Positions 1 to 64,000 of a stretch of 64,000 nucleotides of DNA are shown here, piece after piece. Source of the DNA: Rhizobium album (GTDB lineage: Bacteria; Pseudomonadota; Alphaproteobacteria; Rhizobiales; Rhizobiaceae); contig NZ_QFBC01000002.1 of assembly GCF_003122325.1 (NCBI RefSeq), forward strand, positions 620,001-684,000, read 5' to 3'. The translations under genes and the position numbers were made by a program. How positions within the stretch are numbered: the first letter of the stretch is position 1; every line of letters starts with the position of its first letter. The notes below the pieces were generated by a model that was not told the DNA's origin, did not search any database, and was given only the letters and a program-made list of their open reading frames with translations.

Positions 1-62
1 TTAATCTGCAAAGGCGATGTAACGGAGGGCAATGCGCTTGTACAGGGGCACTACACCCGAAT

Positions 63-106
63 CTGCAACGTTACAGGAGTGAAATCTCACCCCTGTAACG
101 TTGCGG
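63..106. promoter_or_regulatory. Paired inverted LacI-type operator-like sites
   Basis: CTGCAACGTTACAG at 63-76 and CTGTAACGTTGCGG at 93-106 are inverted copies of one 14-bp pseudo-palindrome with a central CG, the layout typical of LacI-family operators. The exact reverse complement of the first copy recurs at 4302-4315, upstream of a sugar gene. The two copies can also pair as a hairpin spanning 65-104 (13-bp stem, one mismatch, four more pairs, loop AATC). There is no T tract, so I read this as operators rather than a terminator. The rest of 1-128 shows no gene that I can support. Confidence 0.55.
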
Positions 107-128
107 ACACGAAAAGGCGGCCGAGCGC

Positions 129-1721
129 TCAGGAAGCAGGTTCACCCAGCTGCACCCGGCGCGAAATGGCGATTTCTTCGAGAAAGACCGCGTCATGGCT
201 GACCACCAGCAATGCGCCGTCATAGGCACGCAGGCCACGCTCGACCACGGCGATGGAATCGATGTCGAGATGGTTGGTCGGCTCGTCGAGGATCAGCAGT
301 TGCGGCGGACGCGGCCCGCCGAGCACGCAGGCGAGACCGGCGCGCAACAGCTGGCCACCGCTGAGCGTCGACGCCATCTGCAACGCAGCGTCGGCCCGGA
401 ACATGAACCGCGCCAGGGCAGCCCGGCAGGCATTTTCGTCGGATTGCGGGTTGATGCGGCGGAAATTGTCACGGATGGACAGCGCCGGATCGAGCAGGCT
501 CACGGTCTGGTCCAGCAGCGAAAAAGGCACGCTGACCGCCACCGAACCGCTCCAGGGCTGCAAGGCCCCGGTTATCAGCGCCAGCAGCGTCGTCTTGCCC
601 GATCCGTTCGGTCCGCCGATGGCCACCCGCTCCGGTCCGGTGATGCTGCAGGAAAAACCCTGCAGGATCGGCCGGTCGGGCAGATAGCCCGCGGTGACAT
701 CATCGACACGCAGCACCGGCTTGCCCGCCGGCAGCGATGCCGTGCCGATCTGTGCCGAAAACGGCTGCAGGATTTCGATGCGCTCGCGTGCGGCCGCCGC
801 ATCCTCCATCGCCTGTTGCCGCCGCCGTTCGGCGAGCCGCGCCTTATCCGCGCCGGTCTCCTCGGCACGCCGCTTCAAACCGCCGGCAATGATGCGGGGC
901 ATGTCGCCGCGCGCCGCTTTCCGCTTGCCGACGCCATCGCGACGCGCCTGACGCTCGACCTGCTGCTGGGTGTTCTGGGCAAGTTCCGCCAGACGTTTTT
1001 CCGCGCCCGCCAGGTCCTGCTCCGCTGCAGCCAGCTCGATGCGCCGACGCTCCTCGAACTGGCTCCAGCCGCCGCCATAACGTTTGGCGCCGAGCGCGGT
1101 GAGTTCGACGATGGCGTCCATCGTCTCCAAAAGCTCACGATCATGGCTGACGACGATCGCCCCGCCCCGCCAGCGGGCCAGCAGGTCGATGACGGCTTCC
1201 CGACCGGGCCGATCGAGATTGTTGGTCGGCTCGTCGAGCAGGAGCATGTCGGGTTCGGTGAAGATCAGCGCGGCGAGTGCCGCCCGCGTACGCTGGCCGC
1301 CGGACAGTGCCGCCAGCCGCGTCTCCGGGGCTGCATCGAGCCCGATATCGGCCAGGGCAGCGGCCAGACGCGTTTCCAGCGTCCAGTCGGCGACGGCAAG
1401 GTCTTCCGCCGACGCTTCGCCCCGTTCGGCGCGGGCAAGCACGGCGAGCGGTTCGACGATATCGAAAAGATCGGCAACGGTCTCCTCCGCCTCCACCTGG
1501 ACGCTCTGGCGCAGAAGGTCGATGCGGCCTTCGACGGACACCGTGCCGGATTGCGGCTGCAACACGCCGGTGATCAGCCGCAGGATCGTCGATTTGCCGA
1601 CGCCGTTACGGCCGACGAGACCGGTGCGCTCGGGGCCGAAGCTCAGGTCGAGATGGGAAAAAAGCGGCCGCCCGTCAGGCGTCGACCACGTAAGATTGGA
1701 CAGGGTTATGGAGGCAGGCAC
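129..1721 (-). CDS. ABC-F family ATPase
   Basis: This is a duplicated-ATPase protein of about 530 residues with no membrane segments. ABC-F proteins act on ribosomes (translation factors or antibiotic target protection) rather than in transport. The first ATPase has Walker A GRNGVGKST near residue 37, signature LSGGQ and Walker B LLLDEPTNNLD. A charged Glu/Arg-rich linker follows. The second ATPase has GGPNGSGKTT, LSGGQ and LILDEPTNHLD. I chose the GTG start at 1721 because a GGGAG ribosome-binding site lies 10 bases upstream and homology-like sequence begins there. An ATG at 1790 would add an unlikely leader. The exact subfamily cannot be told by eye. Confidence 0.9.
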   Translation of the reverse strand: MPASITLSNLTWSTPDGRPLFSHLDLSFGPERTGLVGRNGVGKSTILRLITGVLQPQSGTVSVEGRIDLLRQSVQVEAEETVADLFDIVEPLAVLARAERGEASAEDLAVADWTLETRLAAALADIGLDAAPETRLAALSGGQRTRAALAALIFTEPDMLLLDEPTNNLDRPGREAVIDLLARWRGGAIVVSHDRELLETMDAIVELTALGAKRYGGGWSQFEERRRIELAAAEQDLAGAEKRLAELAQNTQQQVERQARRDGVGKRKAARGDMPRIIAGGLKRRAEETGADKARLAERRRQQAMEDAAAARERIEILQPFSAQIGTASLPAGKPVLRVDDVTAGYLPDRPILQGFSCSITGPERVAIGGPNGSGKTTLLALITGALQPWSGSVAVSVPFSLLDQTVSLLDPALSIRDNFRRINPQSDENACRAALARFMFRADAALQMASTLSGGQLLRAGLACVLGGPRPPQLLILDEPTNHLDIDSIAVVERGLRAYDGALLVVSHDAVFLEEIAISRRVQLGEPAS

Positions 1722-1919
1722 GAATGGAAAACTCCCGGATGGCAAAGCGGTGGGGCATTGCGATCGGGTCAAAATCCATGGTGCACACATCCTGTCGGTA
1801 TTGCAGATGGCGCCAACCTAGGTGAGGGCTGCGGCGCATTCAAGGCAGCAACCCATCATTCGGCATCTTTTACGACATGCCTCCCGGAAGAGACATGGCT
1901 TATTTCGCGGAATGACAGC

Positions 1920-3107
1920 TTAAAGCTTGATCCAGCCGCCGTTCTTCCTGGAGGAAGCAACACACGCCTCGACGAAGGCAACGCCCTTCACGCCGTCATC
2001 GACCGTCGGATAGATCACCGCAGGGTCCACCGCCTCGCCGGCCTTGCGAGCATTGATCGCCCGCGCCGCTTCCGAATAGATGGTCGCGAAGGCTTCGAGG
2101 TAACCTTCCGGATGGCCGGAGGGAACGCGGGTGACGCGGGCGGCAGCGGCGCCGGCACCGACCCCGCCGCGGGTGATCAGGCGTTTTTCGCCGCCGAAGG
2201 GCGTGAACCAGAGATAGTTCGGATCGGCCTGCACCCATTCGAGGCCACCCTTGGTGCCGTAGACGCGCACCTTGAGGCCGTTTTCATGGCCGGGCGCCAC
2301 CTGGCTGCACCACAACATGCCCTTGGCCGGCTTTTCGGAGCCATTCGCCTTGAAGCGCAGCATCACATGGGCATTGTCGTCCAGCCGCCGGCCTTCGACG
2401 AAACTGTCGAGATCGGCCGCCAGGCTGTCGAGTTCCAGCCCGGAGATGAAGGAAGCAAGATTGTAGGCATGGGTGCCGATATCACCCGTCGAGCCGCCGG
2501 CGCCGGATTGCGCCGGGTCCGTGCGCCAGGCGGCCTGCTTGGAGCCGGTCTGCTCCACCGCTTCCGTCAGCCAGTCCTGCGGATATTCCGCCTGGACGAT
2601 ACGGATATCGCCAAGCGCGCCATCGGCCACCATTTCGCGCGCCTGACGCACCATCGGATAGCCGGTGTAATTGTGGGTGAGGATGAAAAGCGCACCGCTC
2701 TCATCCGCGACCTTCTTCAGCTTCTTGGCATCGGCGAGGTTCGAGGTCAGCGGCTTGTCGCAGATCACATGGATGCCGCGCTTGAGGAATTCCTTGGCTG
2801 CGTCATAATGCACGTGGTTCGGCGTGACGATGGAAACGGCCTCGATGCCATTCTTCAGCTTCGCCTCACGGATCGCCATTTCCTTGTAGCTAGAATAGGT
2901 GCGCGACGGATCGAGCCCGAGATCACGGCCCGACGCGATCGCCTTTTCCGGCGTCGACGACAGGGCACCGGCGATCAGGTCGAACTGGTCGTCGAGGCGC
3001 GCCGCCATGCGATGCACCGCACCGATAAAGGCCCCTGCTCCGCCACCGACCATGCCCAACCGGATGCGCGGTGCGCGGCCTTCTTCCTTGGAACCTTCGA
3101 TAGCCAT
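1920..3107 (-). CDS. Gfo/Idh/MocA family NAD(P)-dependent sugar dehydrogenase
   Basis: This 395-residue protein has an N-terminal Rossmann fold (GMVGGGAGAFIGAVHR, residues about 18-33), the family's catalytic-lysine motif in the form CDKPLT near residue 125, and a C-terminal Gfo/Idh alpha/beta domain. It probably oxidises a cyclic sugar or polyol. The GGGxGAFIGxVHR N-terminus resembles the YcjS/levoglucosan-dehydrogenase branch, but the substrate is inferred only. The start follows a clear AGGAGG. It lies 118 bases downstream of the TIM-barrel isomerase gene and is probably the last gene of the sugar operon. Confidence 0.88.
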   Translation of the reverse strand: MAIEGSKEEGRAPRIRLGMVGGGAGAFIGAVHRMAARLDDQFDLIAGALSSTPEKAIASGRDLGLDPSRTYSSYKEMAIREAKLKNGIEAVSIVTPNHVHYDAAKEFLKRGIHVICDKPLTSNLADAKKLKKVADESGALFILTHNYTGYPMVRQAREMVADGALGDIRIVQAEYPQDWLTEAVEQTGSKQAAWRTDPAQSGAGGSTGDIGTHAYNLASFISGLELDSLAADLDSFVEGRRLDDNAHVMLRFKANGSEKPAKGMLWCSQVAPGHENGLKVRVYGTKGGLEWVQADPNYLWFTPFGGEKRLITRGGVGAGAAAARVTRVPSGHPEGYLEAFATIYSEAARAINARKAGEAVDPAVIYPTVDDGVKGVAFVEACVASSRKNGGWIKL

Positions 3108-3225
3108 GTGTTTCCTCCTTATCTTTTAACTGCTTGATCGCTGGTCTATCCGCTTCGTGCAACTTGCCGACCGTTTTCTGCCTTCTTCGGGGAGAAGACG
3201 ATCTTGAGCACGCTCTTAAACCAGA

Positions 3226-4278
3226 TCAGATCCCTAGCATCCTTCGGTTGGCGGCATCGTCGGTGCCGGCGCCAGCGAAGTCGTCGAAGGCCTTTTCCGT
3301 GACGCGGATGATGTGGGCACGCACGAATTCGGCGCCTTCACGCGCCCCGTCTTCGGGATGCTTGAGGGCGCACTCCCATTCCACCACGGCCCAGCCGTCG
3401 AAATCATTGGCGGTGAGCTTGGAGAAAACCGCACCAAAATCCACCTGGCCATCGCCCAGAGAGCGGAACCGGCCGGCACGGTTGACCCAGCCCTGATAGC
3501 CGCCATAAACGCCCTGCCGCCCGGTCGGATTGAACTCCGCATCCTTGACGTGGAACATCTTGATGCGGTCCTTGTAGATGTCGATGTTGTCGAGGTAATC
3601 GAGGCACTGAAGGACATAGTGCGACGGATCGTAGAGCATGTTGGCGCGCGGATGGTTGCCGACGCGTTCGAGGAACATCTCGTAGGTGATGCCGTCATGC
3701 AGGTCTTCGCCCGGATGGATTTCGTAGCAGATATCGACGCCGTTTTCTTCGGCATGGTCGAGGATCGGTCTCCAGCGGCGGGCAAGCTCGTCGAAAGCGG
3801 CTTCCACCAGCCCGGCCGGCCGCTGTGGCCAGGGATAGATGAACGGCCAGGCCAGCGCCCCGGAGAAGGTCGCATGTGCATTGATGCCGAGATGCCGCGA
3901 GGCCGTGAGCGCCATCTTCACCTGCTCGACCGCCCAGGCCTGCCGTGCCTTCGGGTTGCCACGCACTTCCGGCGCCGCGAAACCATCGAAGGCTTCGTCA
4001 TAGACCGGATTGACGGCGACAAGCTGGCCCTGCAGGTGGGTCGAAAGCTCGGTCACCTCGATGCCGTTCTCGCGCGCCTTGCCGGCAAATTCGTCGCAAT
4101 AATCCTTGGATTCGGACGCCTTCTTCAAGTCGATCAGCTGGCTCGCCCATGTCGGCACCTGCACGCCGATATAGCCTTTTTCCGCTGCCCACTTGGTAAT
4201 GCCGTCCCAGGAATTGAAAGGAGCCTGATCTCCCGCGAATTGACCGAGAAACAGAGCGGGGCCCTTAATGGTTTTCAT
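3226..4278 (-). CDS. Sugar phosphate isomerase/epimerase (TIM-barrel)
   Basis: This 350-residue protein belongs to the xylose-isomerase-like/AP-endonuclease-2 TIM-barrel superfamily. Likely divalent-metal ligands are seen in CYEIHPGE, LYDPSHYVLQ, MFHVKDAEF and VVEWE. Proteins of this kind often pair with Gfo/Idh/MocA dehydrogenases, as here, to epimerise or isomerise an oxidised sugar. The ATG follows a strong GGAGGAG, and an operator-like palindrome lies just upstream of it. It sits between xylA and the dehydrogenase. The exact substrate is not predictable from sequence. Confidence 0.85.
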   Translation of the reverse strand: MKTIKGPALFLGQFAGDQAPFNSWDGITKWAAEKGYIGVQVPTWASQLIDLKKASESKDYCDEFAGKARENGIEVTELSTHLQGQLVAVNPVYDEAFDGFAAPEVRGNPKARQAWAVEQVKMALTASRHLGINAHATFSGALAWPFIYPWPQRPAGLVEAAFDELARRWRPILDHAEENGVDICYEIHPGEDLHDGITYEMFLERVGNHPRANMLYDPSHYVLQCLDYLDNIDIYKDRIKMFHVKDAEFNPTGRQGVYGGYQGWVNRAGRFRSLGDGQVDFGAVFSKLTANDFDGWAVVEWECALKHPEDGAREGAEFVRAHIIRVTEKAFDDFAGAGTDDAANRRMLGI

Positions 4279-4301
4279 GAAATCTCCTCCAATGAAATTT
4301 C

Positions 4302-4315
4302 CTGTAACGTTGCAG
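4302..4315. promoter_or_regulatory. LacI-type operator-like palindrome
   Basis: CTGTAACGTTGCAG is a 14-bp pseudo-palindrome with a central CG, about 24 bases upstream of the isomerase start at 4278. It is the exact reverse complement of the site at 63-76. The position fits repression of the isomerase/dehydrogenase pair by a LacI-type protein, possibly the one encoded at 7294-8319. That pairing is inferred. Confidence 0.55.
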
Positions 4316-4381
4316 GTCTGCGGTTTAGCACGAGTTCCCGGCCGATCAAACCCGGCCGGGAAGGTTTTTCACCATCAGCGC

Positions 4382-5692
4382 TCAGACGTAGCGGTTGACG
4401 ACGTTTTCCAGAAGCTCCTGGCGGCCGGACTTCGGTTCCGGATTGATGTCGCCGCCCTCGACATTGGCGGCGATCTGTTCGAGCGAATATTCGCCGCGCA
4501 GCATCTTCTGTGCTTCCGGCGAATTCCAGCCGGCATAACGGGCATCGAGCGGCTTCGACAATGCGCCGTCCTCGACCATGCGCGCTGCCGCCTTCAGGCC
4601 GCGGGCGCAGCAATCCATGCCGCCGATGTGACCGATCAGCAGATCGTCCGGATCGAGCGACTGACGGCGCAGCTTGGCGTCGAAATTGGTGCCGCCCGTA
4701 GTGAAACCGCCGGCCTGCAGCACCTGGTAATAGGCGAGCGCCATTTCCGGCACGTTGTTGGGGAACTGGTCGGTATCCCAGCCGGACTGGTAGTCGTTGC
4801 GGTTCATGTCGATCGAGCCGAAGATGCCGAGCGCATTGGCAAGCGCCAGTTCGTGTTCGAACGTATGGCCGGCCAGGATGGCATGGCCCTGCTCGATGTT
4901 GAGCTTCACTTCGTTCTCCAGGCCATGCTTCCTGAGGAAGCCGTAGACCGTGGCGACGTCGTAATCATACTGGTGCTTGGTCGGCTCCTGCGGCTTCGGC
5001 TCGATGAGGATCGTGCCCTTGAAGCCGATCTTGTGCTTGTATTCGACGACGAGGTTGAGGAAGCGGCCCATATGGTCGAGTTCGCGGCCGATATCGGTGT
5101 TGAGCAGCGTCTCGTAACCTTCACGGCCGCCCCAGAGCACGTAGTTCTCGCCGCCGAGACGCTGCGTGGCATCCAGGCAGGTTTTTACGGTCGCGGCGGC
5201 GAAAGCGAAGACGTCCGGATCCGGATTGGTTGCGGCACCCGCCATGTAGCGGCGATGCGAGAACAGGTTGGCGGTGCCCCACAAAAGCTTGACGCCCGTC
5301 GCCGCCTGCTTTTCCGCGAAATAATCGACGATCTCGTTGAGGTTCTTGGTGTTCTCGGCAAAATTGGCGCCTTCCGGCCGCACGTCGGCATCGTGGAAGC
5401 AATAATAGGGTGCGCCGAGCAGCGAGAAGAATTCGAAGGCGACGTCGGCCTTCAGCTTCGCCGCCTGCATGCCGTCGGTGAACCACGGGCGCAGGAAGGT
5501 CTGGCCGCCGAACGGGTCGCCGCCCGGCCAGGTGAAGCTGTGCCAGTAGGCGACGGCGAAACGCAGGTGGTCTTCCATGCGCTTGCCCATGACGATTTCG
5601 TCGGGCTGATAATAACGGAAAGCCAGCGGGTTGGTGCTATCGGGGCCTTCATATTTGATTTTCTGGATGTCGCCGAAAAATCCGGTGCTCAT
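4382..5692 (-). CDS. xylA: Xylose isomerase
   Basis: Interconverts D-xylose and D-xylulose in the cytoplasm using Mg2+ or Mn2+. The 436-residue length is normal for the long (class II) XylA. Recognisable blocks include [16 protein letters not shown], the metal-site segment [18 protein letters not shown], and [16 protein letters not shown]. The start at 5692 ([16 protein letters not shown]) is preceded by AAGGAGA; an upstream in-frame ATG at 5761 falls in a repeat and is rejected. It is transcribed after xylB, with a 116-base gap holding a palindromic repeat. Confidence 0.97.
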
Positions 5693-5739
5693 GGGTGGGT
5701 CTCCTTGGATGGTTTCTTGTCTTGAGTGTTGGCACGAGG

Positions 5740-5794
5740 CCCCCCATCCGCCTGCCGGCAACGTCTCCCCGAAAGCAGGGAGAGGGCGAGGGGC
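5740..5794. repeat. RIME-like palindromic intergenic repeat
   Basis: The xylB-xylA gap holds a GC-rich element containing CCCCCATCCGCCTGCCGGCA followed by a small TCTCCC/GGGAGA hairpin. The layout matches rhizobial intergenic mosaic elements and is related to the copies near 27.7, 37.3 and 40.1 kb. It may affect mRNA stability between the two cistrons. Confidence 0.55.
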
Positions 5795-5808
5795 AAAACC
5801 GCAAGCCG

Positions 5809-7266
5809 CTAAAGCGCCGAAAGCGGCCTGATCGCCGGATACAGCGCCCGGTAGCGGCCATAGGCGTCGGCATAGGCGCTCGAAAATTCCGCGACCGGAT
5901 CGATCGTCTCGGCCGTCTCCGGCGCCGAGCAGACGGCCACCGGATCGGCACCCGTCGCCGCGATCAGGCCGAGGCGGGCGGCGCCGAAGGCCGCCCCGAA
6001 ATCGCCGTCGGCGGGAATATCGACGGGCACGCCGAGCGCCGTGGCGATCGAGGCCAGCCAGTAACGCGAGCGCGAGCCGCCGCCGATCGCCGTGACGCGG
6101 GAAATCGTCGTGCCGGCCGACCGAAGCGCCTCGAAACTGTCGCGGATGGCGAAGCTGACGCCCTCCAGCACCGCCTGCGTCAACGCCACCCGGCCGGTGT
6201 CGTGGCCGAGGCCGATGAAGGCGCCGCGGATGGCGGCATCGTTATACGGCGTACGTTCGCCGGAGAGATAGGGCAGGAAGGTGACGCCGCTCGGCGCCCG
6301 CAATGCCTCGCCCAGCTCGGTCGTCAATTCGGCCGCGGATTTGCTGGTGACATGCGAATGCCAGTTGAGCGCATCGGTGGCCGAGAGGATCACGCCCATC
6401 TGATGCCACGTATTGGGCAGCGCGTGGCAGAAGGCGTGCACGGCACTTTCCGGCTTCGGCAGATAGGAACCGTTGGCGGCAAACAGCACGCCCGAGGTGC
6501 CGAGCGAGACGAAGGCAGCACCTTCCGACACCGTGCCCATGCCGCAGGCCGAGGCGGCATTGTCGCCCGCTCCGCCCGCCACGACAACGGCGTCGCCCAT
6601 GCCCCACTTGCCGGCCAGTTCGCTGCGCAGGGTACCGGCGGGATCGGTGCCTTCGACCAGCGTCGGCATCTGCCGCTCGTCGAGGCCGGTTGCCGCCAGA
6701 AGCTCTGCCGCCCAGGCGCGTTTGCCGGTGTCGAGCCAGGAGGTGCCGGCGGCGTCGGACATTTCCGAAATGTGCTCCCCGGTCAGCCAGAGGCGCAAAA
6801 AGTCCTTCGGCAGCAACACCTTGGCGATTTTGGCAAAGATATCCGGCTCATGCCTGGCGACCCAGGCGAGTTTTGGCGCGGTGAAACCGGGGAAGACGAT
6901 ATTGCCCGTCACCGCCCGGAACCGCGGGTCGGCATCGAGTGCCGCCGCCTCGACATGGCTGCGGGTGTCGTTCCAGAGGATGCAGGGGCGGAGAACCTTG
7001 TCGTCCGCATCCACCAGCGTCGCGCCGTGCATCTGGCCGGACAGGCCGATGCCGCGCACCGCCGCAAGTTCGGCCGGATGCAACGCCTTGAGACCGCCGA
7101 TCGCCTCTTCCGTGGCGCGGATCCAGTCGGCCGGCGCCTGTTCCGACCAGCCGTGATGCGGCCGCGACACTTCGAGCGCGCCGTTGGCCGAACCGATGAC
7201 GCGCTGGTCGCCGTCGATCAGCATTGCCTTGACACCGGATGTGCCGAGATCAAGCCCTAGATACAT
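5809..7266 (-). CDS. xylB: Xylulokinase
   Basis: ATP-dependent phosphorylation of D-xylulose to xylulose 5-phosphate. The protein has 485 residues and the FGGY kinase fold. The N-terminal phosphate-binding motif is [16 protein letters not shown], followed by GLSGQMHG, and the C-terminal adenosine site is [20 protein letters not shown]. The start follows GAGGAGAAACATC. The gene lies 27 bases downstream of the LacI regulator and upstream of xylA, so the three are probably co-transcribed leftward. Confidence 0.96.
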
Positions 7267-7293
7267 GATGTTTCTCCTCTGCCTGCCTTTTTG

Positions 7294-8319
7294 TCATGGC
7301 AGGTTGTCTCGCAAGAATATGTCGATACGAATGCGCTCCTGCGCCTCGACCACCGCAAGGCCATCGGCCTTCGCTTTCAAGATGCGGATGGCGCTGCGCA
7401 CCTCATGACCGGCATCCTGGTTGAGCACGGCGTCGATAATGCCGTCCTGCAGCGCCGCCCGCGTGTGAACCGTCAACTCATGGGCGATCACCGTCAGCGA
7501 CCGCTCGCCGCCCTGCGCTTTCAGCGCAGCGATGAGGCCGCGATTGCCGGCGCCGAGGCTGTAGAGGCCGAGCAGATCGGCATGCGCCGCCAGCGTTGCG
7601 GCAACCAGCGTCTCGGCGCGTTGCGGCTCGTCGCGGCCCTCGAGCACCGGCAGGATGGTGATGTCGGGAAACTCCGCCTGCAGCACGGCGGCAAACCCTT
7701 CGAGCCGCTCGCGATGGTCGCGCACCAGCATCGATCCGGCCAGCACGGCGACCGGCCCTGCCCTGCCACCCAGGAACCGGCCGAGCAGGCTGGCGGCCGT
7801 GCGCCCGGCGGCAATATTGTCGACCCCGGCATAGTGGTCGCGGCGCGATCCCGGCAGGTCGGAGACCAGCGTGACAACGGGAACGCCTTTTTCCGCCAGC
7901 CGCGCCACGGCATCGCGAACCTCGTCGGCGTCGATCGCCACCAACGCCACGCCGGCGGGCCTTTCCGCCCGCGCCGCATCCAGCGCCACGACCAGTGCAG
8001 CAGGATCGAAGGCCGGAATTTCGATCACCCGGATATCGGTGCGTTCTGCAGCGGCACGCGCGATGGCTTCGCGAACCTCCGCATGCAATCCGTGCATGAA
8101 GGAATTGTTGCTATCTGGGAGAATGAAGACGAGCGGATAGACACGCCCCTTGGCGAGATTGGCAGCCGCGACATCGCGGACATAACCGAGCCGGTCGATC
8201 GCCGCCTCCACCTTGGCACGCGTCGCCGCCCGCACGCCCGGCCGGCGGTTCAGAACCCGGTCGACGGTCGCAAGGCTGACGCCCGCGCTCGCGGCAATGT
8301 CATGCACGGTCGGTCTCAT
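7294..8319 (-). CDS. LacI-family transcriptional regulator
   Basis: This 341-residue regulator has an N-terminal helix-turn-helix (VHDIAASAGVSLATVDRVLN) and a periplasmic-binding-protein-like effector domain. The start at 8319 is chosen because AGGAGG lies a few bases upstream and the helix-turn-helix then begins at residue 3, as is usual; ATG 8379 would add 20 unrelated residues. It heads the xylBA operon, so it plausibly senses a pentose or related sugar. Two operator-like motifs in the region (the AACGTT sites at 63-106 and 4302, and TGATGTACGTAAATCA at 8353) are candidate targets. Confidence 0.92.
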   Translation of the reverse strand: MRPTVHDIAASAGVSLATVDRVLNRRPGVRAATRAKVEAAIDRLGYVRDVAAANLAKGRVYPLVFILPDSNNSFMHGLHAEVREAIARAAAERTDIRVIEIPAFDPAALVVALDAARAERPAGVALVAIDADEVRDAVARLAEKGVPVVTLVSDLPGSRRDHYAGVDNIAAGRTAASLLGRFLGGRAGPVAVLAGSMLVRDHRERLEGFAAVLQAEFPDITILPVLEGRDEPQRAETLVAATLAAHADLLGLYSLGAGNRGLIAALKAQGGERSLTVIAHELTVHTRAALQDGIIDAVLNQDAGHEVRSAIRILKAKADGLAVVEAQERIRIDIFLRDNLP

Positions 8320-8352
8320 CACTCCTCCTGATCGGAGTGTTAGCCGAGTTTT

Positions 8353-8368
8353 TGATGTACGTAAATCA
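8353..8368. promoter_or_regulatory. CG-centred palindrome upstream of lacI-type gene
   Basis: TGATGTACGTAAATCA is a near-perfect 16-bp palindrome centred on CG, 34-49 bases upstream of the LacI-family start. It is a plausible autoregulatory operator. It differs from the AACGTT-type sites, so at most one type may belong to this regulator. Confidence 0.4.
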
Positions 8369-8412
8369 GAAATTCGCAACCGGTCGCAGGCATAAGAAAG
8401 GCAGGCGGGCGG

Positions 8413-10002
8413 TCAATGCCCGCCGCCACCTCCGCCGACCCCGGACTGGGGTTTCTTGATCAGCATGGCGAAGAAGATCAGGCTGGTGAACAGCGCCGTC
8501 AAAATCAGGAAAATGTCGATGAAGGACATGATCGCCGCCTGCTGCGACACCATGCCGGCCAGTTTCTTGATGGCGATGGCGGTCCCGTCCAGTCCATAGG
8601 TCTGATAGTTCGACGTGATGGCGTTCAGCTTGTCCATCGCTTCGGGATTGCCCCATTGGACATGTTCCGACAGGCGGGCATAATGTTCCTGCTCGCGCTG
8701 TGTGAGCAGGGTATTGATGGCAGCGAGGCCGACGGCGCCGCCGAGGTTGCGGGTCAGGTTGAAAAGGCCGGACGCGCCGCGGATCTTGGCCGGCGGCAGC
8801 GTGCCGAGCGCAACGTTGTTGATCGGCACCATGCAGAGCATCAGCCCGCAGCCGCGCAGGATCTGCGGAATCAGCAATTCGTAGAAATCCCAGTCCGCCG
8901 TCATCGAACTCATGATCCAGGTGCCGGCGGCAAAGCTGCCGAAACCGATCATCATCATTACCCGCGGATCGAGCTTGGTCGACAGCTTGCCGGCGATCGG
9001 CGCGGTGCAGAACATCGCCAGGCCCGAAACGAACATCGTCTCGCCGATCATCAGACTGTCATAGCCGCGGATACGGCCGAGATAGAGCGGGTAGAGATAG
9101 GTCAGGCCGTAGAGCCCGATGCCCATCACGAAGGAGAACAGCGAGCCGAAGGCGAAATTGCGGTCGGAGAAGGCGCGCAGATCCACCACCGGGAATTCCA
9201 CCTTGAAGGCCCGGTAGAAGAACACGACGGCACCGATGGCGCTGGCGAGGGCGCCGTAACAGATCGCCTCGTCGCTGAACCAGTCGTTGGCATTGCCCTC
9301 TTCGAGCACATATTCCAGCGCTCCGAGGAAGACGGCCATGGAGAGCAGCCCCCACCAGTCGAATTTCTTGAACAGGCTGAGTTCCGGCTTGTCGAAATCG
9401 ATGAAATTCCAGGTGACGAGGGTGACGATGATGCCGGGAATGACGTTGATGAGGAACAGCCAGTGCCAGGAGAAGGCATGGCTGAGATAGCCGCCGACCG
9501 TCGGGCCGATGGTCGGCGCCAGCGTGGCGACGAGGCCGATGATCGGCGAAACGATGCTGCGCTTCGACGGCGGGAAGATGGTGAAGGCTGCCGCGAACAC
9601 GGAAGGGATCATGCCGCCGCCGATAAAACCCTGCAGCGCGCGGTAGATGATCATCTGGTCGATGTTCGTCGCCGTCGCCGCCAGCGCGCTGGCGAGGGTG
9701 AAGCCGGCCGCCGAAACCGAGAACAGCACGCGGGTGGAAACGATGCGCGCCAGCGTGCCCGACAGCGGGATCATCACCACTTCGGCGATCAGATAGGCCG
9801 TCTGCACCCACGCCACCTCGTCCGAACCGGCGCTGAGGCCGGCCTGGATTTCGGCAAGCGAGGCCGAGACGATCTGGATGTCGAGGATCGACATGAACAT
9901 GCCGAAGACCATCGCGAAGAACGCGATCAGCCGTTTCGGGTCCATACTATCCTGTGCCGGCGCCCGGGGCGCCGTTGCCGCATTCACCGTTGCCGTGGCC
10001 AT
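8413..10002 (-). CDS. EmrB/QacA-type (DHA2) multidrug efflux permease
   Basis: This 529-residue major-facilitator transporter has about 14 hydrophobic segments. The first-helix motif ILDIQIVSASLAEIQ and the DHA2 size fit the EmrB subfamily, which works with a membrane-fusion partner to export drugs by proton antiport. The C-terminus ends in a run of glycines and a histidine. The gene starts 24 bases after the EmrA-type gene and is in the same operon. Control is probably by the divergent TetR at 11378. Confidence 0.93.
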   Translation of the reverse strand: MATATVNAATAPRAPAQDSMDPKRLIAFFAMVFGMFMSILDIQIVSASLAEIQAGLSAGSDEVAWVQTAYLIAEVVMIPLSGTLARIVSTRVLFSVSAAGFTLASALAATATNIDQMIIYRALQGFIGGGMIPSVFAAAFTIFPPSKRSIVSPIIGLVATLAPTIGPTVGGYLSHAFSWHWLFLINVIPGIIVTLVTWNFIDFDKPELSLFKKFDWWGLLSMAVFLGALEYVLEEGNANDWFSDEAICYGALASAIGAVVFFYRAFKVEFPVVDLRAFSDRNFAFGSLFSFVMGIGLYGLTYLYPLYLGRIRGYDSLMIGETMFVSGLAMFCTAPIAGKLSTKLDPRVMMMIGFGSFAAGTWIMSSMTADWDFYELLIPQILRGCGLMLCMVPINNVALGTLPPAKIRGASGLFNLTRNLGGAVGLAAINTLLTQREQEHYARLSEHVQWGNPEAMDKLNAITSNYQTYGLDGTAIAIKKLAGMVSQQAAIMSFIDIFLILTALFTSLIFFAMLIKKPQSGVGGGGGGH

Positions 10003-10026
10003 GGCCGTGCGCCTCGTATCCCGTGG

Positions 10027-11244
10027 TTACTTCGCCTCGGCGACGGCAGCGCCCGGAGCGGTGCGCGTGTCGACGTCAACGACCACACTCAGGCCGGCCC
10101 GCAGGCGGCCGCTGTCCAGCACGTCCTTCGGCAGGGCGATACGGACCGGCACCCGCTGGATGACCTTGGTGAAGTTGCCTGTGGCGTTTTCCGGCGGCAG
10201 CATCGAGAAGACGGAGCCGGAAGCCGGAGCGATCGACTGCACGACGCCTTCGATCGCTTCGTCATCGAAGGCGTCGACATGGACGCGGACCTTTTCACCG
10301 GTCTTCAGGTGGCCGATCTGCGTTTCCTTGAAGTTCGCCTCGATATAGAGTTCCTTCACCGGCACGAGCGCCGCAAGCCGCTGGCCGGGCGATACGAGGT
10401 CGCCGGTCTGCACCGAGACGTTGCCGATGATGCCGTCATAAGGGGCACGAAGCGTCGTGAAGCTGAGATCGCGCTCGGCCTTGTCGCGGGTCAGTTCCGA
10501 GGAGCGGATCGTGCTTTCGGCTTCCTTGCGCTGCGCCTGCAAGAGGATGATGTTTGCCTTGGCGGAAGCGACGGCGGCATCGCCGGCGGCGAGGTTGGCC
10601 TTCGCCTGGTCGAGCGCCACCTGGGCATTGTCCAGCGACGCGACCGTGCCGACGTCCTTCTGCTGCAGGTCGCTGGCGCGTTTCTGGTTGATCTCGGCGC
10701 CGCGCAGGGCCGCCTGCAGCGCGCCAAGCTGGGCTTCGGCCTGCTTCTGGGCCGCCTCGGCGCCAACGATCTGGGCGTCGATGCGCTGCAGCGACAGCTG
10801 CTCGGTGACGATCTGGGCCTTGGCCTGCTCGACGGCGATCGTATAGTCGCCGGTATCGAGCGTCACCAGCGGATCGCCGGCCTTCACCGCCTGGTTGGCG
10901 ACGACCTGCACGCTCTCGACATAACCGGAAACCTTCGGCGAAATCATCGCGATATCGCCTTCGATATAGGCGTCGTCGGTGGACACCATGAAGCGACCGT
11001 CGATCCACCAGTTGTAGCCGTACCAGCCGGCAGCGCCAAGGGCGGCGAGCACGAGGACGGGCAGCAGGAAACTGCGCTTTTTCTTCTGCGGCGGCGGCGC
11101 GATCGCGACCGGCGCCTGCTCGACCTTGGCCTCCGCGGACGTGTCTCGCTGCTCGGTTACGGCAGCCCCATGGGCCGAGGTTTCCTCGGCATTTTCGGAA
11201 ACATCGACCACGCGGGCGACACTGGATTTTTGCGAGCCTGACAT
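10027..11244 (-). CDS. EmrA/HlyD-family membrane fusion protein
   Basis: This periplasmic adaptor of about 405 residues has a short cytoplasmic N-terminus, one membrane helix (LLPVLVLAALGAAGWYGYNW), a lipoyl/barrel-sandwich half (DDAYIEGDIAMISPKVSGYV), a long coiled-coil hairpin rich in Ala, Gln and Glu, and the second half (LRAPYDGIIGNVSVQTGDLV). It links the inner-membrane pump to an outer-membrane channel. A GTG at 11250 is an alternative start two codons upstream. It is the first gene of the emrAB-like operon, with TetR-type operators directly upstream. Confidence 0.92.
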   Translation of the reverse strand: MSGSQKSSVARVVDVSENAEETSAHGAAVTEQRDTSAEAKVEQAPVAIAPPPQKKKRSFLLPVLVLAALGAAGWYGYNWWIDGRFMVSTDDAYIEGDIAMISPKVSGYVESVQVVANQAVKAGDPLVTLDTGDYTIAVEQAKAQIVTEQLSLQRIDAQIVGAEAAQKQAEAQLGALQAALRGAEINQKRASDLQQKDVGTVASLDNAQVALDQAKANLAAGDAAVASAKANIILLQAQRKEAESTIRSSELTRDKAERDLSFTTLRAPYDGIIGNVSVQTGDLVSPGQRLAALVPVKELYIEANFKETQIGHLKTGEKVRVHVDAFDDEAIEGVVQSIAPASGSVFSMLPPENATGNFTKVIQRVPVRIALPKDVLDSGRLRAGLSVVVDVDTRTAPGAAVAEAK

Positions 11245-11270
11245 ATTCACACCAGTTCATAAAGCGGATG

Positions 11271-11353
11271 AAATCGAACCGAACGGTTCAGTTCGATTTG
11301 ACATAGAGCGTTTTTGCGTGCATATCAAGGGTAAATCGAACCGACTGGTTCGA
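11271..11353. promoter_or_regulatory. Divergent emrA/tetR control region with two palindromic operators
   Basis: A 29-bp near-perfect palindrome (11271-11299; arms AAATCGAAC and GTTCGATTT, core CGAACGGTTC) and a shorter related one (11336-11353, TCGAACC-GACT-GGTTCGA) lie between the divergent genes. Between them a TTGACA at 11298 overlaps the first palindrome's edge and can serve as a -35 for rightward tetR transcription, though the -10 is weak. The layout fits TetR autorepression and repression of the efflux pair. Confidence 0.75.
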
Positions 11354-11377
11354 TCGAGGTTAACAAGCAGGTTGCCA

Positions 11378-12067
11378 ATGTCGACCAAGGCACAACATAA
11401 CGCTGCAACCGTTGCAGAAATGGAAACGCCGACACCCGTGGGCGGCCGGCGCGTGGCGGGCGAAGATCCGGTCAAGCGCGAGCAGATCCTCGACGGCGCC
11501 AAGACGATCTTCATGGGCACCAACTTCGATGCGGCGAGCATGAGCGATGTCGCCCGCGAAGCCGGCGTCTCGAAGGGGACGCTCTACGTCTACTTCCAGA
11601 ACAAGGAAGACCTGTTCGCCGCTTTGATCGAGCGAGAGCGTGGCCGTTTCGTCGCCTCGATCCGCAACGCGCTGACCGAGCGCGACGGTGTCGAGGATGC
11701 GCTTCTCCACTTCGGCACGACCTTTTGCCGGCACCTAACCAGCGGCGACGTCATCTGTTCCATGCGCAGCGTGCTCGGCGTCATCGACCGCATGCCGGGG
11801 CTGGCGCATCGTTTCTTTTCCTCGCCCTCCAATGTCCGGGCCGTGCTGCAGGAATATCTCGACCGCCAGGTTGCCGCCGGCACGCTGATCATCGACGATA
11901 CCGATCTTGCGGCGCGACAGTTCATCGAGCTGTCGAGCGGCACCTATTTCAAGCTGCGCCTGTTCGGCGACATGAAGGAAATGCCGCCGCTCGAAGAAAT
12001 ACAACGTGTGATCAAAAGCGCCGTCCATGTCTTCATGTCAGCCTACCGCGGAGAACCGCCCAAGTAA
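11378..12067 (+). CDS. TetR/AcrR-family regulator of the efflux pair
   Basis: This 229-residue repressor has an N-terminal helix-turn-helix (MSDVAREAGVSKGTLYVYF, about residues 54-72) and a C-terminal ligand domain of the AcrR type (LASGTYFKLRLFG-like end). The start at 11378 follows the operator region; upstream in-frame starts would run through the operators. It is divergent from the emrAB-like operon and so very probably its ligand-responsive repressor. The inducer is unknown. Confidence 0.9.
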   Translation: MSTKAQHNAATVAEMETPTPVGGRRVAGEDPVKREQILDGAKTIFMGTNFDAASMSDVAREAGVSKGTLYVYFQNKEDLFAALIERERGRFVASIRNALTERDGVEDALLHFGTTFCRHLTSGDVICSMRSVLGVIDRMPGLAHRFFSSPSNVRAVLQEYLDRQVAAGTLIIDDTDLAARQFIELSSGTYFKLRLFGDMKEMPPLEEIQRVIKSAVHVFMSAYRGEPPK

Positions 12068-12190
12068 CACGGCAGCGATTTACCGCAAATAGCCGCCATC
12101 CAGATCGCCCCCGCTTGCCTCTGCAGTCTTTATCCTTACATGCGCGTGTGCTATCCGCATGGTATTCCCTCTTGAAAGGATGAGAACTGG

Positions 12191-12946
12191 ATGCAGGACA
12201 TTGCTCTGTTGGCTGCGGATCCCGCCGTATGGGTCGCCTTGATCACGCTGGTGGTCATGGAGGTCGTGCTTGGGATCGACAACCTGATCTTCATTTCCAT
12301 CCTTACCAACAAGCTGCCGCAGGAAATGCGCGAAAAGGCAAGGCGCATCGGTATCGGCCTGGCGCTGGTCATGCGCCTTGGCCTGCTCGGCACGGTCGCC
12401 TGGATCGTTCAGCTCACCCAGCCGGTCTTCGAGCTCTTCGACCACGGCTACTCCTGGAAGGACATGATCCTCATCGCCGGCGGCCTCTTCCTGGTCTGGA
12501 AGGCAACCAAGGAAATCCATCACAATGTCGATCCCGTCGACCATAAGGAAGACATGGTGGGCGGCACCGTCGCCACCAGCTTCGGCGCGGCGATCGGCCA
12601 GATCCTGCTGCTCGACCTGGTCTTCTCCGTCGACAGCATCATCACCGCCGTCGGCATGACGCCGCACTTGCCGGTCATGGTCGTCGCCGTCGTCGTCGCC
12701 GTTGCCGTCATGCTGCTCGCGGCGACGCCGCTGGCCAATTTCATCGAGAAGAACCCGACCATCGTCATGCTGGCGCTCGCCTTCCTGCTGATGATCGGCA
12801 CGACGCTGATCGCCGAAGGCATGGGCTTCCACGTGCCGAAGGGCTACGTCTATGCCGCCATGGCGTTCTCCGGCCTCGTCGAGGCGCTCAACATGGTGGC
12901 CCGCAACCGGCGCAAGCGAAATGCGCCAGGCGGCACCATGCATTGA
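12191..12946 (+). CDS. TerC-family integral membrane protein
   Basis: This 251-residue protein has about seven membrane helices. It carries the family's acidic intramembrane motifs: [15 protein letters not shown] near residue 25 and [15 protein letters not shown] near residue 145. TerC/Alx/YoaE proteins are linked to Mn2+ homeostasis and metal delivery at the membrane. The start follows AAGGATGAG. It is monocistronic, with a strong terminator directly downstream. Confidence 0.92.
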
Positions 12947-12971
12947 TGTGCCCGACATCCGACAACGAAGG

Positions 12972-12999
12972 AAGGCCCGCATCGTCGATGCGGGCCTTT
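12972..12999 (+). terminator. Rho-independent terminator of the TerC gene
   Basis: A 12-bp perfect stem (AAGGCCCGCATC paired with GATGCGGGCCTT) with a 3-base loop GTC, ending in TTTGTT, lies 26 bases after the TerC stop. Confidence 0.85.
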
Positions 13000-13303
13000 G
13001 TTCATGGGGCAGGGAACGAGGATGGGGACCGGATGGGTTAGAAGCTCGCCTGCCATTTCGTTGGCCACGGAGAGAAACCGGAAAAATTTCCGTGTTCTCC
13101 TTCTCCATCATGTCCGGTTGGCACAGTCCGCCATCCCTGCCCACCAAACGCCAGAATGATCGACAGGTTCCCGGAAAACTGAAGAAATCGCCGCTTCTTT
13201 ATCTTTTCACGCCAGGAACTTTCCGATTTTGCCGGTGTTGACTCGCCACTCCGCCCGCGCGGTCCCCCGCGTGGCAACCGCCGACAAGGACACCCGCTGC
13301 CAG
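13000..13303. other. Intergenic stretch without a gene
   Basis: The gap between the TerC terminator and the SLC13-type transporter shows no convincing coding frame, RNA gene or repeat. It presumably holds the transporter promoter. I could not pick a clear -35/-10 pair. Confidence 0.5.
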
Positions 13304-15076
13304 ATGTCGACCGACCAGATCCTTGCCTTCGCCGTTATCGCCGCCATGATGGTGGCGTTCATTCTCGACCGCTTCCGTTATGACATCGTCGCCTGCGTCG
13401 CGCTGATCGTCGCAGTCGCAGTCGGGATCGTGCCGGCAGCAGACGCATTTTCCGGTTTCAGCAACGACATCGTCATCATCGTCGGCAGCGCGCTCGTGGT
13501 CAGCGCCGGCGTCGCCCGCTCGGGGATCGTCGACGTGGCGATCAAGCGTTTCTTTCCGAACCTGACATCGGTGCGAACCCAACTTGCACTGCTGCTCGTC
13601 GCCGTTGCCGTGCTTTCGGCCTTCATCAAGAACATCGGCGCATTGGCGATCATGATGCCGGTCGCGCTGCAGTTTGCCCGCAAATCCAATGCCTCGCCTT
13701 CGCGTTACCTCATGCCGATGGCTTTCGCGGCCCTGCTCGGCGGCCTGATGACGCAGATCGGCACCTCGCCGAACATCGTGGTTTCGGAAATCCGCGCCGA
13801 ACTGACCGGCGAGCGCTTCACCATGTTCGATTTCACCCCGGTCGGCGCCACGCTGGCACTGGTCGGCGTCGTCTTCCTGATCGTCTTCAACAGGCTGGTG
13901 CCGGAGCGCAACAAGCAGAACGCCGCCCTGCACGAAGCCGTGGAAATCACCGACTACGCCTCCGAAGCGACGTTGACCGACACCTCCGCCGCCATCGGAA
14001 AACCGTTGAGCGACCTGCTGCGCTTAGGCGACGGTGAAGTGGTGGCGACCACAGTGCTGCGCGGCCACACCCGCATGCCGCCCTTCCCCGATCTCAGCCT
14101 CAAGGCGGGTGATACGCTTCTGCTGGCCGGCAGCCCCGGCGGCCTCGATCGCATCGTTTCCAATGGCAAGCTCAAGCTTTCCGGTTCGCCGCTGAAGACC
14201 GGCGACCAGCCCGAGGGCGATGTCATGGCCATCGAGGTGGTCATCAGCCAGCAATCGAGCCTTGTCGGCCTGTCGGCACGAGAGCTTGCCCTGTCGTACA
14301 ACCACGGCGTCAACCTGATTGCCGTCAGCCGCCAGGGCCAGCGTATCCGTGAACGACTGTCGGAACTGACGCTACGCGGCGGCGACGTCATCGTGCTGCA
14401 AGGCAGCCGCACGAACCTGCCGGCCTTCCTGCAGGAGTTCAGCCTGCTGCCGCTGGCGCAGCGGGAAATGCTGCTCGGCACGCGGCGTCGCGCCTTCATC
14501 CCGCTGGCGATCCTGATCGCCGCGATGACGGCGACCGCTGTCGGCATCGCGCCGGTTTCCGTCGCCTTCTTCGCCGCTGCCCTTGCCATGGTCGCCTTCA
14601 ACGCCGTGCCGCTGACGGATGTCTACAAATCCGTCGACGGGCCGATCCTGGTGATGCTGGCGGCGCTGATCCCGGTCAGCGATTCCCTGAGAACGACCGG
14701 GGGAAGCGAGCTGATTGCGGCCTGGCTCGGCCAGGCGGCCGCCCACATGCCACCCTACGGCGCCCTGGCATTGATCCTGATCACCGCCATGGCAATCACG
14801 CCGTTCCTCAACAACGCCGCCACCGTTCTGGTGATGGGACCGATCGCCGCCAGTTTCGCGACGACGCTCGGCTACCGCCCGGAGGCCTTTCTGATGGCGG
14901 TGGCGATCGGCGCCGGCAGCGATTTCCTCACGCCCATCGGCCATCAATGCAACACGCTGGTCATGGGGCCTGGCGGCTACCGCTTTTCGGATTATCCCCG
15001 CCTGGGTCTGCCTTTGTCGATTCTCATCATCATCGTCAGCATTCCGGTGCTTCTGTTCGTCTGGCCGCTTCGCTGA
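13304..15076 (+). CDS. SLC13/CitMHS-type anion transporter with two RCK_C domains
   Basis: This membrane protein of about 590 residues has an N-terminal transporter half, two soluble RCK_C (TrkA-C) domains (about residues 205-375, seen as GKPLSDLLRLGDGEV...LKAGDTLLLAGS and a second copy ending LRGGDVIVLQGS), and a C-terminal transporter half. The repeated re-entrant motifs TQIGTSPNIVVSEIR and LNNAATVLVMGPIA fit the divalent-anion/Na+ symporter family. The substrate (dicarboxylate, sulfate or other) is unknown. A GTG at 13271 is an alternative start; ATG 13304 begins directly before the first helix. Confidence 0.85.
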   Translation: MSTDQILAFAVIAAMMVAFILDRFRYDIVACVALIVAVAVGIVPAADAFSGFSNDIVIIVGSALVVSAGVARSGIVDVAIKRFFPNLTSVRTQLALLLVAVAVLSAFIKNIGALAIMMPVALQFARKSNASPSRYLMPMAFAALLGGLMTQIGTSPNIVVSEIRAELTGERFTMFDFTPVGATLALVGVVFLIVFNRLVPERNKQNAALHEAVEITDYASEATLTDTSAAIGKPLSDLLRLGDGEVVATTVLRGHTRMPPFPDLSLKAGDTLLLAGSPGGLDRIVSNGKLKLSGSPLKTGDQPEGDVMAIEVVISQQSSLVGLSARELALSYNHGVNLIAVSRQGQRIRERLSELTLRGGDVIVLQGSRTNLPAFLQEFSLLPLAQREMLLGTRRRAFIPLAILIAAMTATAVGIAPVSVAFFAAALAMVAFNAVPLTDVYKSVDGPILVMLAALIPVSDSLRTTGGSELIAAWLGQAAAHMPPYGALALILITAMAITPFLNNAATVLVMGPIAASFATTLGYRPEAFLMAVAIGAGSDFLTPIGHQCNTLVMGPGGYRFSDYPRLGLPLSILIIIVSIPVLLFVWPLR

Positions 15077-15267
15077 CGTGCGGTTTTCCTTGACGTTCCC
15101 CGGCGATTGTGGCCTAAGGCCAGCGAACGGATAACGCCCCGGAAAACGGCGCCTCTGCCTTCTTTCCGCGTCATCATCCGGCCATGAAACCCGCATACCT
15201 CCGGCAGGCCGATTTCGCGCGCTGCCGTCCGGGTGCGCGCCCCCGCATGTCACCACAGGCAACGATT

Positions 15268-16722
15268 ATGACCACTTCCGGCGTCCGCGTACGCATTGCC
15301 CCTTCCCCGACCGGTGAGCCGCATGTCGGCACCGCCTATATCGCGCTGTTCAACTACCTGTTTGCGAAAAAACACGGCGGCACCTTCATCCTGCGCATCG
15401 AGGATACCGATGCCACCCGCTCGACCCCCGAATTCGAGCAGAAGGTGCTGGATGCGCTGAAATGGTGCGGCCTGGAATGGTCGGAGGGTCCCGATATCGG
15501 CGGCCCGCATGGCCCCTACCGCCAGAGCGACCGCAAGGCGATGTACACGCCCTACGGCCAGGAATTGCTCAACAAGGGCCATGCCTTCCGCTGTTTCTGC
15601 ACGCCCGAGCGGCTGGAGCAGATGCGCGAGGCACAGCGCGCCGCCGGCAAGCCGCCGAAGTATGATGGTCTCTGCCTCAACATCAAGGCCGAGGAAGTGA
15701 CCGCCCGCGTCGCGTCCGGCGAGGCCTCGGTGATCCGCATGAAGATCCCGGCCGAAGGCTCGTGCGACTTCAACGACGGCGTCTACGGCGACGTGTCGAT
15801 CCCGTGGGATTCGGTCGATATGCAGGTGCTGATCAAGGCCGATGGCATGCCGACCTATCACATGGCCAACGTCATCGACGACCATCTGATGAAGATCACC
15901 CATGTCGCCCGCGGCGAGGAATGGCTGGCTTCGGTGCCGAAGCACATCCTGCTCTACCGTTATTTCGGCTGGGATGCGCCGGTGTTCATGCACCTGTCGC
16001 TGATGCGCAATGCCGACAAGTCGAAACTGTCGAAACGCAAGAACCCGACCTCGATCTCCTATTATTCGGCGCTCGGCTACCTGCCGGAAGCGCTGATGAA
16101 CTTCCTCGGCCTGTTCTTCATCCAGATCGCCGAGGGCGAGGAACTGCTGACCATGGATCAGCTCGCCGAAAAGTTCGATCCGGACAACTTGTCCAAGGCC
16201 GGCGCGATCTTCGACATCCAGAAGCTCGACTGGCTGAACGGCCGCTGGATCCGCGAGCAGCTTTCGCAGGAGGATTTCATCGCCCGCACGCTTGCCTGGG
16301 CGTCGGAGAACAGCCGGCTGACCGAAGGCCTGAAGCTGTCGCAAAGCCGCGTCTCCAAGCTCGGCGAACTGCCGGGCCTTGCCGGCTTCCTGCTGTCCAG
16401 CGACGTCGGCCTGACGCCGGCCTCGTTTGCCGGCCTGAAGACCAGCCCGGAGGAAACGCTGGAAATCCTCAACGCCGTGCAGGTCGACCTGGAAAAGATG
16501 CTCGAATGGAACGTCGAGTCGATCGATGCGGAACTGCGCGCCGTGGCCGACAGGCTGGGCAAGAAGCTGCGCGTCGTCACTCCGCCGCTGTTCGTCGCCG
16601 TCTCCGGCTCGTCCCGCTCGCTGCCGCTGTTCGATTCGATGGCGCTGCTCGGCCGCTCCGTCGTGCGCCAGCGCCTCAAGACCGCCGCGACCGTCGTCGC
16701 GTCGATGGTCGGCGCAAAGTAA
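15268..16722 (+). CDS. gltX: Glutamyl-tRNA synthetase (GluRS family)
   Basis: Charges tRNA-Glu (or acts as the non-discriminating paralogue). The 484-residue class I synthetase has the HIGH-type motif PSPTGEPHVGTAYIAL at the N-terminus, the KMSKS-type motif KLSKRK near residue 253, and a C-terminal helical anticodon-binding domain. The start MTTSGVRVRIAPSP at 15268 gives the standard N-terminus; ATGs at 15184 and 15247 are possible but would add a leader. Alphaproteobacteria often carry two gltX genes, so which copy this is remains open. lysS begins 16 bases downstream. Confidence 0.94.
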   Translation: MTTSGVRVRIAPSPTGEPHVGTAYIALFNYLFAKKHGGTFILRIEDTDATRSTPEFEQKVLDALKWCGLEWSEGPDIGGPHGPYRQSDRKAMYTPYGQELLNKGHAFRCFCTPERLEQMREAQRAAGKPPKYDGLCLNIKAEEVTARVASGEASVIRMKIPAEGSCDFNDGVYGDVSIPWDSVDMQVLIKADGMPTYHMANVIDDHLMKITHVARGEEWLASVPKHILLYRYFGWDAPVFMHLSLMRNADKSKLSKRKNPTSISYYSALGYLPEALMNFLGLFFIQIAEGEELLTMDQLAEKFDPDNLSKAGAIFDIQKLDWLNGRWIREQLSQEDFIARTLAWASENSRLTEGLKLSQSRVSKLGELPGLAGFLLSSDVGLTPASFAGLKTSPEETLEILNAVQVDLEKMLEWNVESIDAELRAVADRLGKKLRVVTPPLFVAVSGSSRSLPLFDSMALLGRSVVRQRLKTAATVVASMVGAK

Positions 16723-16738
16723 TCAGAAAGATCGCAGA

Positions 16739-18235
16739 ATGACCGAAACCAAGATCGCCCCCGCCCTCTCCTCCGACGCGACGGAAGTCCGCGCCCAGAA
16801 GCTGAAGCTGCTGCGCGAGCAGATCGGCGACGTCTACCCGGCGCATTTCCACCGCACGCTGACCAATGCCGAGCTGGCCGAAAAATACGAGGCGCTGGAG
16901 CCGGATACCGAGACGCAGGACGTCGTCACCGTCGCCGGCCGCGTCTATTCCTCGCGCAATTCCGGCATGTTCATGGACATCCATGATGCCGGCGGCAAGA
17001 TCCAGATCTTCAGCCACAAGGACACCACGCCGGAGGACGCCCGCGCCCTGCTGCCGATGATCGATATCGGCGACATCATCGGCGTCACCGGCATCGTGCG
17101 CCGCACCAAGCGCGGCGAGCTGACGATCAATGCCCAGGCGATCACCATGCTGACGAAGTCGCTGCTGCCTATGCCGGAAAAATGGCATGGCCTCTCCGAC
17201 ATTGAGCTGCGTTACCGCAAGCGCCACCTCGACATCATGACCAACGAGGAATCGAAGCTGCGTTTCCAGCAGCGTTCGCAGATCGTCTCCGGCATCCGCC
17301 GTTTCATGGAAAACGACGGCTTCATGGAAATCGAGACGCCGATGCTGCATTCGGTCTATGGCGGCGCCACCGCCGAGCCGTTCAAGACGCATCACAACAC
17401 GCTGAAGCTCGACATGTTCCTGCGCATCGCGCCGGAGCTATATCTCAAGCGCACGCTGGTGTCCGGCCTCACCGACAAGGTGTTCGAGATCAACCGCAAC
17501 TTCCGCAACGAAGGTGTCTCCACCCGGCATAACCCGGAATTCACGATGATGGAGTGCTACTGGGCCTATGCCGACTACGAGGACATCATGGACCTCGTCG
17601 AGCGGATGTTTGCCGAGCTGGCCGTGAAAATCCACGGCACGACCGAATTTGCCTTCGGCGACAAGCAGCTCTCCTTCAAGGGCCCGTTCAAGCGCGTGCC
17701 GATGCCCGATGCCGTCAAGGAAGCGACCGGCATCGACTTCCTGTCGATCAAGACCGACGAAGAAGCCCGCACTGCCGCCAAGGCCGCCGGCTTTGCGGTC
17801 GAGAAGGACTGGACCTGGGGCGAGTGCCTGGCCTTCATCTTCGAAGAAAAGGTCGAGCCGACCCTGATCCAGCCGAGCCATGTCACGCATTTCCCGAAGG
17901 ACATCTCGCCCTTCGCCAAGGAAGTGCCGGGCGAACCGCGCCTCGTCGAACGTTTCGAGACCTATTGCAACACCTGGGAACTCGGCAACGCCTTCTCCGA
18001 ACTCAACGATCCGGAAGAGCAGCGCCGCCGCATGGTGGAACAGCTCGATCAGGCCCATGCCCGCGGCGAAAAGGAAAAGCAGCTCGACGACGAATTCCTC
18101 GATGCCATGGACCAGGGCATGCCGCCCGCCGGCGGCCTCGGCATCGGTGTCGACCGCCTGGTGATGCTGCTCACCAATTCCCCGTCGATCCGCGACGTCA
18201 TCCTCTTCCCGGCGCGCCGCAGCAAGAACGATTGA
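16739..18235 (+). CDS. lysS: Lysyl-tRNA synthetase, class II
   Basis: This 498-residue enzyme charges tRNA-Lys. It has an N-terminal OB-fold anticodon domain (VAGRVYSSRNSGMFMDIHDA) and the class II catalytic core: motif 1 GFMEIETPML, motif 2 FRNEGVSTRHNPEFTMMECY, and motif 3 GGLGIGVDRLVMLL near the C-terminus. It starts 16 bases after gltX and is probably co-transcribed. A terminator follows. Confidence 0.96.
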   Translation: MTETKIAPALSSDATEVRAQKLKLLREQIGDVYPAHFHRTLTNAELAEKYEALEPDTETQDVVTVAGRVYSSRNSGMFMDIHDAGGKIQIFSHKDTTPEDARALLPMIDIGDIIGVTGIVRRTKRGELTINAQAITMLTKSLLPMPEKWHGLSDIELRYRKRHLDIMTNEESKLRFQQRSQIVSGIRRFMENDGFMEIETPMLHSVYGGATAEPFKTHHNTLKLDMFLRIAPELYLKRTLVSGLTDKVFEINRNFRNEGVSTRHNPEFTMMECYWAYADYEDIMDLVERMFAELAVKIHGTTEFAFGDKQLSFKGPFKRVPMPDAVKEATGIDFLSIKTDEEARTAAKAAGFAVEKDWTWGECLAFIFEEKVEPTLIQPSHVTHFPKDISPFAKEVPGEPRLVERFETYCNTWELGNAFSELNDPEEQRRRMVEQLDQAHARGEKEKQLDDEFLDAMDQGMPPAGGLGIGVDRLVMLLTNSPSIRDVILFPARRSKND

Positions 18236-18280
18236 GGTTGGCGGCTTCGGCCGCTTTCCATCGGCAACGACCAGTCAAAG

Positions 18281-18316
18281 AAAACCGAAGGCGACAGCAT
18301 CGCCTCCGGTTTTTTC
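18281..18316. terminator. Rho-independent terminator between lysS and the convergent gene
   Basis: A hairpin with arms AAAACCGAAGGCGA and TCGCCTCCGGTTTT (one mismatch) and a 5-base loop, followed by a run of T, lies 45 bases after the lysS stop. The A-rich left arm could also let it serve the leftward gene's end. Confidence 0.85.
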
Positions 18317-18346
18317 ATGCACACGGGCATTCGCCGCAAAAGCTGG

Positions 18347-19606
18347 TCAGTTGGTTTCGTTGATGAACGGCTCGTCGATGAACTCGTCGCTCTGGGCCGA
18401 GGCCTGCTCTTCGCTTTCGGCCGGCATCTCTTGTTCGGCGACGGCGCCATGCTGTTCCGCCGCCTTCTCCGCATGTTTCTTCGAGGGCTCCGCGGCGTGT
18501 TCCTCTTCGGCCGGTGCGTCATGCGCCTCGGCCTTTTCGCCATGCGTCTTGACCGGTTTTGCCGAACTCTGGTCCTTAACCGGCTTTTCCTCGTGTTTTA
18601 CGGCATCCTTTGCCGCGTCGTTTTCTTCCGCACCGGGCACGGCAGCATGCGCCGCTACCGAGAGCGCCTTGCCATCTGCCGGCTCTTCGGCCACGGCGTG
18701 ATCCTTGTCGGCCGGCGTCGCATGGTCTCCGGTCGCAGCCGTGACGGCGCTTTCATCCGTGCCCGCGGCGGCCTGGTCTTCCTCGGCAGGCGCCTCTTCG
18801 CCGGCATCCTCCGCAGCATGATTGTTTTCGACCACCGCCTCGTCCTGCCTGGCGCCCGCCTCGCCTTCCGGAGCCGCGTCATGGCCGCTCTCGGCTACGG
18901 GGCTGTCGGCTGCCGGCTCCTCGCCATGGCCGCTGCTATCCCTCTGCTCGGCCTCGGCGCCATGGCCTTCGGTCGCCTCGCCATGGCCCTTTTCTTCCTT
19001 CTTGCCGTGGTCACCGGCCTTCACCTCGACGCCCGCCGGCTCCTGGCAATCGGCCCGTTCGCCCAGAAGTTTCACCAGGCTTTCGATATGCTCCAGCGGC
19101 AGCTGGATCTTTTCGCCATAGAACTGGCCGTCGGCCGTGGCGGCACCATCGACATATTTTGCGGTATAGACAGGCGTGTCCTGCAGCTCGGCGATCTTCT
19201 CCGGATGCGGCACGTAGACCACATCGGCGCCGACGGCGCGCCCGCGCATGGCGGCACGCATTTCCGGCCCGTTCTGGTCGAGAACCACGACCTGGACGAG
19301 ATCCGGCTGCTGTTGCGTATAGACGGCTTCGGCGACCCGCAGGGCGGTCATCACCCGAGCCAGACCTTCCGCCGGTTCGGTCTTGATGAATTTGCGGACC
19401 CAGAAACGGTCCTTCTTCTTGATCTTGAACGTCTTGACGGTCGTGCACGCGAGATCGGCAACCTTCTCCGAAGGTCCGAAGCCCAGTAACCCATCCTTGC
19501 CGGCATAAAGCGCAAACGCACCCGTGGCTCCACCGAGCAGCAGGATGCCACCCATGAAGAACACGAGTTTCCGGGGTAACCGGAAGATGCGCAGCTTGGC
19601 TTTCAC
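18347..19606 (-). CDS. Membrane-anchored protein with acidic, histidine-rich tail
   Basis: I do not recognise a named family. The protein has about 419 residues. A basic N-terminus and one membrane helix (LVFFMGGILLLGGATGAFAL) come first. A compact domain of roughly 160 residues follows, containing PDLVQVVVLDQNGPEMRAAM and YVPHPEKIAEL. The final half is low-complexity, dominated by Ala, Glu, Asp, Lys and about fifteen His. The domain after the helix is predicted periplasmic. A GTG start at 19606 with GGAG eight bases upstream is preferred; TTG 19636 is the alternative. It is divergent from sitABCD, so a role in metal binding or the envelope is possible but inferred. Confidence 0.7.
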   Translation of the reverse strand: MKAKLRIFRLPRKLVFFMGGILLLGGATGAFALYAGKDGLLGFGPSEKVADLACTTVKTFKIKKKDRFWVRKFIKTEPAEGLARVMTALRVAEAVYTQQQPDLVQVVVLDQNGPEMRAAMRGRAVGADVVYVPHPEKIAELQDTPVYTAKYVDGAATADGQFYGEKIQLPLEHIESLVKLLGERADCQEPAGVEVKAGDHGKKEEKGHGEATEGHGAEAEQRDSSGHGEEPAADSPVAESGHDAAPEGEAGARQDEAVVENNHAAEDAGEEAPAEEDQAAAGTDESAVTAATGDHATPADKDHAVAEEPADGKALSVAAHAAVPGAEENDAAKDAVKHEEKPVKDQSSAKPVKTHGEKAEAHDAPAEEEHAAEPSKKHAEKAAEQHGAVAEQEMPAESEEQASAQSDEFIDEPFINETN

Positions 19607-19769
19607 GCCGACTGCTCCGTCATTGACCTTCTCCAAACCTATTTCTCGGCCGGATCGACGTTAGTGGAACGACGTTTCTGAATACTTAAAACGACAGCTA
19701 AACTCTTATTCTTCATGGCAACCTGAAGAAAATCACCGCAGTCTTTTCACCCTCCCGCCGCAATGCTCT

Positions 19770-19838
19770 TGCGAATGATTTGCAATAGCGTTGACAGCAG
19801 CAAAAAGCGGCCTATATTCAGAATGCAAATCATTCGCA
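19770..19838 (+). promoter_or_regulatory. sitABCD promoter with two Mur/Fur-like boxes
   Basis: TTGACA (19791-19796) and TATATT (19813-19818), spaced 16 bases, form a good sigma-70 promoter for sitA. It is flanked by two exact copies of one 15-mer in opposite orientation: TGCGAATGATTTGCA at 19770-19784 and its reverse complement at 19824-19838. Each copy is itself nearly palindromic. Position and sequence fit Mur (the Mn2+-responsive Fur homologue of rhizobia), which is known to repress sitABCD. Confidence 0.85.
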
Positions 19839-19859
19839 TCCGCAATGACAGGATGAACC

Positions 19860-20753
19860 ATGTTTTCCCGAATCCGTTGCCTTACAGTGCTTTTCTTCAC
19901 CATTTCCGCCTTCGTCGGTGCAGCACAAGCTGCTGAAAAGCCGAAGGTAATTACGACCTTTACGATTATTGCCGACATGGCCCGCAACGTCGCCGGCGAG
20001 GCGGCCGATGTTGAAAGCATCACCAAGCCGGGCGCAGAAATTCACAACTACCAGCCGACGCCGCGCGATATCCTCAAGGCGCGGGATGCCGATCTCGTCC
20101 TCTGGAACGGCCTCAATCTCGAACGCTGGTTCGAAAAGTTCCTGGCCAATCTTGGGGACATCCCGAGCGTCGTCGTCAGTGACGGCGTGGAGCCGCTGAG
20201 CATCGGCGGCGGCCCCTACGAGGGCAAGCCCAATCCGCATGCCTGGATGTCGCCGGACAATGCGCTCATCTATGTCGAGAACATCCGCAAGGGCCTGACG
20301 CAGATCGACCCAGCCAACGCCGCAACCTACGCCGCCAACGCCAAAGCCTACTCCGACAAGATCAGGGCCGAGATCGAACCGATGCGCCAGGAACTCGCCA
20401 GGCTGCACGACGATCAACGCTGGCTTGTAACCAGTGAAGGCGCCTTTTCTTATCTCGCCAGGGATTTCAACCTGAAGGAGCTTTTTCTCTGGCCGGTGAA
20501 CGCCGACCAGCAGGGCACGCCGCAGCAGGTGCGCGCCGTCATCGACGCGATGCGCGCCCACGACATCAAGGCGATTTTCAGCGAAAGCACCGTTTCCGAC
20601 AAACCGGCCAGGCAGGTGGCCTCCGAGACCGGCGCGCATTACGGCGGCCTTCTTTATGTCGACTCGCTGAGCGACGAAAGCGGCCCCGTTCCCACCTATC
20701 TCGACCTTTTGCGCGTCACGACAGGCACTATCGTCAAAGGTCTTTCGCAATGA
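19860..20753 (+). CDS. sitA: Manganese/zinc ABC transporter, substrate-binding protein
   Basis: This 297-residue cluster A-I metal-binding protein has a Sec signal peptide ending around AAQAAEKPK. Expected metal ligands can be placed in [11 protein letters not shown] (His), NPHAWMSPD (His), [10 protein letters not shown] (Glu) and VDSLSDESG (Asp). It captures Mn2+ (or Fe2+/Zn2+) in the periplasm for SitBCD. The start follows AGGATGA. Its stop overlaps sitB by 4 bases, so translation is coupled. Confidence 0.94.
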
Positions 20754-21634
20754 GGATGGGCAAATCCAAGAATAGTTCCCAGGGCCTGGAAGTTCAGAAC
20801 GTCTCCGTCACCTATCGCAACGGTCATACCGCCCTGCGCAAGGCGAGCTTTTCGGTGCCGCGCGGCACGATTACCGCGCTTGTCGGCGTCAACGGCAGCG
20901 GCAAGTCGACGCTTTTCAAGTCGATCATGGGGTTCGTGCCGCTGGCCGAAGGCACGGTCACCATTCTCGGCATGCCGGCCCGCGAGGCACTGAAGCAGAA
21001 CCTCGTCGCCTATGTGCCGCAGAGCGAAGAAGTCGACTGGAATTTCCCGGTTCTCGTCGAGGACGTGGTGATGATGGGCCGCTATGGCCACATGAACTGG
21101 CTGCGCATCCCCTCCCGGCGCGACCGCGACATGGTGACCGACGCCGTGAAACGCGTCGGCATGGAGGAGTTTCGCAAGCGGCAGATCGGCGAACTCTCCG
21201 GCGGCCAGCGCAAGCGGGTGTTCCTCGCACGCGCCCTGGCGCAGGAAGGCCAGATCATCCTGCTCGACGAACCCTTTACCGGCGTCGACGTCACCACCGA
21301 GGAGCAGATCATCGACCTCCTGAAGGCGCTGCGCGACGAAGGACGGGTGATGCTGGTATCCACCCACAATCTCGGCAGCGTGCCGGAATTCTGCGATCGC
21401 ACCGTCTTCGTCAAGGGCACGGTGATCGCCGCCGGCCTGACTGACGAGACCTTTACCGAAGCCAACCTCGAACGCGCCTTCGGCCGCGTGCTGCGGCACT
21501 TCATCCTCGGCGGCACCGACCTGCACGACGACGAGGATCCGCGCCACCTCAAGGTGATCAGCGACGACGAACGACCCTTCGTCATCTACGGCAATGGCGG
21601 CAAGGAGAAGGAAAGCGATGAACACGCTTCTTGA
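20750..21634 (+). CDS. sitB: Manganese ABC transporter, ATP-binding protein
   Basis: This 294-residue ABC ATPase has Walker [10 protein letters not shown] near residue 44, signature [12 protein letters not shown], Walker [13 protein letters not shown] and a switch histidine in VSTHNLG. It powers the SitCD permease. It overlaps sitA by 4 bases and sitC by 17 bases. The C-terminal extension after FILGG is acidic. Confidence 0.95.
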
Positions 21635-22475
21635 ACCCTTCTCGTATGACTACATGGTCAACGCCATCTGGGTCAGCGCCCTTGTCGGCGGCGTCTGCGG
21701 TTTCCTGTCGGCCTACCTGATGCTGAAGGGCTGGTCGCTGATCGGCGACGCGCTTTCGCATTCGATCGTGCCCGGCGTTGCCGGCGCCTACATGCTCGGC
21801 CTGCCCTTCGCCCTCGGCGCCTTCATTTCCGGCGGCCTTGCGGCCGGCGCCATGCTCTTCCTCAACCAGAAGACCCGACTGAAGGAAGATGCGATCATCG
21901 GCCTGATCTTCACCTCCTTCTTCGGCCTCGGCCTGTTCATGGTGTCGCTGTCGCCGACCTCGGTGAACATCCAGACCATCGTGCTCGGCAATATCCTCGC
22001 CATCACCCCGGAAGACACGCTGCAGCTCGCCATCATCGGCGGCGTCAGCCTGGCCGTACTGGCGCTGGAATGGAAGGATTTCATGGTGACCTTCTTCGAT
22101 GAGAGCCATGCCCGCACCATCGGCCTGCGCCCGACCTTTCTGAAAATCCTGTTCTTCACCCTGCTCAGCGCCTCGACCGTGGCAGCACTGCAGACGGTCG
22201 GCGCCTTCCTCGTCATTGCCCTCGTCGTCACGCCCGGTGCCACTGCCTATCTGCTCAGCGACCGCTTCGGCCGCGTCATTGCGCTTAGCCTGTTGATCGG
22301 CGCGGTGACCAGCGCGCTCGGCGCCTATATCAGCTACTTCCTCGACGGAGCGACCGGCGGGGTGATCGTCGTCATGCAGACCGCACTTTTCCTGCTTGCC
22401 TTCGTCTTCGCGCCGAAACACGGCATCCTTGCCAACCGCCGCCGGGCGCGGCTTGCCCTGGAGGAAACGGCATGA
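21618..22475 (+). CDS. sitC: Manganese ABC transporter, permease
   Basis: This 285-residue permease of the ABC-3 (metal) family has about eight or nine membrane helices, including [20 protein letters not shown] near residue 38 and the cytoplasmic loop typical of the family. The ATG at 21618 is chosen because AAGGAGAAGGAAAGCG precedes it; upstream in-frame starts lie inside sitB. It is paired with sitD as a heterodimer. Confidence 0.94.
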
Positions 22476-23320
22476 GCGAAACCGTCGAACTCGCCATCCT
22501 GCCCTTCCAGTTGCCTTTCATGCTGTATGCCTTCGCCATCACGCTGGCGATTGCCGTGCCGATGGCGCTGCTGTCCTGTATCCTGGTGCTCAAGGGCTGG
22601 TCGCTGATGGGCGACGCCGTCTCGCACGCGGTGCTGCCCGGCGTCGTCATCGCCTATATCCTCGCCATTCCGTTATCGATCGGCGCCTTCGTCGCCGGCA
22701 TGGTATGCGCCATCGCCACCGGTTATCTCAAGGAAAACAGCCGCATCAAGGAAGATACGGTGCTCGGCATCGTCTTCTCCGGCATGTTCGGCCTGGGTGT
22801 CGTGCTCTATGTGAAGGTGCAGAGCGACGTGCACCTCGACCATATCCTGTTCGGCGACATGCTTGGCATTTCCGCCGCCGACCTGATCGAAACGGCCCTG
22901 ATCGCGCTCGCCGCAACCGCCTTCCTGATCGTCAAGCGCAAGGACCTCTTGGTGCATGCCTTCGACCCGCAGCATGCCCGCGCCATCGGCCTGCCGGTAC
23001 GGGTGCTGCATTACGGCCTCTTGGCGGTGCTGTCGCTGGCGGTGGTCGGCGCCCTGAAGGCGGTGGGCATCATCCTGTCGGTGGCCTTGCTGGTGGCGCC
23101 GGGCTCGATCGCCTATCTGCTGACGCGGACATTCCGCAGCATGCAGATCGTCGCGGTGATCATCGCCGCGGTGACGTCCATCCTCGGCATCTACCTGAGC
23201 TTCTTCATCGACAGCGCCCCGGCGCCCACCATCGTGCTCCTGATGTCCGCCCTCTTCGTCGCCGCCTTCATCCGCGTAACGCTTGCGGCGCGCCGGACGG
23301 ACCGGGCGGCGGCGGGCTGA
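22472..23320 (+). CDS. sitD: Manganese ABC transporter, permease
   Basis: This second ABC-3 permease has 282 residues and is clearly homologous to SitC (LKGWSLMGDAVSHAVLPGVV). It starts within the sitC stop (4-base overlap). It is the last gene of the operon, with a hairpin terminator 7 bases downstream. Confidence 0.94.
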   Translation: MSETVELAILPFQLPFMLYAFAITLAIAVPMALLSCILVLKGWSLMGDAVSHAVLPGVVIAYILAIPLSIGAFVAGMVCAIATGYLKENSRIKEDTVLGIVFSGMFGLGVVLYVKVQSDVHLDHILFGDMLGISAADLIETALIALAATAFLIVKRKDLLVHAFDPQHARAIGLPVRVLHYGLLAVLSLAVVGALKAVGIILSVALLVAPGSIAYLLTRTFRSMQIVAVIIAAVTSILGIYLSFFIDSAPAPTIVLLMSALFVAAFIRVTLAARRTDRAAAG

Positions 23321-23326
23321 AACCTT

Positions 23327-23357
23327 CCCAACCCCTCTGAATGCACGAGGGGTTGGG
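23327..23357. terminator. Bidirectional hairpin between sitD and the ydcW-like gene
   Basis: A perfect 11-bp stem (CCCAACCCCTC with GAGGGGTTGGG) and a 9-base loop lie between convergent genes. No strong T tract is present, so termination strength is uncertain. Confidence 0.7.
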
Positions 23358-23374
23358 CCAAAATCATATCTTCC

Positions 23375-24802
23375 TCAGCCGTGCGCGATCATCACATGGC
23401 GCACGGCGGTGTAATCCTCCAGCGCGTAGACCGACATGTCCTTGCCGTAGCCGGACTGCTTGACGCCGCCGTGGGGCATTTCGTTGCAGAGCATGAAGTG
23501 GGTGTTGATCCAGGTGCAGCCGTATTGCAGACGGGCTGCCGTCTTCATCGCCCTTGAAATGTCCTTGGTCCAGATGGAGGAGGCAAGGCCGTAGTCGCTG
23601 TCGTTCGCCCAGGCGATCGCCTGCTCGGCTTCGTCGAACCGTGTCACCGAAACCACCGGGCCGAACACCTCGCGGCGGACGATCTCGTCGTCCTGGGTGG
23701 CGCCGGCGATTACCGTCGGCTGGAAGAAGAAACCCTTGTCGCCGAGCACGGAACCGCCTGCCGTCACCTCGATATGCTTGTGTTCGCGGGCACGCGTCAC
23801 GAAACTTTCGACGCGGTCGCGCTGGCGGCGGGAGATCAGCGGGCCGATCTCGTTTTCGGTATCGTCGGCCTGGTTGAGCTTGATCGTCGAGACGGCCGAA
23901 GACAGGTCGGCGACCAGCCGGTCGTAGATCTTCGCATCGGCATAGATGCGGCAAGCGGCAGTGCAATCCTGGCCGGCGTTATAATAACCGAAGGTGCGGA
24001 TGCCGTTGACCACGGCTTCGAGATCGGCGTCGTCATAGACGATGACAGGCGCCTTGCCGCCGAGTTCCAGATGGGTGCGCTTGACGGTTTTCGCCGCCGC
24101 CGCCAGCACCTTCTTGCCGGTGGCGATGTCGCCGGTGATCGACACCATGTTGATCTTCGGATGGTTGATCAAGGCGTTGCCGACCGTCTCGCCGCGGCCG
24201 AGCACGACGTTGACCACACCTTCCGGCAACACCTCGGCCAAGACCTTGGCGAGCTTGAGCGCCGTCAGCGGCGTCTGTTCCGAAGGCTTGAAGACGACGG
24301 TGTTGCCGCCGGCAATCGCCGGAGCCAGCTTCCAGGCCATCATCATCAAGGGATAGTTCCACGGCGCGATCGAGCCGACGATGCCGATCGCATCGCGGCG
24401 GATCATCGAGGTATGGCCCGGCAGGTATTCGCCCGCCGCCGGCGTCGTCAGCGACCGGACAGCACCGGCGAAGAAACGCCAGCAGTCGACGATGGCCGGC
24501 AGCTCGTCGTTGAGCACGGCATTGATCGGCTTGCCGCAATTCAGCGATTCAAGTGCCGCGAAGGCTTCCGCGTCCGCCTCGATGGCATCGGCGATCTTCA
24601 GAAGGTAGGCCGAGCGCTGGCCGGGCGTCGTCTGCGACCAGGAGAGGAAGGCTTTTTCCGCCGCATCCACCGCCGCGTCGATCTGGCCGAGCGAGGCTTC
24701 CGGCAGGTCCAGCACGGTTTCGCCGGTCTTGGGGTTGAGGACGTGCTCGTCGGCCTCCGTGCCCGCTTCAAAGCGGGATCCGATCAGCATCTCGGTATCC
24801 AT
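23375..24802 (-). CDS. Gamma-aminobutyraldehyde dehydrogenase-like ALDH
   Basis: This NAD-dependent aldehyde dehydrogenase has 475 residues, matching PatD/YdcW in length. Catalytic motifs are [16 protein letters not shown] (general-base Glu) and [14 protein letters not shown] (catalytic Cys). It would oxidise 4-aminobutanal to GABA in putrescine breakdown. The ATG 24802 follows GGGAG; the reading frame is open further upstream but that part is out-of-frame permease sequence. Its place at the end of a ydcSTUV-like transporter operon supports the assignment. Confidence 0.88.
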
Positions 24803-24825
24803 GGCGTTCTCCCTTGACATGGTCG

Positions 24826-25641
24826 TTACTTGCCGCTGCCGGCGACCTGGTCGCCGTCGCGGGTGAGGTAATAGGCCGCCAAGATCGGCAGGAAGGTGAC
24901 GAGCACGACAACCATGGCGACGACGTTGGTAACCGGGCGCTGACGCGGCCGGATCAGTTCCTCCAGCATCCAGATCGGCAGCGTCGATTGCTGGCCGCCG
25001 GTAAAGGTGGTGACGATGACCTCGTCGAAGGACAGCGCGAAGGCGAGCATGCCGCCGGCCAGCAGCGCCGTGCCGATGTTCGGCAACACCACATGGCGGA
25101 AGGTCTGGAAACCGTCGGCGCCAAGGTCCATCGAGGCCTCGATCAGCGAACCCGAGGTGCGGCGGAAGCGGGCGACCGCATTGTTGTAGACCACGACGAC
25201 ACAGAAGGTGGCGTGGCCGAGGATGATGGTCCAGACGGAAAACGGGATGTCGAACAGGCTGAAGGCGGAGCGCAACGCGATGCCGGTGATGATCCCGGGC
25301 AGCGCGATCGGCAGGATGACGAGCAGCGAGATCGCCTCCCGGCCGAAAAACTTCGTCTGGCTGACGGCGGCGGCACACAGCGTCCCGAGCAGCAGCGCGA
25401 TGGCGGTGGCGATCGTCGCGACCTGCACCGAGAGACCGAGCGCCTGCCAGACATCCGGCCGGTTCCAGGTGACCGCGAACCATTGCGTGGTAAAGCCCGG
25501 CGGCGGCCACTGGTAGGACTTTTCCTCGGTGGTGAAGGCGTAGACGAAGATCAAGAGGATCGGCAGGTGCAGGAACAGCAATCCGGCGCCGGCGGCGATT
25601 TTCAGGACAAGCGGGGCGCGGTGGCCGCGATCAGAGCGCAT
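24826..25641 (-). CDS. Polyamine-type ABC transporter permease (YdcV-like)
   Basis: This 271-residue inner-membrane permease of the PotC/YdcV type has about six helices and the EAA loop ([20 protein letters not shown]). It overlaps the preceding permease gene by 11 bases and ends 23 bases before the aldehyde dehydrogenase start. Confidence 0.9.
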
Positions 25642-26581
25642 CGAAAGCTCCCTGGCGTTTGGCGATCCAGAGGTAGATGGCCATGATGACGATCGGAACC
25701 ACCGAGAAGGCGGCGGCCAGCGGCACGTTGCCGGCCGTGCCCTGCTGGCTGTAGACCGCCTGGCCGATGAACAGCCTGGACGAACCGATGATCTGCGGGA
25801 TGATGTAATCGCCGAGCGTCAGCGAAAAGGTGAAGATCGAGCCGGCGATGATGCCGGGCAGCGCCAGCGGCAGGAGCACGGTGCGGAACGTCTGGCGCGG
25901 CGTGGCGCCGAGATCAGACGAGGCTTCAAGGAGGTTGCCGGGCACACGCTCCAGCGCCGCCTGGGTGGGCAGGATCATGTAGGGCAGCCAGATATAGACG
26001 AAGACGAGGAAGGTGCCGATGTAGCTGATCGACAGCGAGTTGCCGCCGATGACCGGCAAGGCGAGGATGCCGTCCAGAAGCCAGAGCAGATGCAGCTTGG
26101 CGAAGATCCAGGTGAGGATGCCTTCCTTGGCGAGGATCAGCTTCCAGGCATAGATCTTGACGAGATAGCTCGACCACAAGGGCAGCATGATGCCGAGATA
26201 GAAGATCGCCTTCCATTTGCCCTTGGCGTAACGCGCCGCATAATAGGCGATCGGGAAGCCGATGGCGGCGGAAAACAGCGTGACGGCCGCGGCCATGATC
26301 ACCGTGCGCAGGATGATGTCGAAATTCGCCGGCCGCAGCAGTTCGGCATAGGTGGCCAGCGTGAATTCGTAATTGATCAGCCCGGAAAATTCGTCGACCG
26401 AAAAGAAGCTCTGCAGCAACAGCGCCAGCAGCGAGCCGATATAGATGATGCCGAGCCAGAGCAGCGGCGGCGTCAGCATCAGGAACAGGAGAAGTTTCGG
26501 CCGGCGCCAGAAGGCATCCGACAGGGCGCCGAAAAAGCCGCCGCGGCGGGGCAGGATGGAGGTTGTGGCTGCGCTGGTCAT
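25631..26581 (-). CDS. Polyamine-type ABC transporter permease (YdcU-like)
   Basis: This 316-residue permease of the PotB/YdcU type has about six helices and the EAA loop ([20 protein letters not shown]). It overlaps the ATPase gene by 4 bases and its partner permease by 11 bases, so the whole cassette is translationally coupled. Confidence 0.9.
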
Positions 26582-27570
26582 GCCGCATCATCCATGTAAT
26601 GGGCATCGGCCAGGCCCCAGCCGAGGGCGATATCGGAACCGATGGCGGGAACCGCCTGGTCGGCGGGCAGCATGACATGCAGTTTCGCGCCACCGGCTTC
26701 GACCAGCAGGCGGTTCGAGGCGCCGAGAAAGCTTGCCTGCAGCACCTTGGCCGGTACGCCCTCGCCGGTCGGTTTCAGGCGGATCGCCTCCGGCCTGAGG
26801 CTCGCCCAGCGGGCCTCGCCGCCCAGTCGCTTCATCACGTCTGGGGCGAGCACATTCGATGAGCCGACGAAATCGGCGACGAAACGCACCTTCGGCTGCT
26901 TGTAGATCTCTTCCGGCGTGCCTTCCTGCACGATGTTGCCGTTGTTGAAGACGGCAACACGGTCGGCCATCGACAGGGCCTCGCCCTGGTCGTGGGTGAC
27001 GAAGACGAAGGTGATGCCGAGCGCCCGCTGCAGGCTTTTCAGCTCTTCCTGCATCTGTTCGCGCAGCTTGAGATCGAGTGCGCCGAGCGGTTCGTCAAGC
27101 AGGAGCACCCGCGGCTTGTTGACGAGGGCGCGGGCGAGCGCCACGCGCTGCCGCTGGCCGCCGGAAAGCTGGCCGGGCCGGCGGGCGCCGTAACCCGGCA
27201 GCTTCACCAGTTCGAGGGCGGCTTCCGCCTCGCGGTAACGCGTCGCCTTGTCGACGCCCTTGACCATCAGCCCGTAGGCGACGTTGTCGAGGATGTTGAG
27301 GTGCGGGAAAAGCGCGTAGTCCTGGAAGACGGTGTTGACGTTGCGCCGGTAGGGCGGCACGCCTTCGGCCGTCTCGCCGAAAATTTCGATATGCCCGCCG
27401 GTCGGCTGCTCGAAGCCGGCGATCAGCCGCAGGCAGGTGGTCTTGCCCGAACCGGAGGGCCCAAGCATGGCGAAGAACTCGCCGGGCGCAATCGTCAGAT
27501 TGACGCCATCGACCGCCCGGACCTGGCCGAAATGGCGGGAGACATTCTGGAATTCGACTGCGGCTGTCAT
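26578..27570 (-). CDS. Polyamine-type ABC transporter ATPase (YdcT/PotA-like)
   Basis: This 330-residue ATPase has Walker A GPSGSGKTT near residue 38, signature LSGGQRQRVALARALV, Walker B VLLLDEPLGALD, and a C-terminal TOBE domain (about residues 270-325). It energises the YdcUV-like permease. A 233-base gap with a long palindromic repeat separates it from the binding-protein gene upstream. Confidence 0.92.
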   Translation of the reverse strand: MTAAVEFQNVSRHFGQVRAVDGVNLTIAPGEFFAMLGPSGSGKTTCLRLIAGFEQPTGGHIEIFGETAEGVPPYRRNVNTVFQDYALFPHLNILDNVAYGLMVKGVDKATRYREAEAALELVKLPGYGARRPGQLSGGQRQRVALARALVNKPRVLLLDEPLGALDLKLREQMQEELKSLQRALGITFVFVTHDQGEALSMADRVAVFNNGNIVQEGTPEEIYKQPKVRFVADFVGSSNVLAPDVMKRLGGEARWASLRPEAIRLKPTGEGVPAKVLQASFLGASNRLLVEAGGAKLHVMLPADQAVPAIGSDIALGWGLADAHYMDDAA

Positions 27571-27639
27571 GGGGGGCTCCGAATTGACTGAGCGTGTCTC
27601 TCAATCGGGTTTTAAACAGGCTTCCGGATGACACGAATT

Positions 27640-27797
27640 CCCGCTTCCCCCCAACGGGGAGACGTACCGAGCTTGCGAGGCGATGAGGGGGTGAGCGGCG
27701 AAGCCGCAAACGGCCGGAGCATCGGCGACGGGCGAAAATGCCGCGCCGTCGCCCCCTCATCCGGCCTTCGGCCACCTTCTCCCCACCGGGGAGAAGG
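27640..27797. repeat. RIME-like long palindromic element
   Basis: The element has outer hairpins (CTTCCCCCCAACGGGGAG at the left; CCTTCTCCCC/GGGGAGAAGG, 27775-27797, at the right) and inner complementary arms GATGAGGGGG and CCCCCTCATC. It is the fullest copy of the GC-rich palindromic repeat family in the window. Sitting between the binding-protein gene and the ATPase gene, it may stabilise or attenuate mRNA so that the binding protein is made in excess. Confidence 0.65.
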
Positions 27798-27803
27798 AAG
27801 AAA

Positions 27804-28964
27804 TCAGCGACCGCCGATCACACCGATGTAGTCCGAGACCCAGCGATGATACGGAACGCACTCGCCCTGGCTTTCGCACTTGGCACGCGGCGTCTTCCAG
27901 AACTTGATCTGGTCGAAATGCTCGTAACCGTTGGTAGCGCAACCGCTGTCGGTCAGCAGTTCATTGCCCTTGCAGGCCGCCGGAACGGACGGAACGGTGC
28001 CGAACCAGGCCGAAACATCGCCCTGGACCTTGGGCGAAAGCGAATGCTCCATCCACATATAGGCGCAGTTCGGATGTTCGCTGTCGACATGCAGCATGGT
28101 GGTGTCGGCCCAGCCGGTGATGCCTTCCTTCGGGAAGGTGGAGGCGATCTTGGCCTTTTCGGCGGTCAGCAGGTTGACCATGAACGGCCATGAACCGGAG
28201 GCGACGATGCCTTCGTTCTTGAAGTCATCAATCTGGATCATCGCGTCGTGCCAGTAACGGCCGACCAGCTTGCGCTGGCCGCGCAGCAGGTCGAGGGCCG
28301 CCTTGTACTGGTCCTCGTTCAGCTCGTAGGGATCCTTGATGCCGAGTTCCGGCTTGTGGGTCATCAGGTAGAGTGCGGCGTCGGCGATGTAGATCGGCCC
28401 GTCATAGGCCTGGACGCGGCCTGAATTCGACTTGCCGTCCGGCAGGGTCTGCTCTTCGAAGACGACGTTCCAGCTGTCCGGCGCCTTGTCCTTGAAGGCA
28501 TCGGTATTGTACATCAGCACGTTGGCGCCCCAGACATAGGGCGTGCCGTAATGCACGCCGTCCTGCGTGTGCCAGGCCGCGTTCTGCAGCCGCTCGTCGA
28601 TCGTCTTCCAGCTCGGGATGAGATCGGTGTTGATCGGCTGGACGCGCTTGCCAGCAACGAGGCGCAACGAGGCGTCGCCCGAAGCAGTGACGAGGTCGAA
28701 GCCGCCTTCGTTCATCAGCGCCACCATTTCATCGGAAGTGGCGGCGGTCTTGACGGTGACCTTGCAGCCGGTGTCGGCTTCGAACTTGGTCACCCAGTCG
28801 TAATTCTTGTCGGTTTCGCCGCGCTCGATGTAACCGGCCCAGGCAACGATGCTGACCGCACCTTCGCCCTTGCCCAGTTCCTTGAGCGGTTCGGCTGCAA
28901 TGACTTGCGTAGCAAAGCTTAAAGTTGCGACAAGCGCTGTGCAGGATCGCATGAACGTCGTCAT
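27804..28964 (-). CDS. Polyamine-type ABC transporter substrate-binding protein (YdcS-like)
   Basis: This 386-residue periplasmic binding protein has a Sec signal peptide ending at VIAAEP. The mature protein begins with GAVSIVAWAGYIERG, typical of the PotD/YdcS group, and includes GWADTTMLHVDSEHPNCAYM. It probably binds putrescine or a related polyamine. The ATG 28964 with AAGGGAG upstream is preferred over 28988. It is the first gene of the ydc-like operon. Confidence 0.88.
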   Translation of the reverse strand: MTTFMRSCTALVATLSFATQVIAAEPLKELGKGEGAVSIVAWAGYIERGETDKNYDWVTKFEADTGCKVTVKTAATSDEMVALMNEGGFDLVTASGDASLRLVAGKRVQPINTDLIPSWKTIDERLQNAAWHTQDGVHYGTPYVWGANVLMYNTDAFKDKAPDSWNVVFEEQTLPDGKSNSGRVQAYDGPIYIADAALYLMTHKPELGIKDPYELNEDQYKAALDLLRGQRKLVGRYWHDAMIQIDDFKNEGIVASGSWPFMVNLLTAEKAKIASTFPKEGITGWADTTMLHVDSEHPNCAYMWMEHSLSPKVQGDVSAWFGTVPSVPAACKGNELLTDSGCATNGYEHFDQIKFWKTPRAKCESQGECVPYHRWVSDYIGVIGGR

Positions 28965-29087
28965 CGGCAGTCTCCCTTCTGTCCACATTCGTGGCGTTTG
29001 TTCCCAGGCAGACAGTGACGCGATTTCGCCGTATTCGCAAATTCATTTATCAGAAAGTTGAAATCGGAATTTCCGATATCGACCCGA

Positions 29088-29996
29088 TCAGCGAGGCCGG
29101 GCCGATCGCAAAGCCTCGGCGATGCCGATGAAATCGCGTGCCGATTGCGGCAGGCTGGAGCCCTTGCGCCAGACCATGCCGACCTGCACCACCGGCAGCG
29201 AACCGGAGACGTCGCGGCTCTCGATCCGGTCGCCTTCCAGCGACCAGGGGCGGTAGACGAGATCGGGCAGAAGCGCCACGCCAGCGCCGGTGGCGACGAG
29301 GCTGCGCACCGCTTCGACGGAGCGGGTGCGGAAGGCCACATGCGGACGGGCGCCGAGCGCCGACAGGAGCTTGCCGGTGTTTTCCTCGATTTCGTCGACG
29401 GTCAGCATGATCAACGGCTCGCGCGCCACATCGGCCACCGAGATGATGTCGGCAGATACAAGCGAATGCCCCATCGGCAGCCAGAGGCGATAGGGCGAGG
29501 TTTCGAGGATTTCCGCCTGCAGCGCCATGCGGTCGCGCAGGTTGGAGATGACCATGACGGCGACATCCAGTTCGCCGCCGATCAGCAGGTGTTCGAGATA
29601 ACCGCCATTGTCCTCGATCGCCGACACATCGACTTCGGGGCAGGCGCGGCGGAAACGGGCAAGCAGGTCGGACAGAACATAACCGGCGACCAGTGATGTG
29701 ACGCCGATGTTCAGCTTGCCGCCCCGGGTGGCGAGGCCGCCGGAAAAGCTGTTGCGCGCATCCGAAACGGTGGCGAGGATCTTCGTCGCATGCCGCAGGA
29801 ACTGGTGGCCGTTATGGGTGATCGACAGGCCGCGCGGATGCCGCTCGAACAGGGCCACTCCGAGATCGCTTTCCAGTTCCTTCAAGGCTTCGGTGACCGA
29901 GGATTGCGAGATCGAGAGATTCTGCGCCGCCCGCGTCACCGAACCCTGCTCGGCAACGGCGACGAAATACTGGAGCTGTCGGAAGGTGAAGGCCAT
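29088..29996 (-). CDS. LysR-family transcriptional regulator
   Basis: This 302-residue regulator has an N-terminal helix-turn-helix (GSVTRAAQNLSISQSSVTEALKELE) and a C-terminal effector domain. It lies 123 bases upstream of, and in the same direction as, the ydc-like operon, which it may control. The arrangement is co-directional rather than the usual divergent one, so this is only a suggestion. Confidence 0.85.
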   Translation of the reverse strand: MAFTFRQLQYFVAVAEQGSVTRAAQNLSISQSSVTEALKELESDLGVALFERHPRGLSITHNGHQFLRHATKILATVSDARNSFSGGLATRGGKLNIGVTSLVAGYVLSDLLARFRRACPEVDVSAIEDNGGYLEHLLIGGELDVAVMVISNLRDRMALQAEILETSPYRLWLPMGHSLVSADIISVADVAREPLIMLTVDEIEENTGKLLSALGARPHVAFRTRSVEAVRSLVATGAGVALLPDLVYRPWSLEGDRIESRDVSGSLPVVQVGMVWRKGSSLPQSARDFIGIAEALRSARPR

Positions 29997-30053
29997 GGGA
30001 CGAGGTTAGAGCACGGGGCCGCCGCCGAAACAAGCGCACCCCGTGCAGCAGAA

Positions 30054-30407
30054 TCAGGCCGCCGCCACGCCAGCGAACTGGTCGAAGGCGCGCAGCGCAT
30101 CCGCCGCATACATCAGAGCGGGACCGCCGCCCATGTAGACGCACATGCCCAGCACTTCGGCCACTTCCTCGCGCGTCGCGCCCATCTGGGTCAGCGCCTT
30201 GGCATGGAAGCCGATGCAGCCGTCGCATCGCTGCGTGACGCCGATCGCCAGCGCGATCAGTTCTTTCGTCTTCGCATCGACATGACCGGCCGCAGACGCC
30301 GATTTCGACAGGCCGTAAAAAGCCTGCATGGTCTCCGGCACGATTTTGCGCATCTCGCCCGAATAGGCGGAAATGTCGCGGGTTATGGCAACGTAATCCT
30401 TGGGCAT
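30054..30407 (-). CDS. AhpD-like/carboxymuconolactone decarboxylase-family protein
   Basis: This small all-helical protein of 117 residues has the redox motif QRCDGCIGFH (CxxC followed by His), as in AhpD alkylhydroperoxidases. A disulfide/peroxide-handling activity is likely; a decarboxylase function is not, because the CxxC is present. It is divergent from, and shares a 13-bp inverted repeat with, the ArsR/rhodanese operon, so it is probably controlled together with it. Confidence 0.85.
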   Translation of the reverse strand: MPKDYVAITRDISAYSGEMRKIVPETMQAFYGLSKSASAAGHVDAKTKELIALAIGVTQRCDGCIGFHAKALTQMGATREEVAEVLGMCVYMGGGPALMYAADALRAFDQFAGVAAA

Positions 30408-30413
30408 CGAATT

Positions 30414-30467
30414 CTCCTTTACAATTTATATTTTCATGATATTACTTTTTTATGAATTGTAAAGGAG
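30414..30467. promoter_or_regulatory. Symmetric divergent regulatory region of the ArsR module
   Basis: A perfect 13-bp inverted repeat (CTCCTTTACAATT at 30414-30426, AATTGTAAAGGAG at 30455-30467) brackets a very AT-rich 28-base centre. The arms carry the ribosome-binding sites of both divergent genes. The AT-rich centre is the likely ArsR operator/promoter overlap. Confidence 0.7.
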
Positions 30468-30472
30468 AGAGC

Positions 30473-30811
30473 ATGAATTTTCCGGTCGATCTCACGGACA
30501 TGGCTGACAAGGCGGATGACGTGTCGGCCTTCCTCAAGGGGTTCGCCAGCGGTCACCGGCTGATGATCCTCTGCAAATTGTCGGAGGGCGAAGCCAGCGT
30601 CGGCGAGCTGATCGAAGCGACCGGCCTTGCCCAGACATCGATGTCCCAGCATCTCGCCAAGCTTAAAACCGAGGGGCTGGTCGACTACCGGCGCGATCAC
30701 CGCACGCTCTATTACTTCATCGCCCATCCGGCCGTGATGGAAATCATGGCCGTGCTCTATCGCCACTTCTGTGCAAAGGACCGAAGCTCATGCCCGCCAC
30801 CGAAACGATAA
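30473..30811 (+). CDS. ArsR-family regulator, BigR/SqrR-like (persulfide sensor candidate)
   Basis: This 112-residue winged-helix repressor has recognition region IEATGLAQTSMSQHLAKLKT. It has only two cysteines in the core, Cys34 (LMILCKLSEG) and Cys100 (RHFCAKD). Their 66-residue spacing equals that of the redox cysteines in BigR/SqrR, which form a (poly)sulfide bridge on sensing reactive sulfur. There is no ArsR-type metal CxC motif in the recognition helix. The start at 30473 follows AAAGGAGAGAGC. It overlaps the rhodanese gene by 22 bases. Confidence 0.85.
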   Translation: MNFPVDLTDMADKADDVSAFLKGFASGHRLMILCKLSEGEASVGELIEATGLAQTSMSQHLAKLKTEGLVDYRRDHRTLYYFIAHPAVMEIMAVLYRHFCAKDRSSCPPPKR

Positions 30812-31347
30812 CACCACAAACTGCAGCCGAATGGATAAGGACCGGCAAGGCCGTGCTGATCGACGTGCGGGAGCCGGACGAATTCCGGGCCGAACATATA
30901 GCACTGGCGGTGTCCATGCCGCTCTCCTCCGTTTCAGGCCTGCTCGACGGGCTGCCGGATGACAGGCCGGTCATCTTTCAATGCCAGAAGGGCGGGCGCG
31001 GCGCGGCGGCCTGCGACATCGCATCGATGGGACGAGGCAACCGGCCGGTCTACAATCTTGCCGGCGGCATCGAAGCCTGGAAGGGCGCGGGCCTGCCCGT
31101 CGCCGGCGGGGTGTCCGCTGCCTCGACCGGCATCCCGATCTTCCGCCAGGTCCAGATCGTCGTCGGGACGCTGGTGCTTCTCGCCACCCTCGCAGGCTTT
31201 GCGGGATACCCCGCCGGCTTCGGCGTCGCTGGCCTTGCAGGCACGATGCTGGCGATTGCCGGGCTGAGCGGCTGGTGCGGGCTCGCCATGCTGCTGCAGC
31301 GCATGCCGTGGAACGCCCCGCGCCGGCTCTCGCCACGAGCGGCGTAA
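30790..31347 (+). CDS. Rhodanese-domain membrane protein (YgaP-like)
   Basis: This 185-residue protein has an N-terminal rhodanese domain with active-site loop CQKGGR (Cys65), then two membrane helices (VQIVVGTLVLLATLAGFAGY and a Gly/Ala-rich second helix ending LLQRMPW) in the manner of YgaP/DUF2892. It would move sulfane sulfur from persulfides at the inner membrane. It is translationally coupled to the ArsR gene, which supports a role in reactive-sulfur handling. Confidence 0.88.
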   Translation: MPATETITPQTAAEWIRTGKAVLIDVREPDEFRAEHIALAVSMPLSSVSGLLDGLPDDRPVIFQCQKGGRGAAACDIASMGRGNRPVYNLAGGIEAWKGAGLPVAGGVSAASTGIPIFRQVQIVVGTLVLLATLAGFAGYPAGFGVAGLAGTMLAIAGLSGWCGLAMLLQRMPWNAPRRLSPRAA

Positions 31348-31389
31348 GCCCGGTCATTTCGCAGGGCCTGATCATTTCGCAGGGTCTGG

Positions 31390-32256
31390 TCACTTCAAAG
31401 GAAAAGCATCGCGCTCCAGAAGCTCCGCCATCACGCCGATGATACGGCGGTGCTGGTGGGCGTGGCGGGTGCGGACGCTGGTTGCGGCATAGACCGTCTG
31501 GGCGATCGGCGGCGCATCCGCGATCGGCCGCGCCGCGTTTTCCGCAACCAGGGCGGACGCCGTTGCGGCCGTCACATAGGCCGCGCCGCCCAGCGTCCGC
31601 AAGAGGCCGGTGATGGCGACGTTCTGGCCGGAAGCAAGCGGCGGCGCCGAAAGATGCGGCAGCGCCAGCCGGTGCGCCCGGTCGAAGGCCGGGGAATAGA
31701 CCGCCTGGATATAGGTCTCGGCCTTGAGATCGGCGACGCTTTGCGCATCGGTGGCGACCAGCAGATAGGTCATCTCGCCGATGCGTTCGTAATGCAGGTC
31801 CGGCAGGTATTGCGGGGTATAGAGGATGGCGAGGTCGAGGTCGCCGGCGGCGAGATCCCGGTTCATCTGGATCGAATAATCCGCCTCCATATAGATGGAG
31901 GTGGCCGGCAGGTCCCGGCGGATCGCCTGCATCCAGTGCCCCGCCAGGCTTTCGGCGACGTCGTGCTGCACGCCGATGCGCATGGACCGCTCATAGGTGC
32001 CGGCGCTTTCCACCGCCCGCGCCGCCTCGTGCCACTGGCGCTGGAGAGCCTTGGCATGGTCGAGGAAACGCAGGCCGGAAGCCGTCGGCACCGTTCCGCC
32101 CTTGTTGCGGGTGAAGAGCTTGCGGTCGAAGGAGGATTCCAGCGCCTTGATGCGGTGGGAAACGGTCGATTGCGTCAGGTTCATCCGCTCGGCAGTGCGG
32201 TTGAAACTGCGGGTTTCCATGAGGTCGAGGAAGGTTTCGATGAGTTCGATCTGCAT
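31390..32256 (-). CDS. LysR-family transcriptional regulator
   Basis: This 288-residue regulator has helix-turn-helix RSFNRTAERMNLTQSTVSHR and an effector domain. The start MQIELIETFLDL (32256) is chosen as the normal LysR beginning. It is divergent from the tandem dehydrogenase operon, with a perfect ATCGAA-N3-TTCGAT palindrome between them, and is very likely that operon's activator. Confidence 0.88.
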   Translation of the reverse strand: MQIELIETFLDLMETRSFNRTAERMNLTQSTVSHRIKALESSFDRKLFTRNKGGTVPTASGLRFLDHAKALQRQWHEAARAVESAGTYERSMRIGVQHDVAESLAGHWMQAIRRDLPATSIYMEADYSIQMNRDLAAGDLDLAILYTPQYLPDLHYERIGEMTYLLVATDAQSVADLKAETYIQAVYSPAFDRAHRLALPHLSAPPLASGQNVAITGLLRTLGGAAYVTAATASALVAENAARPIADAPPIAQTVYAATSVRTRHAHQHRRIIGVMAELLERDAFPLK

Positions 32257-32304
32257 TTTTTGACGCGTATTTCCATGAAGCCTCATCCAGTCTCGGCAAA
32301 TCTA

Positions 32305-32319
32305 ATCGAAAACTTCGAT
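32305..32319. promoter_or_regulatory. LysR-type box between divergent genes
   Basis: ATCGAA-AAC-TTCGAT is a perfect 6-3-6 palindrome that satisfies the LysR T-N11-A rule (T at 32306, A at 32318). It lies 49 bases upstream of the LysR start and 77 bases upstream of the dehydrogenase start. Confidence 0.65.
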
Positions 32320-32395
32320 CAATAAAACAAAATCCCACCGCTTGATGAGCGTCAATTTCATTGCGAAGACTGACGTCAAAACGAGGGAACGCTGC

Positions 32396-34843
32396 ATGTC
32401 GGAATTGCCATCAACAACCCGTGTCGTGATCATCGGCGGCGGCGCCGTCGGCGCGTCGGCGCTCTATCATCTGGCCAAGGCCGGCTGGACGGATTGCGTG
32501 CTCCTGGAAAAGAACGAGCTGACCGCAGGCTCCACCTGGCATGCGGCCGGCAACGTGCCGACCTTCTCCTCCTCCTGGTCGATCATGAACATGCAGCGCT
32601 ATTCGGCGTCGCTCTATCGTGACCTCGGCACGCTGGCCGATTACCCGATGAACTATCATGTCACCGGCTCCATCCGCCTCGCCCATTCGAAGGAGCGGCT
32701 GCAGGAGTTCAAGCGTGTCGTCGGCATGGGCCGTTACCAGGGCATGGATCTCGATATCCTCACCCCCGACGACATCAAGAGCCGCTATCCCTTCCTCGAA
32801 ACCCACGACCTGACCGGCGCCCTCTACGATCCCTATGACGGCGACATCGACCCGGCGCAGCTCACCCAGGCGCTCGCCAAGGGCGCGCGCGACATGGGCG
32901 CCAAGGTCATCCGCTTCTGTCCCGTCACCGGCGCCCGCCGGGAAAACGACGAGTGGGTCATCTCCACGCCGAAGGGCGACATCCGCTGCGAATATGTCGT
33001 CAACGCCGCCGGCTATTATGCTCGCGAGGTCGGCAAAATGTTCGGCCGCGACGTGCCGATGATGGTGATGAGCCATCAATACATGCTGTTCGAGGAAATC
33101 CCCGAGCTTGCCGCCTGGACGAAAGAAGTCGGCCACAAGCTGCCGCTGCTGCGCGACGTCGATAGTTCCTATTACCTGCGCCAGGAAAAGACGGGCATGA
33201 ACCTCGGCCCGTACGAAAAGAACTGCAAGGCGCACTGGATCACCCCGGACGATCCGATGCCTGAGGATTTTTCCTTCCAGCTCTTCCCGGACGATCTGGA
33301 GCGGCTGGAGTGGTATCTCAACGATGCCATCGAGCGTGTGCCGATTCTCGGCACCGCCGGCCTGTCGAAGATGATCAACGGCCCGATCCCCTATGCGCCC
33401 GACGGCAATCCGCTGATCGGCCCGATGCCCGGCGTGCCGAATGCCTTCGAGGCCTGCGTCTTCACCTTCGGCATCTGCCAGGCCGGCGGCGCCGGCAAGG
33501 TGCTCGCCGAATGGGTGACGGAGGGCCAAACGGAGTGGGACATGTGGTCCTGCGATCCGCGCCGCTACACCGATTACACCGACCAGGACTATTGCATCGC
33601 CAAGGGCATGGAAATCTATGGCCATGAATATGCGATGCATTTCCCGAAACATTACTGGCCGGCCGGCCGCGACAGGAAGCTTTCGCCGATCCACGACCGC
33701 ATCGCCGCCCTCGGCGCCCAGTTCAAGCCCTATAACGGCTGGGAACGTGCCATGTGGTACGCCAGGCCCGGCGACGACACGTCCGAGGCAGCAACCCAGA
33801 CCTGGGATCGGCAGGGGCCGTGGTCGCCGCGCATCGAAGAGGAATGCCTCGCCGTGCGCGATGCCGCCGGCATCCTCGACCTGCCCGGCTTTTCGCGCTA
33901 CCGCGTCAAGGGCGAAGGCGCGACCGAGTGGCTGTCGTCGCTGATCACCGGCAAGGTGCCGAAACCCGGCCGCATCGGCCTCGCCTATTTCGCCGACGAC
34001 AAGGGCCGCATCGTCACCGAGATGTCGGTGATGATGCTGGAGGAGGATTTCTTCTTCCTGATCACCGCCGCCACCGCCCAGTGGCACGATCTCGAATGGC
34101 TGAAGAAGCATCTTCCCGCTGGCGCCAAATTCACCATCGACGACGTTCCCACCGGCTTCTCCTGCCAGATCCTCTCCGGCCCGAAGGCGCGTGACATCTT
34201 TGCCGAGGTCACCGACGCCGATCTGTCCAAGGGCTGGCTGACGCATCAGTCGGCACAGATCGCCGGCCGATGGTGCCAGCTGGTGCGCGTCTCCTTCGCC
34301 GGCGAGCTCGGCTGGGAAATCCATTCGAAGGTCGAGGATACACCTGCGATTTTCGACGCCGTCTGGGCCGCCGGCCAGAAGCACGGCCTGAAACCCTTTG
34401 GCATGGAGGCGCTCGACAGCCTGCGCATCGAAAAGGGGTATCGCGCCTGGAAAGGCGATCTTTCCACCGATTACACCGTGCTGCAGGGCGGGCTGGAACG
34501 TTTCGTCGACTGGACGAAACCGGACTTCAAGGGCAAGGCTGCGCTGGAACGCGAAAAGCAGCAAGGCGTTTCGAAACGTTTCGTGACACTGACCGTCGAT
34601 GCCGGCGATTGTGATGCGCCCTACATGTCGACGCTCTGGCATGGCGGCCAGGTGGTCGGCGAGACGACCTCCGGCAACTGGGGTTTCCGGACGGCCAAAT
34701 CCATCGCGCTTGGCATGCTGCGCGCCGACCTCGCCGTGCCGGGCACGCAGGTGGAGGTGGAAATCTACGGCGAACGCCGGGCGGCGGTGGTGCAGGAAGA
34801 CCAGCCGCTGTGGGATCCGAAGAATGAAAGGCTGAGGGCTTAA
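32396..34843 (+). CDS. Dimethylglycine/sarcosine dehydrogenase-like FAD protein with GcvT domain (copy 1)
   Basis: This 815-residue fusion has an N-terminal DAO-type FAD oxidoreductase (GGGAVGAS dinucleotide motif; STWHAAGN, where the His of this motif carries covalent FAD in DMGDH), a linker FAO_M domain, and a C-terminal GcvT/aminomethyltransferase folate domain (SFAGELGWEIHSK, LDSLRIEKGYRAWKGDL). The family demethylates N-methyl amines and passes the one-carbon unit to tetrahydrofolate. The start follows GAGGGAACGCTGC. It lies two bases before a same-length paralogue. The amine substrate is not known. Confidence 0.88.
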   Translation: MSELPSTTRVVIIGGGAVGASALYHLAKAGWTDCVLLEKNELTAGSTWHAAGNVPTFSSSWSIMNMQRYSASLYRDLGTLADYPMNYHVTGSIRLAHSKERLQEFKRVVGMGRYQGMDLDILTPDDIKSRYPFLETHDLTGALYDPYDGDIDPAQLTQALAKGARDMGAKVIRFCPVTGARRENDEWVISTPKGDIRCEYVVNAAGYYAREVGKMFGRDVPMMVMSHQYMLFEEIPELAAWTKEVGHKLPLLRDVDSSYYLRQEKTGMNLGPYEKNCKAHWITPDDPMPEDFSFQLFPDDLERLEWYLNDAIERVPILGTAGLSKMINGPIPYAPDGNPLIGPMPGVPNAFEACVFTFGICQAGGAGKVLAEWVTEGQTEWDMWSCDPRRYTDYTDQDYCIAKGMEIYGHEYAMHFPKHYWPAGRDRKLSPIHDRIAALGAQFKPYNGWERAMWYARPGDDTSEAATQTWDRQGPWSPRIEEECLAVRDAAGILDLPGFSRYRVKGEGATEWLSSLITGKVPKPGRIGLAYFADDKGRIVTEMSVMMLEEDFFFLITAATAQWHDLEWLKKHLPAGAKFTIDDVPTGFSCQILSGPKARDIFAEVTDADLSKGWLTHQSAQIAGRWCQLVRVSFAGELGWEIHSKVEDTPAIFDAVWAAGQKHGLKPFGMEALDSLRIEKGYRAWKGDLSTDYTVLQGGLERFVDWTKPDFKGKAALEREKQQGVSKRFVTLTVDAGDCDAPYMSTLWHGGQVVGETTSGNWGFRTAKSIALGMLRADLAVPGTQVEVEIYGERRAAVVQEDQPLWDPKNERLRA

Positions 34844-34845
34844 AG

Positions 34846-37293
34846 ATGAAGGCGATCCCCAACAAGGCGAGAGCCGTCATCATCGGCGGCGGCGTATCGG
34901 GCTGTTCCGTCGCTTATCACCTGGCCAAGCTCGGCTGGACGGACGTGGTGCTGCTGGAGCGCAAGCAGCTGACCTCGGGCACGACCTGGCATGCCGCCGG
35001 CCTGATCGGCCAGCTGCGCGCCTCGCAGAACATGACGCGGCTCGCGAAATATTCCGCCGACCTCTACGTCAAGCTGGAAGCCGAAACCGGCATCGGCACC
35101 GGTATGCGCCAATGCGGCTCGATGACGGTGGCTCTGACGGAGGAGCGCAAAGAAGAGATCTATCGCCAGGCTTCGCTTGCCCGCGCCTTCGGCGTCGATG
35201 TGCGCGAGATCACCGTCGATGAAGTTAAGGGCATGTATCCGCACCTCAACACCGCCGATGTCAAGGCGGCGGTGCATCTGCCGCTCGACGGCCAGTGCGA
35301 CCCCGCCAACATCGCCATGGCGCTGGCGAAGGGTGCGCGGCAGAACGGCGCGACGGTGATCGAGAACGTCAAGGTCACCGCCGTGCTCAGGAAAGACGGC
35401 CGGGTGACCGGCGTCACCTGCGAGCAGAACGGCGAAACCTACACGATCGAGACCGAAAACGTCGTCAACGCCGCCGGCATGTGGGGCCGTGAGCTCGGCA
35501 ACCTTTCGGGCGTCACCGTGCCGCTGCATGCCTGCGAGCATTTCTACATCGTCACCGAGCCGATATCGGGCCTGAAGCAGCTGCCGGTGCTGCGCGTGCC
35601 CGATGAATGCACCTACTATAAGGAGGATGCCGGCAAGATGCTGATCGGCGCTTTCGAGCTGAAAGCCAAGCCCTGGGGCATGGACGGCATCTCGGAGGAT
35701 TTCTGCTTCGACCAGCTGCCGGAGGATTTCGACCACTTCCAGCCGATCCTCGAAAACGCCATCAACCGCATGCCGATGCTGGAAACCGCCGGCATCCACA
35801 CCTTCTTCAACGGCCCGGAAAGTTTTACGCCCGACGACCGTTATTATCTCGGCGAGGCGCCGGAGCTGAAGGGTTACTGGGTCGCGGCCGGTTACAATTC
35901 CATCGGCATCGTTTCGTCCGGCGGCGCCGGCATGGCGCTGGCGCAGTGGATGAACGACGGCGAGCCGCCCTTCGACCTCTGGGAAGTGGATATCCGCCGC
36001 GCCCAGCCCTTCCAGAAGAACCGCACCTACCTCAGGGAACGCGTCACGGAAACGCTCGGCCTGCTTTATGCCGACCATTTCCCCTACCGCCAGATGGCGA
36101 CCGCCCGCGGCGTGCGCCGCACGCCGCTGCACGAGCACCTGAAGGCCCGTGGCGCCGTCTTCGGCGAAGTCGCCGGCTGGGAACGCGCCAACTGGTATGC
36201 CAATCCGGGCCAGGAGCAGGAATACCGCTATAGCTGGCAGCGGCAGAACTGGTTCGAGAACCAGAAGGCCGAACATCTGGCGATCCGCAACGGCGTCGGC
36301 TTCATCGACATGACCTCCTTCGGCAAGATCCGCGTCGAGGGCCGCGATGCGCTCGCTTTCCTGCAGCGGCTCTGCGCCAACCAGATGGACGTCGAGCCGG
36401 GCAGGATCGTCTACACCCAGATGCTCAACCATCGCGGCGGCATCGAGAGCGACCTGACGGTCACCCGCCTTTCGGAAAACGCTTATCTCCTCGTCGTGCC
36501 CGGCGCGACGCTGCAGCGCGACCTCTCCTGGCTGCGGCGCAACCTCGGGAGGGAAGAATTCGTCGTCATCACCGATGTGACGGCGGCGGAATCCGTGCTC
36601 TGCATCATGGGGCCGAAGGCCCGCGAGTTGATGCGGAAGGTCAGCCCGAACGATTTCTCCAATGCCGCCCATCCCTTCGGCTCGGTGCGAGAGATCGAGA
36701 TCGGCATGGGTCTCGCCCGTGCCCACCGCGTCACCTATGTCGGCGAACTCGGCTGGGAGCTTTACGTCTCCTCCGACCAGACGGCGCATGTGTTCGAAAC
36801 GCTGGAGGACGCCGGCCGCGATCTCGGCCTGAAACTCTGCGGCATCCACACGCTCGATTCCTGCCGCATCGAAAAGGCCTTCCGCCATTTCGGCCACGAC
36901 ATCACCGACGAGGACCACGTCCTCGAAGCCGGCCTCGGTTTTGCCGTCAGGACCGGCAAGGGCGATTTCATCGGCCGCGATGCGGTGCTGCGCAAGAAGG
37001 AGGCCGGGCTCGACCGCCGGCTGGTGCAGTTCAAGCTGACCGATCCGCAGCCGCTGCTCTTCCACAACGAGGCGCTGGTGCGTGACGGCAAGATCGTCTC
37101 GATCGTCACCTCGGGCAATTACGGCCACCACCTCGGCGGCGCCATCGGCCTCGGCTACGTGCCGTGCAAGGGCGAAAGCGAGGCGGACGTGCTGGGCTCG
37201 GCTTACGAAATCGAGATTGCCGGCACGCGGGTGAAGGCCGAGGCCTCGCTGGCGCCGATGTACGATCCGAAGGCCGAGCGGGTGCGGATGTAA
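34846..37293 (+). CDS. Dimethylglycine/sarcosine dehydrogenase-like FAD protein with GcvT domain (copy 2)
   Basis: Also 815 residues, with the same domain order: GGGVSGCSVAYHL, covalent-FAD motif GTTWHAAGLIGQLR, and C-terminal GcvT domain (TYVGELGWELYVSSDQ, LDSCRIEKAFRHFGHDI). It starts 2 bases after copy 1. The two are divergent in sequence, so they probably act on successive or different N-methyl substrates. A 12-bp hairpin follows before the Rieske gene. Confidence 0.88.
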   Translation: MKAIPNKARAVIIGGGVSGCSVAYHLAKLGWTDVVLLERKQLTSGTTWHAAGLIGQLRASQNMTRLAKYSADLYVKLEAETGIGTGMRQCGSMTVALTEERKEEIYRQASLARAFGVDVREITVDEVKGMYPHLNTADVKAAVHLPLDGQCDPANIAMALAKGARQNGATVIENVKVTAVLRKDGRVTGVTCEQNGETYTIETENVVNAAGMWGRELGNLSGVTVPLHACEHFYIVTEPISGLKQLPVLRVPDECTYYKEDAGKMLIGAFELKAKPWGMDGISEDFCFDQLPEDFDHFQPILENAINRMPMLETAGIHTFFNGPESFTPDDRYYLGEAPELKGYWVAAGYNSIGIVSSGGAGMALAQWMNDGEPPFDLWEVDIRRAQPFQKNRTYLRERVTETLGLLYADHFPYRQMATARGVRRTPLHEHLKARGAVFGEVAGWERANWYANPGQEQEYRYSWQRQNWFENQKAEHLAIRNGVGFIDMTSFGKIRVEGRDALAFLQRLCANQMDVEPGRIVYTQMLNHRGGIESDLTVTRLSENAYLLVVPGATLQRDLSWLRRNLGREEFVVITDVTAAESVLCIMGPKARELMRKVSPNDFSNAAHPFGSVREIEIGMGLARAHRVTYVGELGWELYVSSDQTAHVFETLEDAGRDLGLKLCGIHTLDSCRIEKAFRHFGHDITDEDHVLEAGLGFAVRTGKGDFIGRDAVLRKKEAGLDRRLVQFKLTDPQPLLFHNEALVRDGKIVSIVTSGNYGHHLGGAIGLGYVPCKGESEADVLGSAYEIEIAGTRVKAEASLAPMYDPKAERVRM

Positions 37294-37320
37294 CCTCTTC
37301 TCCCCAGCGGGGAGAAGAGG
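37294..37320. repeat. Short palindromic repeat hairpin
   Basis: A perfect 12-bp stem (CCTCTTCTCCCC with GGGGAGAAGAGG) and loop AGC begin directly after the stop codon. It is the same core hairpin as in the RIME-like element at 27775-27797. With no T tract it is more likely an mRNA-stability element than a terminator. Confidence 0.65.
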
Positions 37321-37400
37321 GAGCAAGAGGCTCCCGCAACAGACACCATACGCGCGCCGGAACGCGGATTTTCCGGTTTGTCTTCAAGGAGATGAACATC

Positions 37401-38639
37401 ATGCTCGCGCCCGAAATCAAAACCCGCGAAAAACCCCTCGACCGCATCGACCAGCTGGTCGCCGCCCATCGTCCGGGTTATGCGCTCACCCGCCCCTTCT
37501 ACATGGATCCGGAGATCTACGAGCGGGACCTGGAGCGGGTGTTCTTCCGCCACTGGCACTGTCTCGCCCATGAAAGCGTCATTCCCAACCCGGGCGATTT
37601 CGAAGTCTTCAAGCTCGCCTCGGAAGCGGTGATCCTGACGCGCGCCAAGGACGGCACCGTACATGCCATGCTGAACCTCTGCCGCCACCGCGGCGCCGAG
37701 GTTTGCACCAAGCCAAAGGGCAATGCCAAGGCCTTCGTCTGCCCCTACCATGCCTGGACCTACGGCAATGACGGCGCGCTGAAGGCGGCCCGGCTGATGC
37801 CGAAGGATTTCAAGCGCGAGGACCACGGGCTGAAGAAGCTGCATGTGCGCGTCGTCGAAGGCTTGGTCTTCATCTCCTTCGCCAAGGAGCCGCTGGATTT
37901 TTCCGAGGTGGAAAACCTGCTGCATGCCACCGCCGGCCAGTATGGCTGGGGCAAGGCCAAGGTCGCCCATCGCCAGACCTATCCGGTCGACGCCAACTGG
38001 AAACTCGCGGTCGAGAACTATGTCGAGTGTTACCATTGCGGCCCGGCGCATCCGGAATATTCCGAGACGCATGCGCTGGAACAGCCGCTGCACATGATCG
38101 AGGAACTGAACGCCAAGATGGAAGCCCGCACCTGCGCGCTCGGCATCGACGTCGGTTCCGGCGATCACTGGCAGACCTCGCGCAACAACAAGGAAGCCAT
38201 CCACGCCTTCCGTTATGCGCTTTATGACGGCGTCAAGACCGGCAGCAAGGATGGTTCGCCGCTGTCGACCCTGATGGGTCGTTTCAGCGATTTCGACGGC
38301 GGCGTCACCTCCATCCATCTCGGCGGCACTTCCTTCCTCGTCTGCTACGCCGACCACGGCATGATCTACCGCTTCATTCCGCGGGGCGTCGAAGCCTGCG
38401 AGATGGAACTGATCTGGCTTGTCGACGAGAAGGCCGAGGCCGGCGTCGATTACGATTTCGACAAGCTGACCTGGCTCTGGACGGTGACCACCGACGAGGA
38501 CAAGGCGATTATCGAGCATACATCTCGCGGCGTCCGCTCGCATTTCTACGAACCCGGCCCGATCGCGCCGATGGAGCAGAACGAGTTGCGCTACATCAAC
38601 TGGTATCTCGACGAGATTTCGCGCCCTGTAGGCGCCTGA
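37401..38639 (+). CDS. Rieske non-heme iron oxygenase, alpha subunit type
   Basis: This intact oxygenase has 412 residues. The Rieske domain has CRHRGAEVC and CPYHAW (C-x-H...C-x2-H, about residues 90-120), and the catalytic domain has mononuclear-iron ligands in [15 protein letters not shown]. It resembles betaine N-demethylases such as glycine-betaine (GbcA) and stachydrine (Stc2) demethylases. With the upstream dimethylglycine/sarcosine-dehydrogenase-like genes it suggests a stepwise N-demethylation route for a methylated amine. No reductase is seen nearby. ATG 37401 with AAGGAG nine bases upstream is preferred. Confidence 0.9.
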
Positions 38640-38697
38640 TGCCGCTTGCCTTCCCCTTGCCCGCACGGCAAAGATCCGGCGGGCAGGGAGGATCACC

Positions 38698-39012
38698 ATG
38701 GAAAAATACGCGTTCCGCATGCGGCTCAACCCCGGCATGACGGAGGAATACAAGGCGCGTCACGACGCCATCTGGCCGGAGTTGGTTGCTCTCCTGAAGG
38801 AAGCCGGCATTACCGATTACTCCATCCACCTCGACGAGGAATATGGCCTGTTGTTCGGCGTGCTCTGGCGCACCGACGATCACCGCATGGCCGATCTGCC
38901 CGCACACGCCGTAATGCAGCGCTGGTGGGCGCATATGGCCGACATCATGGAAACCAGGCCTGACAACGAGCCGGTGGCCGTGCCGCTGCAAACCGTCTTC
39001 CATATGGCGTGA
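38698..39012 (+). CDS. rhaM: L-rhamnose mutarotase-family protein
   Basis: This 104-residue RhaM/RhaU-fold protein interconverts anomers of L-rhamnose or a related sugar. Family motifs are [20 protein letters not shown] and [14 protein letters not shown], with [10 protein letters not shown] near the C-terminus. GGAGG precedes the ATG. No other rhamnose gene is nearby, so the physiological sugar is uncertain. Confidence 0.88.
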
Positions 39013-39141
39013 CGGCGCCTGTTCCGGCCGGAACAGACCAGGCGGCAAGCCTGTGAGATTGTGTTCTCAACGGATGGGACAGGCCCGTCCGCTCCACCGA
39101 AGCAGCGCCGACCGATCCGAAACGGCGCAAGGAGAACATCA

Positions 39142-39357
39142 TTGTCGCGTCTTCTGCCCTCTCTTGCCGTTGCCGTCATCACTCTTCTCGCCGCCACCTC
39201 CCCGAGCCTCGCCGCTTATCAGGACTGTTCCTCGGTCGCCTCCTATCAGCAGGTGTCGGACGGATACGGCCGGGTGCCGACCTGCTGGGTGAAGAAGGTG
39301 CGCAGCTATGATGCCTACGGCAATCCGGTGGTGAAGAAGGTTCGGCTCTGCAAATAA
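39142..39357 (+). CDS. Small secreted protein of unknown function
   Basis: This 71-residue product begins at a TTG with AAGGAG nine bases upstream. A signal peptide (SRLLPSLAVAVITLLAATSP, then SLA) precedes a mature part of about 45 residues with three cysteines and the repeated pattern VKKVR...VKKVRLC. An ATG at 39061 is in frame but lacks a ribosome-binding site. I recognise no family. It is convergent with, and 2 bases from, the DUF1345 gene. Confidence 0.6.
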   Translation: MSRLLPSLAVAVITLLAATSPSLAAYQDCSSVASYQQVSDGYGRVPTCWVKKVRSYDAYGNPVVKKVRLCK

Positions 39358-39359
39358 TT

Positions 39360-40037
39360 CTAGACGAAGCTCGCCCCGACATTCACCGCCAGCGCCAGCA
39401 CGGTCGTGTTGAAGAAGAACGACAGTACCGAATGCAGCAGCGCCAGCCGGCGCATCGGCATGGAGCTGATCGAGACGTCCGCCGTCTGCGCCGCCACGCC
39501 GATGGTGAAGGCGAAATACAGGAAATCCCAGAAAACCGGCTCCTGCGGATTTTCGGGAAACTTCAAACCCTCTCCGCCCTGCGCACCGGCATAATAGCGG
39601 TGCGCATAGTGGACGGTGAACAAGGTATGCAGGAAAACCCATGAGATCAGGATCGTCGACACCGCCACACCGGCGCGAATCCAGATATCCGAAGGCACGG
39701 TATCCTTCAGCCCGTGAAGCTCCACCGCGATGCCCGCCATGCTCGCGAGCGCCGCGCCGCTTGCCAGAATAAGCAGCAAGCTATCGGAAAAATCGAGCGC
39801 CGCGGCACGGCGGCGAAGCCGGTGCAGGTTGGTGGTCAGCATCCGGTACCATGTCAGGCCGATATAGATCAGCGCCCCGACGACCCAGCCGAGCAGCAGG
39901 TTGTCGGCCGTCAACTGTGCCGAGGTGAGGAAGGCGAACACCGCTACGCCGGCGACAACACCGATCGTCAGGCTCTGGTGCCGGCGGAAGAAAACCAGTG
40001 GACCACCCCCGCGCTCCAGCCCATTCTTGTCCGCCAT
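39360..40037 (-). CDS. DUF1345-family membrane protein
   Basis: This 225-residue protein has about five membrane helices and the conserved FLHTLFTVHYAHRYY and FWDFLYFAFTIGVAAQTADV segments of DUF1345. The function is unknown. It is monocistronic between convergent and co-directional neighbours. Confidence 0.85.
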   Translation of the reverse strand: MADKNGLERGGGPLVFFRRHQSLTIGVVAGVAVFAFLTSAQLTADNLLLGWVVGALIYIGLTWYRMLTTNLHRLRRRAAALDFSDSLLLILASGAALASMAGIAVELHGLKDTVPSDIWIRAGVAVSTILISWVFLHTLFTVHYAHRYYAGAQGGEGLKFPENPQEPVFWDFLYFAFTIGVAAQTADVSISSMPMRRLALLHSVLSFFFNTTVLALAVNVGASFV

Positions 40038-40075
40038 GCCTTCACTCCTGCCGTCTTGCCGCGATCACATAACAA

Positions 40076-40112
40076 AACCCCTCCCCGCGCAAGCAGGAAG
40101 GGGCAAGGGGCA
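40076..40112. repeat. Degenerate RIME-like repeat
   Basis: CCCCTCCCCGCGCAAGCAGG followed by AAGGGGCAAGGGG resembles the element at 5740-5794. It lies between the DUF1345 gene and the end of the transaldolase gene. Confidence 0.45.
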
Positions 40113-40130
40113 AACCGTCGTGCGGAAAAA

Positions 40131-41090
40131 TCAGGCCGCAGCCAGTTCCTTCTGGACCATGGCGCGCAGCGCGCCGAGATCCTTGCCGAACAGGCGGATG
40201 CCTTCGGACAGCTTTTCGGTCGCCATGGCGTCTTCGTTCATCATCCAGCGGAAGGTCTTTTCGTCGACCTTGACCGGCTCCTGCTTTTCCGCCTTATCCG
40301 GCGAAAGCTTGCGCTCCAGCGTGCCTTCGGCCTTGGAGAGTTCCTCGAGCAGCGCCGGGCTGATCGTCAGGCGGTCGCAACCGGCCAGCGCTTCGATTTC
40401 GCCGACATTGCGGAACGAGGCGCCCATGACGATCGTGTCGATGCCGTTGGTCTTGTAGTAGTCGTAGATCGAGCGGACCGAAAGCACGCCCGGATCGTCT
40501 TCCGCCGTGTAGGTCTTGCCGGTGGACTTGGCGTACCAGTCCATGATGCGGCCGACGAAGGGCGAGATCAGGAACACCTTGGCATCGGCGCAGGCAATCG
40601 CCTGGGCCTTGCTGAACAGCAGGGTCAGGTTGCAGTCGACGCCTTCCTTCTGCAGCACTTCGGCGGCGCGGATGCCTTCCCAGGTGGAGGCGAGCTTGAT
40701 CAGGATGCGATCCTGGCCGATGCCGCGTTCCTTGTAGGCGGCGACGATCTGGCGGGCCTTGGCGATCGAGGCTTCGGTATCGAAGGACAGGTCGGCATCG
40801 ACTTCGGTCGAGACCCGGCCGGGCACGAGGCCGACGAGGGCGGCACCGACGGAGATCGCCAGGCGGTCGGCGACGGCGGCAACGACGCCCTCGCTGGAGC
40901 CGTTCTGCGACTTGCCCCAAGAGACCGCTTCCTTGACCGCATCGGCAAACATCGGGGTGCCCAGCGCCTTGAGCACGATGGTCGGGTTGGTGGTGCAATC
41001 GACCGGTTTCAGGCGGGTAACCGCCTCGATATCGCCGGTATCGGCCACCACGGTGGTCATCTGGCGCAGTTGGTCAAGCTTGGAAGTCAT
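40131..41090 (-). CDS. tal: Transaldolase
   Basis: This 319-residue class I transaldolase belongs to the pentose phosphate pathway. The Schiff-base lysine is in [12 protein letters not shown] near residue 132, and [10 protein letters not shown] near the N-terminus holds the catalytic Asp region. The start [11 protein letters not shown] (41090) follows a purine-rich site. It is divergent from a SorC/DeoR-type regulator, which may link its expression to sugar status. Confidence 0.96.
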
Positions 41091-41298
41091 CGTCTCTGTC
41101 CCTTGTTGAACCTCTGACCCGCCTTGCGGCGCATAAGATAAACGCGCGACCATGGGGCTGGTTTCGTGGCCGGACTATCGCCAGTGTCGGGGCGAAAAGT
41201 CAAGGACATTTGCGCATTGGAGTTGACATAAGTACCATCCTCCTCAATATCACAGCCATCGGCGATCACGGTCGCCAGAAGAAAATCCCGGAGGCTTC

Positions 41299-42300
41299 GT
41301 GGTCAAGCTCAGACGCGGCACGCATACGGCCTATTCAGAGGCCGCTTCGCTGCGCCTGCGGGCCGCCTGGCTCTATTACAACCAGGGCCTGACGCAGAAG
41401 GATGTGGCGACGCAACTCGGCATCAGCCGCACGACCGTCATCCGCCTGCTCGACGAGGCGATGAAGCGCTCCGAGGTGCAGATCTTCATCAATGAAGGCA
41501 TCGGCGATTGCGTCGAACTCGCCGTGAAGCTGGAACGCGCCTACGGACTCGACGAGGCGATCGTGGTGCCGGCGCCGGTTTCCAGCGATGTCGATACGCT
41601 GGCCAAGGGTGTCGGCATGGCGCTCGGCCAGTTTCTGTCGGAGGTGATCGCCGACGACAGCACCATCGGCGTCGGCTGGGGCCGGACGATGACGGCGTCG
41701 CTTTCCAGCTTCCGCCCGCCGCGGCGCGACAATTGCAAGGTCGTCTCGCTGCTCGGCGGCATCGTCGCCGTGCACGTCACCAACCCGATCGACTATTCCT
41801 GGCGGCTGGCCAGCCAGCTCGGCGCCGAATGCTACATGTTCCTGGCGCCGCTGCTGGTGGATTCCGTCCAGACCAAACGCAATCTCGTGGAAAAATGCGG
41901 CCTGGACACGATCTACCGGCTGGCGGAAACGCTCGACCTCGCCATCGTCAGTTGCGGCGATATCGGCCCGCATTCGACATCCCTGTCGGAAGGCTGGATT
42001 TCCAAGGCGGAACTGAACGAACTGATCGACGCCGGCTGCGTCTGCGACACGATGTTCAACTTCCTCGACAAGGACGGCAACTCCGTCGACCACTCGATCA
42101 ATCAGCGGGTGATGTCGGTGGATCTCGATACGCTGAAGAAGGCAAAACACATCGTGCTGTCCTCCGGCGGCGCCCACCGGGCGGTGGCGATCCGGGCGAC
42201 GATCAAGCGCATCGGCTGCAACACGCTGATCACCGACGAAAGTGCTGCGAGGGCCTTGCTGGAGCTTATGGACTGTCCGCCGACATCCGTAGCCCCCTGA
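41299..42300 (+). CDS. SorC/DeoR-type sugar-binding transcriptional regulator
   Basis: This 333-residue regulator starts at GTG (GGAGG upstream). It has an N-terminal helix-turn-helix (LTQKDVATQLGISRTTVIRL) and a SorC sugar-binding domain (GVGWGRTM, SSGGAHRAVAIRAT). It is divergent from tal; the 208-base gap between them contains TTGACA at 41223. Target and effector are inferred to be pentose or pentose-phosphate related. Confidence 0.9.
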   Translation: MVKLRRGTHTAYSEAASLRLRAAWLYYNQGLTQKDVATQLGISRTTVIRLLDEAMKRSEVQIFINEGIGDCVELAVKLERAYGLDEAIVVPAPVSSDVDTLAKGVGMALGQFLSEVIADDSTIGVGWGRTMTASLSSFRPPRRDNCKVVSLLGGIVAVHVTNPIDYSWRLASQLGAECYMFLAPLLVDSVQTKRNLVEKCGLDTIYRLAETLDLAIVSCGDIGPHSTSLSEGWISKAELNELIDAGCVCDTMFNFLDKDGNSVDHSINQRVMSVDLDTLKKAKHIVLSSGGAHRAVAIRATIKRIGCNTLITDESAARALLELMDCPPTSVAP

Positions 42301-42320
42301 CGCAGCATTCGGCCTGACGC

Positions 42321-42387
42321 CGTCCGGAGCTTTTTGTTTTTACGCAATTCCGGACGCAAAACCGTTCAGCACTTTTGCTGGAATTGC
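42321..42387. repeat. Intergenic palindromic repeat between convergent genes
   Basis: Two nested inverted repeats are present: CGTCCGGA (42321) with TCCGGACG (42349-42356), and GCAATTCC (42344) with GGAATTGC (42380-42387). Sequences of this form are frequent intergenic repeats in Rhizobium-type genomes. Placed between convergent stop codons, it may act as a bidirectional terminator. Confidence 0.6.
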
Positions 42388-42388
42388 T

Positions 42389-43261
42389 CTACATCTGCCC
42401 GGCTTCCCAGCCGAGCATGGCGCGTTTGCGCGTCAGCCCCCAATGATAGCCCGTCAGCGCACCGTTCTTGCCGAGCGCGCGGTGGCAGGGCACGACGAAC
42501 GAAATCGGGTTGCGGCCGACGGCGGCACCGACGGCGCGGCTGGCGGTGGGCTGGCCGATGTCTTGGGCGATGTCGGAATAGGTCACGGCGCGGCCGAGCG
42601 GAATCTTCAGCAGGCTTTCCCAGACGCGCACCTGGAAATCCGTGCCGATGAGCACCACCCGCAGCGGCTGGTCCGCCGACCATTGGCCGGGTTGGAAGAT
42701 ACGCGTGGCGTAAGACTGCGTCGCTTCGCTGTCCTCGATATATTCGGCATTCGGCCAGCGGCAGGTCATGTCTTCCAGGCACGGCTGCTCCTGCCCGACA
42801 TCGGCAAAGGCAAGCCCGGCAAGGCCGCGATCGGTGGCCATCACCAGCGCAATGCCAAAGGGCGACGGATGGAAGCCGTAGCGGATCGTCAGGCCGCCGC
42901 CCCTTGCCTTCCATTCGCCCGGCGACATCGCCTCATGGGTGACGAAAAGGTCGTGCAGGCGCCCCGGGCCGGACAGTCCCACCTCCAGCGACGTTTCGAG
43001 CAGCGGCAGCTCTTCCTGCCGTAAAAGCCGCTTGGCGTGGTCCAGCGTCACGGCCTGCAGGAAACCTTTCGGCGACAGTCCGGCCCAGCGCGTGAACGTC
43101 TTCTGGAGCTGCGTCGGCGACTGGTTCAGCGCCGCGGAAATCGTCTCCAGCGACGGCTGGTCACGGTAGTCCTCCGAGATGAGTTCGATCACCTTGCGGA
43201 CGGTTTCGTAGTCCGGGCCTTCAGGCGTGATATCGGTTTTCAGGTTCGCGATCATGTTCAT
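42389..43261 (-). CDS. Ada-like AraC/methylated-DNA-[protein]-cysteine methyltransferase
   Basis: This 290-residue protein has an AraC-type DNA-binding domain (about residues 18-115, SLETISAALNQSPTQLQKTF) fused to an O6-methylguanine methyltransferase domain with the acceptor motif PCHR (FVVPCHRALGKNGALTGYHW) near residue 260. The N-terminal zinc/phosphotriester-repair domain of E. coli Ada is absent, so methyl-phosphotriester sensing is not expected. The start follows AAGGAG. Confidence 0.93.
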   Translation of the reverse strand: MNMIANLKTDITPEGPDYETVRKVIELISEDYRDQPSLETISAALNQSPTQLQKTFTRWAGLSPKGFLQAVTLDHAKRLLRQEELPLLETSLEVGLSGPGRLHDLFVTHEAMSPGEWKARGGGLTIRYGFHPSPFGIALVMATDRGLAGLAFADVGQEQPCLEDMTCRWPNAEYIEDSEATQSYATRIFQPGQWSADQPLRVVLIGTDFQVRVWESLLKIPLGRAVTYSDIAQDIGQPTASRAVGAAVGRNPISFVVPCHRALGKNGALTGYHWGLTRKRAMLGWEAGQM

Positions 43262-43328
43262 CGGTTTTCTCCTTGGCCCCGACAAGACCACGAAAGGCCG
43301 GGACAAACCACCCGATTCTTGCCGGTTT

Positions 43329-43826
43329 TCAGATCCTTTGGCGCACGGTGGCCAGTGCGCCGGTCATCGCCTTGGCGAAACTTTCGCGGTCGTCCGGATT
43401 GAGGAAGGAGCCGATATCGGTGCGCCGCCCCTCGCCGGCGACATGCATCGAGACGATGCCGATCTCCGAATGCCGGCGGACGCGGAAGCGCGCCCAAAAG
43501 GGATTGAAACAATGCTCGACCATTCGGCCGGACGGCGCAAACTTGCGGATCGACAGGTTGGTGCGCGAGACCGTCACCTCTTCCCGTGCCTTAGCGGCCC
43601 GGTAGTTCATCGCGAAGGCACCCCACAGAAGCAGGAAATCCACGCCGAAGAACAGGCCGACCGGCCAGGCGCCCGTTATGCAGAAGAACAGGCCGTGCAC
43701 AAAACAGATGACGCCGGTGATCAGCAGCAGCACTCGAAACCCCTTGCCCCCCAGCGAACGGTAGGGCACGAGTTCGGCTGCAAAAACCGGCTGGTCGTTG
43801 AATGTCTCGGCGTTGCCTTCTGCCAT
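43329..43826 (-). CDS. DUF2244-family membrane protein
   Basis: This protein of about 165 residues has two close membrane helices (VLLLITGVICFVHGLFFCI and WPVGLFFGVDFLLLWGAFAM) and a soluble C-terminal part ending in IGSFLNPDDRESFAKAM, matching DUF2244. The function is unknown. An upstream ATG at 43850 would overlap the divergent nth start, so the 5' ends of the two genes almost touch. Confidence 0.85.
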   Translation of the reverse strand: MAEGNAETFNDQPVFAAELVPYRSLGGKGFRVLLLITGVICFVHGLFFCITGAWPVGLFFGVDFLLLWGAFAMNYRAAKAREEVTVSRTNLSIRKFAPSGRMVEHCFNPFWARFRVRRHSEIGIVSMHVAGEGRRTDIGSFLNPDDRESFAKAMTGALATVRQRI

Positions 43827-43848
43827 GGCGGTTGGATATAGCTTCTCC

Positions 43849-44643
43849 ATGAAAAAACCTGCGCCGCAATCCAGCACCCAAAGTTTGAAAAAGTCAAATG
43901 CGGCACCGCGTCGCAAAACCGGCCCTGCCAAAACCGGCCTTGCCAAAACCGCCTATACCAAGGCGGAGCTGGAGGAGATGTTCCGCCGCTTCTCGGTGCA
44001 GCGTCCGGAACCGAAAGGCGAACTGGAACACAGCAACCCGTTCACGCTGGTCGTGGCCGTTGCCCTGTCGGCGCAGGCCACCGACGTCGGCGTCAACAAG
44101 GCGACGCGCAGCCTCTTCAAGGTGGCCGACACGCCGGAAAAGATGCTGGCGCTCGGTGAGGAAGGCGTCACCGCTTACATCAAGACCATCGGCCTCTACC
44201 GCAACAAGGCGAAAAACGTCATCGCGCTGTCGCGCATGCTGATCGAACGCTTCGGCGGCGAGGTGCCGCAGACACGCGATGAACTTGTGATGCTGCCGGG
44301 GGTGGGCCGCAAAACCGCCAACGTCGTTCTCTCCATGGCTTTCGGACAGGCGACGATGGCCGTCGATACCCATATCTTCCGCATCGCCAACCGCATCCTG
44401 CTGGCGCCGGGCAAGACCCCTGACGAGGTCGAGGAAAACCTGCTGCGGACCATTCCGAAACATTATCTCTACCACGCCCATCACTGGCTGATCCTGCACG
44501 GGCGCTACACCTGCAAGGCGCGGCGACCCGAATGCGAGCATTGCATCATCGCCGACCTCTGTCGATCGCCCGAAAAGACCGTGGATATTCCAGCGCCGCT
44601 CGTCGAGTTACCGCCGCAGCTCATCGGTGAGGCCGTCGAGTAG
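43849..44643 (+). CDS. nth: Endonuclease III
   Basis: This DNA glycosylase/AP lyase removes oxidised pyrimidines in base-excision repair. The 264-residue protein has a basic N-terminal tail, helix-hairpin-helix LPGVGRKTANVV with the catalytic Lys, the catalytic Asp in MAVDTHIFR, and a [4Fe-4S] site C-x6-C-x2-C-x5-C (CKARRPECEHCIIADLC). Its 3' end overlaps the convergent TetR gene by 36 bases. Confidence 0.95.
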   Translation: MKKPAPQSSTQSLKKSNAAPRRKTGPAKTGLAKTAYTKAELEEMFRRFSVQRPEPKGELEHSNPFTLVVAVALSAQATDVGVNKATRSLFKVADTPEKMLALGEEGVTAYIKTIGLYRNKAKNVIALSRMLIERFGGEVPQTRDELVMLPGVGRKTANVVLSMAFGQATMAVDTHIFRIANRILLAPGKTPDEVEENLLRTIPKHYLYHAHHWLILHGRYTCKARRPECEHCIIADLCRSPEKTVDIPAPLVELPPQLIGEAVE

Positions 44644-45192
44644 GAGAGCGATCGCCGCTTCGTATCCGGCGCGATCGCCACCGCCGGCGATGGCAAGGGC
44701 CGCCCGGTCGAAGGCGGAGGACAACAGTGCGGTCAGCGGCCCGAGAAGCGCCTCCGACCGCGATCCCTTCACCACATCCAGCAAGCCGCTCCGCAGCGAA
44801 GCCTCGGCATGGTCGCCGTCGAGGGCCGCCATGTCGAAAGGGCCAAGCACCGCCGGCGCCTCCAGCAGCAGAAGCCGTGTCCTTCCTTCGACCGCCATGG
44901 CATCGAAATAGGCCGAAGCACCGGCCAGGAGCGCCTGCCGCGGCGTGGTGACGTCTGCCGACCCCGCCTCGATTGCCAGCGCCACGGCTGCCGCCTCCTG
45001 CTCGACGACAGCGCGAAACAGCGCCTTCTTGTCCTCGAAGTGATGATAAAGCGCGCCCCGCGTTACGCCGGCGGCCGTCACGATGTCGGGGGTCGGCGTC
45101 TCGGCATAACCGCGGTCGACGAACAGTCTGCGACCCGCTGTTATCAGCGCCTGCCTGGTTGCCTCGGTGCGTTCACGATTGCTGCGGCTCAT
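44608..45192 (-). CDS. TetR-family regulator
   Basis: This 194-residue repressor has helix-turn-helix [20 protein letters not shown] (about residues 39-58). It is divergent from a VOC-family gene across a palindromic region, so it probably represses that gene and itself. It overlaps the nth 3' end. Confidence 0.88.
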
Positions 45193-45204
45193 TTTTCCTC
45201 TTTA

Positions 45205-45251
45205 CGTACAAACTGCATGCATGTTATTTAATAAAACATACAGATTGTACG
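45205..45251. promoter_or_regulatory. Nested palindrome in TetR/VOC intergenic region
   Basis: Outer arms CGTACAAACTG (45205-45215) and CAGATTGTACG (45241-45251) are complementary with one mismatch and enclose an AT-rich inner inverted repeat ATGTT...AACAT. This is the likely TetR operator and overlaps the promoters of both divergent genes. Confidence 0.7.
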
Positions 45252-45275
45252 CAAATATGCGCCGGAGGAAAAGAG

Positions 45276-45701
45276 ATGAAATCGACGAGCTATTACCCCG
45301 TCATCATGACCGACGACGTCGCCGGAACGGCCGCCTTCTATTGCGCCCATTTCCGCTTCCGGCCGCTGTTCGAAAGCGATTGGTACGTGCACCTGCAATC
45401 GAGCGAAGACGAGCATGTGACGCTCGCCGTGCTCGACGGCACGCACGAAACCGTTCCCGAGCAAGGCCGCGGCAAGGTTTCCGGCCTGCTGCTGAACTTC
45501 GAGGTGGACGACGTCGACGCCGTCTACGAGGCGTGCCGCGGCGCAGGCCTGCCGATCCTCAAGGAGATCCGCGACGAAGATTTCGGCCAGCGGCACTTCA
45601 TCACCGCCGATCCGAACGGCGTGCTGATCGACATTATCAAGCCGATCCCGCCCAACGCGGAATTCGCCGCCATGTATGAGGCATCCGCCCTGCCGCAATG
45701 A
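45276..45701 (+). CDS. Glyoxalase/bleomycin-resistance (VOC) family protein
   Basis: This 141-residue single VOC domain runs from [20 protein letters not shown] at the N-terminus to [20 protein letters not shown] at the C-terminus. GGAGG precedes the ATG. It is probably induced when the divergent TetR binds its ligand. The substrate is unknown. Confidence 0.87.
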
Positions 45702-45710
45702 CCGCAGTCG

Positions 45711-46427
45711 TCAGCGCGGTGCGGCAATCCCATCGCGCTTCGACAGCAGTTTGTGCAGATGCACCATCAGCCCGGCGGCAAACAGCGGCGTCAGCAGGTT
45801 GAGCAGCGGTACGGCCAGAAACGCCGCAATCAACAGGCCGGCAAGGAAAACCGTGCCCGAATGCCGTGAACGGAACAGCCGCGCATCGGCTGGCGAGCGA
45901 AAGCGCATGGCGGCGAACTCGAAGAATTCCCGCCCGAGCAGGTAGCCGTTGACGAGGAAGAACGCCATCAGGTTAACGCCGGGAATGAACAGCAGCAGCA
46001 GGGCGATGCAGTTGCCGACGATGACGACGCCGAGAAACTTGATCGATCCGCTGATCGCCTCCGCCAGCGGCAGCGCCCGGCCCGGCGCGTCGCCCGGATA
46101 ATCGCGCTTCTCCACCACTTCGGCCACGTCGTCGAGGAACAGGCCGGCGATGACGGCGGTGACGGGCGACAGAAGCAGGCCGAGCGCCAAGGCCAGGCCG
46201 ATACTGGCGAAAATGCCGAAGACGAATGCGAGCCATCCCGCCCAGTCGGGAATTCCCGGCAGGAAACTGTCGATCCAGGGCAGCGCGAAATGGATGAACA
46301 GGCTGCGCAAGGCAAACCACAATCCGGCCAGGACCAGGATGGTCAGTCCAAGTACCTTCCAGAATACCGACCGCGTCTGCGGCGCGAAAAGATTGAAGAA
46401 GGCGAGCCGGGCAGCGTCTAGGATCAT
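45711..46427 (-). CDS. CysZ/EI24-family membrane protein
   Basis: This 238-residue protein has four or more long hydrophobic segments and the motifs LFIPGVNLMAFFLVNGYLLGREFFE and LLNLLTPLFAAGLMVHLHK of the EI24/CysZ family, some members of which import sulfate. The ATG 46427 follows AAGGACAG. The frame is open further upstream, but that sequence lacks family similarity. Confidence 0.85.
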   Translation of the reverse strand: MILDAARLAFFNLFAPQTRSVFWKVLGLTILVLAGLWFALRSLFIHFALPWIDSFLPGIPDWAGWLAFVFGIFASIGLALALGLLLSPVTAVIAGLFLDDVAEVVEKRDYPGDAPGRALPLAEAISGSIKFLGVVIVGNCIALLLLFIPGVNLMAFFLVNGYLLGREFFEFAAMRFRSPADARLFRSRHSGTVFLAGLLIAAFLAVPLLNLLTPLFAAGLMVHLHKLLSKRDGIAAPR

Positions 46428-46711
46428 GCAACTGTCCTTTTTCCAAGATTGCCTAGAAGTAGGAAAGCGCATCGGCCCGGACAAGGAGACCCGTCTACAA
46501 TCCTGCGGAAAGAAGATCCTTCCACAAGCGGAAATATTCCACGCCGAACACTTGAAAATAAAGATGATCCTAATATAAGAACAGAACGGCAGAGGTGGCA
46601 GGCAAACCCGCTTATTTTCCGGCTCTTTTCGGGACGCTTCCTGTTCCTGTCCGTCTGGATGGCATGCGTGTCGGCCAAGGGCTCGATACGCCGGGCGAAA
46701 GGCGAAGGGGC

Positions 46712-47566
46712 GTGCAAGACCTCGTTGAAAAACTGCAGCAGTACGCCAGGAGCGGGACGCCTGCCGAGCGCAAGATTGCCAAGTATTTTTCCGATCACCT
46801 CTCCGATCTCTCCGTGGAAACGGCCGCATCGATCGCCGTGCAGCTCGATCTCAGCCCGATGACCGTCGGGCGTTTCCTGCGTACGCTCGGCTACCAAGGC
46901 CTCGGCGAGATACGGCCCGACAGCAACGACAACGCCGTCTTCTCCGCATGGCAGGTCAACGATCACCTCGACGTCCTGCACAAGGACATGCAGGACGGGC
47001 AGCTGCTTACCGAGATGATGGCAAAACAGATCGACGCCTTGCAGCAACTCCACACCATGACAACCCAGCCGATCTGGGCCGCCGCGGTTCAGGCAATCAT
47101 CTCTGCCGACGAGGTTTTTGTGGCCTCCTTCCACAATATCGGCGGCGTTGCACGCTACTTCACCGAACAGTTGACCTATGCCCGCGACAAGGTTCGTTAC
47201 ATGGACGGCCAGAACGGCACCTATGCCGAACTGCTCGGCCGCGATGCAGGCAACAGCCTGCTCATCGTCATCACCTGCCGCCGTTTTGCCTCCAAGTCGC
47301 GCACGCTGGCCCGCACGGCGAAAAAAGCCGGCCACAAGGTGCTGCTGATCACCGACCCGCATTGCGACTGGTCGCGGGAAGCCGCCGACCTCACGCTGGT
47401 CCTTCCCACGACGCGCCCGAGGATGTGGGACAGTTTTACGCCACTGACCGCGCTGCTGGACTTTCTCCTGACATCCGTCATCGTGGCCGGCGGAGAGGCG
47501 ACAAGCCAGCGTACCCGGCGGATCAGCGAACTTCAGGATATTTTCGGGGATTTCATGCGTCGCTGA
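46712..47566 (+). CDS. RpiR/MurR-family regulator with SIS domain
   Basis: This regulator of about 284 residues has an N-terminal RpiR helix-turn-helix (VETAASIAVQLDLSPMTVGR, with RTLGYQGLGEIR after it) and a C-terminal SIS sugar-phosphate-binding domain (FVASFHNIGGVARYFTEQL, LIVITCRRFASKSRTLA). GTG 46712 with AAGGGG upstream gives a family-typical N-terminus; ATG 46664 is an alternative. The target is unknown. Its 3' end overlaps the convergent DUF2218 gene by 14 bases. Confidence 0.85.
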   Translation: MQDLVEKLQQYARSGTPAERKIAKYFSDHLSDLSVETAASIAVQLDLSPMTVGRFLRTLGYQGLGEIRPDSNDNAVFSAWQVNDHLDVLHKDMQDGQLLTEMMAKQIDALQQLHTMTTQPIWAAAVQAIISADEVFVASFHNIGGVARYFTEQLTYARDKVRYMDGQNGTYAELLGRDAGNSLLIVITCRRFASKSRTLARTAKKAGHKVLLITDPHCDWSREAADLTLVLPTTRPRMWDSFTPLTALLDFLLTSVIVAGGEATSQRTRRISELQDIFGDFMRR

Positions 47567-47873
47567 AGCTGGCGACCGGATCGTCGCGATCGACCCATTC
47601 GACGTGGTCGAGCTGCTCGCGGAACGGACAATTGGCGATGTAGCCTTCGATGAGGCGCTTCGACAGGGCAATGACAGCGGGATCGTCGGAGAGAAGCGTT
47701 ACCGTCAATCCGCCCTCATCGGCATTCATGCGGGCGACGCCGCCTCCGGGCATGGCCGCTTCCGCACACGCCTCGCGACCGCCATCGGCAGGTTCCTGGC
47801 CAAAATCCTTTGACAGCTGCTGCAAAAAACGCAAGGCGCTGCTCGTTTCAATAAGGCCCGTCGCCATTGGCAT
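47553..47873 (-). CDS. DUF2218-family small protein
   Basis: This 106-residue protein has C-terminal half LTVTLLSDDPAVIALSKRLI and HVEW that fit the DUF2218 pattern of alphaproteobacterial proteins, often found near metal or siderophore genes. The function is unknown. It overlaps the RpiR gene tail by 14 bases. Confidence 0.6.
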   Translation of the reverse strand: MPMATGLIETSSALRFLQQLSKDFGQEPADGGREACAEAAMPGGGVARMNADEGGLTVTLLSDDPAVIALSKRLIEGYIANCPFREQLDHVEWVDRDDPVASFSDA

Positions 47874-47985
47874 GACTTCTTTTCCTCACGCTGCATCCGG
47901 TCACGACTTGTGAGTGCATTATAGTGCGACGCACATGTCGATGCGATCACAATTACGAAAAAACCCCAACTATAAACAGGAATGC

Positions 47986-49345
47986 TCAGGCAAGCTTACG
48001 GCCATCCACCCATACGCCGGCTATATTCGCCCGGGATGCACCGAAAATGATCTTTTGCAGGATGTCGTCGCCGGCATCGAGATCATCCCACAGGCGAATC
48101 GTTCCTTTATCTGCATTGGTATCGACCACCATCGCATCGAATCGATATCCGGGCGAGAACTGGCCGACCGGCAGGTCGAGGGCTTTCGCACCCCCTGCGG
48201 TGGCCACATGGAAGGCATCGCGGAAATCGAGGCGCGCCGGGCCGAAGGTGCTACGCGACGCAGCGTCGAGCCGCGGATCGACGCCGCTTTCCAACATGCG
48301 CGAGACCATGATCGCCGCCCGGCAGTTTTCGAACATCGAGGCACTCGGCCCACCGGAAATATCCGTGCCGAGGCCGACATTCAGCCCCTTCTCCAGTGCC
48401 GCCCGCAAGGGGAAGACGGCATTGGCGAAATAGGCGTTGGAGAGCGGGCAATGTGCCACCGCCGATTGCCGCGCCTTCAGCGTCTCGACATCCTTTTCCG
48501 TCAGGAAATTCGCATGCGCCAGCACGCTGTGGCGTCCGAGCAGGCGGAAGCGATCGAGGCTTGCCGTATCGGTCATGCCGTGGCGCGACAGCACGTAGCC
48601 ATGCGCCCAGTCGCTTTCCGAACAATGGGTCTGCACATGGCAGCCGCAGTCACGGGCAATAGTGCCGAGCCCTTCCAGCGTCGCATCGGTGCAGGAGGGG
48701 ATGAAGCGCGGCGTCACCACCGGCAGCACGCGCTTTTCCGCATTGTCGGGATGGCTGCGGATATAGTCGATCAGATCGCGCGTGCCGGACAGCGCTGCAT
48801 CCGCCGAGGCGTCGCGATAATAGTCTGGGCACTCCTCGGCATTGTCCATCGCCACCTTGCCGATCAGCGCCCGCTGGCCGCGTTCCAGGCAGGTATCGGC
48901 GAGAATGCGCGTCGCATCCTGGTGAATGGTGGCGAAATAGAGCGCCGTCGTCGTGCCGTTGGCGATCAGGTCGTCGACGAGGAGACGGTAGGCGCGGCGA
49001 GCGAAGGCATGGTCCTCGCGCCTCCAGAGGAAAGGTGTATCTCTGCAGCCACACCTCCAGCGGCACGTCGAGCGCATTGCCGAGCTGCGGAAATTGCGGC
49101 GCATGCACATGCAGGTCGACGAAGCCGGGGAGAAGATAAGAGCCTTCCGGCAGCGTCACCAGTTCGCCGGCTGCAGCGCGGGTTTCGCGGATGGCGCGGT
49201 AGTTCGGATCGCCATGGCGATGGATCGAAGCGATCGTTCCGTTCTCGTCGATCGAAATCAGCACGTCGTCGAGACGATCGATGAGACCGCGTTCCGGGGA
49301 GTGGAAACCGGAGGCGCAGATCGCCTTGTTCCGCAGGTGGGTCAT
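47986..49345 (-). pseudogene. guaD: Guanine deaminase interrupted by a frameshift
   Basis: Two adjacent frames together give a full guanine deaminase (guanine to xanthine). Residues 1-109 (from ATG 49345, GAGGA upstream) carry GFVDLHVHAPQFPQLG and PLEVWLQRYTFPLEA. The remaining 344 codons in the next frame start at EDHAFARRAYRLLVDDLI and carry HCSESDWA, LAHANFL and GTDISGGPS. The break is at about 49015-49021 (one extra base, or two missing). It is either a true pseudogene or a sequencing error, because everything else in the gene looks conserved. It is probably last in the purine operon. Confidence 0.85.
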
Positions 49346-49474
49346 GCACATGTCCTCAATATCAGCCTGCCCGGAGGGCTGGCCGCAAAATATGGCCTCC
49401 TTATATACCCAAGCCGTGATCTTATCACATTGTCCGACACCGAAGCGACATCGCTTCGGCTGGACACGCCCCAG

Positions 49475-50815
49475 TCAAAGGCTGCGATCGCGAAGCGCCA
49501 GGGCTTTTTCCCGGAACCTGGCGCGGATTTCGGCTTCGTCGATCCCCGGCAGGATACGATCCTCCATGATCACCCGCCCGTCGACGATGGTGGTGACGAC
49601 ATCGTCGGCCCGCGCCGAATAGACGAGCGCGGCCGCATGATCGTAGACCGGCAGGCAATGCGGCTTGTCGAGATCGACGATGATGACATCCGCCTTCTTG
49701 CCCGGGGCCAGCGAACCGACCTCCGGCCGGTTCATCGCCTTCGCGGCGCCATGGGTGGACAGTTCCAGAAGCGCGTTGGTCTTGAGAAATTCCACGTCGC
49801 CAGTCTTGTCCTTGTGGATAATGCCGGCGAATTTCATCTCCTGGAACATGTCCAGCGTATTGTGGCTGGCCGGCCCGTCCGTCGCCAGCCCGACGGTGAT
49901 GCCCGCCTCCTGCATGCAGCGCAGCCGCATCGTGCCGGAATTGAGCTTGGCGTTGCAGCAGGGGCAATGGGCGATCCTGGTGCCCGTCTCCGCCATGATG
50001 TGGATATCGTCGTCGTTGAGCTGGGTGCAATGGGCGGCCGTGACGTCGCCTTTCAGGAAACCCAGCGAATGCAGCCATTGCACCGGCGTCGTGCCGTAGG
50101 TCTCGGCGACATGGGCGATTTCCTGCGGCCCCTCGGCGAGATGGGTGTGGATGACGACATCCTCGGCATCCGCCACTTCCCGCACCAGCCGATACATGTC
50201 GGCACCGCAGGAATAGGGCGCGTGCGGCGACAGAGCCAGGTGGATGCGATCGTTGCCGCTGCGGTGATATAACGCGACGCGATCGCCGAACGTCTCCAGC
50301 GCCTTCCACGACCAGTCAGTGATCGGCTCGTAGATGCCGCGATCGGCAAAACCGTAACCGAGCGTCGCCCGGAGCGGCACCACCTTCAGCGCCTCCAGTT
50401 CCGGGCTGACGGCATAGGCGTCGAAATGTTCGTTGAAGGTGATCATGCCCGATTTCACCATCTCGACCAGGCCCATCAGGCTCGCCCAGTAGAGCGTGTC
50501 GGGATCGAAATTGCGCTTGAGCCGCCACATCGTCTTCAGCCATTCGAAGAGCTGCACGTCTTCCAGCAGTCCGCGCAGCAGCATGTTGGAGGCGATATGG
50601 GTGTGGCAGTTGACGAAACCCGGCATGACGACGCGGCCCCTGGCATCGATCACCTTGGCCGCCCCCTGCGTATCGATCTCGGCGGCCGGTCCGACGGCGG
50701 CGATCGTATCGCCTGATATCGTCAGCGCGCCGCTTTCGATCTTCGGCCGCCCCGCCATCGGCAGGATGACCGCGTTGACGATGGCGATATCCGCCGCTGC
50801 CTGTGTCATGCTCAT
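49475..50815 (-). CDS. Amidohydrolase of the AtzB/8-oxoguanine/SAH deaminase group
   Basis: This 446-residue amidohydrolase has metal ligands in NCHTHIASNMLLRGLLED, VVIHTHLAEGPQE, TAAHCTQLND and GLATDGPASHNTLDMF. The family deaminates heterocycles such as 8-oxoguanine, isoguanine, S-adenosylhomocysteine or hydroxylated triazines. The neighbouring purine transporter and deaminases favour a purine substrate. Its ATG overlaps the stop of the upstream oxygenase gene (ATGA), so the two are translationally coupled. Confidence 0.88.
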   Translation of the reverse strand: MSMTQAAADIAIVNAVILPMAGRPKIESGALTISGDTIAAVGPAAEIDTQGAAKVIDARGRVVMPGFVNCHTHIASNMLLRGLLEDVQLFEWLKTMWRLKRNFDPDTLYWASLMGLVEMVKSGMITFNEHFDAYAVSPELEALKVVPLRATLGYGFADRGIYEPITDWSWKALETFGDRVALYHRSGNDRIHLALSPHAPYSCGADMYRLVREVADAEDVVIHTHLAEGPQEIAHVAETYGTTPVQWLHSLGFLKGDVTAAHCTQLNDDDIHIMAETGTRIAHCPCCNAKLNSGTMRLRCMQEAGITVGLATDGPASHNTLDMFQEMKFAGIIHKDKTGDVEFLKTNALLELSTHGAAKAMNRPEVGSLAPGKKADVIIVDLDKPHCLPVYDHAAALVYSARADDVVTTIVDGRVIMEDRILPGIDEAEIRARFREKALALRDRSL

Positions 50816-51669
50816 GCCGCCTGTGCCGTCGTGCCGTAGGTAATGCCCTTTTCCTTCAGCCAGCGGCGATAGGCGATCGAGGTCGCATCCGCCCGCGTCG
50901 GGATTTCGGTGCGCGGTTCCATCGGCAGGAGCACCGGCCGCTGGTTTTCCAGGATGATGCGGTCCTGCAGGAAGATGACCTGCTGGAAGCCGACCAGCTC
51001 CGTCACCGTCGAGACGTCGTCGATCAGGAACATCACCGGATGCGCCCGGCAGCGATCCGGATCGAGCGGCTGGACGAAGAGGCAGATCAGGTCCTGGCGC
51101 GTCTCGGAATTCGGACAGGTCTTGTAGAGCAGCGTCGTGAACGGCGTCATCACCCGGTAGACATATTGCGTCATCAGGCCGCCGGTGGCCGACAACGCCG
51201 CCTGCGGCTGGAAGAACTGGCAGTTCGTCGCCCAGACCTCGTCGACGTCGCGGCGAATCTCGGCATTGTAATGAAGCACTTCCGTATGCGGCTCGGCGCC
51301 GAGGATATCGGTGTGCACGAAGGGGAAGTGCGCCATGTCGAGGAAATTCTCGACAATGCGCAGCGCCGACGCCTTGACCGACACCACGCCGCAATTGACG
51401 ACGCGCCGGTCCGGCTCATGGGCCTCGGGAATGGGAAACAGATCGTGGTTCGGGCTGCCGAGCGTCGTCCAGATGAAACCGTAGCGGCGGATGATCGGCA
51501 GTTGCCGCTCCTCGCCCTCCGGCGTGATGGTGATCGTGCCGTCAGCCGTGCGCGTCACGTCGAGATCGGTGCCGAGCAGCCGGTTGCGCGAGGCGCCGTA
51601 GGGGATCAGCGTTTCGGTATCGATGACGTGCCACTGGTCGAGAGCGGCCTTGTCGGTGCATGTGCCCAT
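50812..51669 (-). CDS. Rieske-less non-heme iron oxygenase catalytic subunit (NdmC-like architecture)
   Basis: This 285-residue protein is related to VanA-type Rieske oxygenases. The N-terminal flanks of a Rieske domain remain (LLGTDLDVTRTADG, then RRYGFIWTTLG), but the C-x-H...C-x2-H cluster region between them is gone, reduced to about 13 residues. The mononuclear-iron site is intact: N108-x2-D111-x2-H114-x4-H119 (ENFLDMAHFPFVH) and a likely third ligand at D236 (QDRIILENQ). It therefore needs a Rieske domain in trans; the protein at 57456-58166 is the obvious candidate. Co-translated with the amidohydrolase and in the purine-transporter operon, so a purine substrate is inferred. AGAGGC precedes the ATG. 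Confidence 0.85.
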   Translation of the reverse strand: MGTCTDKAALDQWHVIDTETLIPYGASRNRLLGTDLDVTRTADGTITITPEGEERQLPIIRRYGFIWTTLGSPNHDLFPIPEAHEPDRRVVNCGVVSVKASALRIVENFLDMAHFPFVHTDILGAEPHTEVLHYNAEIRRDVDEVWATNCQFFQPQAALSATGGLMTQYVYRVMTPFTTLLYKTCPNSETRQDLICLFVQPLDPDRCRAHPVMFLIDDVSTVTELVGFQQVIFLQDRIILENQRPVLLPMEPRTEIPTRADATSIAYRRWLKEKGITYGTTAQAA

Positions 51670-51682
51670 AGCCTCTGCCTTT

Positions 51683-51946
51683 CTACTGGCTGTAAATCCT
51701 GTCCATGACAGTCTGGTGTTTTGCGAGCAGGCTTTCAACATCGGTGTGGCGGAACTCGCTCGAGCCGATGATCTGACGTCCGTTGATATAGGAATAGTCG
51801 GCCTTGAACGGGCCGCACATCACCAGTGCGGCCAGGGGATCGCGCTGGGTGCCGGACAGCCCGAGTTGGCTCCGATCGATGGCAATAACATCGGCGCTCA
51901 TACCGGGCGCCAGATGGCTGATGTTCTTGACCAGCAGAGTCGGCAT
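51683..51946 (-). pseudogene. Internally deleted amidohydrolase remnant (87 residues)
   Basis: The frame starts with MPTLLVKNI, like the N-terminus of 8-oxoguanine-deaminase-type amidohydrolases. It passes after about 12 residues straight into their C-terminal end (APGMSADVIAIDRSQLGL, DPLAALVMCGPFKADY, INGRQII). All catalytic metal ligands are missing. It keeps a good start (GAGGAT) and an intact frame, so it is probably translated. It lies between the permease gene and the oxygenase gene, with 10- and 13-base gaps. A relic is most likely; a retained structural role cannot be excluded. Confidence 0.7.
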
Positions 51947-51956
51947 CGTAAAATCC

Positions 51957-52892
51957 TCAGCGTACGTCGCGATAATAGGGTTCACCAAGGGCGGCGGGTG
52001 CGGCCATGATGCGGCGCATGCGCTGCCAGGCGACAACAGGCACGATGATGAAGGCGATGGTGCCAAGGTACGGCAGCATCGACAGGATCGGCGCCGCGAT
52101 CGGCCAGTTGCGCGCCTGGCCGACGAAACCGAGCGAGGTGATCAGGCCGAACAGCAGCGCCGCGCCCACCGCATTCAGCGGCCGGTATCCCGCAAAAATG
52201 ACCAGCGACACCGCGATCCAGCCACGCCCCGCCACCACGCCCTCCGACCAGGACGGCACGAAGGCGAGCGTCAGGTAGGCGCCTGCCCCGCCAGCCAGCG
52301 CCGAACCGGCCGCGACATACCAGAAGCGGATTTTCTGCACCGGGATGCCGGCAGCATCGGCGGCGGCCGGATTTTCGCCGAGCGCGCGCATATTCAGCCC
52401 GTGGCGGGTACGGAACATCAGGTAATGCAAGGCGATCGGCAGCACGATGTAGATCAGGTAGACGAGGATGTTCTGGGTGAACAGGCCGCGGCCGATGACC
52501 GGGATCTCGCTGAGATAGGGGATGGCGATCGGCGCGAAGGTGGCCGGCGCCGGCATGCCGGAATAGGCCTTGCCGATGGTGGCGGCGAAACCGGTGCCCA
52601 TCAGCGTCAGGGCAAGGCCGCAGAGCACCTGGTTGGCGCGGATATAGACGGTGACGAAAGCGAAGACGCAGCCGACCATGAGGCCGACCAGCAGGGCGCA
52701 GAGGAAACCGAGCGCCGGATTGGGAATGGCGACGACGGTGGCGATGCCGGTGATGGCGCCGAGCGCCATCAGGCCTTCCGCGCCGAGATTGACCACGCCC
52801 ACCCGCTCGGCCAGCACTTCGCCGAGTGCCGCGAGCGCCAGCACGCCGCCGGCGAGGATGGATGTCTGGATGAGGCCGGCGATAAGATCCAT
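51957..52892 (-). CDS. Nucleoside/purine-type ABC transporter permease
   Basis: This 311-residue permease of the branched-chain/nucleoside type (YufQ-like) has about nine helices and the conserved GAEGLMALGAITG and GRGWIAVSLVIFAGYRP segments. It pairs with the permease encoded just upstream to transport nucleosides or purine bases delivered by the BMP-family binding protein. Confidence 0.9.
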   Translation of the reverse strand: MDLIAGLIQTSILAGGVLALAALGEVLAERVGVVNLGAEGLMALGAITGIATVVAIPNPALGFLCALLVGLMVGCVFAFVTVYIRANQVLCGLALTLMGTGFAATIGKAYSGMPAPATFAPIAIPYLSEIPVIGRGLFTQNILVYLIYIVLPIALHYLMFRTRHGLNMRALGENPAAADAAGIPVQKIRFWYVAAGSALAGGAGAYLTLAFVPSWSEGVVAGRGWIAVSLVIFAGYRPLNAVGAALLFGLITSLGFVGQARNWPIAAPILSMLPYLGTIAFIIVPVVAWQRMRRIMAAPAALGEPYYRDVR

Positions 52893-52904
52893 GGCGAAAA
52901 ATCC

Positions 52905-53957
52905 TCAGGCCTTGGCCGGTTCGGTGCGGATGATGCGGTAATGCGCCAGCTCGTCACCGATGGCGGTGAAGAACAGGATGAGGCCGGTGATGGCGAGCAC
53001 GGTGGACACGTTCAGCCCCTGCGTCTGCAGGATGATGCCGGAATTGAGGATGATGCCCATCAGCGCCGCGCCCGCCAGCACACCCAGCGCCGAACCGCGC
53101 GCCAGAACGGCGACCATGATGCCGAGATAGCCGAAATTGTTGGAAATGCCGCCCTGCAGGCGATGCACGGTGCCGGCCACCTCGAACATGCCGGCAATGC
53201 CGGCAATGGCGCCCGACAGCAGCATGACGAGGATGAGGTGCCGGCGAAACGGCATGCCGGCATATTTCGCCGCCTGCGGATTGGAGCCGGCAATCCGCAC
53301 CTCATAACCCCAGCGGGTGAAGGCAAGCACGGCTGCGACCAGGATGGTGATCACCACCGCCAGCGGAAAACCCCAATGGACGATGCCCCAGAATTCCGGA
53401 ATGTCGTGCGGCAGCCGCGCCGTGGTGGCGAGCGCCTGGCCGCCCGGATCGAGCCATGGGCCGGTCGCCACCCAGTAGACCAGCAGGGTGGCGACGAAGT
53501 TGAGGAGCAGCGTGGTGATCAGCTCGTTGACGTCGGCATAGGCCCGCGCCAGCGTCGGGATGAGGATCCACAATGCGCCGCCGATGGCGCCGGCGACGAA
53601 CATCAGCGGCAGCATCACAATGCTCGGGCCGGGGATGAACAGGGCCACGCCGGTCGCCGCGAAGGCGCCGGCATAAAACTGGCCCTCGCCGCCGATGTTC
53701 CACGCGCCGATGCGCTGGGCGACGGCGACGGAGAGGCCGGTGAGGATCAACGGCGTCACCAGGAGGCCGACATCCTCCAGCCCGAAGCTGGAGCCGAAGG
53801 TGGCCTTGATCACCTGGCCCGCAAGTTTCAGCGGGCTGGCGCCGGTGCCGGCGAGGATGATGCCGGCAACCAGCAGCGCCAGCACAATCGCCACAACGCG
53901 GGCGGCAAGGGCAGCGGATGGCGGGGCGGACGGAAAACGCTGGACACGAACGGACAC
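52905..53957 (-). CDS. Nucleoside/purine-type ABC transporter permease
   Basis: This 350-residue permease (YufP-like) has about eight to nine helices. WNIGGEGQFYAGAFAATG and VNELITTLLLNFVATLLVYW are family hallmarks. It starts 2 bases after the ATPase stop and ends 12 bases before the second permease. Confidence 0.9.
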   Translation of the reverse strand: MSVRVQRFPSAPPSAALAARVVAIVLALLVAGIILAGTGASPLKLAGQVIKATFGSSFGLEDVGLLVTPLILTGLSVAVAQRIGAWNIGGEGQFYAGAFAATGVALFIPGPSIVMLPLMFVAGAIGGALWILIPTLARAYADVNELITTLLLNFVATLLVYWVATGPWLDPGGQALATTARLPHDIPEFWGIVHWGFPLAVVITILVAAVLAFTRWGYEVRIAGSNPQAAKYAGMPFRRHLILVMLLSGAIAGIAGMFEVAGTVHRLQGGISNNFGYLGIMVAVLARGSALGVLAGAALMGIILNSGIILQTQGLNVSTVLAITGLILFFTAIGDELAHYRIIRTEPAKA

Positions 53958-53959
53958 GA

Positions 53960-55558
53960 TCAGGCCTCCGCAGTGCTGGCGGCGGCAAAACCGCCGCGCT
54001 GGCCGCCCATCATCAGGCCGATGTCTTCGATGCTGGCGCTGCCGGTTTCGGCAATGCCCATGATTTCGCCATGGAACATCACGGCGATGCGATCGGAGAG
54101 GTTCAACAATTCCTCCAGCTCTTCTGAAATCAGGATGACGCCGACGCCGAGATCGCGCAGCTCGACGAAATAACGCATCATCGTGTTGATGGCGCCAACG
54201 TCGAGGCCGCGGCTCGGATAGGCTGCGATCAGCACCTTGTCGGCGATGCGCATCTCGCGACGGGCGACGAGGCGCTGCTGGTTGCCGCCGGAGAGGTTGC
54301 GCACCGGCATGCCGAAATCCGGCACCATGACGGAGGCCGCCTCGGCGATCTGCCGCGCGAGGCCGATGGCGGCGCGCGGACGGAAGAAGCGGCCGGCGGA
54401 GACCGGCGGTTTCATATATTCACGGATCACCGCATTGTCGGTGACGCTGAGCGCCGGCGCAAGGCCGCTGTAAAGCCGGTCCTCCGGGATATGCCCGACG
54501 CCGAAGGCGGCGAACTCGGCCGCGCCGGCGCCGGAAAAATCCTTGCCGCCGACGACGATTTCGCCCGATGCCGCCGGCCGCATGCCGGTCAGAACCTGGC
54601 TCAACTCCTTCTGGCCGTTGCCGGCAACGCCGGCGATCCCCAGAATTTCGCCGGCATGGATATCGAGCGAAATGCCCTTCAGCACCGTATTGCCGTCGCC
54701 GTTGCGGGCGGAAACCGAGCGCAGGCGCATGACCGGCGCTGTGGAGACAGGAGCTGCATTCGGCCCGCGGGCGCGCAAATTGCTGAGCACGATGTCGTGG
54801 CCGACCATCAGCCGGGCCAGCATCTTCTGCGAACAGTCCTTCGTCAGTTCCGTCGTCACCTTGCGGCCGCCGCGCAGCACGGTGATGCGGTCGGATATCT
54901 CCAAAACCTCGTCCAGCTTGTGGCTGATGAAGATGACGGCATTGCCGCGCGAGACGAATTCCTTCAGCGCCTTGAAAAGCTCGTGCGCCTCGGCCGGCGT
55001 CAGCACGGCGGTCGGTTCGTCGAGAATCAGGACGCGGGCGTTGCGGGTCAGGACGCGGAGGATTTCGACACGCTGCTGTTCGCCGGTGGAAAGATCGCCG
55101 ACACGCGCCTGCGGCCGGACGGCGAGGTTGAGCGCCTTGGCAAGGTCTGCCGTGCGCGCCTCCAGCGCCTGGGCGCTGATGCGCTTCGGCGTCTCATCCC
55201 AGCCGAGATGGATATTTTCCGCCACGGTGAAGGCTTTCACCAGCTTGAAATGCTGGTGGACCATGCCGATGCCGGACGCGATCGCCTCGACCGGCGAGGC
55301 GAACGTCCTGGCATACCCGTCGATGATGATCTCGCCGGCATCGGGCTGGTAAATGCCGGTGAGGATGTTCATCAGGGTCGACTTGCCGGCGCCGTTTTCG
55401 CCCAGCAATGCATGGATTTCCCCCGGCATCACGTCGAGATCGACGTCCTTGTTGGCGATGACGCCGGGGAAATATTTGCAGATACCCTTGAGCAGCACGA
55501 GCGGCGGCGTTCCCGGAGCAATCTCCATGGTGGCAGGTGTTGCGGCAGACGCTGTCAT
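53960..55558 (-). CDS. Nucleoside/purine-type ABC transporter ATPase (double domain)
   Basis: This 532-residue tandem ATPase is of the YufO/RbsA type. Domain 1 has GENGAGKST, LSTGEQQRVEIL and LILDEPTAVLTP. Domain 2 has the degenerate loop GVAGNGQKEL, LSGGNQQRLVARRE and a Walker B with Tyr (AAYPSRGLDVG). A degenerate second site is usual in this family. The sequence upstream of 55558 in the same frame belongs to the binding-protein gene in another frame and is not part of the product. Confidence 0.93.
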   Translation of the reverse strand: MTASAATPATMEIAPGTPPLVLLKGICKYFPGVIANKDVDLDVMPGEIHALLGENGAGKSTLMNILTGIYQPDAGEIIIDGYARTFASPVEAIASGIGMVHQHFKLVKAFTVAENIHLGWDETPKRISAQALEARTADLAKALNLAVRPQARVGDLSTGEQQRVEILRVLTRNARVLILDEPTAVLTPAEAHELFKALKEFVSRGNAVIFISHKLDEVLEISDRITVLRGGRKVTTELTKDCSQKMLARLMVGHDIVLSNLRARGPNAAPVSTAPVMRLRSVSARNGDGNTVLKGISLDIHAGEILGIAGVAGNGQKELSQVLTGMRPAASGEIVVGGKDFSGAGAAEFAAFGVGHIPEDRLYSGLAPALSVTDNAVIREYMKPPVSAGRFFRPRAAIGLARQIAEAASVMVPDFGMPVRNLSGGNQQRLVARREMRIADKVLIAAYPSRGLDVGAINTMMRYFVELRDLGVGVILISEELEELLNLSDRIAVMFHGEIMGIAETGSASIEDIGLMMGGQRGGFAAASTAEA

Positions 55559-55590
55559 GCTGTTCTCCGGACCTTTCGATCGTGCTGGCC

Positions 55591-56703
55591 TCAGAGGCCG
55601 ACGACGCCTTCGATCGACCAATCCCAGTTGTAGAGTTCTTCTTCGGTCATGGTCTGGCCGGCGGCGACCTTCACATTGCCCTTCGAATCCTTGATTTCGC
55701 CGGTGAACGGGCTCCAGCCGCCGAGGATCTTTTCGCGGATGGCATCGGCCTGCTTGCGGGCTTCTTCCGGAACCGTCTCGCCCCAGGCATCGCGATCGAC
55801 GCCGGCACCCATGGCCAGCAACGTTTGCGACGGCGTCCACTTGCCTTCGAGGCGCAGGCGCACCTGCTCGACGTAATATTTCTTGAAGTCGATGACGATC
55901 GACGAGACATAGGCCTTGGGGCCGTAACGGCGGATGTCGGTGTTCCACATCACCGCCTTGGCGCCACGCTGTTCGGCGACCTGCAGGTAACCCGCCTCGT
56001 CCATGATGCCGAACAGCAAGTCACAGCCGTTGTCGAGCAACGCCGTGCCGGCCTGGGTGGCAGCCTGCGGATCGAACCACGAGTTGATGACGACGACCTG
56101 GATCGTGGCATTGGGATTGACCGAGCGGGCGCCCATCAGGAAGGCGTTGGTGCCGGAAAAGACCGAAGGAACCGGGAAGGAAGCGACGTAACCGAGCTTG
56201 CCGGTCTTGCTCATCAGGCCGGCGGCGACGCCGGTGACATAGGTCGGATACCAGTGTGACAGGTAATAGGTGGACAGGTTTTCGAGCGGATTGCGGCCGT
56301 CGCACTCATAAAAGGCAACCTCCGGCGAGCGCTTGGCGACGTCGTAGAGGAAATCGCCGTAGTTCGAGGTGGCGAACACCATGTTGGCGCCTTCGGAGAC
56401 GAACTGGCGGTACGTACGGGTGGCATCGGCCGAATAGGGAATGCTTTCGACGAACAGGGTCTTCAGCTTGGGGAAGGCCTCCTGCACCGCCTTCATGCCC
56501 TGGTCATGGCTCCAGGTCCAGCCTTCGTCGGTCACCGGGCCGGTATGGCCGAAGGCGATCACGGCGTTTTCTTCCGCCACGGCCGCCAGCGGCTCGGCGG
56601 CGCGTGCCGGACGGATCAGGCCGCCCGGCAGCAACAGCGACGTGCCGGCGGCAGCGCCCATGTTCAGAAAGCCGCGGCGGGAGAGATTACGCAGGTCGAT
56701 CAT
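55591..56703 (-). CDS. BMP-family ABC transporter substrate-binding protein
   Basis: This 370-residue periplasmic protein of the Bmp/PnrA family binds nucleosides or purine bases. It has a twin-arginine signal (LSRRGFLNMGAAAGTSLLLP), then a PnrA-like core (FGHTGPVTDEGWTWSHDQGM, FATSNYGDFLYDVAKRSPEV). AGGGGAACAC precedes ATG 56703. It is the first gene of the leftward purine operon, so expression starts in the 56704-57191 divergent region. Confidence 0.92.
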   Translation of the reverse strand: MIDLRNLSRRGFLNMGAAAGTSLLLPGGLIRPARAAEPLAAVAEENAVIAFGHTGPVTDEGWTWSHDQGMKAVQEAFPKLKTLFVESIPYSADATRTYRQFVSEGANMVFATSNYGDFLYDVAKRSPEVAFYECDGRNPLENLSTYYLSHWYPTYVTGVAAGLMSKTGKLGYVASFPVPSVFSGTNAFLMGARSVNPNATIQVVVINSWFDPQAATQAGTALLDNGCDLLFGIMDEAGYLQVAEQRGAKAVMWNTDIRRYGPKAYVSSIVIDFKKYYVEQVRLRLEGKWTPSQTLLAMGAGVDRDAWGETVPEEARKQADAIREKILGGWSPFTGEIKDSKGNVKVAAGQTMTEEELYNWDWSIEGVVGL

Positions 56704-57191
56704 GTGTTCCCCTTTTGATTGTAATGTCCAAGACATGAAAACTTTTGCGAAGCGGCACGGGAGTCTCGTCCTTTTCCGACGCAACAACCGTGCCAGTTGC
56801 CGGCAATCCCGGCAGGCTGCGCTCCGGCCGTTGGTGCGGACCGGAACGCGCCTTGAACGAGACCGAAAGCCGTCGGCCACGCCTAAAGGCAGCAGAAACG
56901 CCTGTGCGCCTCGCCCGAAAAAACGCTGGATCTTCGCTTGCTGACGCCTGTCGGCGGCCGATGGGAAAACTGTTTCAGATATGAGTTGTTCGCAATAGAG
57001 CCAATTTTTGCAGCCCGGCAATGCGCAGAAGGCAACATCCCGATCAAAAAAACCGCTTGAACTCCGGCTGCCCCAGTGCCTAAAATGCCTAAATCAGCGG
57101 CATGGCTATTTTTTAGGCTTGCAGCTCATGAATACGGCAAAGGGAATGGAATGACATCGATCTGTCGAATCGACGCGGGACGGGACTGAGA
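56704..57191. other. Divergent intergenic region of the purine locus
   Basis: This 488-base region separates the two purine operons. No gene is supported. It is GC-rich near the leftward gene and becomes AT-rich after about 56960. A good rightward promoter with overlapping repeats lies at 57057-57118. I could not place the leftward promoter with confidence. Confidence 0.7.
57057..57118 (+). promoter_or_regulatory. Rightward promoter with TGCCTAAA repeats
   Basis: TTGAAC (57057-57062) and TAAAAT (57081-57086) are spaced 18 bases. The -10 is overlapped by two direct copies of TGCCTAAA (57077-57084 and 57086-57093), and an inverted copy TTTTAGGC lies at 57111-57118. This arrangement suggests a repressor or LysR-type control site for the Rieske/GST/adenine-deaminase operon. 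Confidence 0.55.
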
Positions 57192-57425
57192 ATGGAAGAA
57201 GCCAGCTTCACCTTTCTCGGCCGCCTCGAACCGGAGAGCTTCCTGGAGTTCGCCCGCCACCGCGCCCGCCGCCTGGATATCGCCCTGACGATCGGTGCCT
57301 GCAGCGCGGCGGCGATCGAGCTTTCCGTTGCCGGCGACGAGGTGCTGGTCGACGCCTTCGAGATGGCCTGCAGCCTCGGGCCTTATGACTGCATAATTCT
57401 GGATGTCGTGCGCACCGGCCATTGA
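57192..57425 (+). CDS. Small acylphosphatase-like protein lacking catalytic residues
   Basis: This 77-residue protein's spacing of FLGRLEPESFLEFARHRARR, AAIELSVAGDEVLVDAFE and GPYDCIILDVV follows the acylphosphatase fold. The catalytic Arg of the GxGFR loop and the catalytic Asn are not present, so enzyme activity is doubtful. It is the first gene of the rightward purine operon, 30 bases before the Rieske gene. The fold assignment is tentative; it could be a binding or regulatory adaptor. Confidence 0.55.
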   Translation: MEEASFTFLGRLEPESFLEFARHRARRLDIALTIGACSAAAIELSVAGDEVLVDAFEMACSLGPYDCIILDVVRTGH

Positions 57426-57455
57426 TGGCCGGCCGGCGCTTATGGAGCGTTTGAT

Positions 57456-58166
57456 ATGATTGAACACAAGAGCTGGATACCGGTGGCACTTTCCACCGCG
57501 CTGGAGCCGGGAACCTCGGCAGGAACGCTGGTCGGCGGCGGCGAACTGGTGGTGTGGCGCGACACCAGGGGTGCCGCGCATGTCTGGGAAGACCGCTGTC
57601 CGCATCGCGGCATGCGCATGAGTTTCGGTTTCGTGCGCGGCGACCACATCGCCTGCCTCTATCACGGCTGGCAATACGACACCGCTGGCCAGTGCCAATA
57701 TATCCCGGCGCACCCGACCCTCGACGTGCCGAAGACCATCAAGGTGCCGACCTATACGGCGGCGGAAAAGGGCGGCATCATCTGGGCGGCGCCGTCCTCG
57801 GAAGCAGCGGAAGCCGCTATCCCGGTCGAGGATGGCGAAGTGGTGCCCGTCCGCAGCATCTACATCGATCGCCCGTTCGCGGCCGTGCTTGCGGCGCTGA
57901 CAAACGCCAACATCCCCGCCTTCACCGGTGATACCGCGCCGCGCTTCGAAACCATCGCCGACGGGATCGTTATCGTCTCCACCGGCGCCGACCGCCTGCT
58001 GATCGCCTGCCAGCCCTTCAACCCGACGCGTACAGCGCTGCACCTCGTCATCCAGGGGTCGGCGGAAACCTATGGCGGTGCCGGGCAGAAACACTTCGCC
58101 CGCTGGGCGGAAACCTTCCGCCTGCTGCTGGAAACCGCCTCTACACCCGTTGCGGAGGTGGCATGA
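57456..58166 (+). CDS. Stand-alone Rieske [2Fe-2S] protein without oxygenase site
   Basis: This 236-residue protein has an N-terminal Rieske domain like that of VanA-type oxygenases with C48-x-H50 (CPHRGMRMSFGF) and C67-x2-H70 (CLYHGW). The remaining 130 or so residues resemble a shrunken oxygenase C-domain but contain no N/D-x2-H-x4-H iron site. It can therefore pass electrons but not activate oxygen. It is complementary to the Rieske-less catalytic protein at 50812-51669. Its stop overlaps the GST-like start (ATGA), so the two are made together. Confidence 0.88.
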   Translation: MIEHKSWIPVALSTALEPGTSAGTLVGGGELVVWRDTRGAAHVWEDRCPHRGMRMSFGFVRGDHIACLYHGWQYDTAGQCQYIPAHPTLDVPKTIKVPTYTAAEKGGIIWAAPSSEAAEAAIPVEDGEVVPVRSIYIDRPFAAVLAALTNANIPAFTGDTAPRFETIADGIVIVSTGADRLLIACQPFNPTRTALHLVIQGSAETYGGAGQKHFARWAETFRLLLETASTPVAEVA

Positions 58167-58798
58167 TGCCGGCGATCACCCTCTACAATTACGATCTCGA
58201 CGAAAACAGTTTTCGCGTCCGCCTGATGCTTGCCATGCTGAAGCTGGAGCACGCGACCATCGCCATCGACATGTTTCCCGGACAGGAGCAGACGAGGCCG
58301 GCGATGCTGGCCATCAACTCGCAGGGCACCCTGCCCGTGCTCGTGGATGGCGATCTAACGCTTGCCGGCACCGAGGCGATTCTTTCCTACCTTGCCAAAG
58401 CATACGACCCGGCCCGGACTTGGCTGCCCGAAGATGCCGCCGGTTTCGGCCGCGTCCAGGGCTGGCTGCATTTTTCAGCCACCATGCTCGAAAACGCCAA
58501 GCAGGCTCGCCTGCAGGCTCTGTTCGACACGCCGGGCGATGAAACGGCCCTGCGCGCCGCGGCGCGAAAAGCCTTCCGCATCATGGACGACCACATGACG
58601 GCGCGGCATTTCGACGGTGCGGACTGGTTTGTCGGGGACAAGCCGAGTTTGGCGGATCTGACGCTGTTCCCCTCCTTCGCCTTGAGCCGGGATTTTGGTA
58701 TCGATCATGACGAGTTCCCGGCGCTTCGGCTGTGGATTCGCAAATTTCGCGCCTTGCCCGGTTTCTTCACGATGCCGGGCATTCCCGATTACCATTGA
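58163..58798 (+). CDS. Glutathione S-transferase-like protein (NdmE-like role possible)
   Basis: This 211-residue protein has an N-terminal thioredoxin-fold GSH domain ([39 protein letters not shown], about residues 58-77) and a C-terminal helical domain ([16 protein letters not shown]). The usual Glu-Ser of the G-site appears as Thr-Glu. It is translationally coupled to the Rieske gene. In the NdmCDE N7-demethylase a GST-like subunit (NdmE) is required for the complex, so a structural role is plausible here. Confidence 0.85.
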
Positions 58799-58815
58799 CC
58801 CGATTGGATGACCCC

Positions 58816-60618
58816 ATGAGCAGTTTGACCCGCTTTTCCGTCGCGCCGCTGTCGACCATGACCCGCCGGCTCGCCGACGTCGCTTCCGGCCGCACCGCGC
58901 CGGACCTGGTGATCAGGGACGCCCGCGTGCTCTCCACCTATTCCGAGCGGATCCTGCCGGGCAAGGAGATCTGGTTGGCGAACGGCCGCATCGCCGCCGT
59001 CAAGCCGGCCGGCACCTACAAAAGCGGTTCGGCCAAGCTTTACGACGCCCGCGGCGGCATCATCGCGCCGGGCCTCGTCGATCCGCATATCCACATCGAA
59101 TCGTCGATGGTGACGGCCTGCGCTTACGCGGAAGCCGCCCTTCTGAACGGCACGACCACCATTTTCTGCGACAGCCACGAGATCGGCAACGTCATGGACG
59201 TCGCCGGCGTCGAGGCGATGCTGGAGGATGCCCGCGAGGCGCCGCTGTCGATCTTCCTGACGGTGCCGAGCACCGTGCCGGCCACCTCGCCGGAACTGGA
59301 AACCGCCGGCGGCGACCTGACGCCGGAAAAGATAGCCGCTTTGTTCGACAAATGGCCGGAAGCCGTGGCACTCGGCGAAAAGATGGATTTCGTGCCGGTC
59401 GCCATGGGCGACGAGCGTAGCCATGCCATCCTCGCCGCCGCCCTGTCGCGCGGCCGCCCGGTCTCGGGCCATGTCTACGGCCGCGAGTTCGTCGCCGCTT
59501 ACGCAGCGTCGGGTGTCAGCGACACGCATGAGGCCATCGACCGCGACATCGCCGACGACCTGCTCGAGGCCGGCGTATGGCTGTTCCTGCGCGGCGGCCC
59601 GCCGACGACGCCGTGGCATTCGCTGCCGGAAGCGATCAAGACGATCACCGAGCTCGGCGCCTCGCACAAGCGTATTGCCGTATGCACTGACGACCGCGAC
59701 GCCGACGACCTGCTGCTCTTCGGTCTGGACTGGGTCACCCGCGAGGCGATCAAATACGGCATGAAGCCGGAACAGGCCTGGGCCATGGGCTCACTGCACG
59801 GCGCCACCCGTTTCGGCATGGAGAACGAAATCGGCGGACTCGGCGGCGGCCGCCGCGCCGACATCGTGCTGCTTTCCGACGACCTCAAGCCGGTCAACAC
59901 CTGGTATGGCGGCGAACTGGTGGTCGAGGGCGGCAAGATCACCTCGACACTCGATGCCGCACTTTCGAAGCCGTACCGCTATCCGGAGGCGGCCTACCAC
60001 ACCGTCAAGCTGCCGAAGGCGATCAAGCTGACGCCGGAACTGCCGACCGAAAAGGTGATCGCCCACACGATAAAAACCGAGCTTCCGGGCATCACGCTCG
60101 GCCATATCAAGGTCGCACTGGAGCCGGCCAACGACTGGCAGACACATTTCGACCGCCACGGCCTGTGCTTCGTCACCGTCATCGAGCGCCACGGCAAGTC
60201 GAGCGGCAATGTCGGCTACGGCCTGCTCAACAATTTCGGCTTGAAGAACGGCGCCGTCGCCTCCTCGGTCGGCCATGACAGCCACAACATCATCATTGCC
60301 GGCACCAACGAGGCCGACATGCAGGTGGCGTTGCAGGCGGTCGCCGAAACGCAAGGCGGCGTCTGCGTCGTCGTCGATGGCAAGGTCACGGCGCATGTGG
60401 CCCTGCCGATTGCCGGCCTGCTCTCCGACAAGCGCGTCCATGACGTTGCCGACGAGGTGAAGGCGCTGAAGGTCGAGTGGGAAAAGGCCGGCTGCACCAT
60501 CGCCTACATGGGCTTCAACCTCATCCCGCTGTCGGTGATCCCGGAAATCCGCATCACCGACAAGGGCAACGTGCTGGTGCCGGAAATGGCGATCCAGCCG
60601 CTGTTCGAGGCGGTGTAA
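58816..60618 (+). CDS. ade: Adenine deaminase
   Basis: Converts adenine to hypoxanthine with release of ammonia. The 600-residue amidohydrolase of the AdeC/YicP type has the metal site [14 protein letters not shown] near residue 93, DSHEIGNV, and the C-terminal adenine-deaminase domain ([16 protein letters not shown]-like, [15 protein letters not shown]). ATG 58816 is chosen for its usual N-terminus; the ATG at 58732 lies inside the GST gene. LysR starts at the base after its stop. Confidence 0.93.
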
Positions 60619-61551
60619 ATGGATCCCTACCGGCTCGGACTGGTCGCCACCCGCATCCATTATTTCCAGCTGGTGGCACGGCTCGGCTCGATCCGGCAGG
60701 CATCGCAAGCCCTCAACGTCGCGCCGTCCTCGGTCAGCCGTATTTTGCGGCAGCTCGAGGACGAGCTCGGCACGCCGCTGTTCGAGCGGGTGCGGCAGCG
60801 GCTGAAACTCACCAGCGCCGGCGAGCTGATGCTCTACCACGCCCGCGTCAGTCTCTCCGAACTCAACCGCGCCTGCAACGAAATCAATGACCTGCACGGC
60901 CTGCATCGCGGCACGGTTTCCATCGCGGTGATCGAAAGCGTTGCGCGCGGCATCATGCCGGCGGCGCTGGAGGAATTCTGGGGCCGGCATCCGGCGATCA
61001 CCGTCAACGTCAAGGTGGTCGGCTCGCAGCAGGCGGCCAACATGGTGGCGGAAGGCGAATGCGACCTCGCCATGGTCTTCGACGTCCGCGTGCCGCGCAC
61101 CATCCGCCGCATTGCCACCGTTTCCCTGCCGCTCGGTGTTCTCGCCGTGCCGGGAAGCAAACTGGCGCAGAAGAAGGAATTGCGGCTCTTCGACCTCGCC
61201 GGCGAGAAGGTGATCCTCTCCGATACCAGCCTGATGCTGTCGAGTTCGATCGAGGAAACCTTCTCCCGCTCGCTGACCGATCTCAACCGCCGTTCACGCA
61301 CCAATTCCATCGGCCTGATGATCGAGATGGCCAAACGCGGGCTCGGCACGGTGTTGCAGACGCGGGTCGGCATCGAGCAGGAAATCGCCGACGGCGCGCT
61401 GATTTTCGTGCCGCTGCGCGATTCGAAGTTCAATCCGCGCAAGCTGATGCTGCTCTCCCGCTCCGAGAAGGAGATGCCCGACGCCGCCTCGGCCCTCGGC
61501 AAGCTGCTGGCGCAGATGATCGAGCGCATCGGCGCGGCCGAGGATCGGTAA
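60619..61551 (+). CDS. LysR-family transcriptional regulator
   Basis: This 310-residue regulator has helix-turn-helix GSIRQASQALNVAPSSVSRI and a LysR effector domain. It begins directly after the ade stop (TAA then ATG), so it is in the rightward operon. A perfect 9-1-9 palindrome with T-N11-A spacing starts 3 bases after its stop and precedes the ThDP genes, which suggests it controls them and perhaps the whole locus. Confidence 0.88.
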   Translation: MDPYRLGLVATRIHYFQLVARLGSIRQASQALNVAPSSVSRILRQLEDELGTPLFERVRQRLKLTSAGELMLYHARVSLSELNRACNEINDLHGLHRGTVSIAVIESVARGIMPAALEEFWGRHPAITVNVKVVGSQQAANMVAEGECDLAMVFDVRVPRTIRRIATVSLPLGVLAVPGSKLAQKKELRLFDLAGEKVILSDTSLMLSSSIEETFSRSLTDLNRRSRTNSIGLMIEMAKRGLGTVLQTRVGIEQEIADGALIFVPLRDSKFNPRKLMLLSRSEKEMPDAASALGKLLAQMIERIGAAEDR

Positions 61552-61553
61552 AG

Positions 61554-61572
61554 TGTTGCGCGTCGCGCAACA
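61554..61572. promoter_or_regulatory. Perfect 9-1-9 palindrome, LysR-type box
   Basis: TGTTGCGCG-T-CGCGCAACA is perfectly symmetric and contains T-N11-A (61557 and 61569). It lies between the LysR stop and the ThDP alpha start. There is no T tract, so an operator is more likely than a terminator. Confidence 0.65.
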
Positions 61573-61644
61573 TGTCGATCGGAAATGATGGGCTATTCGA
61601 AACACCGTGCAGCTGCGATCCTCTTTTCAAAGTGAGGATTTAGC

Positions 61645-62145
61645 ATGAAGACATCTGCGGTCGATGCCGTTATTCGCGGGCTGAAGAAGGCGGGGGTGAG
61701 CATCGTCTGCTACCTGCCCGATTCGCTGTTCAAGGAACTCTATCCGGCGCTCGATGCCGATCCCGACATCCGCACCATCCGCGTCACCAACGAGGGCGAA
61801 GGCGCAGCAATCTGCGGCGGCGTCTTCCTCTCCGGCAAGCGTGCCGCCCTCGTCATGGAAAATTCCGGCCTGCGCGCCTCGGTCGAACCGCTCGCCCGCA
61901 TGGGCCTCGGTGCCGGCATCCCGGTCGTCATGCTGATGAGCTATCGCGGAGAACTCGGCGAGAACAACTGGTGGGCCATTCCGCACGGCATCACCATGGA
62001 GCCGGTGCTGGATGCGTTGCGCATCCCCTACCGCATCGTGCGCGAGGAAGAGGCGATCGAGCAGTCGATCGTCGATGCCTACAACTGGTCCTACAACGCC
62101 TATTACCACTCCGCCATCGCGCTCGGGGGGAGCATCGTCCGATGA
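61645..62145 (+). CDS. ThDP-dependent decarboxylase alpha subunit (sulfopyruvate/phosphonopyruvate decarboxylase-like)
   Basis: This 166-residue pyrimidine-binding (PYR) half of a split ThDP enzyme has IVCYLPDSLFKELYPAL and TNEGEGAAICGGVFLSGKR (cofactor-activating Glu). The closest family by appearance is ComD-type sulfopyruvate decarboxylase. GAGGAT precedes the ATG. It overlaps the beta gene by 4 bases. The true 2-oxo acid substrate is unknown. Confidence 0.85.
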   Translation: MKTSAVDAVIRGLKKAGVSIVCYLPDSLFKELYPALDADPDIRTIRVTNEGEGAAICGGVFLSGKRAALVMENSGLRASVEPLARMGLGAGIPVVMLMSYRGELGENNWWAIPHGITMEPVLDALRIPYRIVREEEAIEQSIVDAYNWSYNAYYHSAIALGGSIVR

Positions 62146-62750
62146 AACGTTTCGACTGCATGACGAAACTTGCCGCCAGGCTGAAGGACGAACTGGTCAT
62201 CCTCTCCCTCGGCGCCAGCGTCGACGAATGGTACAATGCCGCGCCGCATATGCGCGCCGCCAGCCTGTTCCAGCAGCAGCTCGGCTGCGTCACGCCGCAG
62301 GCCTTCGGCCTCGCCGCCGGCCTGCCGCACCGCCGCGTCGTCTCGCTCGACACCGATGGCGGCATGATGTTCAACCTCGGCATCCTGGCGACGCTCGGCA
62401 ACGAGCAGCCGGAGAACCTGTTCACCGTCGTCTGGGACAACGAGTGTTACCAGTCCATCGGCGGCCCGCCGACCCACACCGCCTTCGGCCGCGTCGATAT
62501 CGCCGCCATCGCCCGTGGCGCCGGTGTCGAGCATGCCTACACGGCGCGCACATTGGAGGAATTCGAGGCACATTGCGAAGCAGGCCTGAAGGCCGAGTTA
62601 CCTTACATCGTCGTTGCCAAGGTGGCCGGCACGGTGCAGCCCGACATCAAGCGCAAGCATTCCGATGGCCGCGAGGACAAGTACATTTTCGTCCGCCATG
62701 TCGAGGCAACGGAAGGTATCGTCATCATGGGGCCAAGTGAGCACAACTGA
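62142..62750 (+). CDS. ThDP-dependent decarboxylase beta subunit (sulfopyruvate/phosphonopyruvate decarboxylase-like)
   Basis: This 202-residue diphosphate-binding (PP) half has the Mg-ThDP motif from SLDTDGGMMFNLG through VVWDNECYQSIGG, then PPTHTAFG. It forms the active enzyme with the alpha subunit. Its stop overlaps the GMC oxidoreductase start (TGATG), so the three are translationally coupled and likely sequential in one pathway. Confidence 0.86.
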   Translation: MKRFDCMTKLAARLKDELVILSLGASVDEWYNAAPHMRAASLFQQQLGCVTPQAFGLAAGLPHRRVVSLDTDGGMMFNLGILATLGNEQPENLFTVVWDNECYQSIGGPPTHTAFGRVDIAAIARGAGVEHAYTARTLEEFEAHCEAGLKAELPYIVVAKVAGTVQPDIKRKHSDGREDKYIFVRHVEATEGIVIMGPSEHN

Positions 62751-64000
62751 TGACCACACCCTTCATCCCCCAGCGCCCGCTCGAAAAGGCCTATGACTAC
62801 ATCGTCGTCGGCAGCGGTTCCGGGGGCTGCGCCGTCGCCCGCCGGCTGATCGACGGTTGCGATGCCACCGTGCTGGTCATCGAAGCGGGCGAGCCCGGCA
62901 TCGGGGTGACCGAGATCGACGATCCGGCCGCCTGGGTGCCGCTCGGCCGCAGCCACTACGACTGGGGTTACGATTACGCCCCGACGCCGCGCATCAACGG
63001 CCGCACCATCGGCATTCCGCGCGGCAAGGTGCTGGGCGGGTCGAGCGCCATCAACGCCATGATGTGGTATCGCGGCCACCGGATGGACTACGATGCCTGG
63101 CAGGCCGCCGGCTGCGACGGCTGGTCGTTCAAGGACGTACTGCCCTACTTCAAGCGCTGCGAAGACTGGGAGGGTGGAGAAACGGAATTCCGCGGTGCGG
63201 GCGGACCCTTGCGCATCGAGCGGCCTGCGGCTCTCCACCCGGTGGCGGAAGCCATGCTCGGCGGCTCGGCCGAACTCGGCATCCCCGTCATCGACGATCC
63301 CAACGGCGAGAGCAACGAGGGCGCCACGCCGGCGAATTTCAACATCTCCGCCGGCAAGCGCTGGACATCGGCGAAAGGATATCTCCATCCGATTCTCGAC
63401 AATGACCGCCTGACGGTGCTGACCGGCTCGCTCGCCATCGGCCTGACGGTCGAGAACGGCAGGGCGACGGCGGTGCGCCATCTGGTCGACGGCATCGCCC
63501 GCGAAACCCGCGCCACCTCCGGCATCGTTCTCGCCCTCGGCGCCATCGATACGCCGCGGCTGCTGATGCTCTCCGGCATCGGTGACCCCAAAGAATTGAA
63601 GCGGCTCGGCATCCCGGTCGTCGCTGCACTGCCGGGTGTCGGGCAGAACCTGCAGGATCATCCGCTGGTGCAGGCCTGCGTCTTCCGCGCCAAACAGCCG
63701 CTCGGGCCGGTGATCGGCAATGGCGGCGGTACGATGATCAACTGGAAATCCCGCGCCGGCCTGTCGCAACCCGACCTCCACGCCTTCCCGGTGCAGGGCA
63801 ACAGCGCCGAACCGCGCCTGCGCCAGCTCTACGACACGTCCGGCGACGTCTTTTCCATCGGCGCCGGGCTAATGCACTCCAAAAGCGCCGGATACCTGCG
63901 CCTGCTGAGCGGCGAGCCGCTCGGCCCGCTGGAAATCCAGCCGAATTACCTGGCCGAGCCGGAGGACCTCGATGCCCTCGTTTTTGCCGTCGAGACGGTG
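62750..64000 (+). CDS. GMC-family oxidoreductase (partial, runs off the window)
   Basis: The first 417 residues are present with no stop before the window end. An N-terminal FAD-binding motif (YIVVGSGSGGCAVARRL, about residue 17), GMC signature 1 (GKVLGGSSAINAMMWYRG) and signature 2 (LGAIDTPRLLMLSGIG) are clear. The C-terminal catalytic His-His/Asn region lies beyond 64000. The family oxidises alcohols such as choline or glycols to aldehydes. Coupled with the ThDP genes, it may feed or drain the same aldehyde or oxo acid. Confidence 0.88.
   Translation, partial: MTTPFIPQRPLEKAYDYIVVGSGSGGCAVARRLIDGCDATVLVIEAGEPGIGVTEIDDPAAWVPLGRSHYDWGYDYAPTPRINGRTIGIPRGKVLGGSSAINAMMWYRGHRMDYDAWQAAGCDGWSFKDVLPYFKRCEDWEGGETEFRGAGGPLRIERPAALHPVAEAMLGGSAELGIPVIDDPNGESNEGATPANFNISAGKRWTSAKGYLHPILDNDRLTVLTGSLAIGLTVENGRATAVRHLVDGIARETRATSGIVLALGAIDTPRLLMLSGIGDPKELKRLGIPVVAALPGVGQNLQDHPLVQACVFRAKQPLGPVIGNGGGTMINWKSRAGLSQPDLHAFPVQGNSAEPRLRQLYDTSGDVFSIGAGLMHSKSAGYLRLLSGEPLGPLEIQPNYLAEPEDLDALVFAVETV

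Follow-up and report, generated by a model that had tools for sequence, protein, structure and literature searches.

The window analysed here is a 64,000-nucleotide stretch of the Rhizobium album genome. It holds a gene cluster with both an oxygenase gene that has no Rieske domain and a gene for a small, free-standing Rieske protein. The first of these encodes what we call subunit A, a Rieske-less oxygenase catalytic subunit of 285 aa (50812..51669, minus strand). Its stop codon overlaps the start of a TRZ/ATZ-type amidohydrolase gene (49475..50815, minus strand; Pfam Amidohydro_1, E 1.6e-60) as ATGA, which is the coupling to a neighbor that an earlier, sequence-only reading of this DNA had described. 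The second encodes subunit B, a free Rieske protein of 236 aa (57456..58166, plus strand; Pfam Rieske, E 1.6e-22), and has an ATGA overlap with the gene for a GST-like protein that resembles NdmE (58163..58798, plus strand; Pfam GST_N/GST_C). The genes of an ABC transporter are also present: two permeases (51957..52892 and 52905..53957, both minus strand; Pfam BPD_transp_2), an ATP-binding protein (53960..55558, minus strand, start inferred; Pfam ABC_tran), and a BMP/PnrA-like substrate-binding protein (55591..56703, minus strand, start inferred; Pfam Bmp, E 5.6e-38). A and B are divergently transcribed with 5.8 kb between them and do not form one operon in the window. In R. etli, B and A overlap and are followed by the GST gene, and many loci have the A and B genes overlapping or directly adjacent.

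Three further genes of the cluster resemble purine deaminase genes. An adenine deaminase-like amidohydrolase (58816..60618, plus strand, start inferred) matches the NCBIfam adenine deaminase model at E 3e-105 with 353 bits, which is below the cut-off of 472. The other two are damaged. One is the remnant of an 8-oxoguanine-deaminase-like gene (51683..51946, minus strand, start inferred) with a partial match below the cut-off of the NCBIfam 8-oxoguanine deaminase model. Two relatives (L038 and L166) have a longer gene, to which the C-terminal 80 aa of the remnant show 69% identity, and a longer version is present in L104 as well. The remnant is in frame: some 13 residues from the N terminus run directly into the last 80, and the junction lies in a short similar stretch. 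The other damaged gene is guanine-deaminase-like (47986..49351, minus strand) and is broken across two frames, so that tblastn recovers it as two pieces; the longer piece scores 322 bits against the NCBIfam guanine deaminase model (cut-off 375). This gene is a single open frame in L040, and the split seen here is either a mutation or a sequencing error. Elsewhere in the window is an apparently full-length Rieske oxygenase gene (37164..38639, plus strand) with, upstream of it, an FAD-oxidoreductase-like gene, one half of which is likely of the glycine-cleavage-T type, both named from reading the sequence. A riboswitch might have hinted at a ligand, but none was found in the window at Rfam thresholds, the sole match being the Rhizobiales sRNA Atu_At1 (13026..13133, minus strand, 108 bits).

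In a Pfam scan of the 285-aa A protein, VanA_C covered residues 98–273 (E 3e-20), KshA_C gave a sub-threshold match, and no Rieske domain was found. Alignment with the full-length relatives L161 and L162 showed that a stretch of 63 residues containing C-x-H...C-x2-H in those proteins corresponds to 16 residues in A. With HMMER, residues 44–102 of the chain in PDB entry 6wn3 face residues 44–52 of A (59 vs. 9). The edges of the deletion vary with the aligner, and 59–63 residues are reduced to 9–16. This is close to the earlier estimate that about 55–60 residues had been replaced by about 13, and both of the flanking anchors quoted with that estimate are present, LLGTDLDVTRTADG at residues 31–44 and RRYGFIWTTLG at residues 61–71. 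The claim that the catalytic domain is kept agrees with the VanA_C match and with the residues D111, H114, H119, and D236, which do not vary in any of 51 aligned sequences, one of them from the window. From knowledge of the family, we take these to be the 2-His-1-Asp iron site plus the bridging aspartate (Asp111).

An AlphaFold model of A (mean pLDDT 89.4) matches Rieske oxygenases in the PDB. The best structural match is SxtT (E 1.8e-21, TM-score 0.86 by query length), and NdmA ranks lower. The top PDB sequence matches of A and B are SxtDIOX and SxtT, which belong to one family of oxygenases. A further Rieske-less paralog, sharing 58% identity with A, is encoded in the same genome at window coordinate 65756–66619 (G000:C12:685756-686619). 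It lies 1.8 kb past the window end in the same extended cluster and adjoins another amidohydrolase match. A similar cluster in Rhizobium tumorigenes also has genes for a GMC oxidoreductase and a molybdopterin oxidoreductase.

A Pfam domain search of the genome found seven places with a Rieske domain, and B is one of these, in the same cluster as A. Its putative cluster ligands, C48, H50, C67, and H70, are invariant in 54 of 54 aligned sequences, and it has no iron-ligand motif. The best PDB sequence matches of B are alpha subunits (E 2e-22); weaker matches are to the ferredoxin of naphthalene dioxygenase (E 7.6e-6) and to CarAc (E 1.3e-5). The predicted model of B (pLDDT 93.1) aligns over residues 1–235 with residues 3–309 of GxtA (Z 22.0, rmsd 3.2, 230 of 236 residues). 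From this model, B looks like a complete but shrunken alpha subunit, a miniature that is more than a Rieske domain. Comparison of the B and A profiles aligned mainly the N-terminal part (B 6–157 with A 12–119), and it is from the structure match obtained with the predicted model that the B tail is proposed to be homologous to the catalytic domain. Among the matches listed for this genome, there is one B at E 1e-15 vs. the two copies of A, so that a single B may serve both A subunits. The GST-like protein is 34.6% identical to the GST of an ndm cluster (137 bits with blastp); the next best GST of the R. album genome scored 40 bits, with a program other than blastp.

To place these proteins among relatives, we used named loci from other genomes, which are the best 80 of at least 572 relatives. 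All 81 A proteins of these loci (one locus has two) contain D-x2-H-x4-H and none has the cluster motif. Eighty of them passed a length filter of 265–310 aa, being 279–304 aa long, and one from L196 was checked unfiltered. A-type proteins carry the iron site of alpha subunits of the VanA/NdmA type, that is, 2-His-1-Asp plus the bridging Asp, but C-x-H...C-x2-H on the same chain occurs in 0 of 81. The opposite pattern was observed with the free B proteins of the 80 loci, where the cluster motif is present and the iron-ligand motif absent in 77 of 77 (74 length-filtered, plus L197, L198, and L204 checked unfiltered; the L196 B also passes). Because the architecture is the same in 81 of 81 A-type proteins, the loss of the Rieske lobe in A is neither chance nor an assembly error.

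We also surveyed 397 genomes sampled evenly across the order. At a threshold of E 1e-30, 66 genomes match A. The gene is Rieske-less in 62 of these, as checked on the DNA, and full-length with the Rieske motif in four (G073, G114, G149, and G179), whose proteins are 36–40% identical to A. In all 62 genomes with a Rieske-less gene, the same contig carries a Rieske partner no more than 7.6 kb away, the pairing being judged by eye from the match rows of the A and B scans. The partner is a separate small B gene in 41 genomes and is fused to an NdmD-like reductase in the remaining 21. The fused partners are frames of at least 570 aa with the Rieske domain first, and the reductase half was matched in 21 of 21. 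In the three fused proteins scanned with Pfam (L039, L146, and L158), the Rieske domain comes first and a plant-type ferredoxin domain last, with an NAD-binding domain between them in two. Among the matches listed for the 335 genomes without a Rieske-less A, there was no short B-like Rieske frame.

Gene neighborhoods gave a similar picture. In the named loci of at least 15 kb (n = 74), B is present in 72, GST in 71 (72 with L177), and a BMP-type binding protein in 59. A is found without B in the named loci L211, L214, and L241, in the plasmid loci L031 (where the stretch ends at the start of the record) and L032, and in four stretches of 20 kb centered on second copies of A (L109, L112, L114, and L117), with B elsewhere in those four genomes. 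Some neighborhood loci center on a second A copy, and B or GST may then sit elsewhere in the genome. Mirror-tree correlations over 76 loci were 0.71 for A–B, 0.73 for A–GST, and 0.84 for B–GST. The A–B value is not the higher one and the pair is not singled out, so this analysis was dropped as support for the pairing. Outside this set, pSymA of Sinorhizobium meliloti 1021 (L254) has three Rieske-less genes, all about 8 kb or less from a single NdmD-like fusion, a 602-aa Rieske-reductase frame. NdmCDE-like trios also occur beside a TIM-barrel protein and 2-oxoglutarate/iron oxygenases on plasmids of Klebsiella pneumoniae (L253) and Pseudomonas putida (L250), the latter also with the urate hydroxylase HpxO; these neighborhoods suggest other purine substrates.

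We compared selection on the three genes with dN/dS values obtained by simple counting, where pairs share sequences and are not independent. Whole-gene medians were 0.107 for A (329 pairs), 0.162 for B (51 pairs), and 0.107 for GST (62 pairs). When A was divided at residue 75, a split point chosen by hand, the median was 0.223 for the remnant N part and 0.057 for the catalytic part (303 pairs). With B divided 32 residues after PAHP, also by hand, the Rieske part gave 0.083 and the shrunken tail 0.26 (51 pairs). A and B thus look like reciprocal remnants with mirrored selection.

A quick-method tree of A used 77 of 179 rows after thinning, with the root forced onto the full-length group. The step between full-length and Rieske-less proteins is one change on this tree, which carries a long-branch warning for some full-length rows and has an unresolved base. 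The genes of the four Rieske-keeping genomes fall outside the Rieske-less clade. Inside it is the NdmC-like gene of Pseudomonas putida MT178 (L251), whose plasmid cluster is ndm: two other oxygenases there match NdmB and NdmA in the PDB at 785 and 765 bits, and the cluster also carries an NdmD-like fusion beside NdmC, a GST, and formaldehyde genes. For the Rieske domain, a tree was built with a careful method from 54 rows and 119 columns, 10 fused forms among them. Free B proteins form one clade (98/87), fused NdmD-like proteins form another (100/97), and the two are sisters (98/84). Nearest to both are four full-length oxygenases of family f38 (96/89), and these same four are the nearest full-length rows to A by branch length. 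Because f38 is nearest to both halves, A and B point to one kind of full-length ancestor. The full-length relatives have no reductase fused to them, so the simpler reading would be that free B came first and that NdmD arose by a fusion afterwards.

These results bear on the proposal, made in the sequence-only reading, that the gene had undergone functional reduction rather than decay. Family-wide loss, one change on the tree, and the dN/dS values of A and of its catalytic part favor this. Close relatives that keep the Rieske motif, which could have marked a strain-specific deletion, were not what the survey returned, where 62 of the 66 matching genomes are Rieske-less and the four keepers lie outside the clade. 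Nor does the catalytic domain evolve neutrally, given its median over 303 pairs. Functional reduction is therefore supported, but that reading had missed that the lost half lies in the same cluster, as the Rieske protein at 57456–58166 together with the GST-like protein. Because the lost half is present there as a separate protein, the A–B system is probably a split enzyme and not merely a reduced one.

The remaining parts of such a system are an electron source and a substrate. No reductase match was found in the 64-kb window. The genome as a whole has five candidates that are 29–33% identical to an NdmD-type reductase half, two of them beside other Rieske proteins. Among the loci with free B, only three (L120, L155, and L157) have a separate reductase match nearby, which hints that B might be reduced in trans; in L120 the reductase stands between B and a full-length oxygenase, its possible true partner. 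The substrate of the A–B system is likely purine-like, because the cluster contains a BMP-type ABC transporter and adenine-, guanine-, and 8-oxoguanine-deaminase-like genes. In the 74 named loci of at least 15 kb, a guanine deaminase match is present in 30 and an adenine deaminase match in 42. Full-length relatives in L159 and L161 have a guanine deaminase match within about 7 kb, and one on a plasmid of the Gram-positive Niallia taxi (L252) is about 2 kb from such a match.

Taken together, these data support the idea, to which we assign a probability of roughly 0.8, that one Rieske oxygenase is divided between A, which supplies catalysis, and B, which relays electrons, and that it works with the GST-like protein in the manner of NdmCDE. 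Both halves would derive from full-length oxygenases of a kind that persists today in the vicinity of BMP transporters and guanine deaminase. A would have lost the cluster lobe and kept the 2-His-1-Asp iron site with the bridging aspartate; B would have kept the cluster while its catalytic domain shrank and the iron ligands were lost. A, B, and the GST-like protein would most likely assemble into a hetero-oligomer. An NAD(P)H reductase would reduce B, the electron would pass from the B cluster through Asp111 of A to the A iron, and A would then oxidize a purine-like substrate by hydroxylation or N-dealkylation. The analysis itself shows the loss in A, the retention in B, their co-occurrence, the fold they are predicted to share, the phylogeny, and the selection, and from these we infer a physical complex of the three proteins, this electron route, and oxygenase activity. 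In Rieske oxygenases the electron is believed to go from the cluster to the iron of the neighboring subunit via a conserved aspartate, according to the accessible text of PMC12445004, and the accessible part of PMC10380055 gives a cluster-to-iron distance of about 12 angstroms across NdmA/NdmB subunits. The bridging Asp is invariant in A although A has no cluster.

Several alternatives were weighed against the split-enzyme reading. A could have ceased to be an oxygenase and been repurposed as a binding or regulatory subunit with a helix-grip fold. We found no reported activity for a free-B system, and an amidohydrolase gene overlaps A, but the iron site and bridging Asp are complete and invariant, and NdmC, which has an NdmC-like relative in the A clade, is described in the accessible portion of PMC4408171 as an active N7-demethylase subunit. 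We consider repurposing unlikely. That A is fed by the Rieske cluster of another full-length oxygenase or by a generic Rieske ferredoxin, with B serving something else, is quite unlikely. The genome does offer other Rieske proteins among its seven Pfam matches, and the two genes are not one operon in the window. Against this, B tracks A in 62 of 62 genomes and overlaps or abuts it in many loci, and the neighbor of NdmC in the L251 ndm cluster is a reductase fusion with a Rieske domain of the same lineage.

The small size of B and its weak matches to ferredoxins raise the question of whether it is a Rieske-type ferredoxin of an ordinary three-component oxygenase. Such a ferredoxin is a single Rieske domain of about 100 residues. 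Those matched by B have 103–115 aa, and we rejected this identity on fold and length, as B has 236 aa and alpha subunits match its model from one end to the other. Its best matches are also to alpha subunits, its model carries the shrunken catalytic domain, and A offers no cluster for a ferredoxin to reduce, all of which makes the ferredoxin explanation very improbable. Finally, that A is a functionless product of decay or of a deletion confined to this strain, derived from an ordinary oxygenase, could draw on the two damaged neighbors, the deaminase remnant and the frame-broken guanine deaminase, but was rejected as having almost no chance of being correct on the architecture shared by 81 of 81 homologs in 80 named loci and the dN/dS of A and of its catalytic part, and the iron ligands invariant in 51 of 51 sequences also speak against it.

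As a comparison, the split-enzyme reading can be set beside known Rieske systems. Alpha subunits of the VanA, NdmA, and SxtT type (alpha3) have the fold predicted for both A and B and share the catalytic domain with A, but carry both metal sites on each chain, whereas A and B have one each. Three-component Rieske dioxygenases such as carbazole dioxygenase have a separate small Rieske protein, as with B. Their terminal oxygenase keeps its own cluster. By contrast, A is without a cluster, and B resembles an alpha subunit. The closest parallel is NdmCDE, the caffeine/7-methylxanthine N7-demethylase of Pseudomonas putida CBB5. It has a Rieske-less catalytic subunit, as A; it has the Rieske domain on another protein, as in the A–B pair, where B is assigned to that role by sequence motif and gene linkage; and a GST-like third subunit is encoded alongside, as at 58163–58798. 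However, NdmD has its Rieske domain fused to a flavin (FMN)/NADH/plant-ferredoxin reductase, whereas B is separate and ends at 236 aa. The contexts also differ, being a BMP transporter and deaminases in the window and NdmA/NdmB and formaldehyde genes for NdmCDE. Because B is unfused to a reductase, we file the A–B system as working like NdmCDE and not as NdmCDE.

Loss of the cluster in A is already known in kind from NdmC. The accessible text of a 2015 review describes NdmC as lacking the Rieske cluster and calls NdmCDE very unique (PMC4408171). NdmCDE is a stable 3:3:3 complex in which the GST-like NdmE is structural and needed for solubility, according to the available part of PMC10380055, and its structure is said to be unsolved in the available part of PMC13237722. 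In the literature searched (titles and the starts of abstracts, with subscription journals mostly absent), we recognized no free Rieske partner for a Rieske-less oxygenase, and the accessible part of PMC6421345 has nothing on a Rieske-less or free-Rieske system. What may be new here, as far as this literature suggests, is that the Rieske subunit is free, that it has the character of a shrunken alpha subunit, and that loss and selection are reciprocal in the two proteins.

These observations can be extended to a wider hypothesis, to which we give about an even chance. A and B would be copies of one ancestral alpha gene that degenerated reciprocally, so that contacts between cluster and iron occur only between different polypeptides. 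One B (and one GST) would serve at least two exchangeable A subunits of different specificity, using housekeeping reductases, and the free form would be ancestral to NdmCDE, which would have arisen when B became fused to a reductase in one event. If each polypeptide has one metal site, the cluster and the active site could be mutated, titrated, and swapped separately. A shared relay subunit could pair with different catalytic subunits, and the split system offers a simple evolutionary route to NdmCDE. It also provides a testable identity for genes of rhizobia and acetic acid bacteria, some of which currently have no label beyond ring-hydroxylating dioxygenase or Rieske protein.
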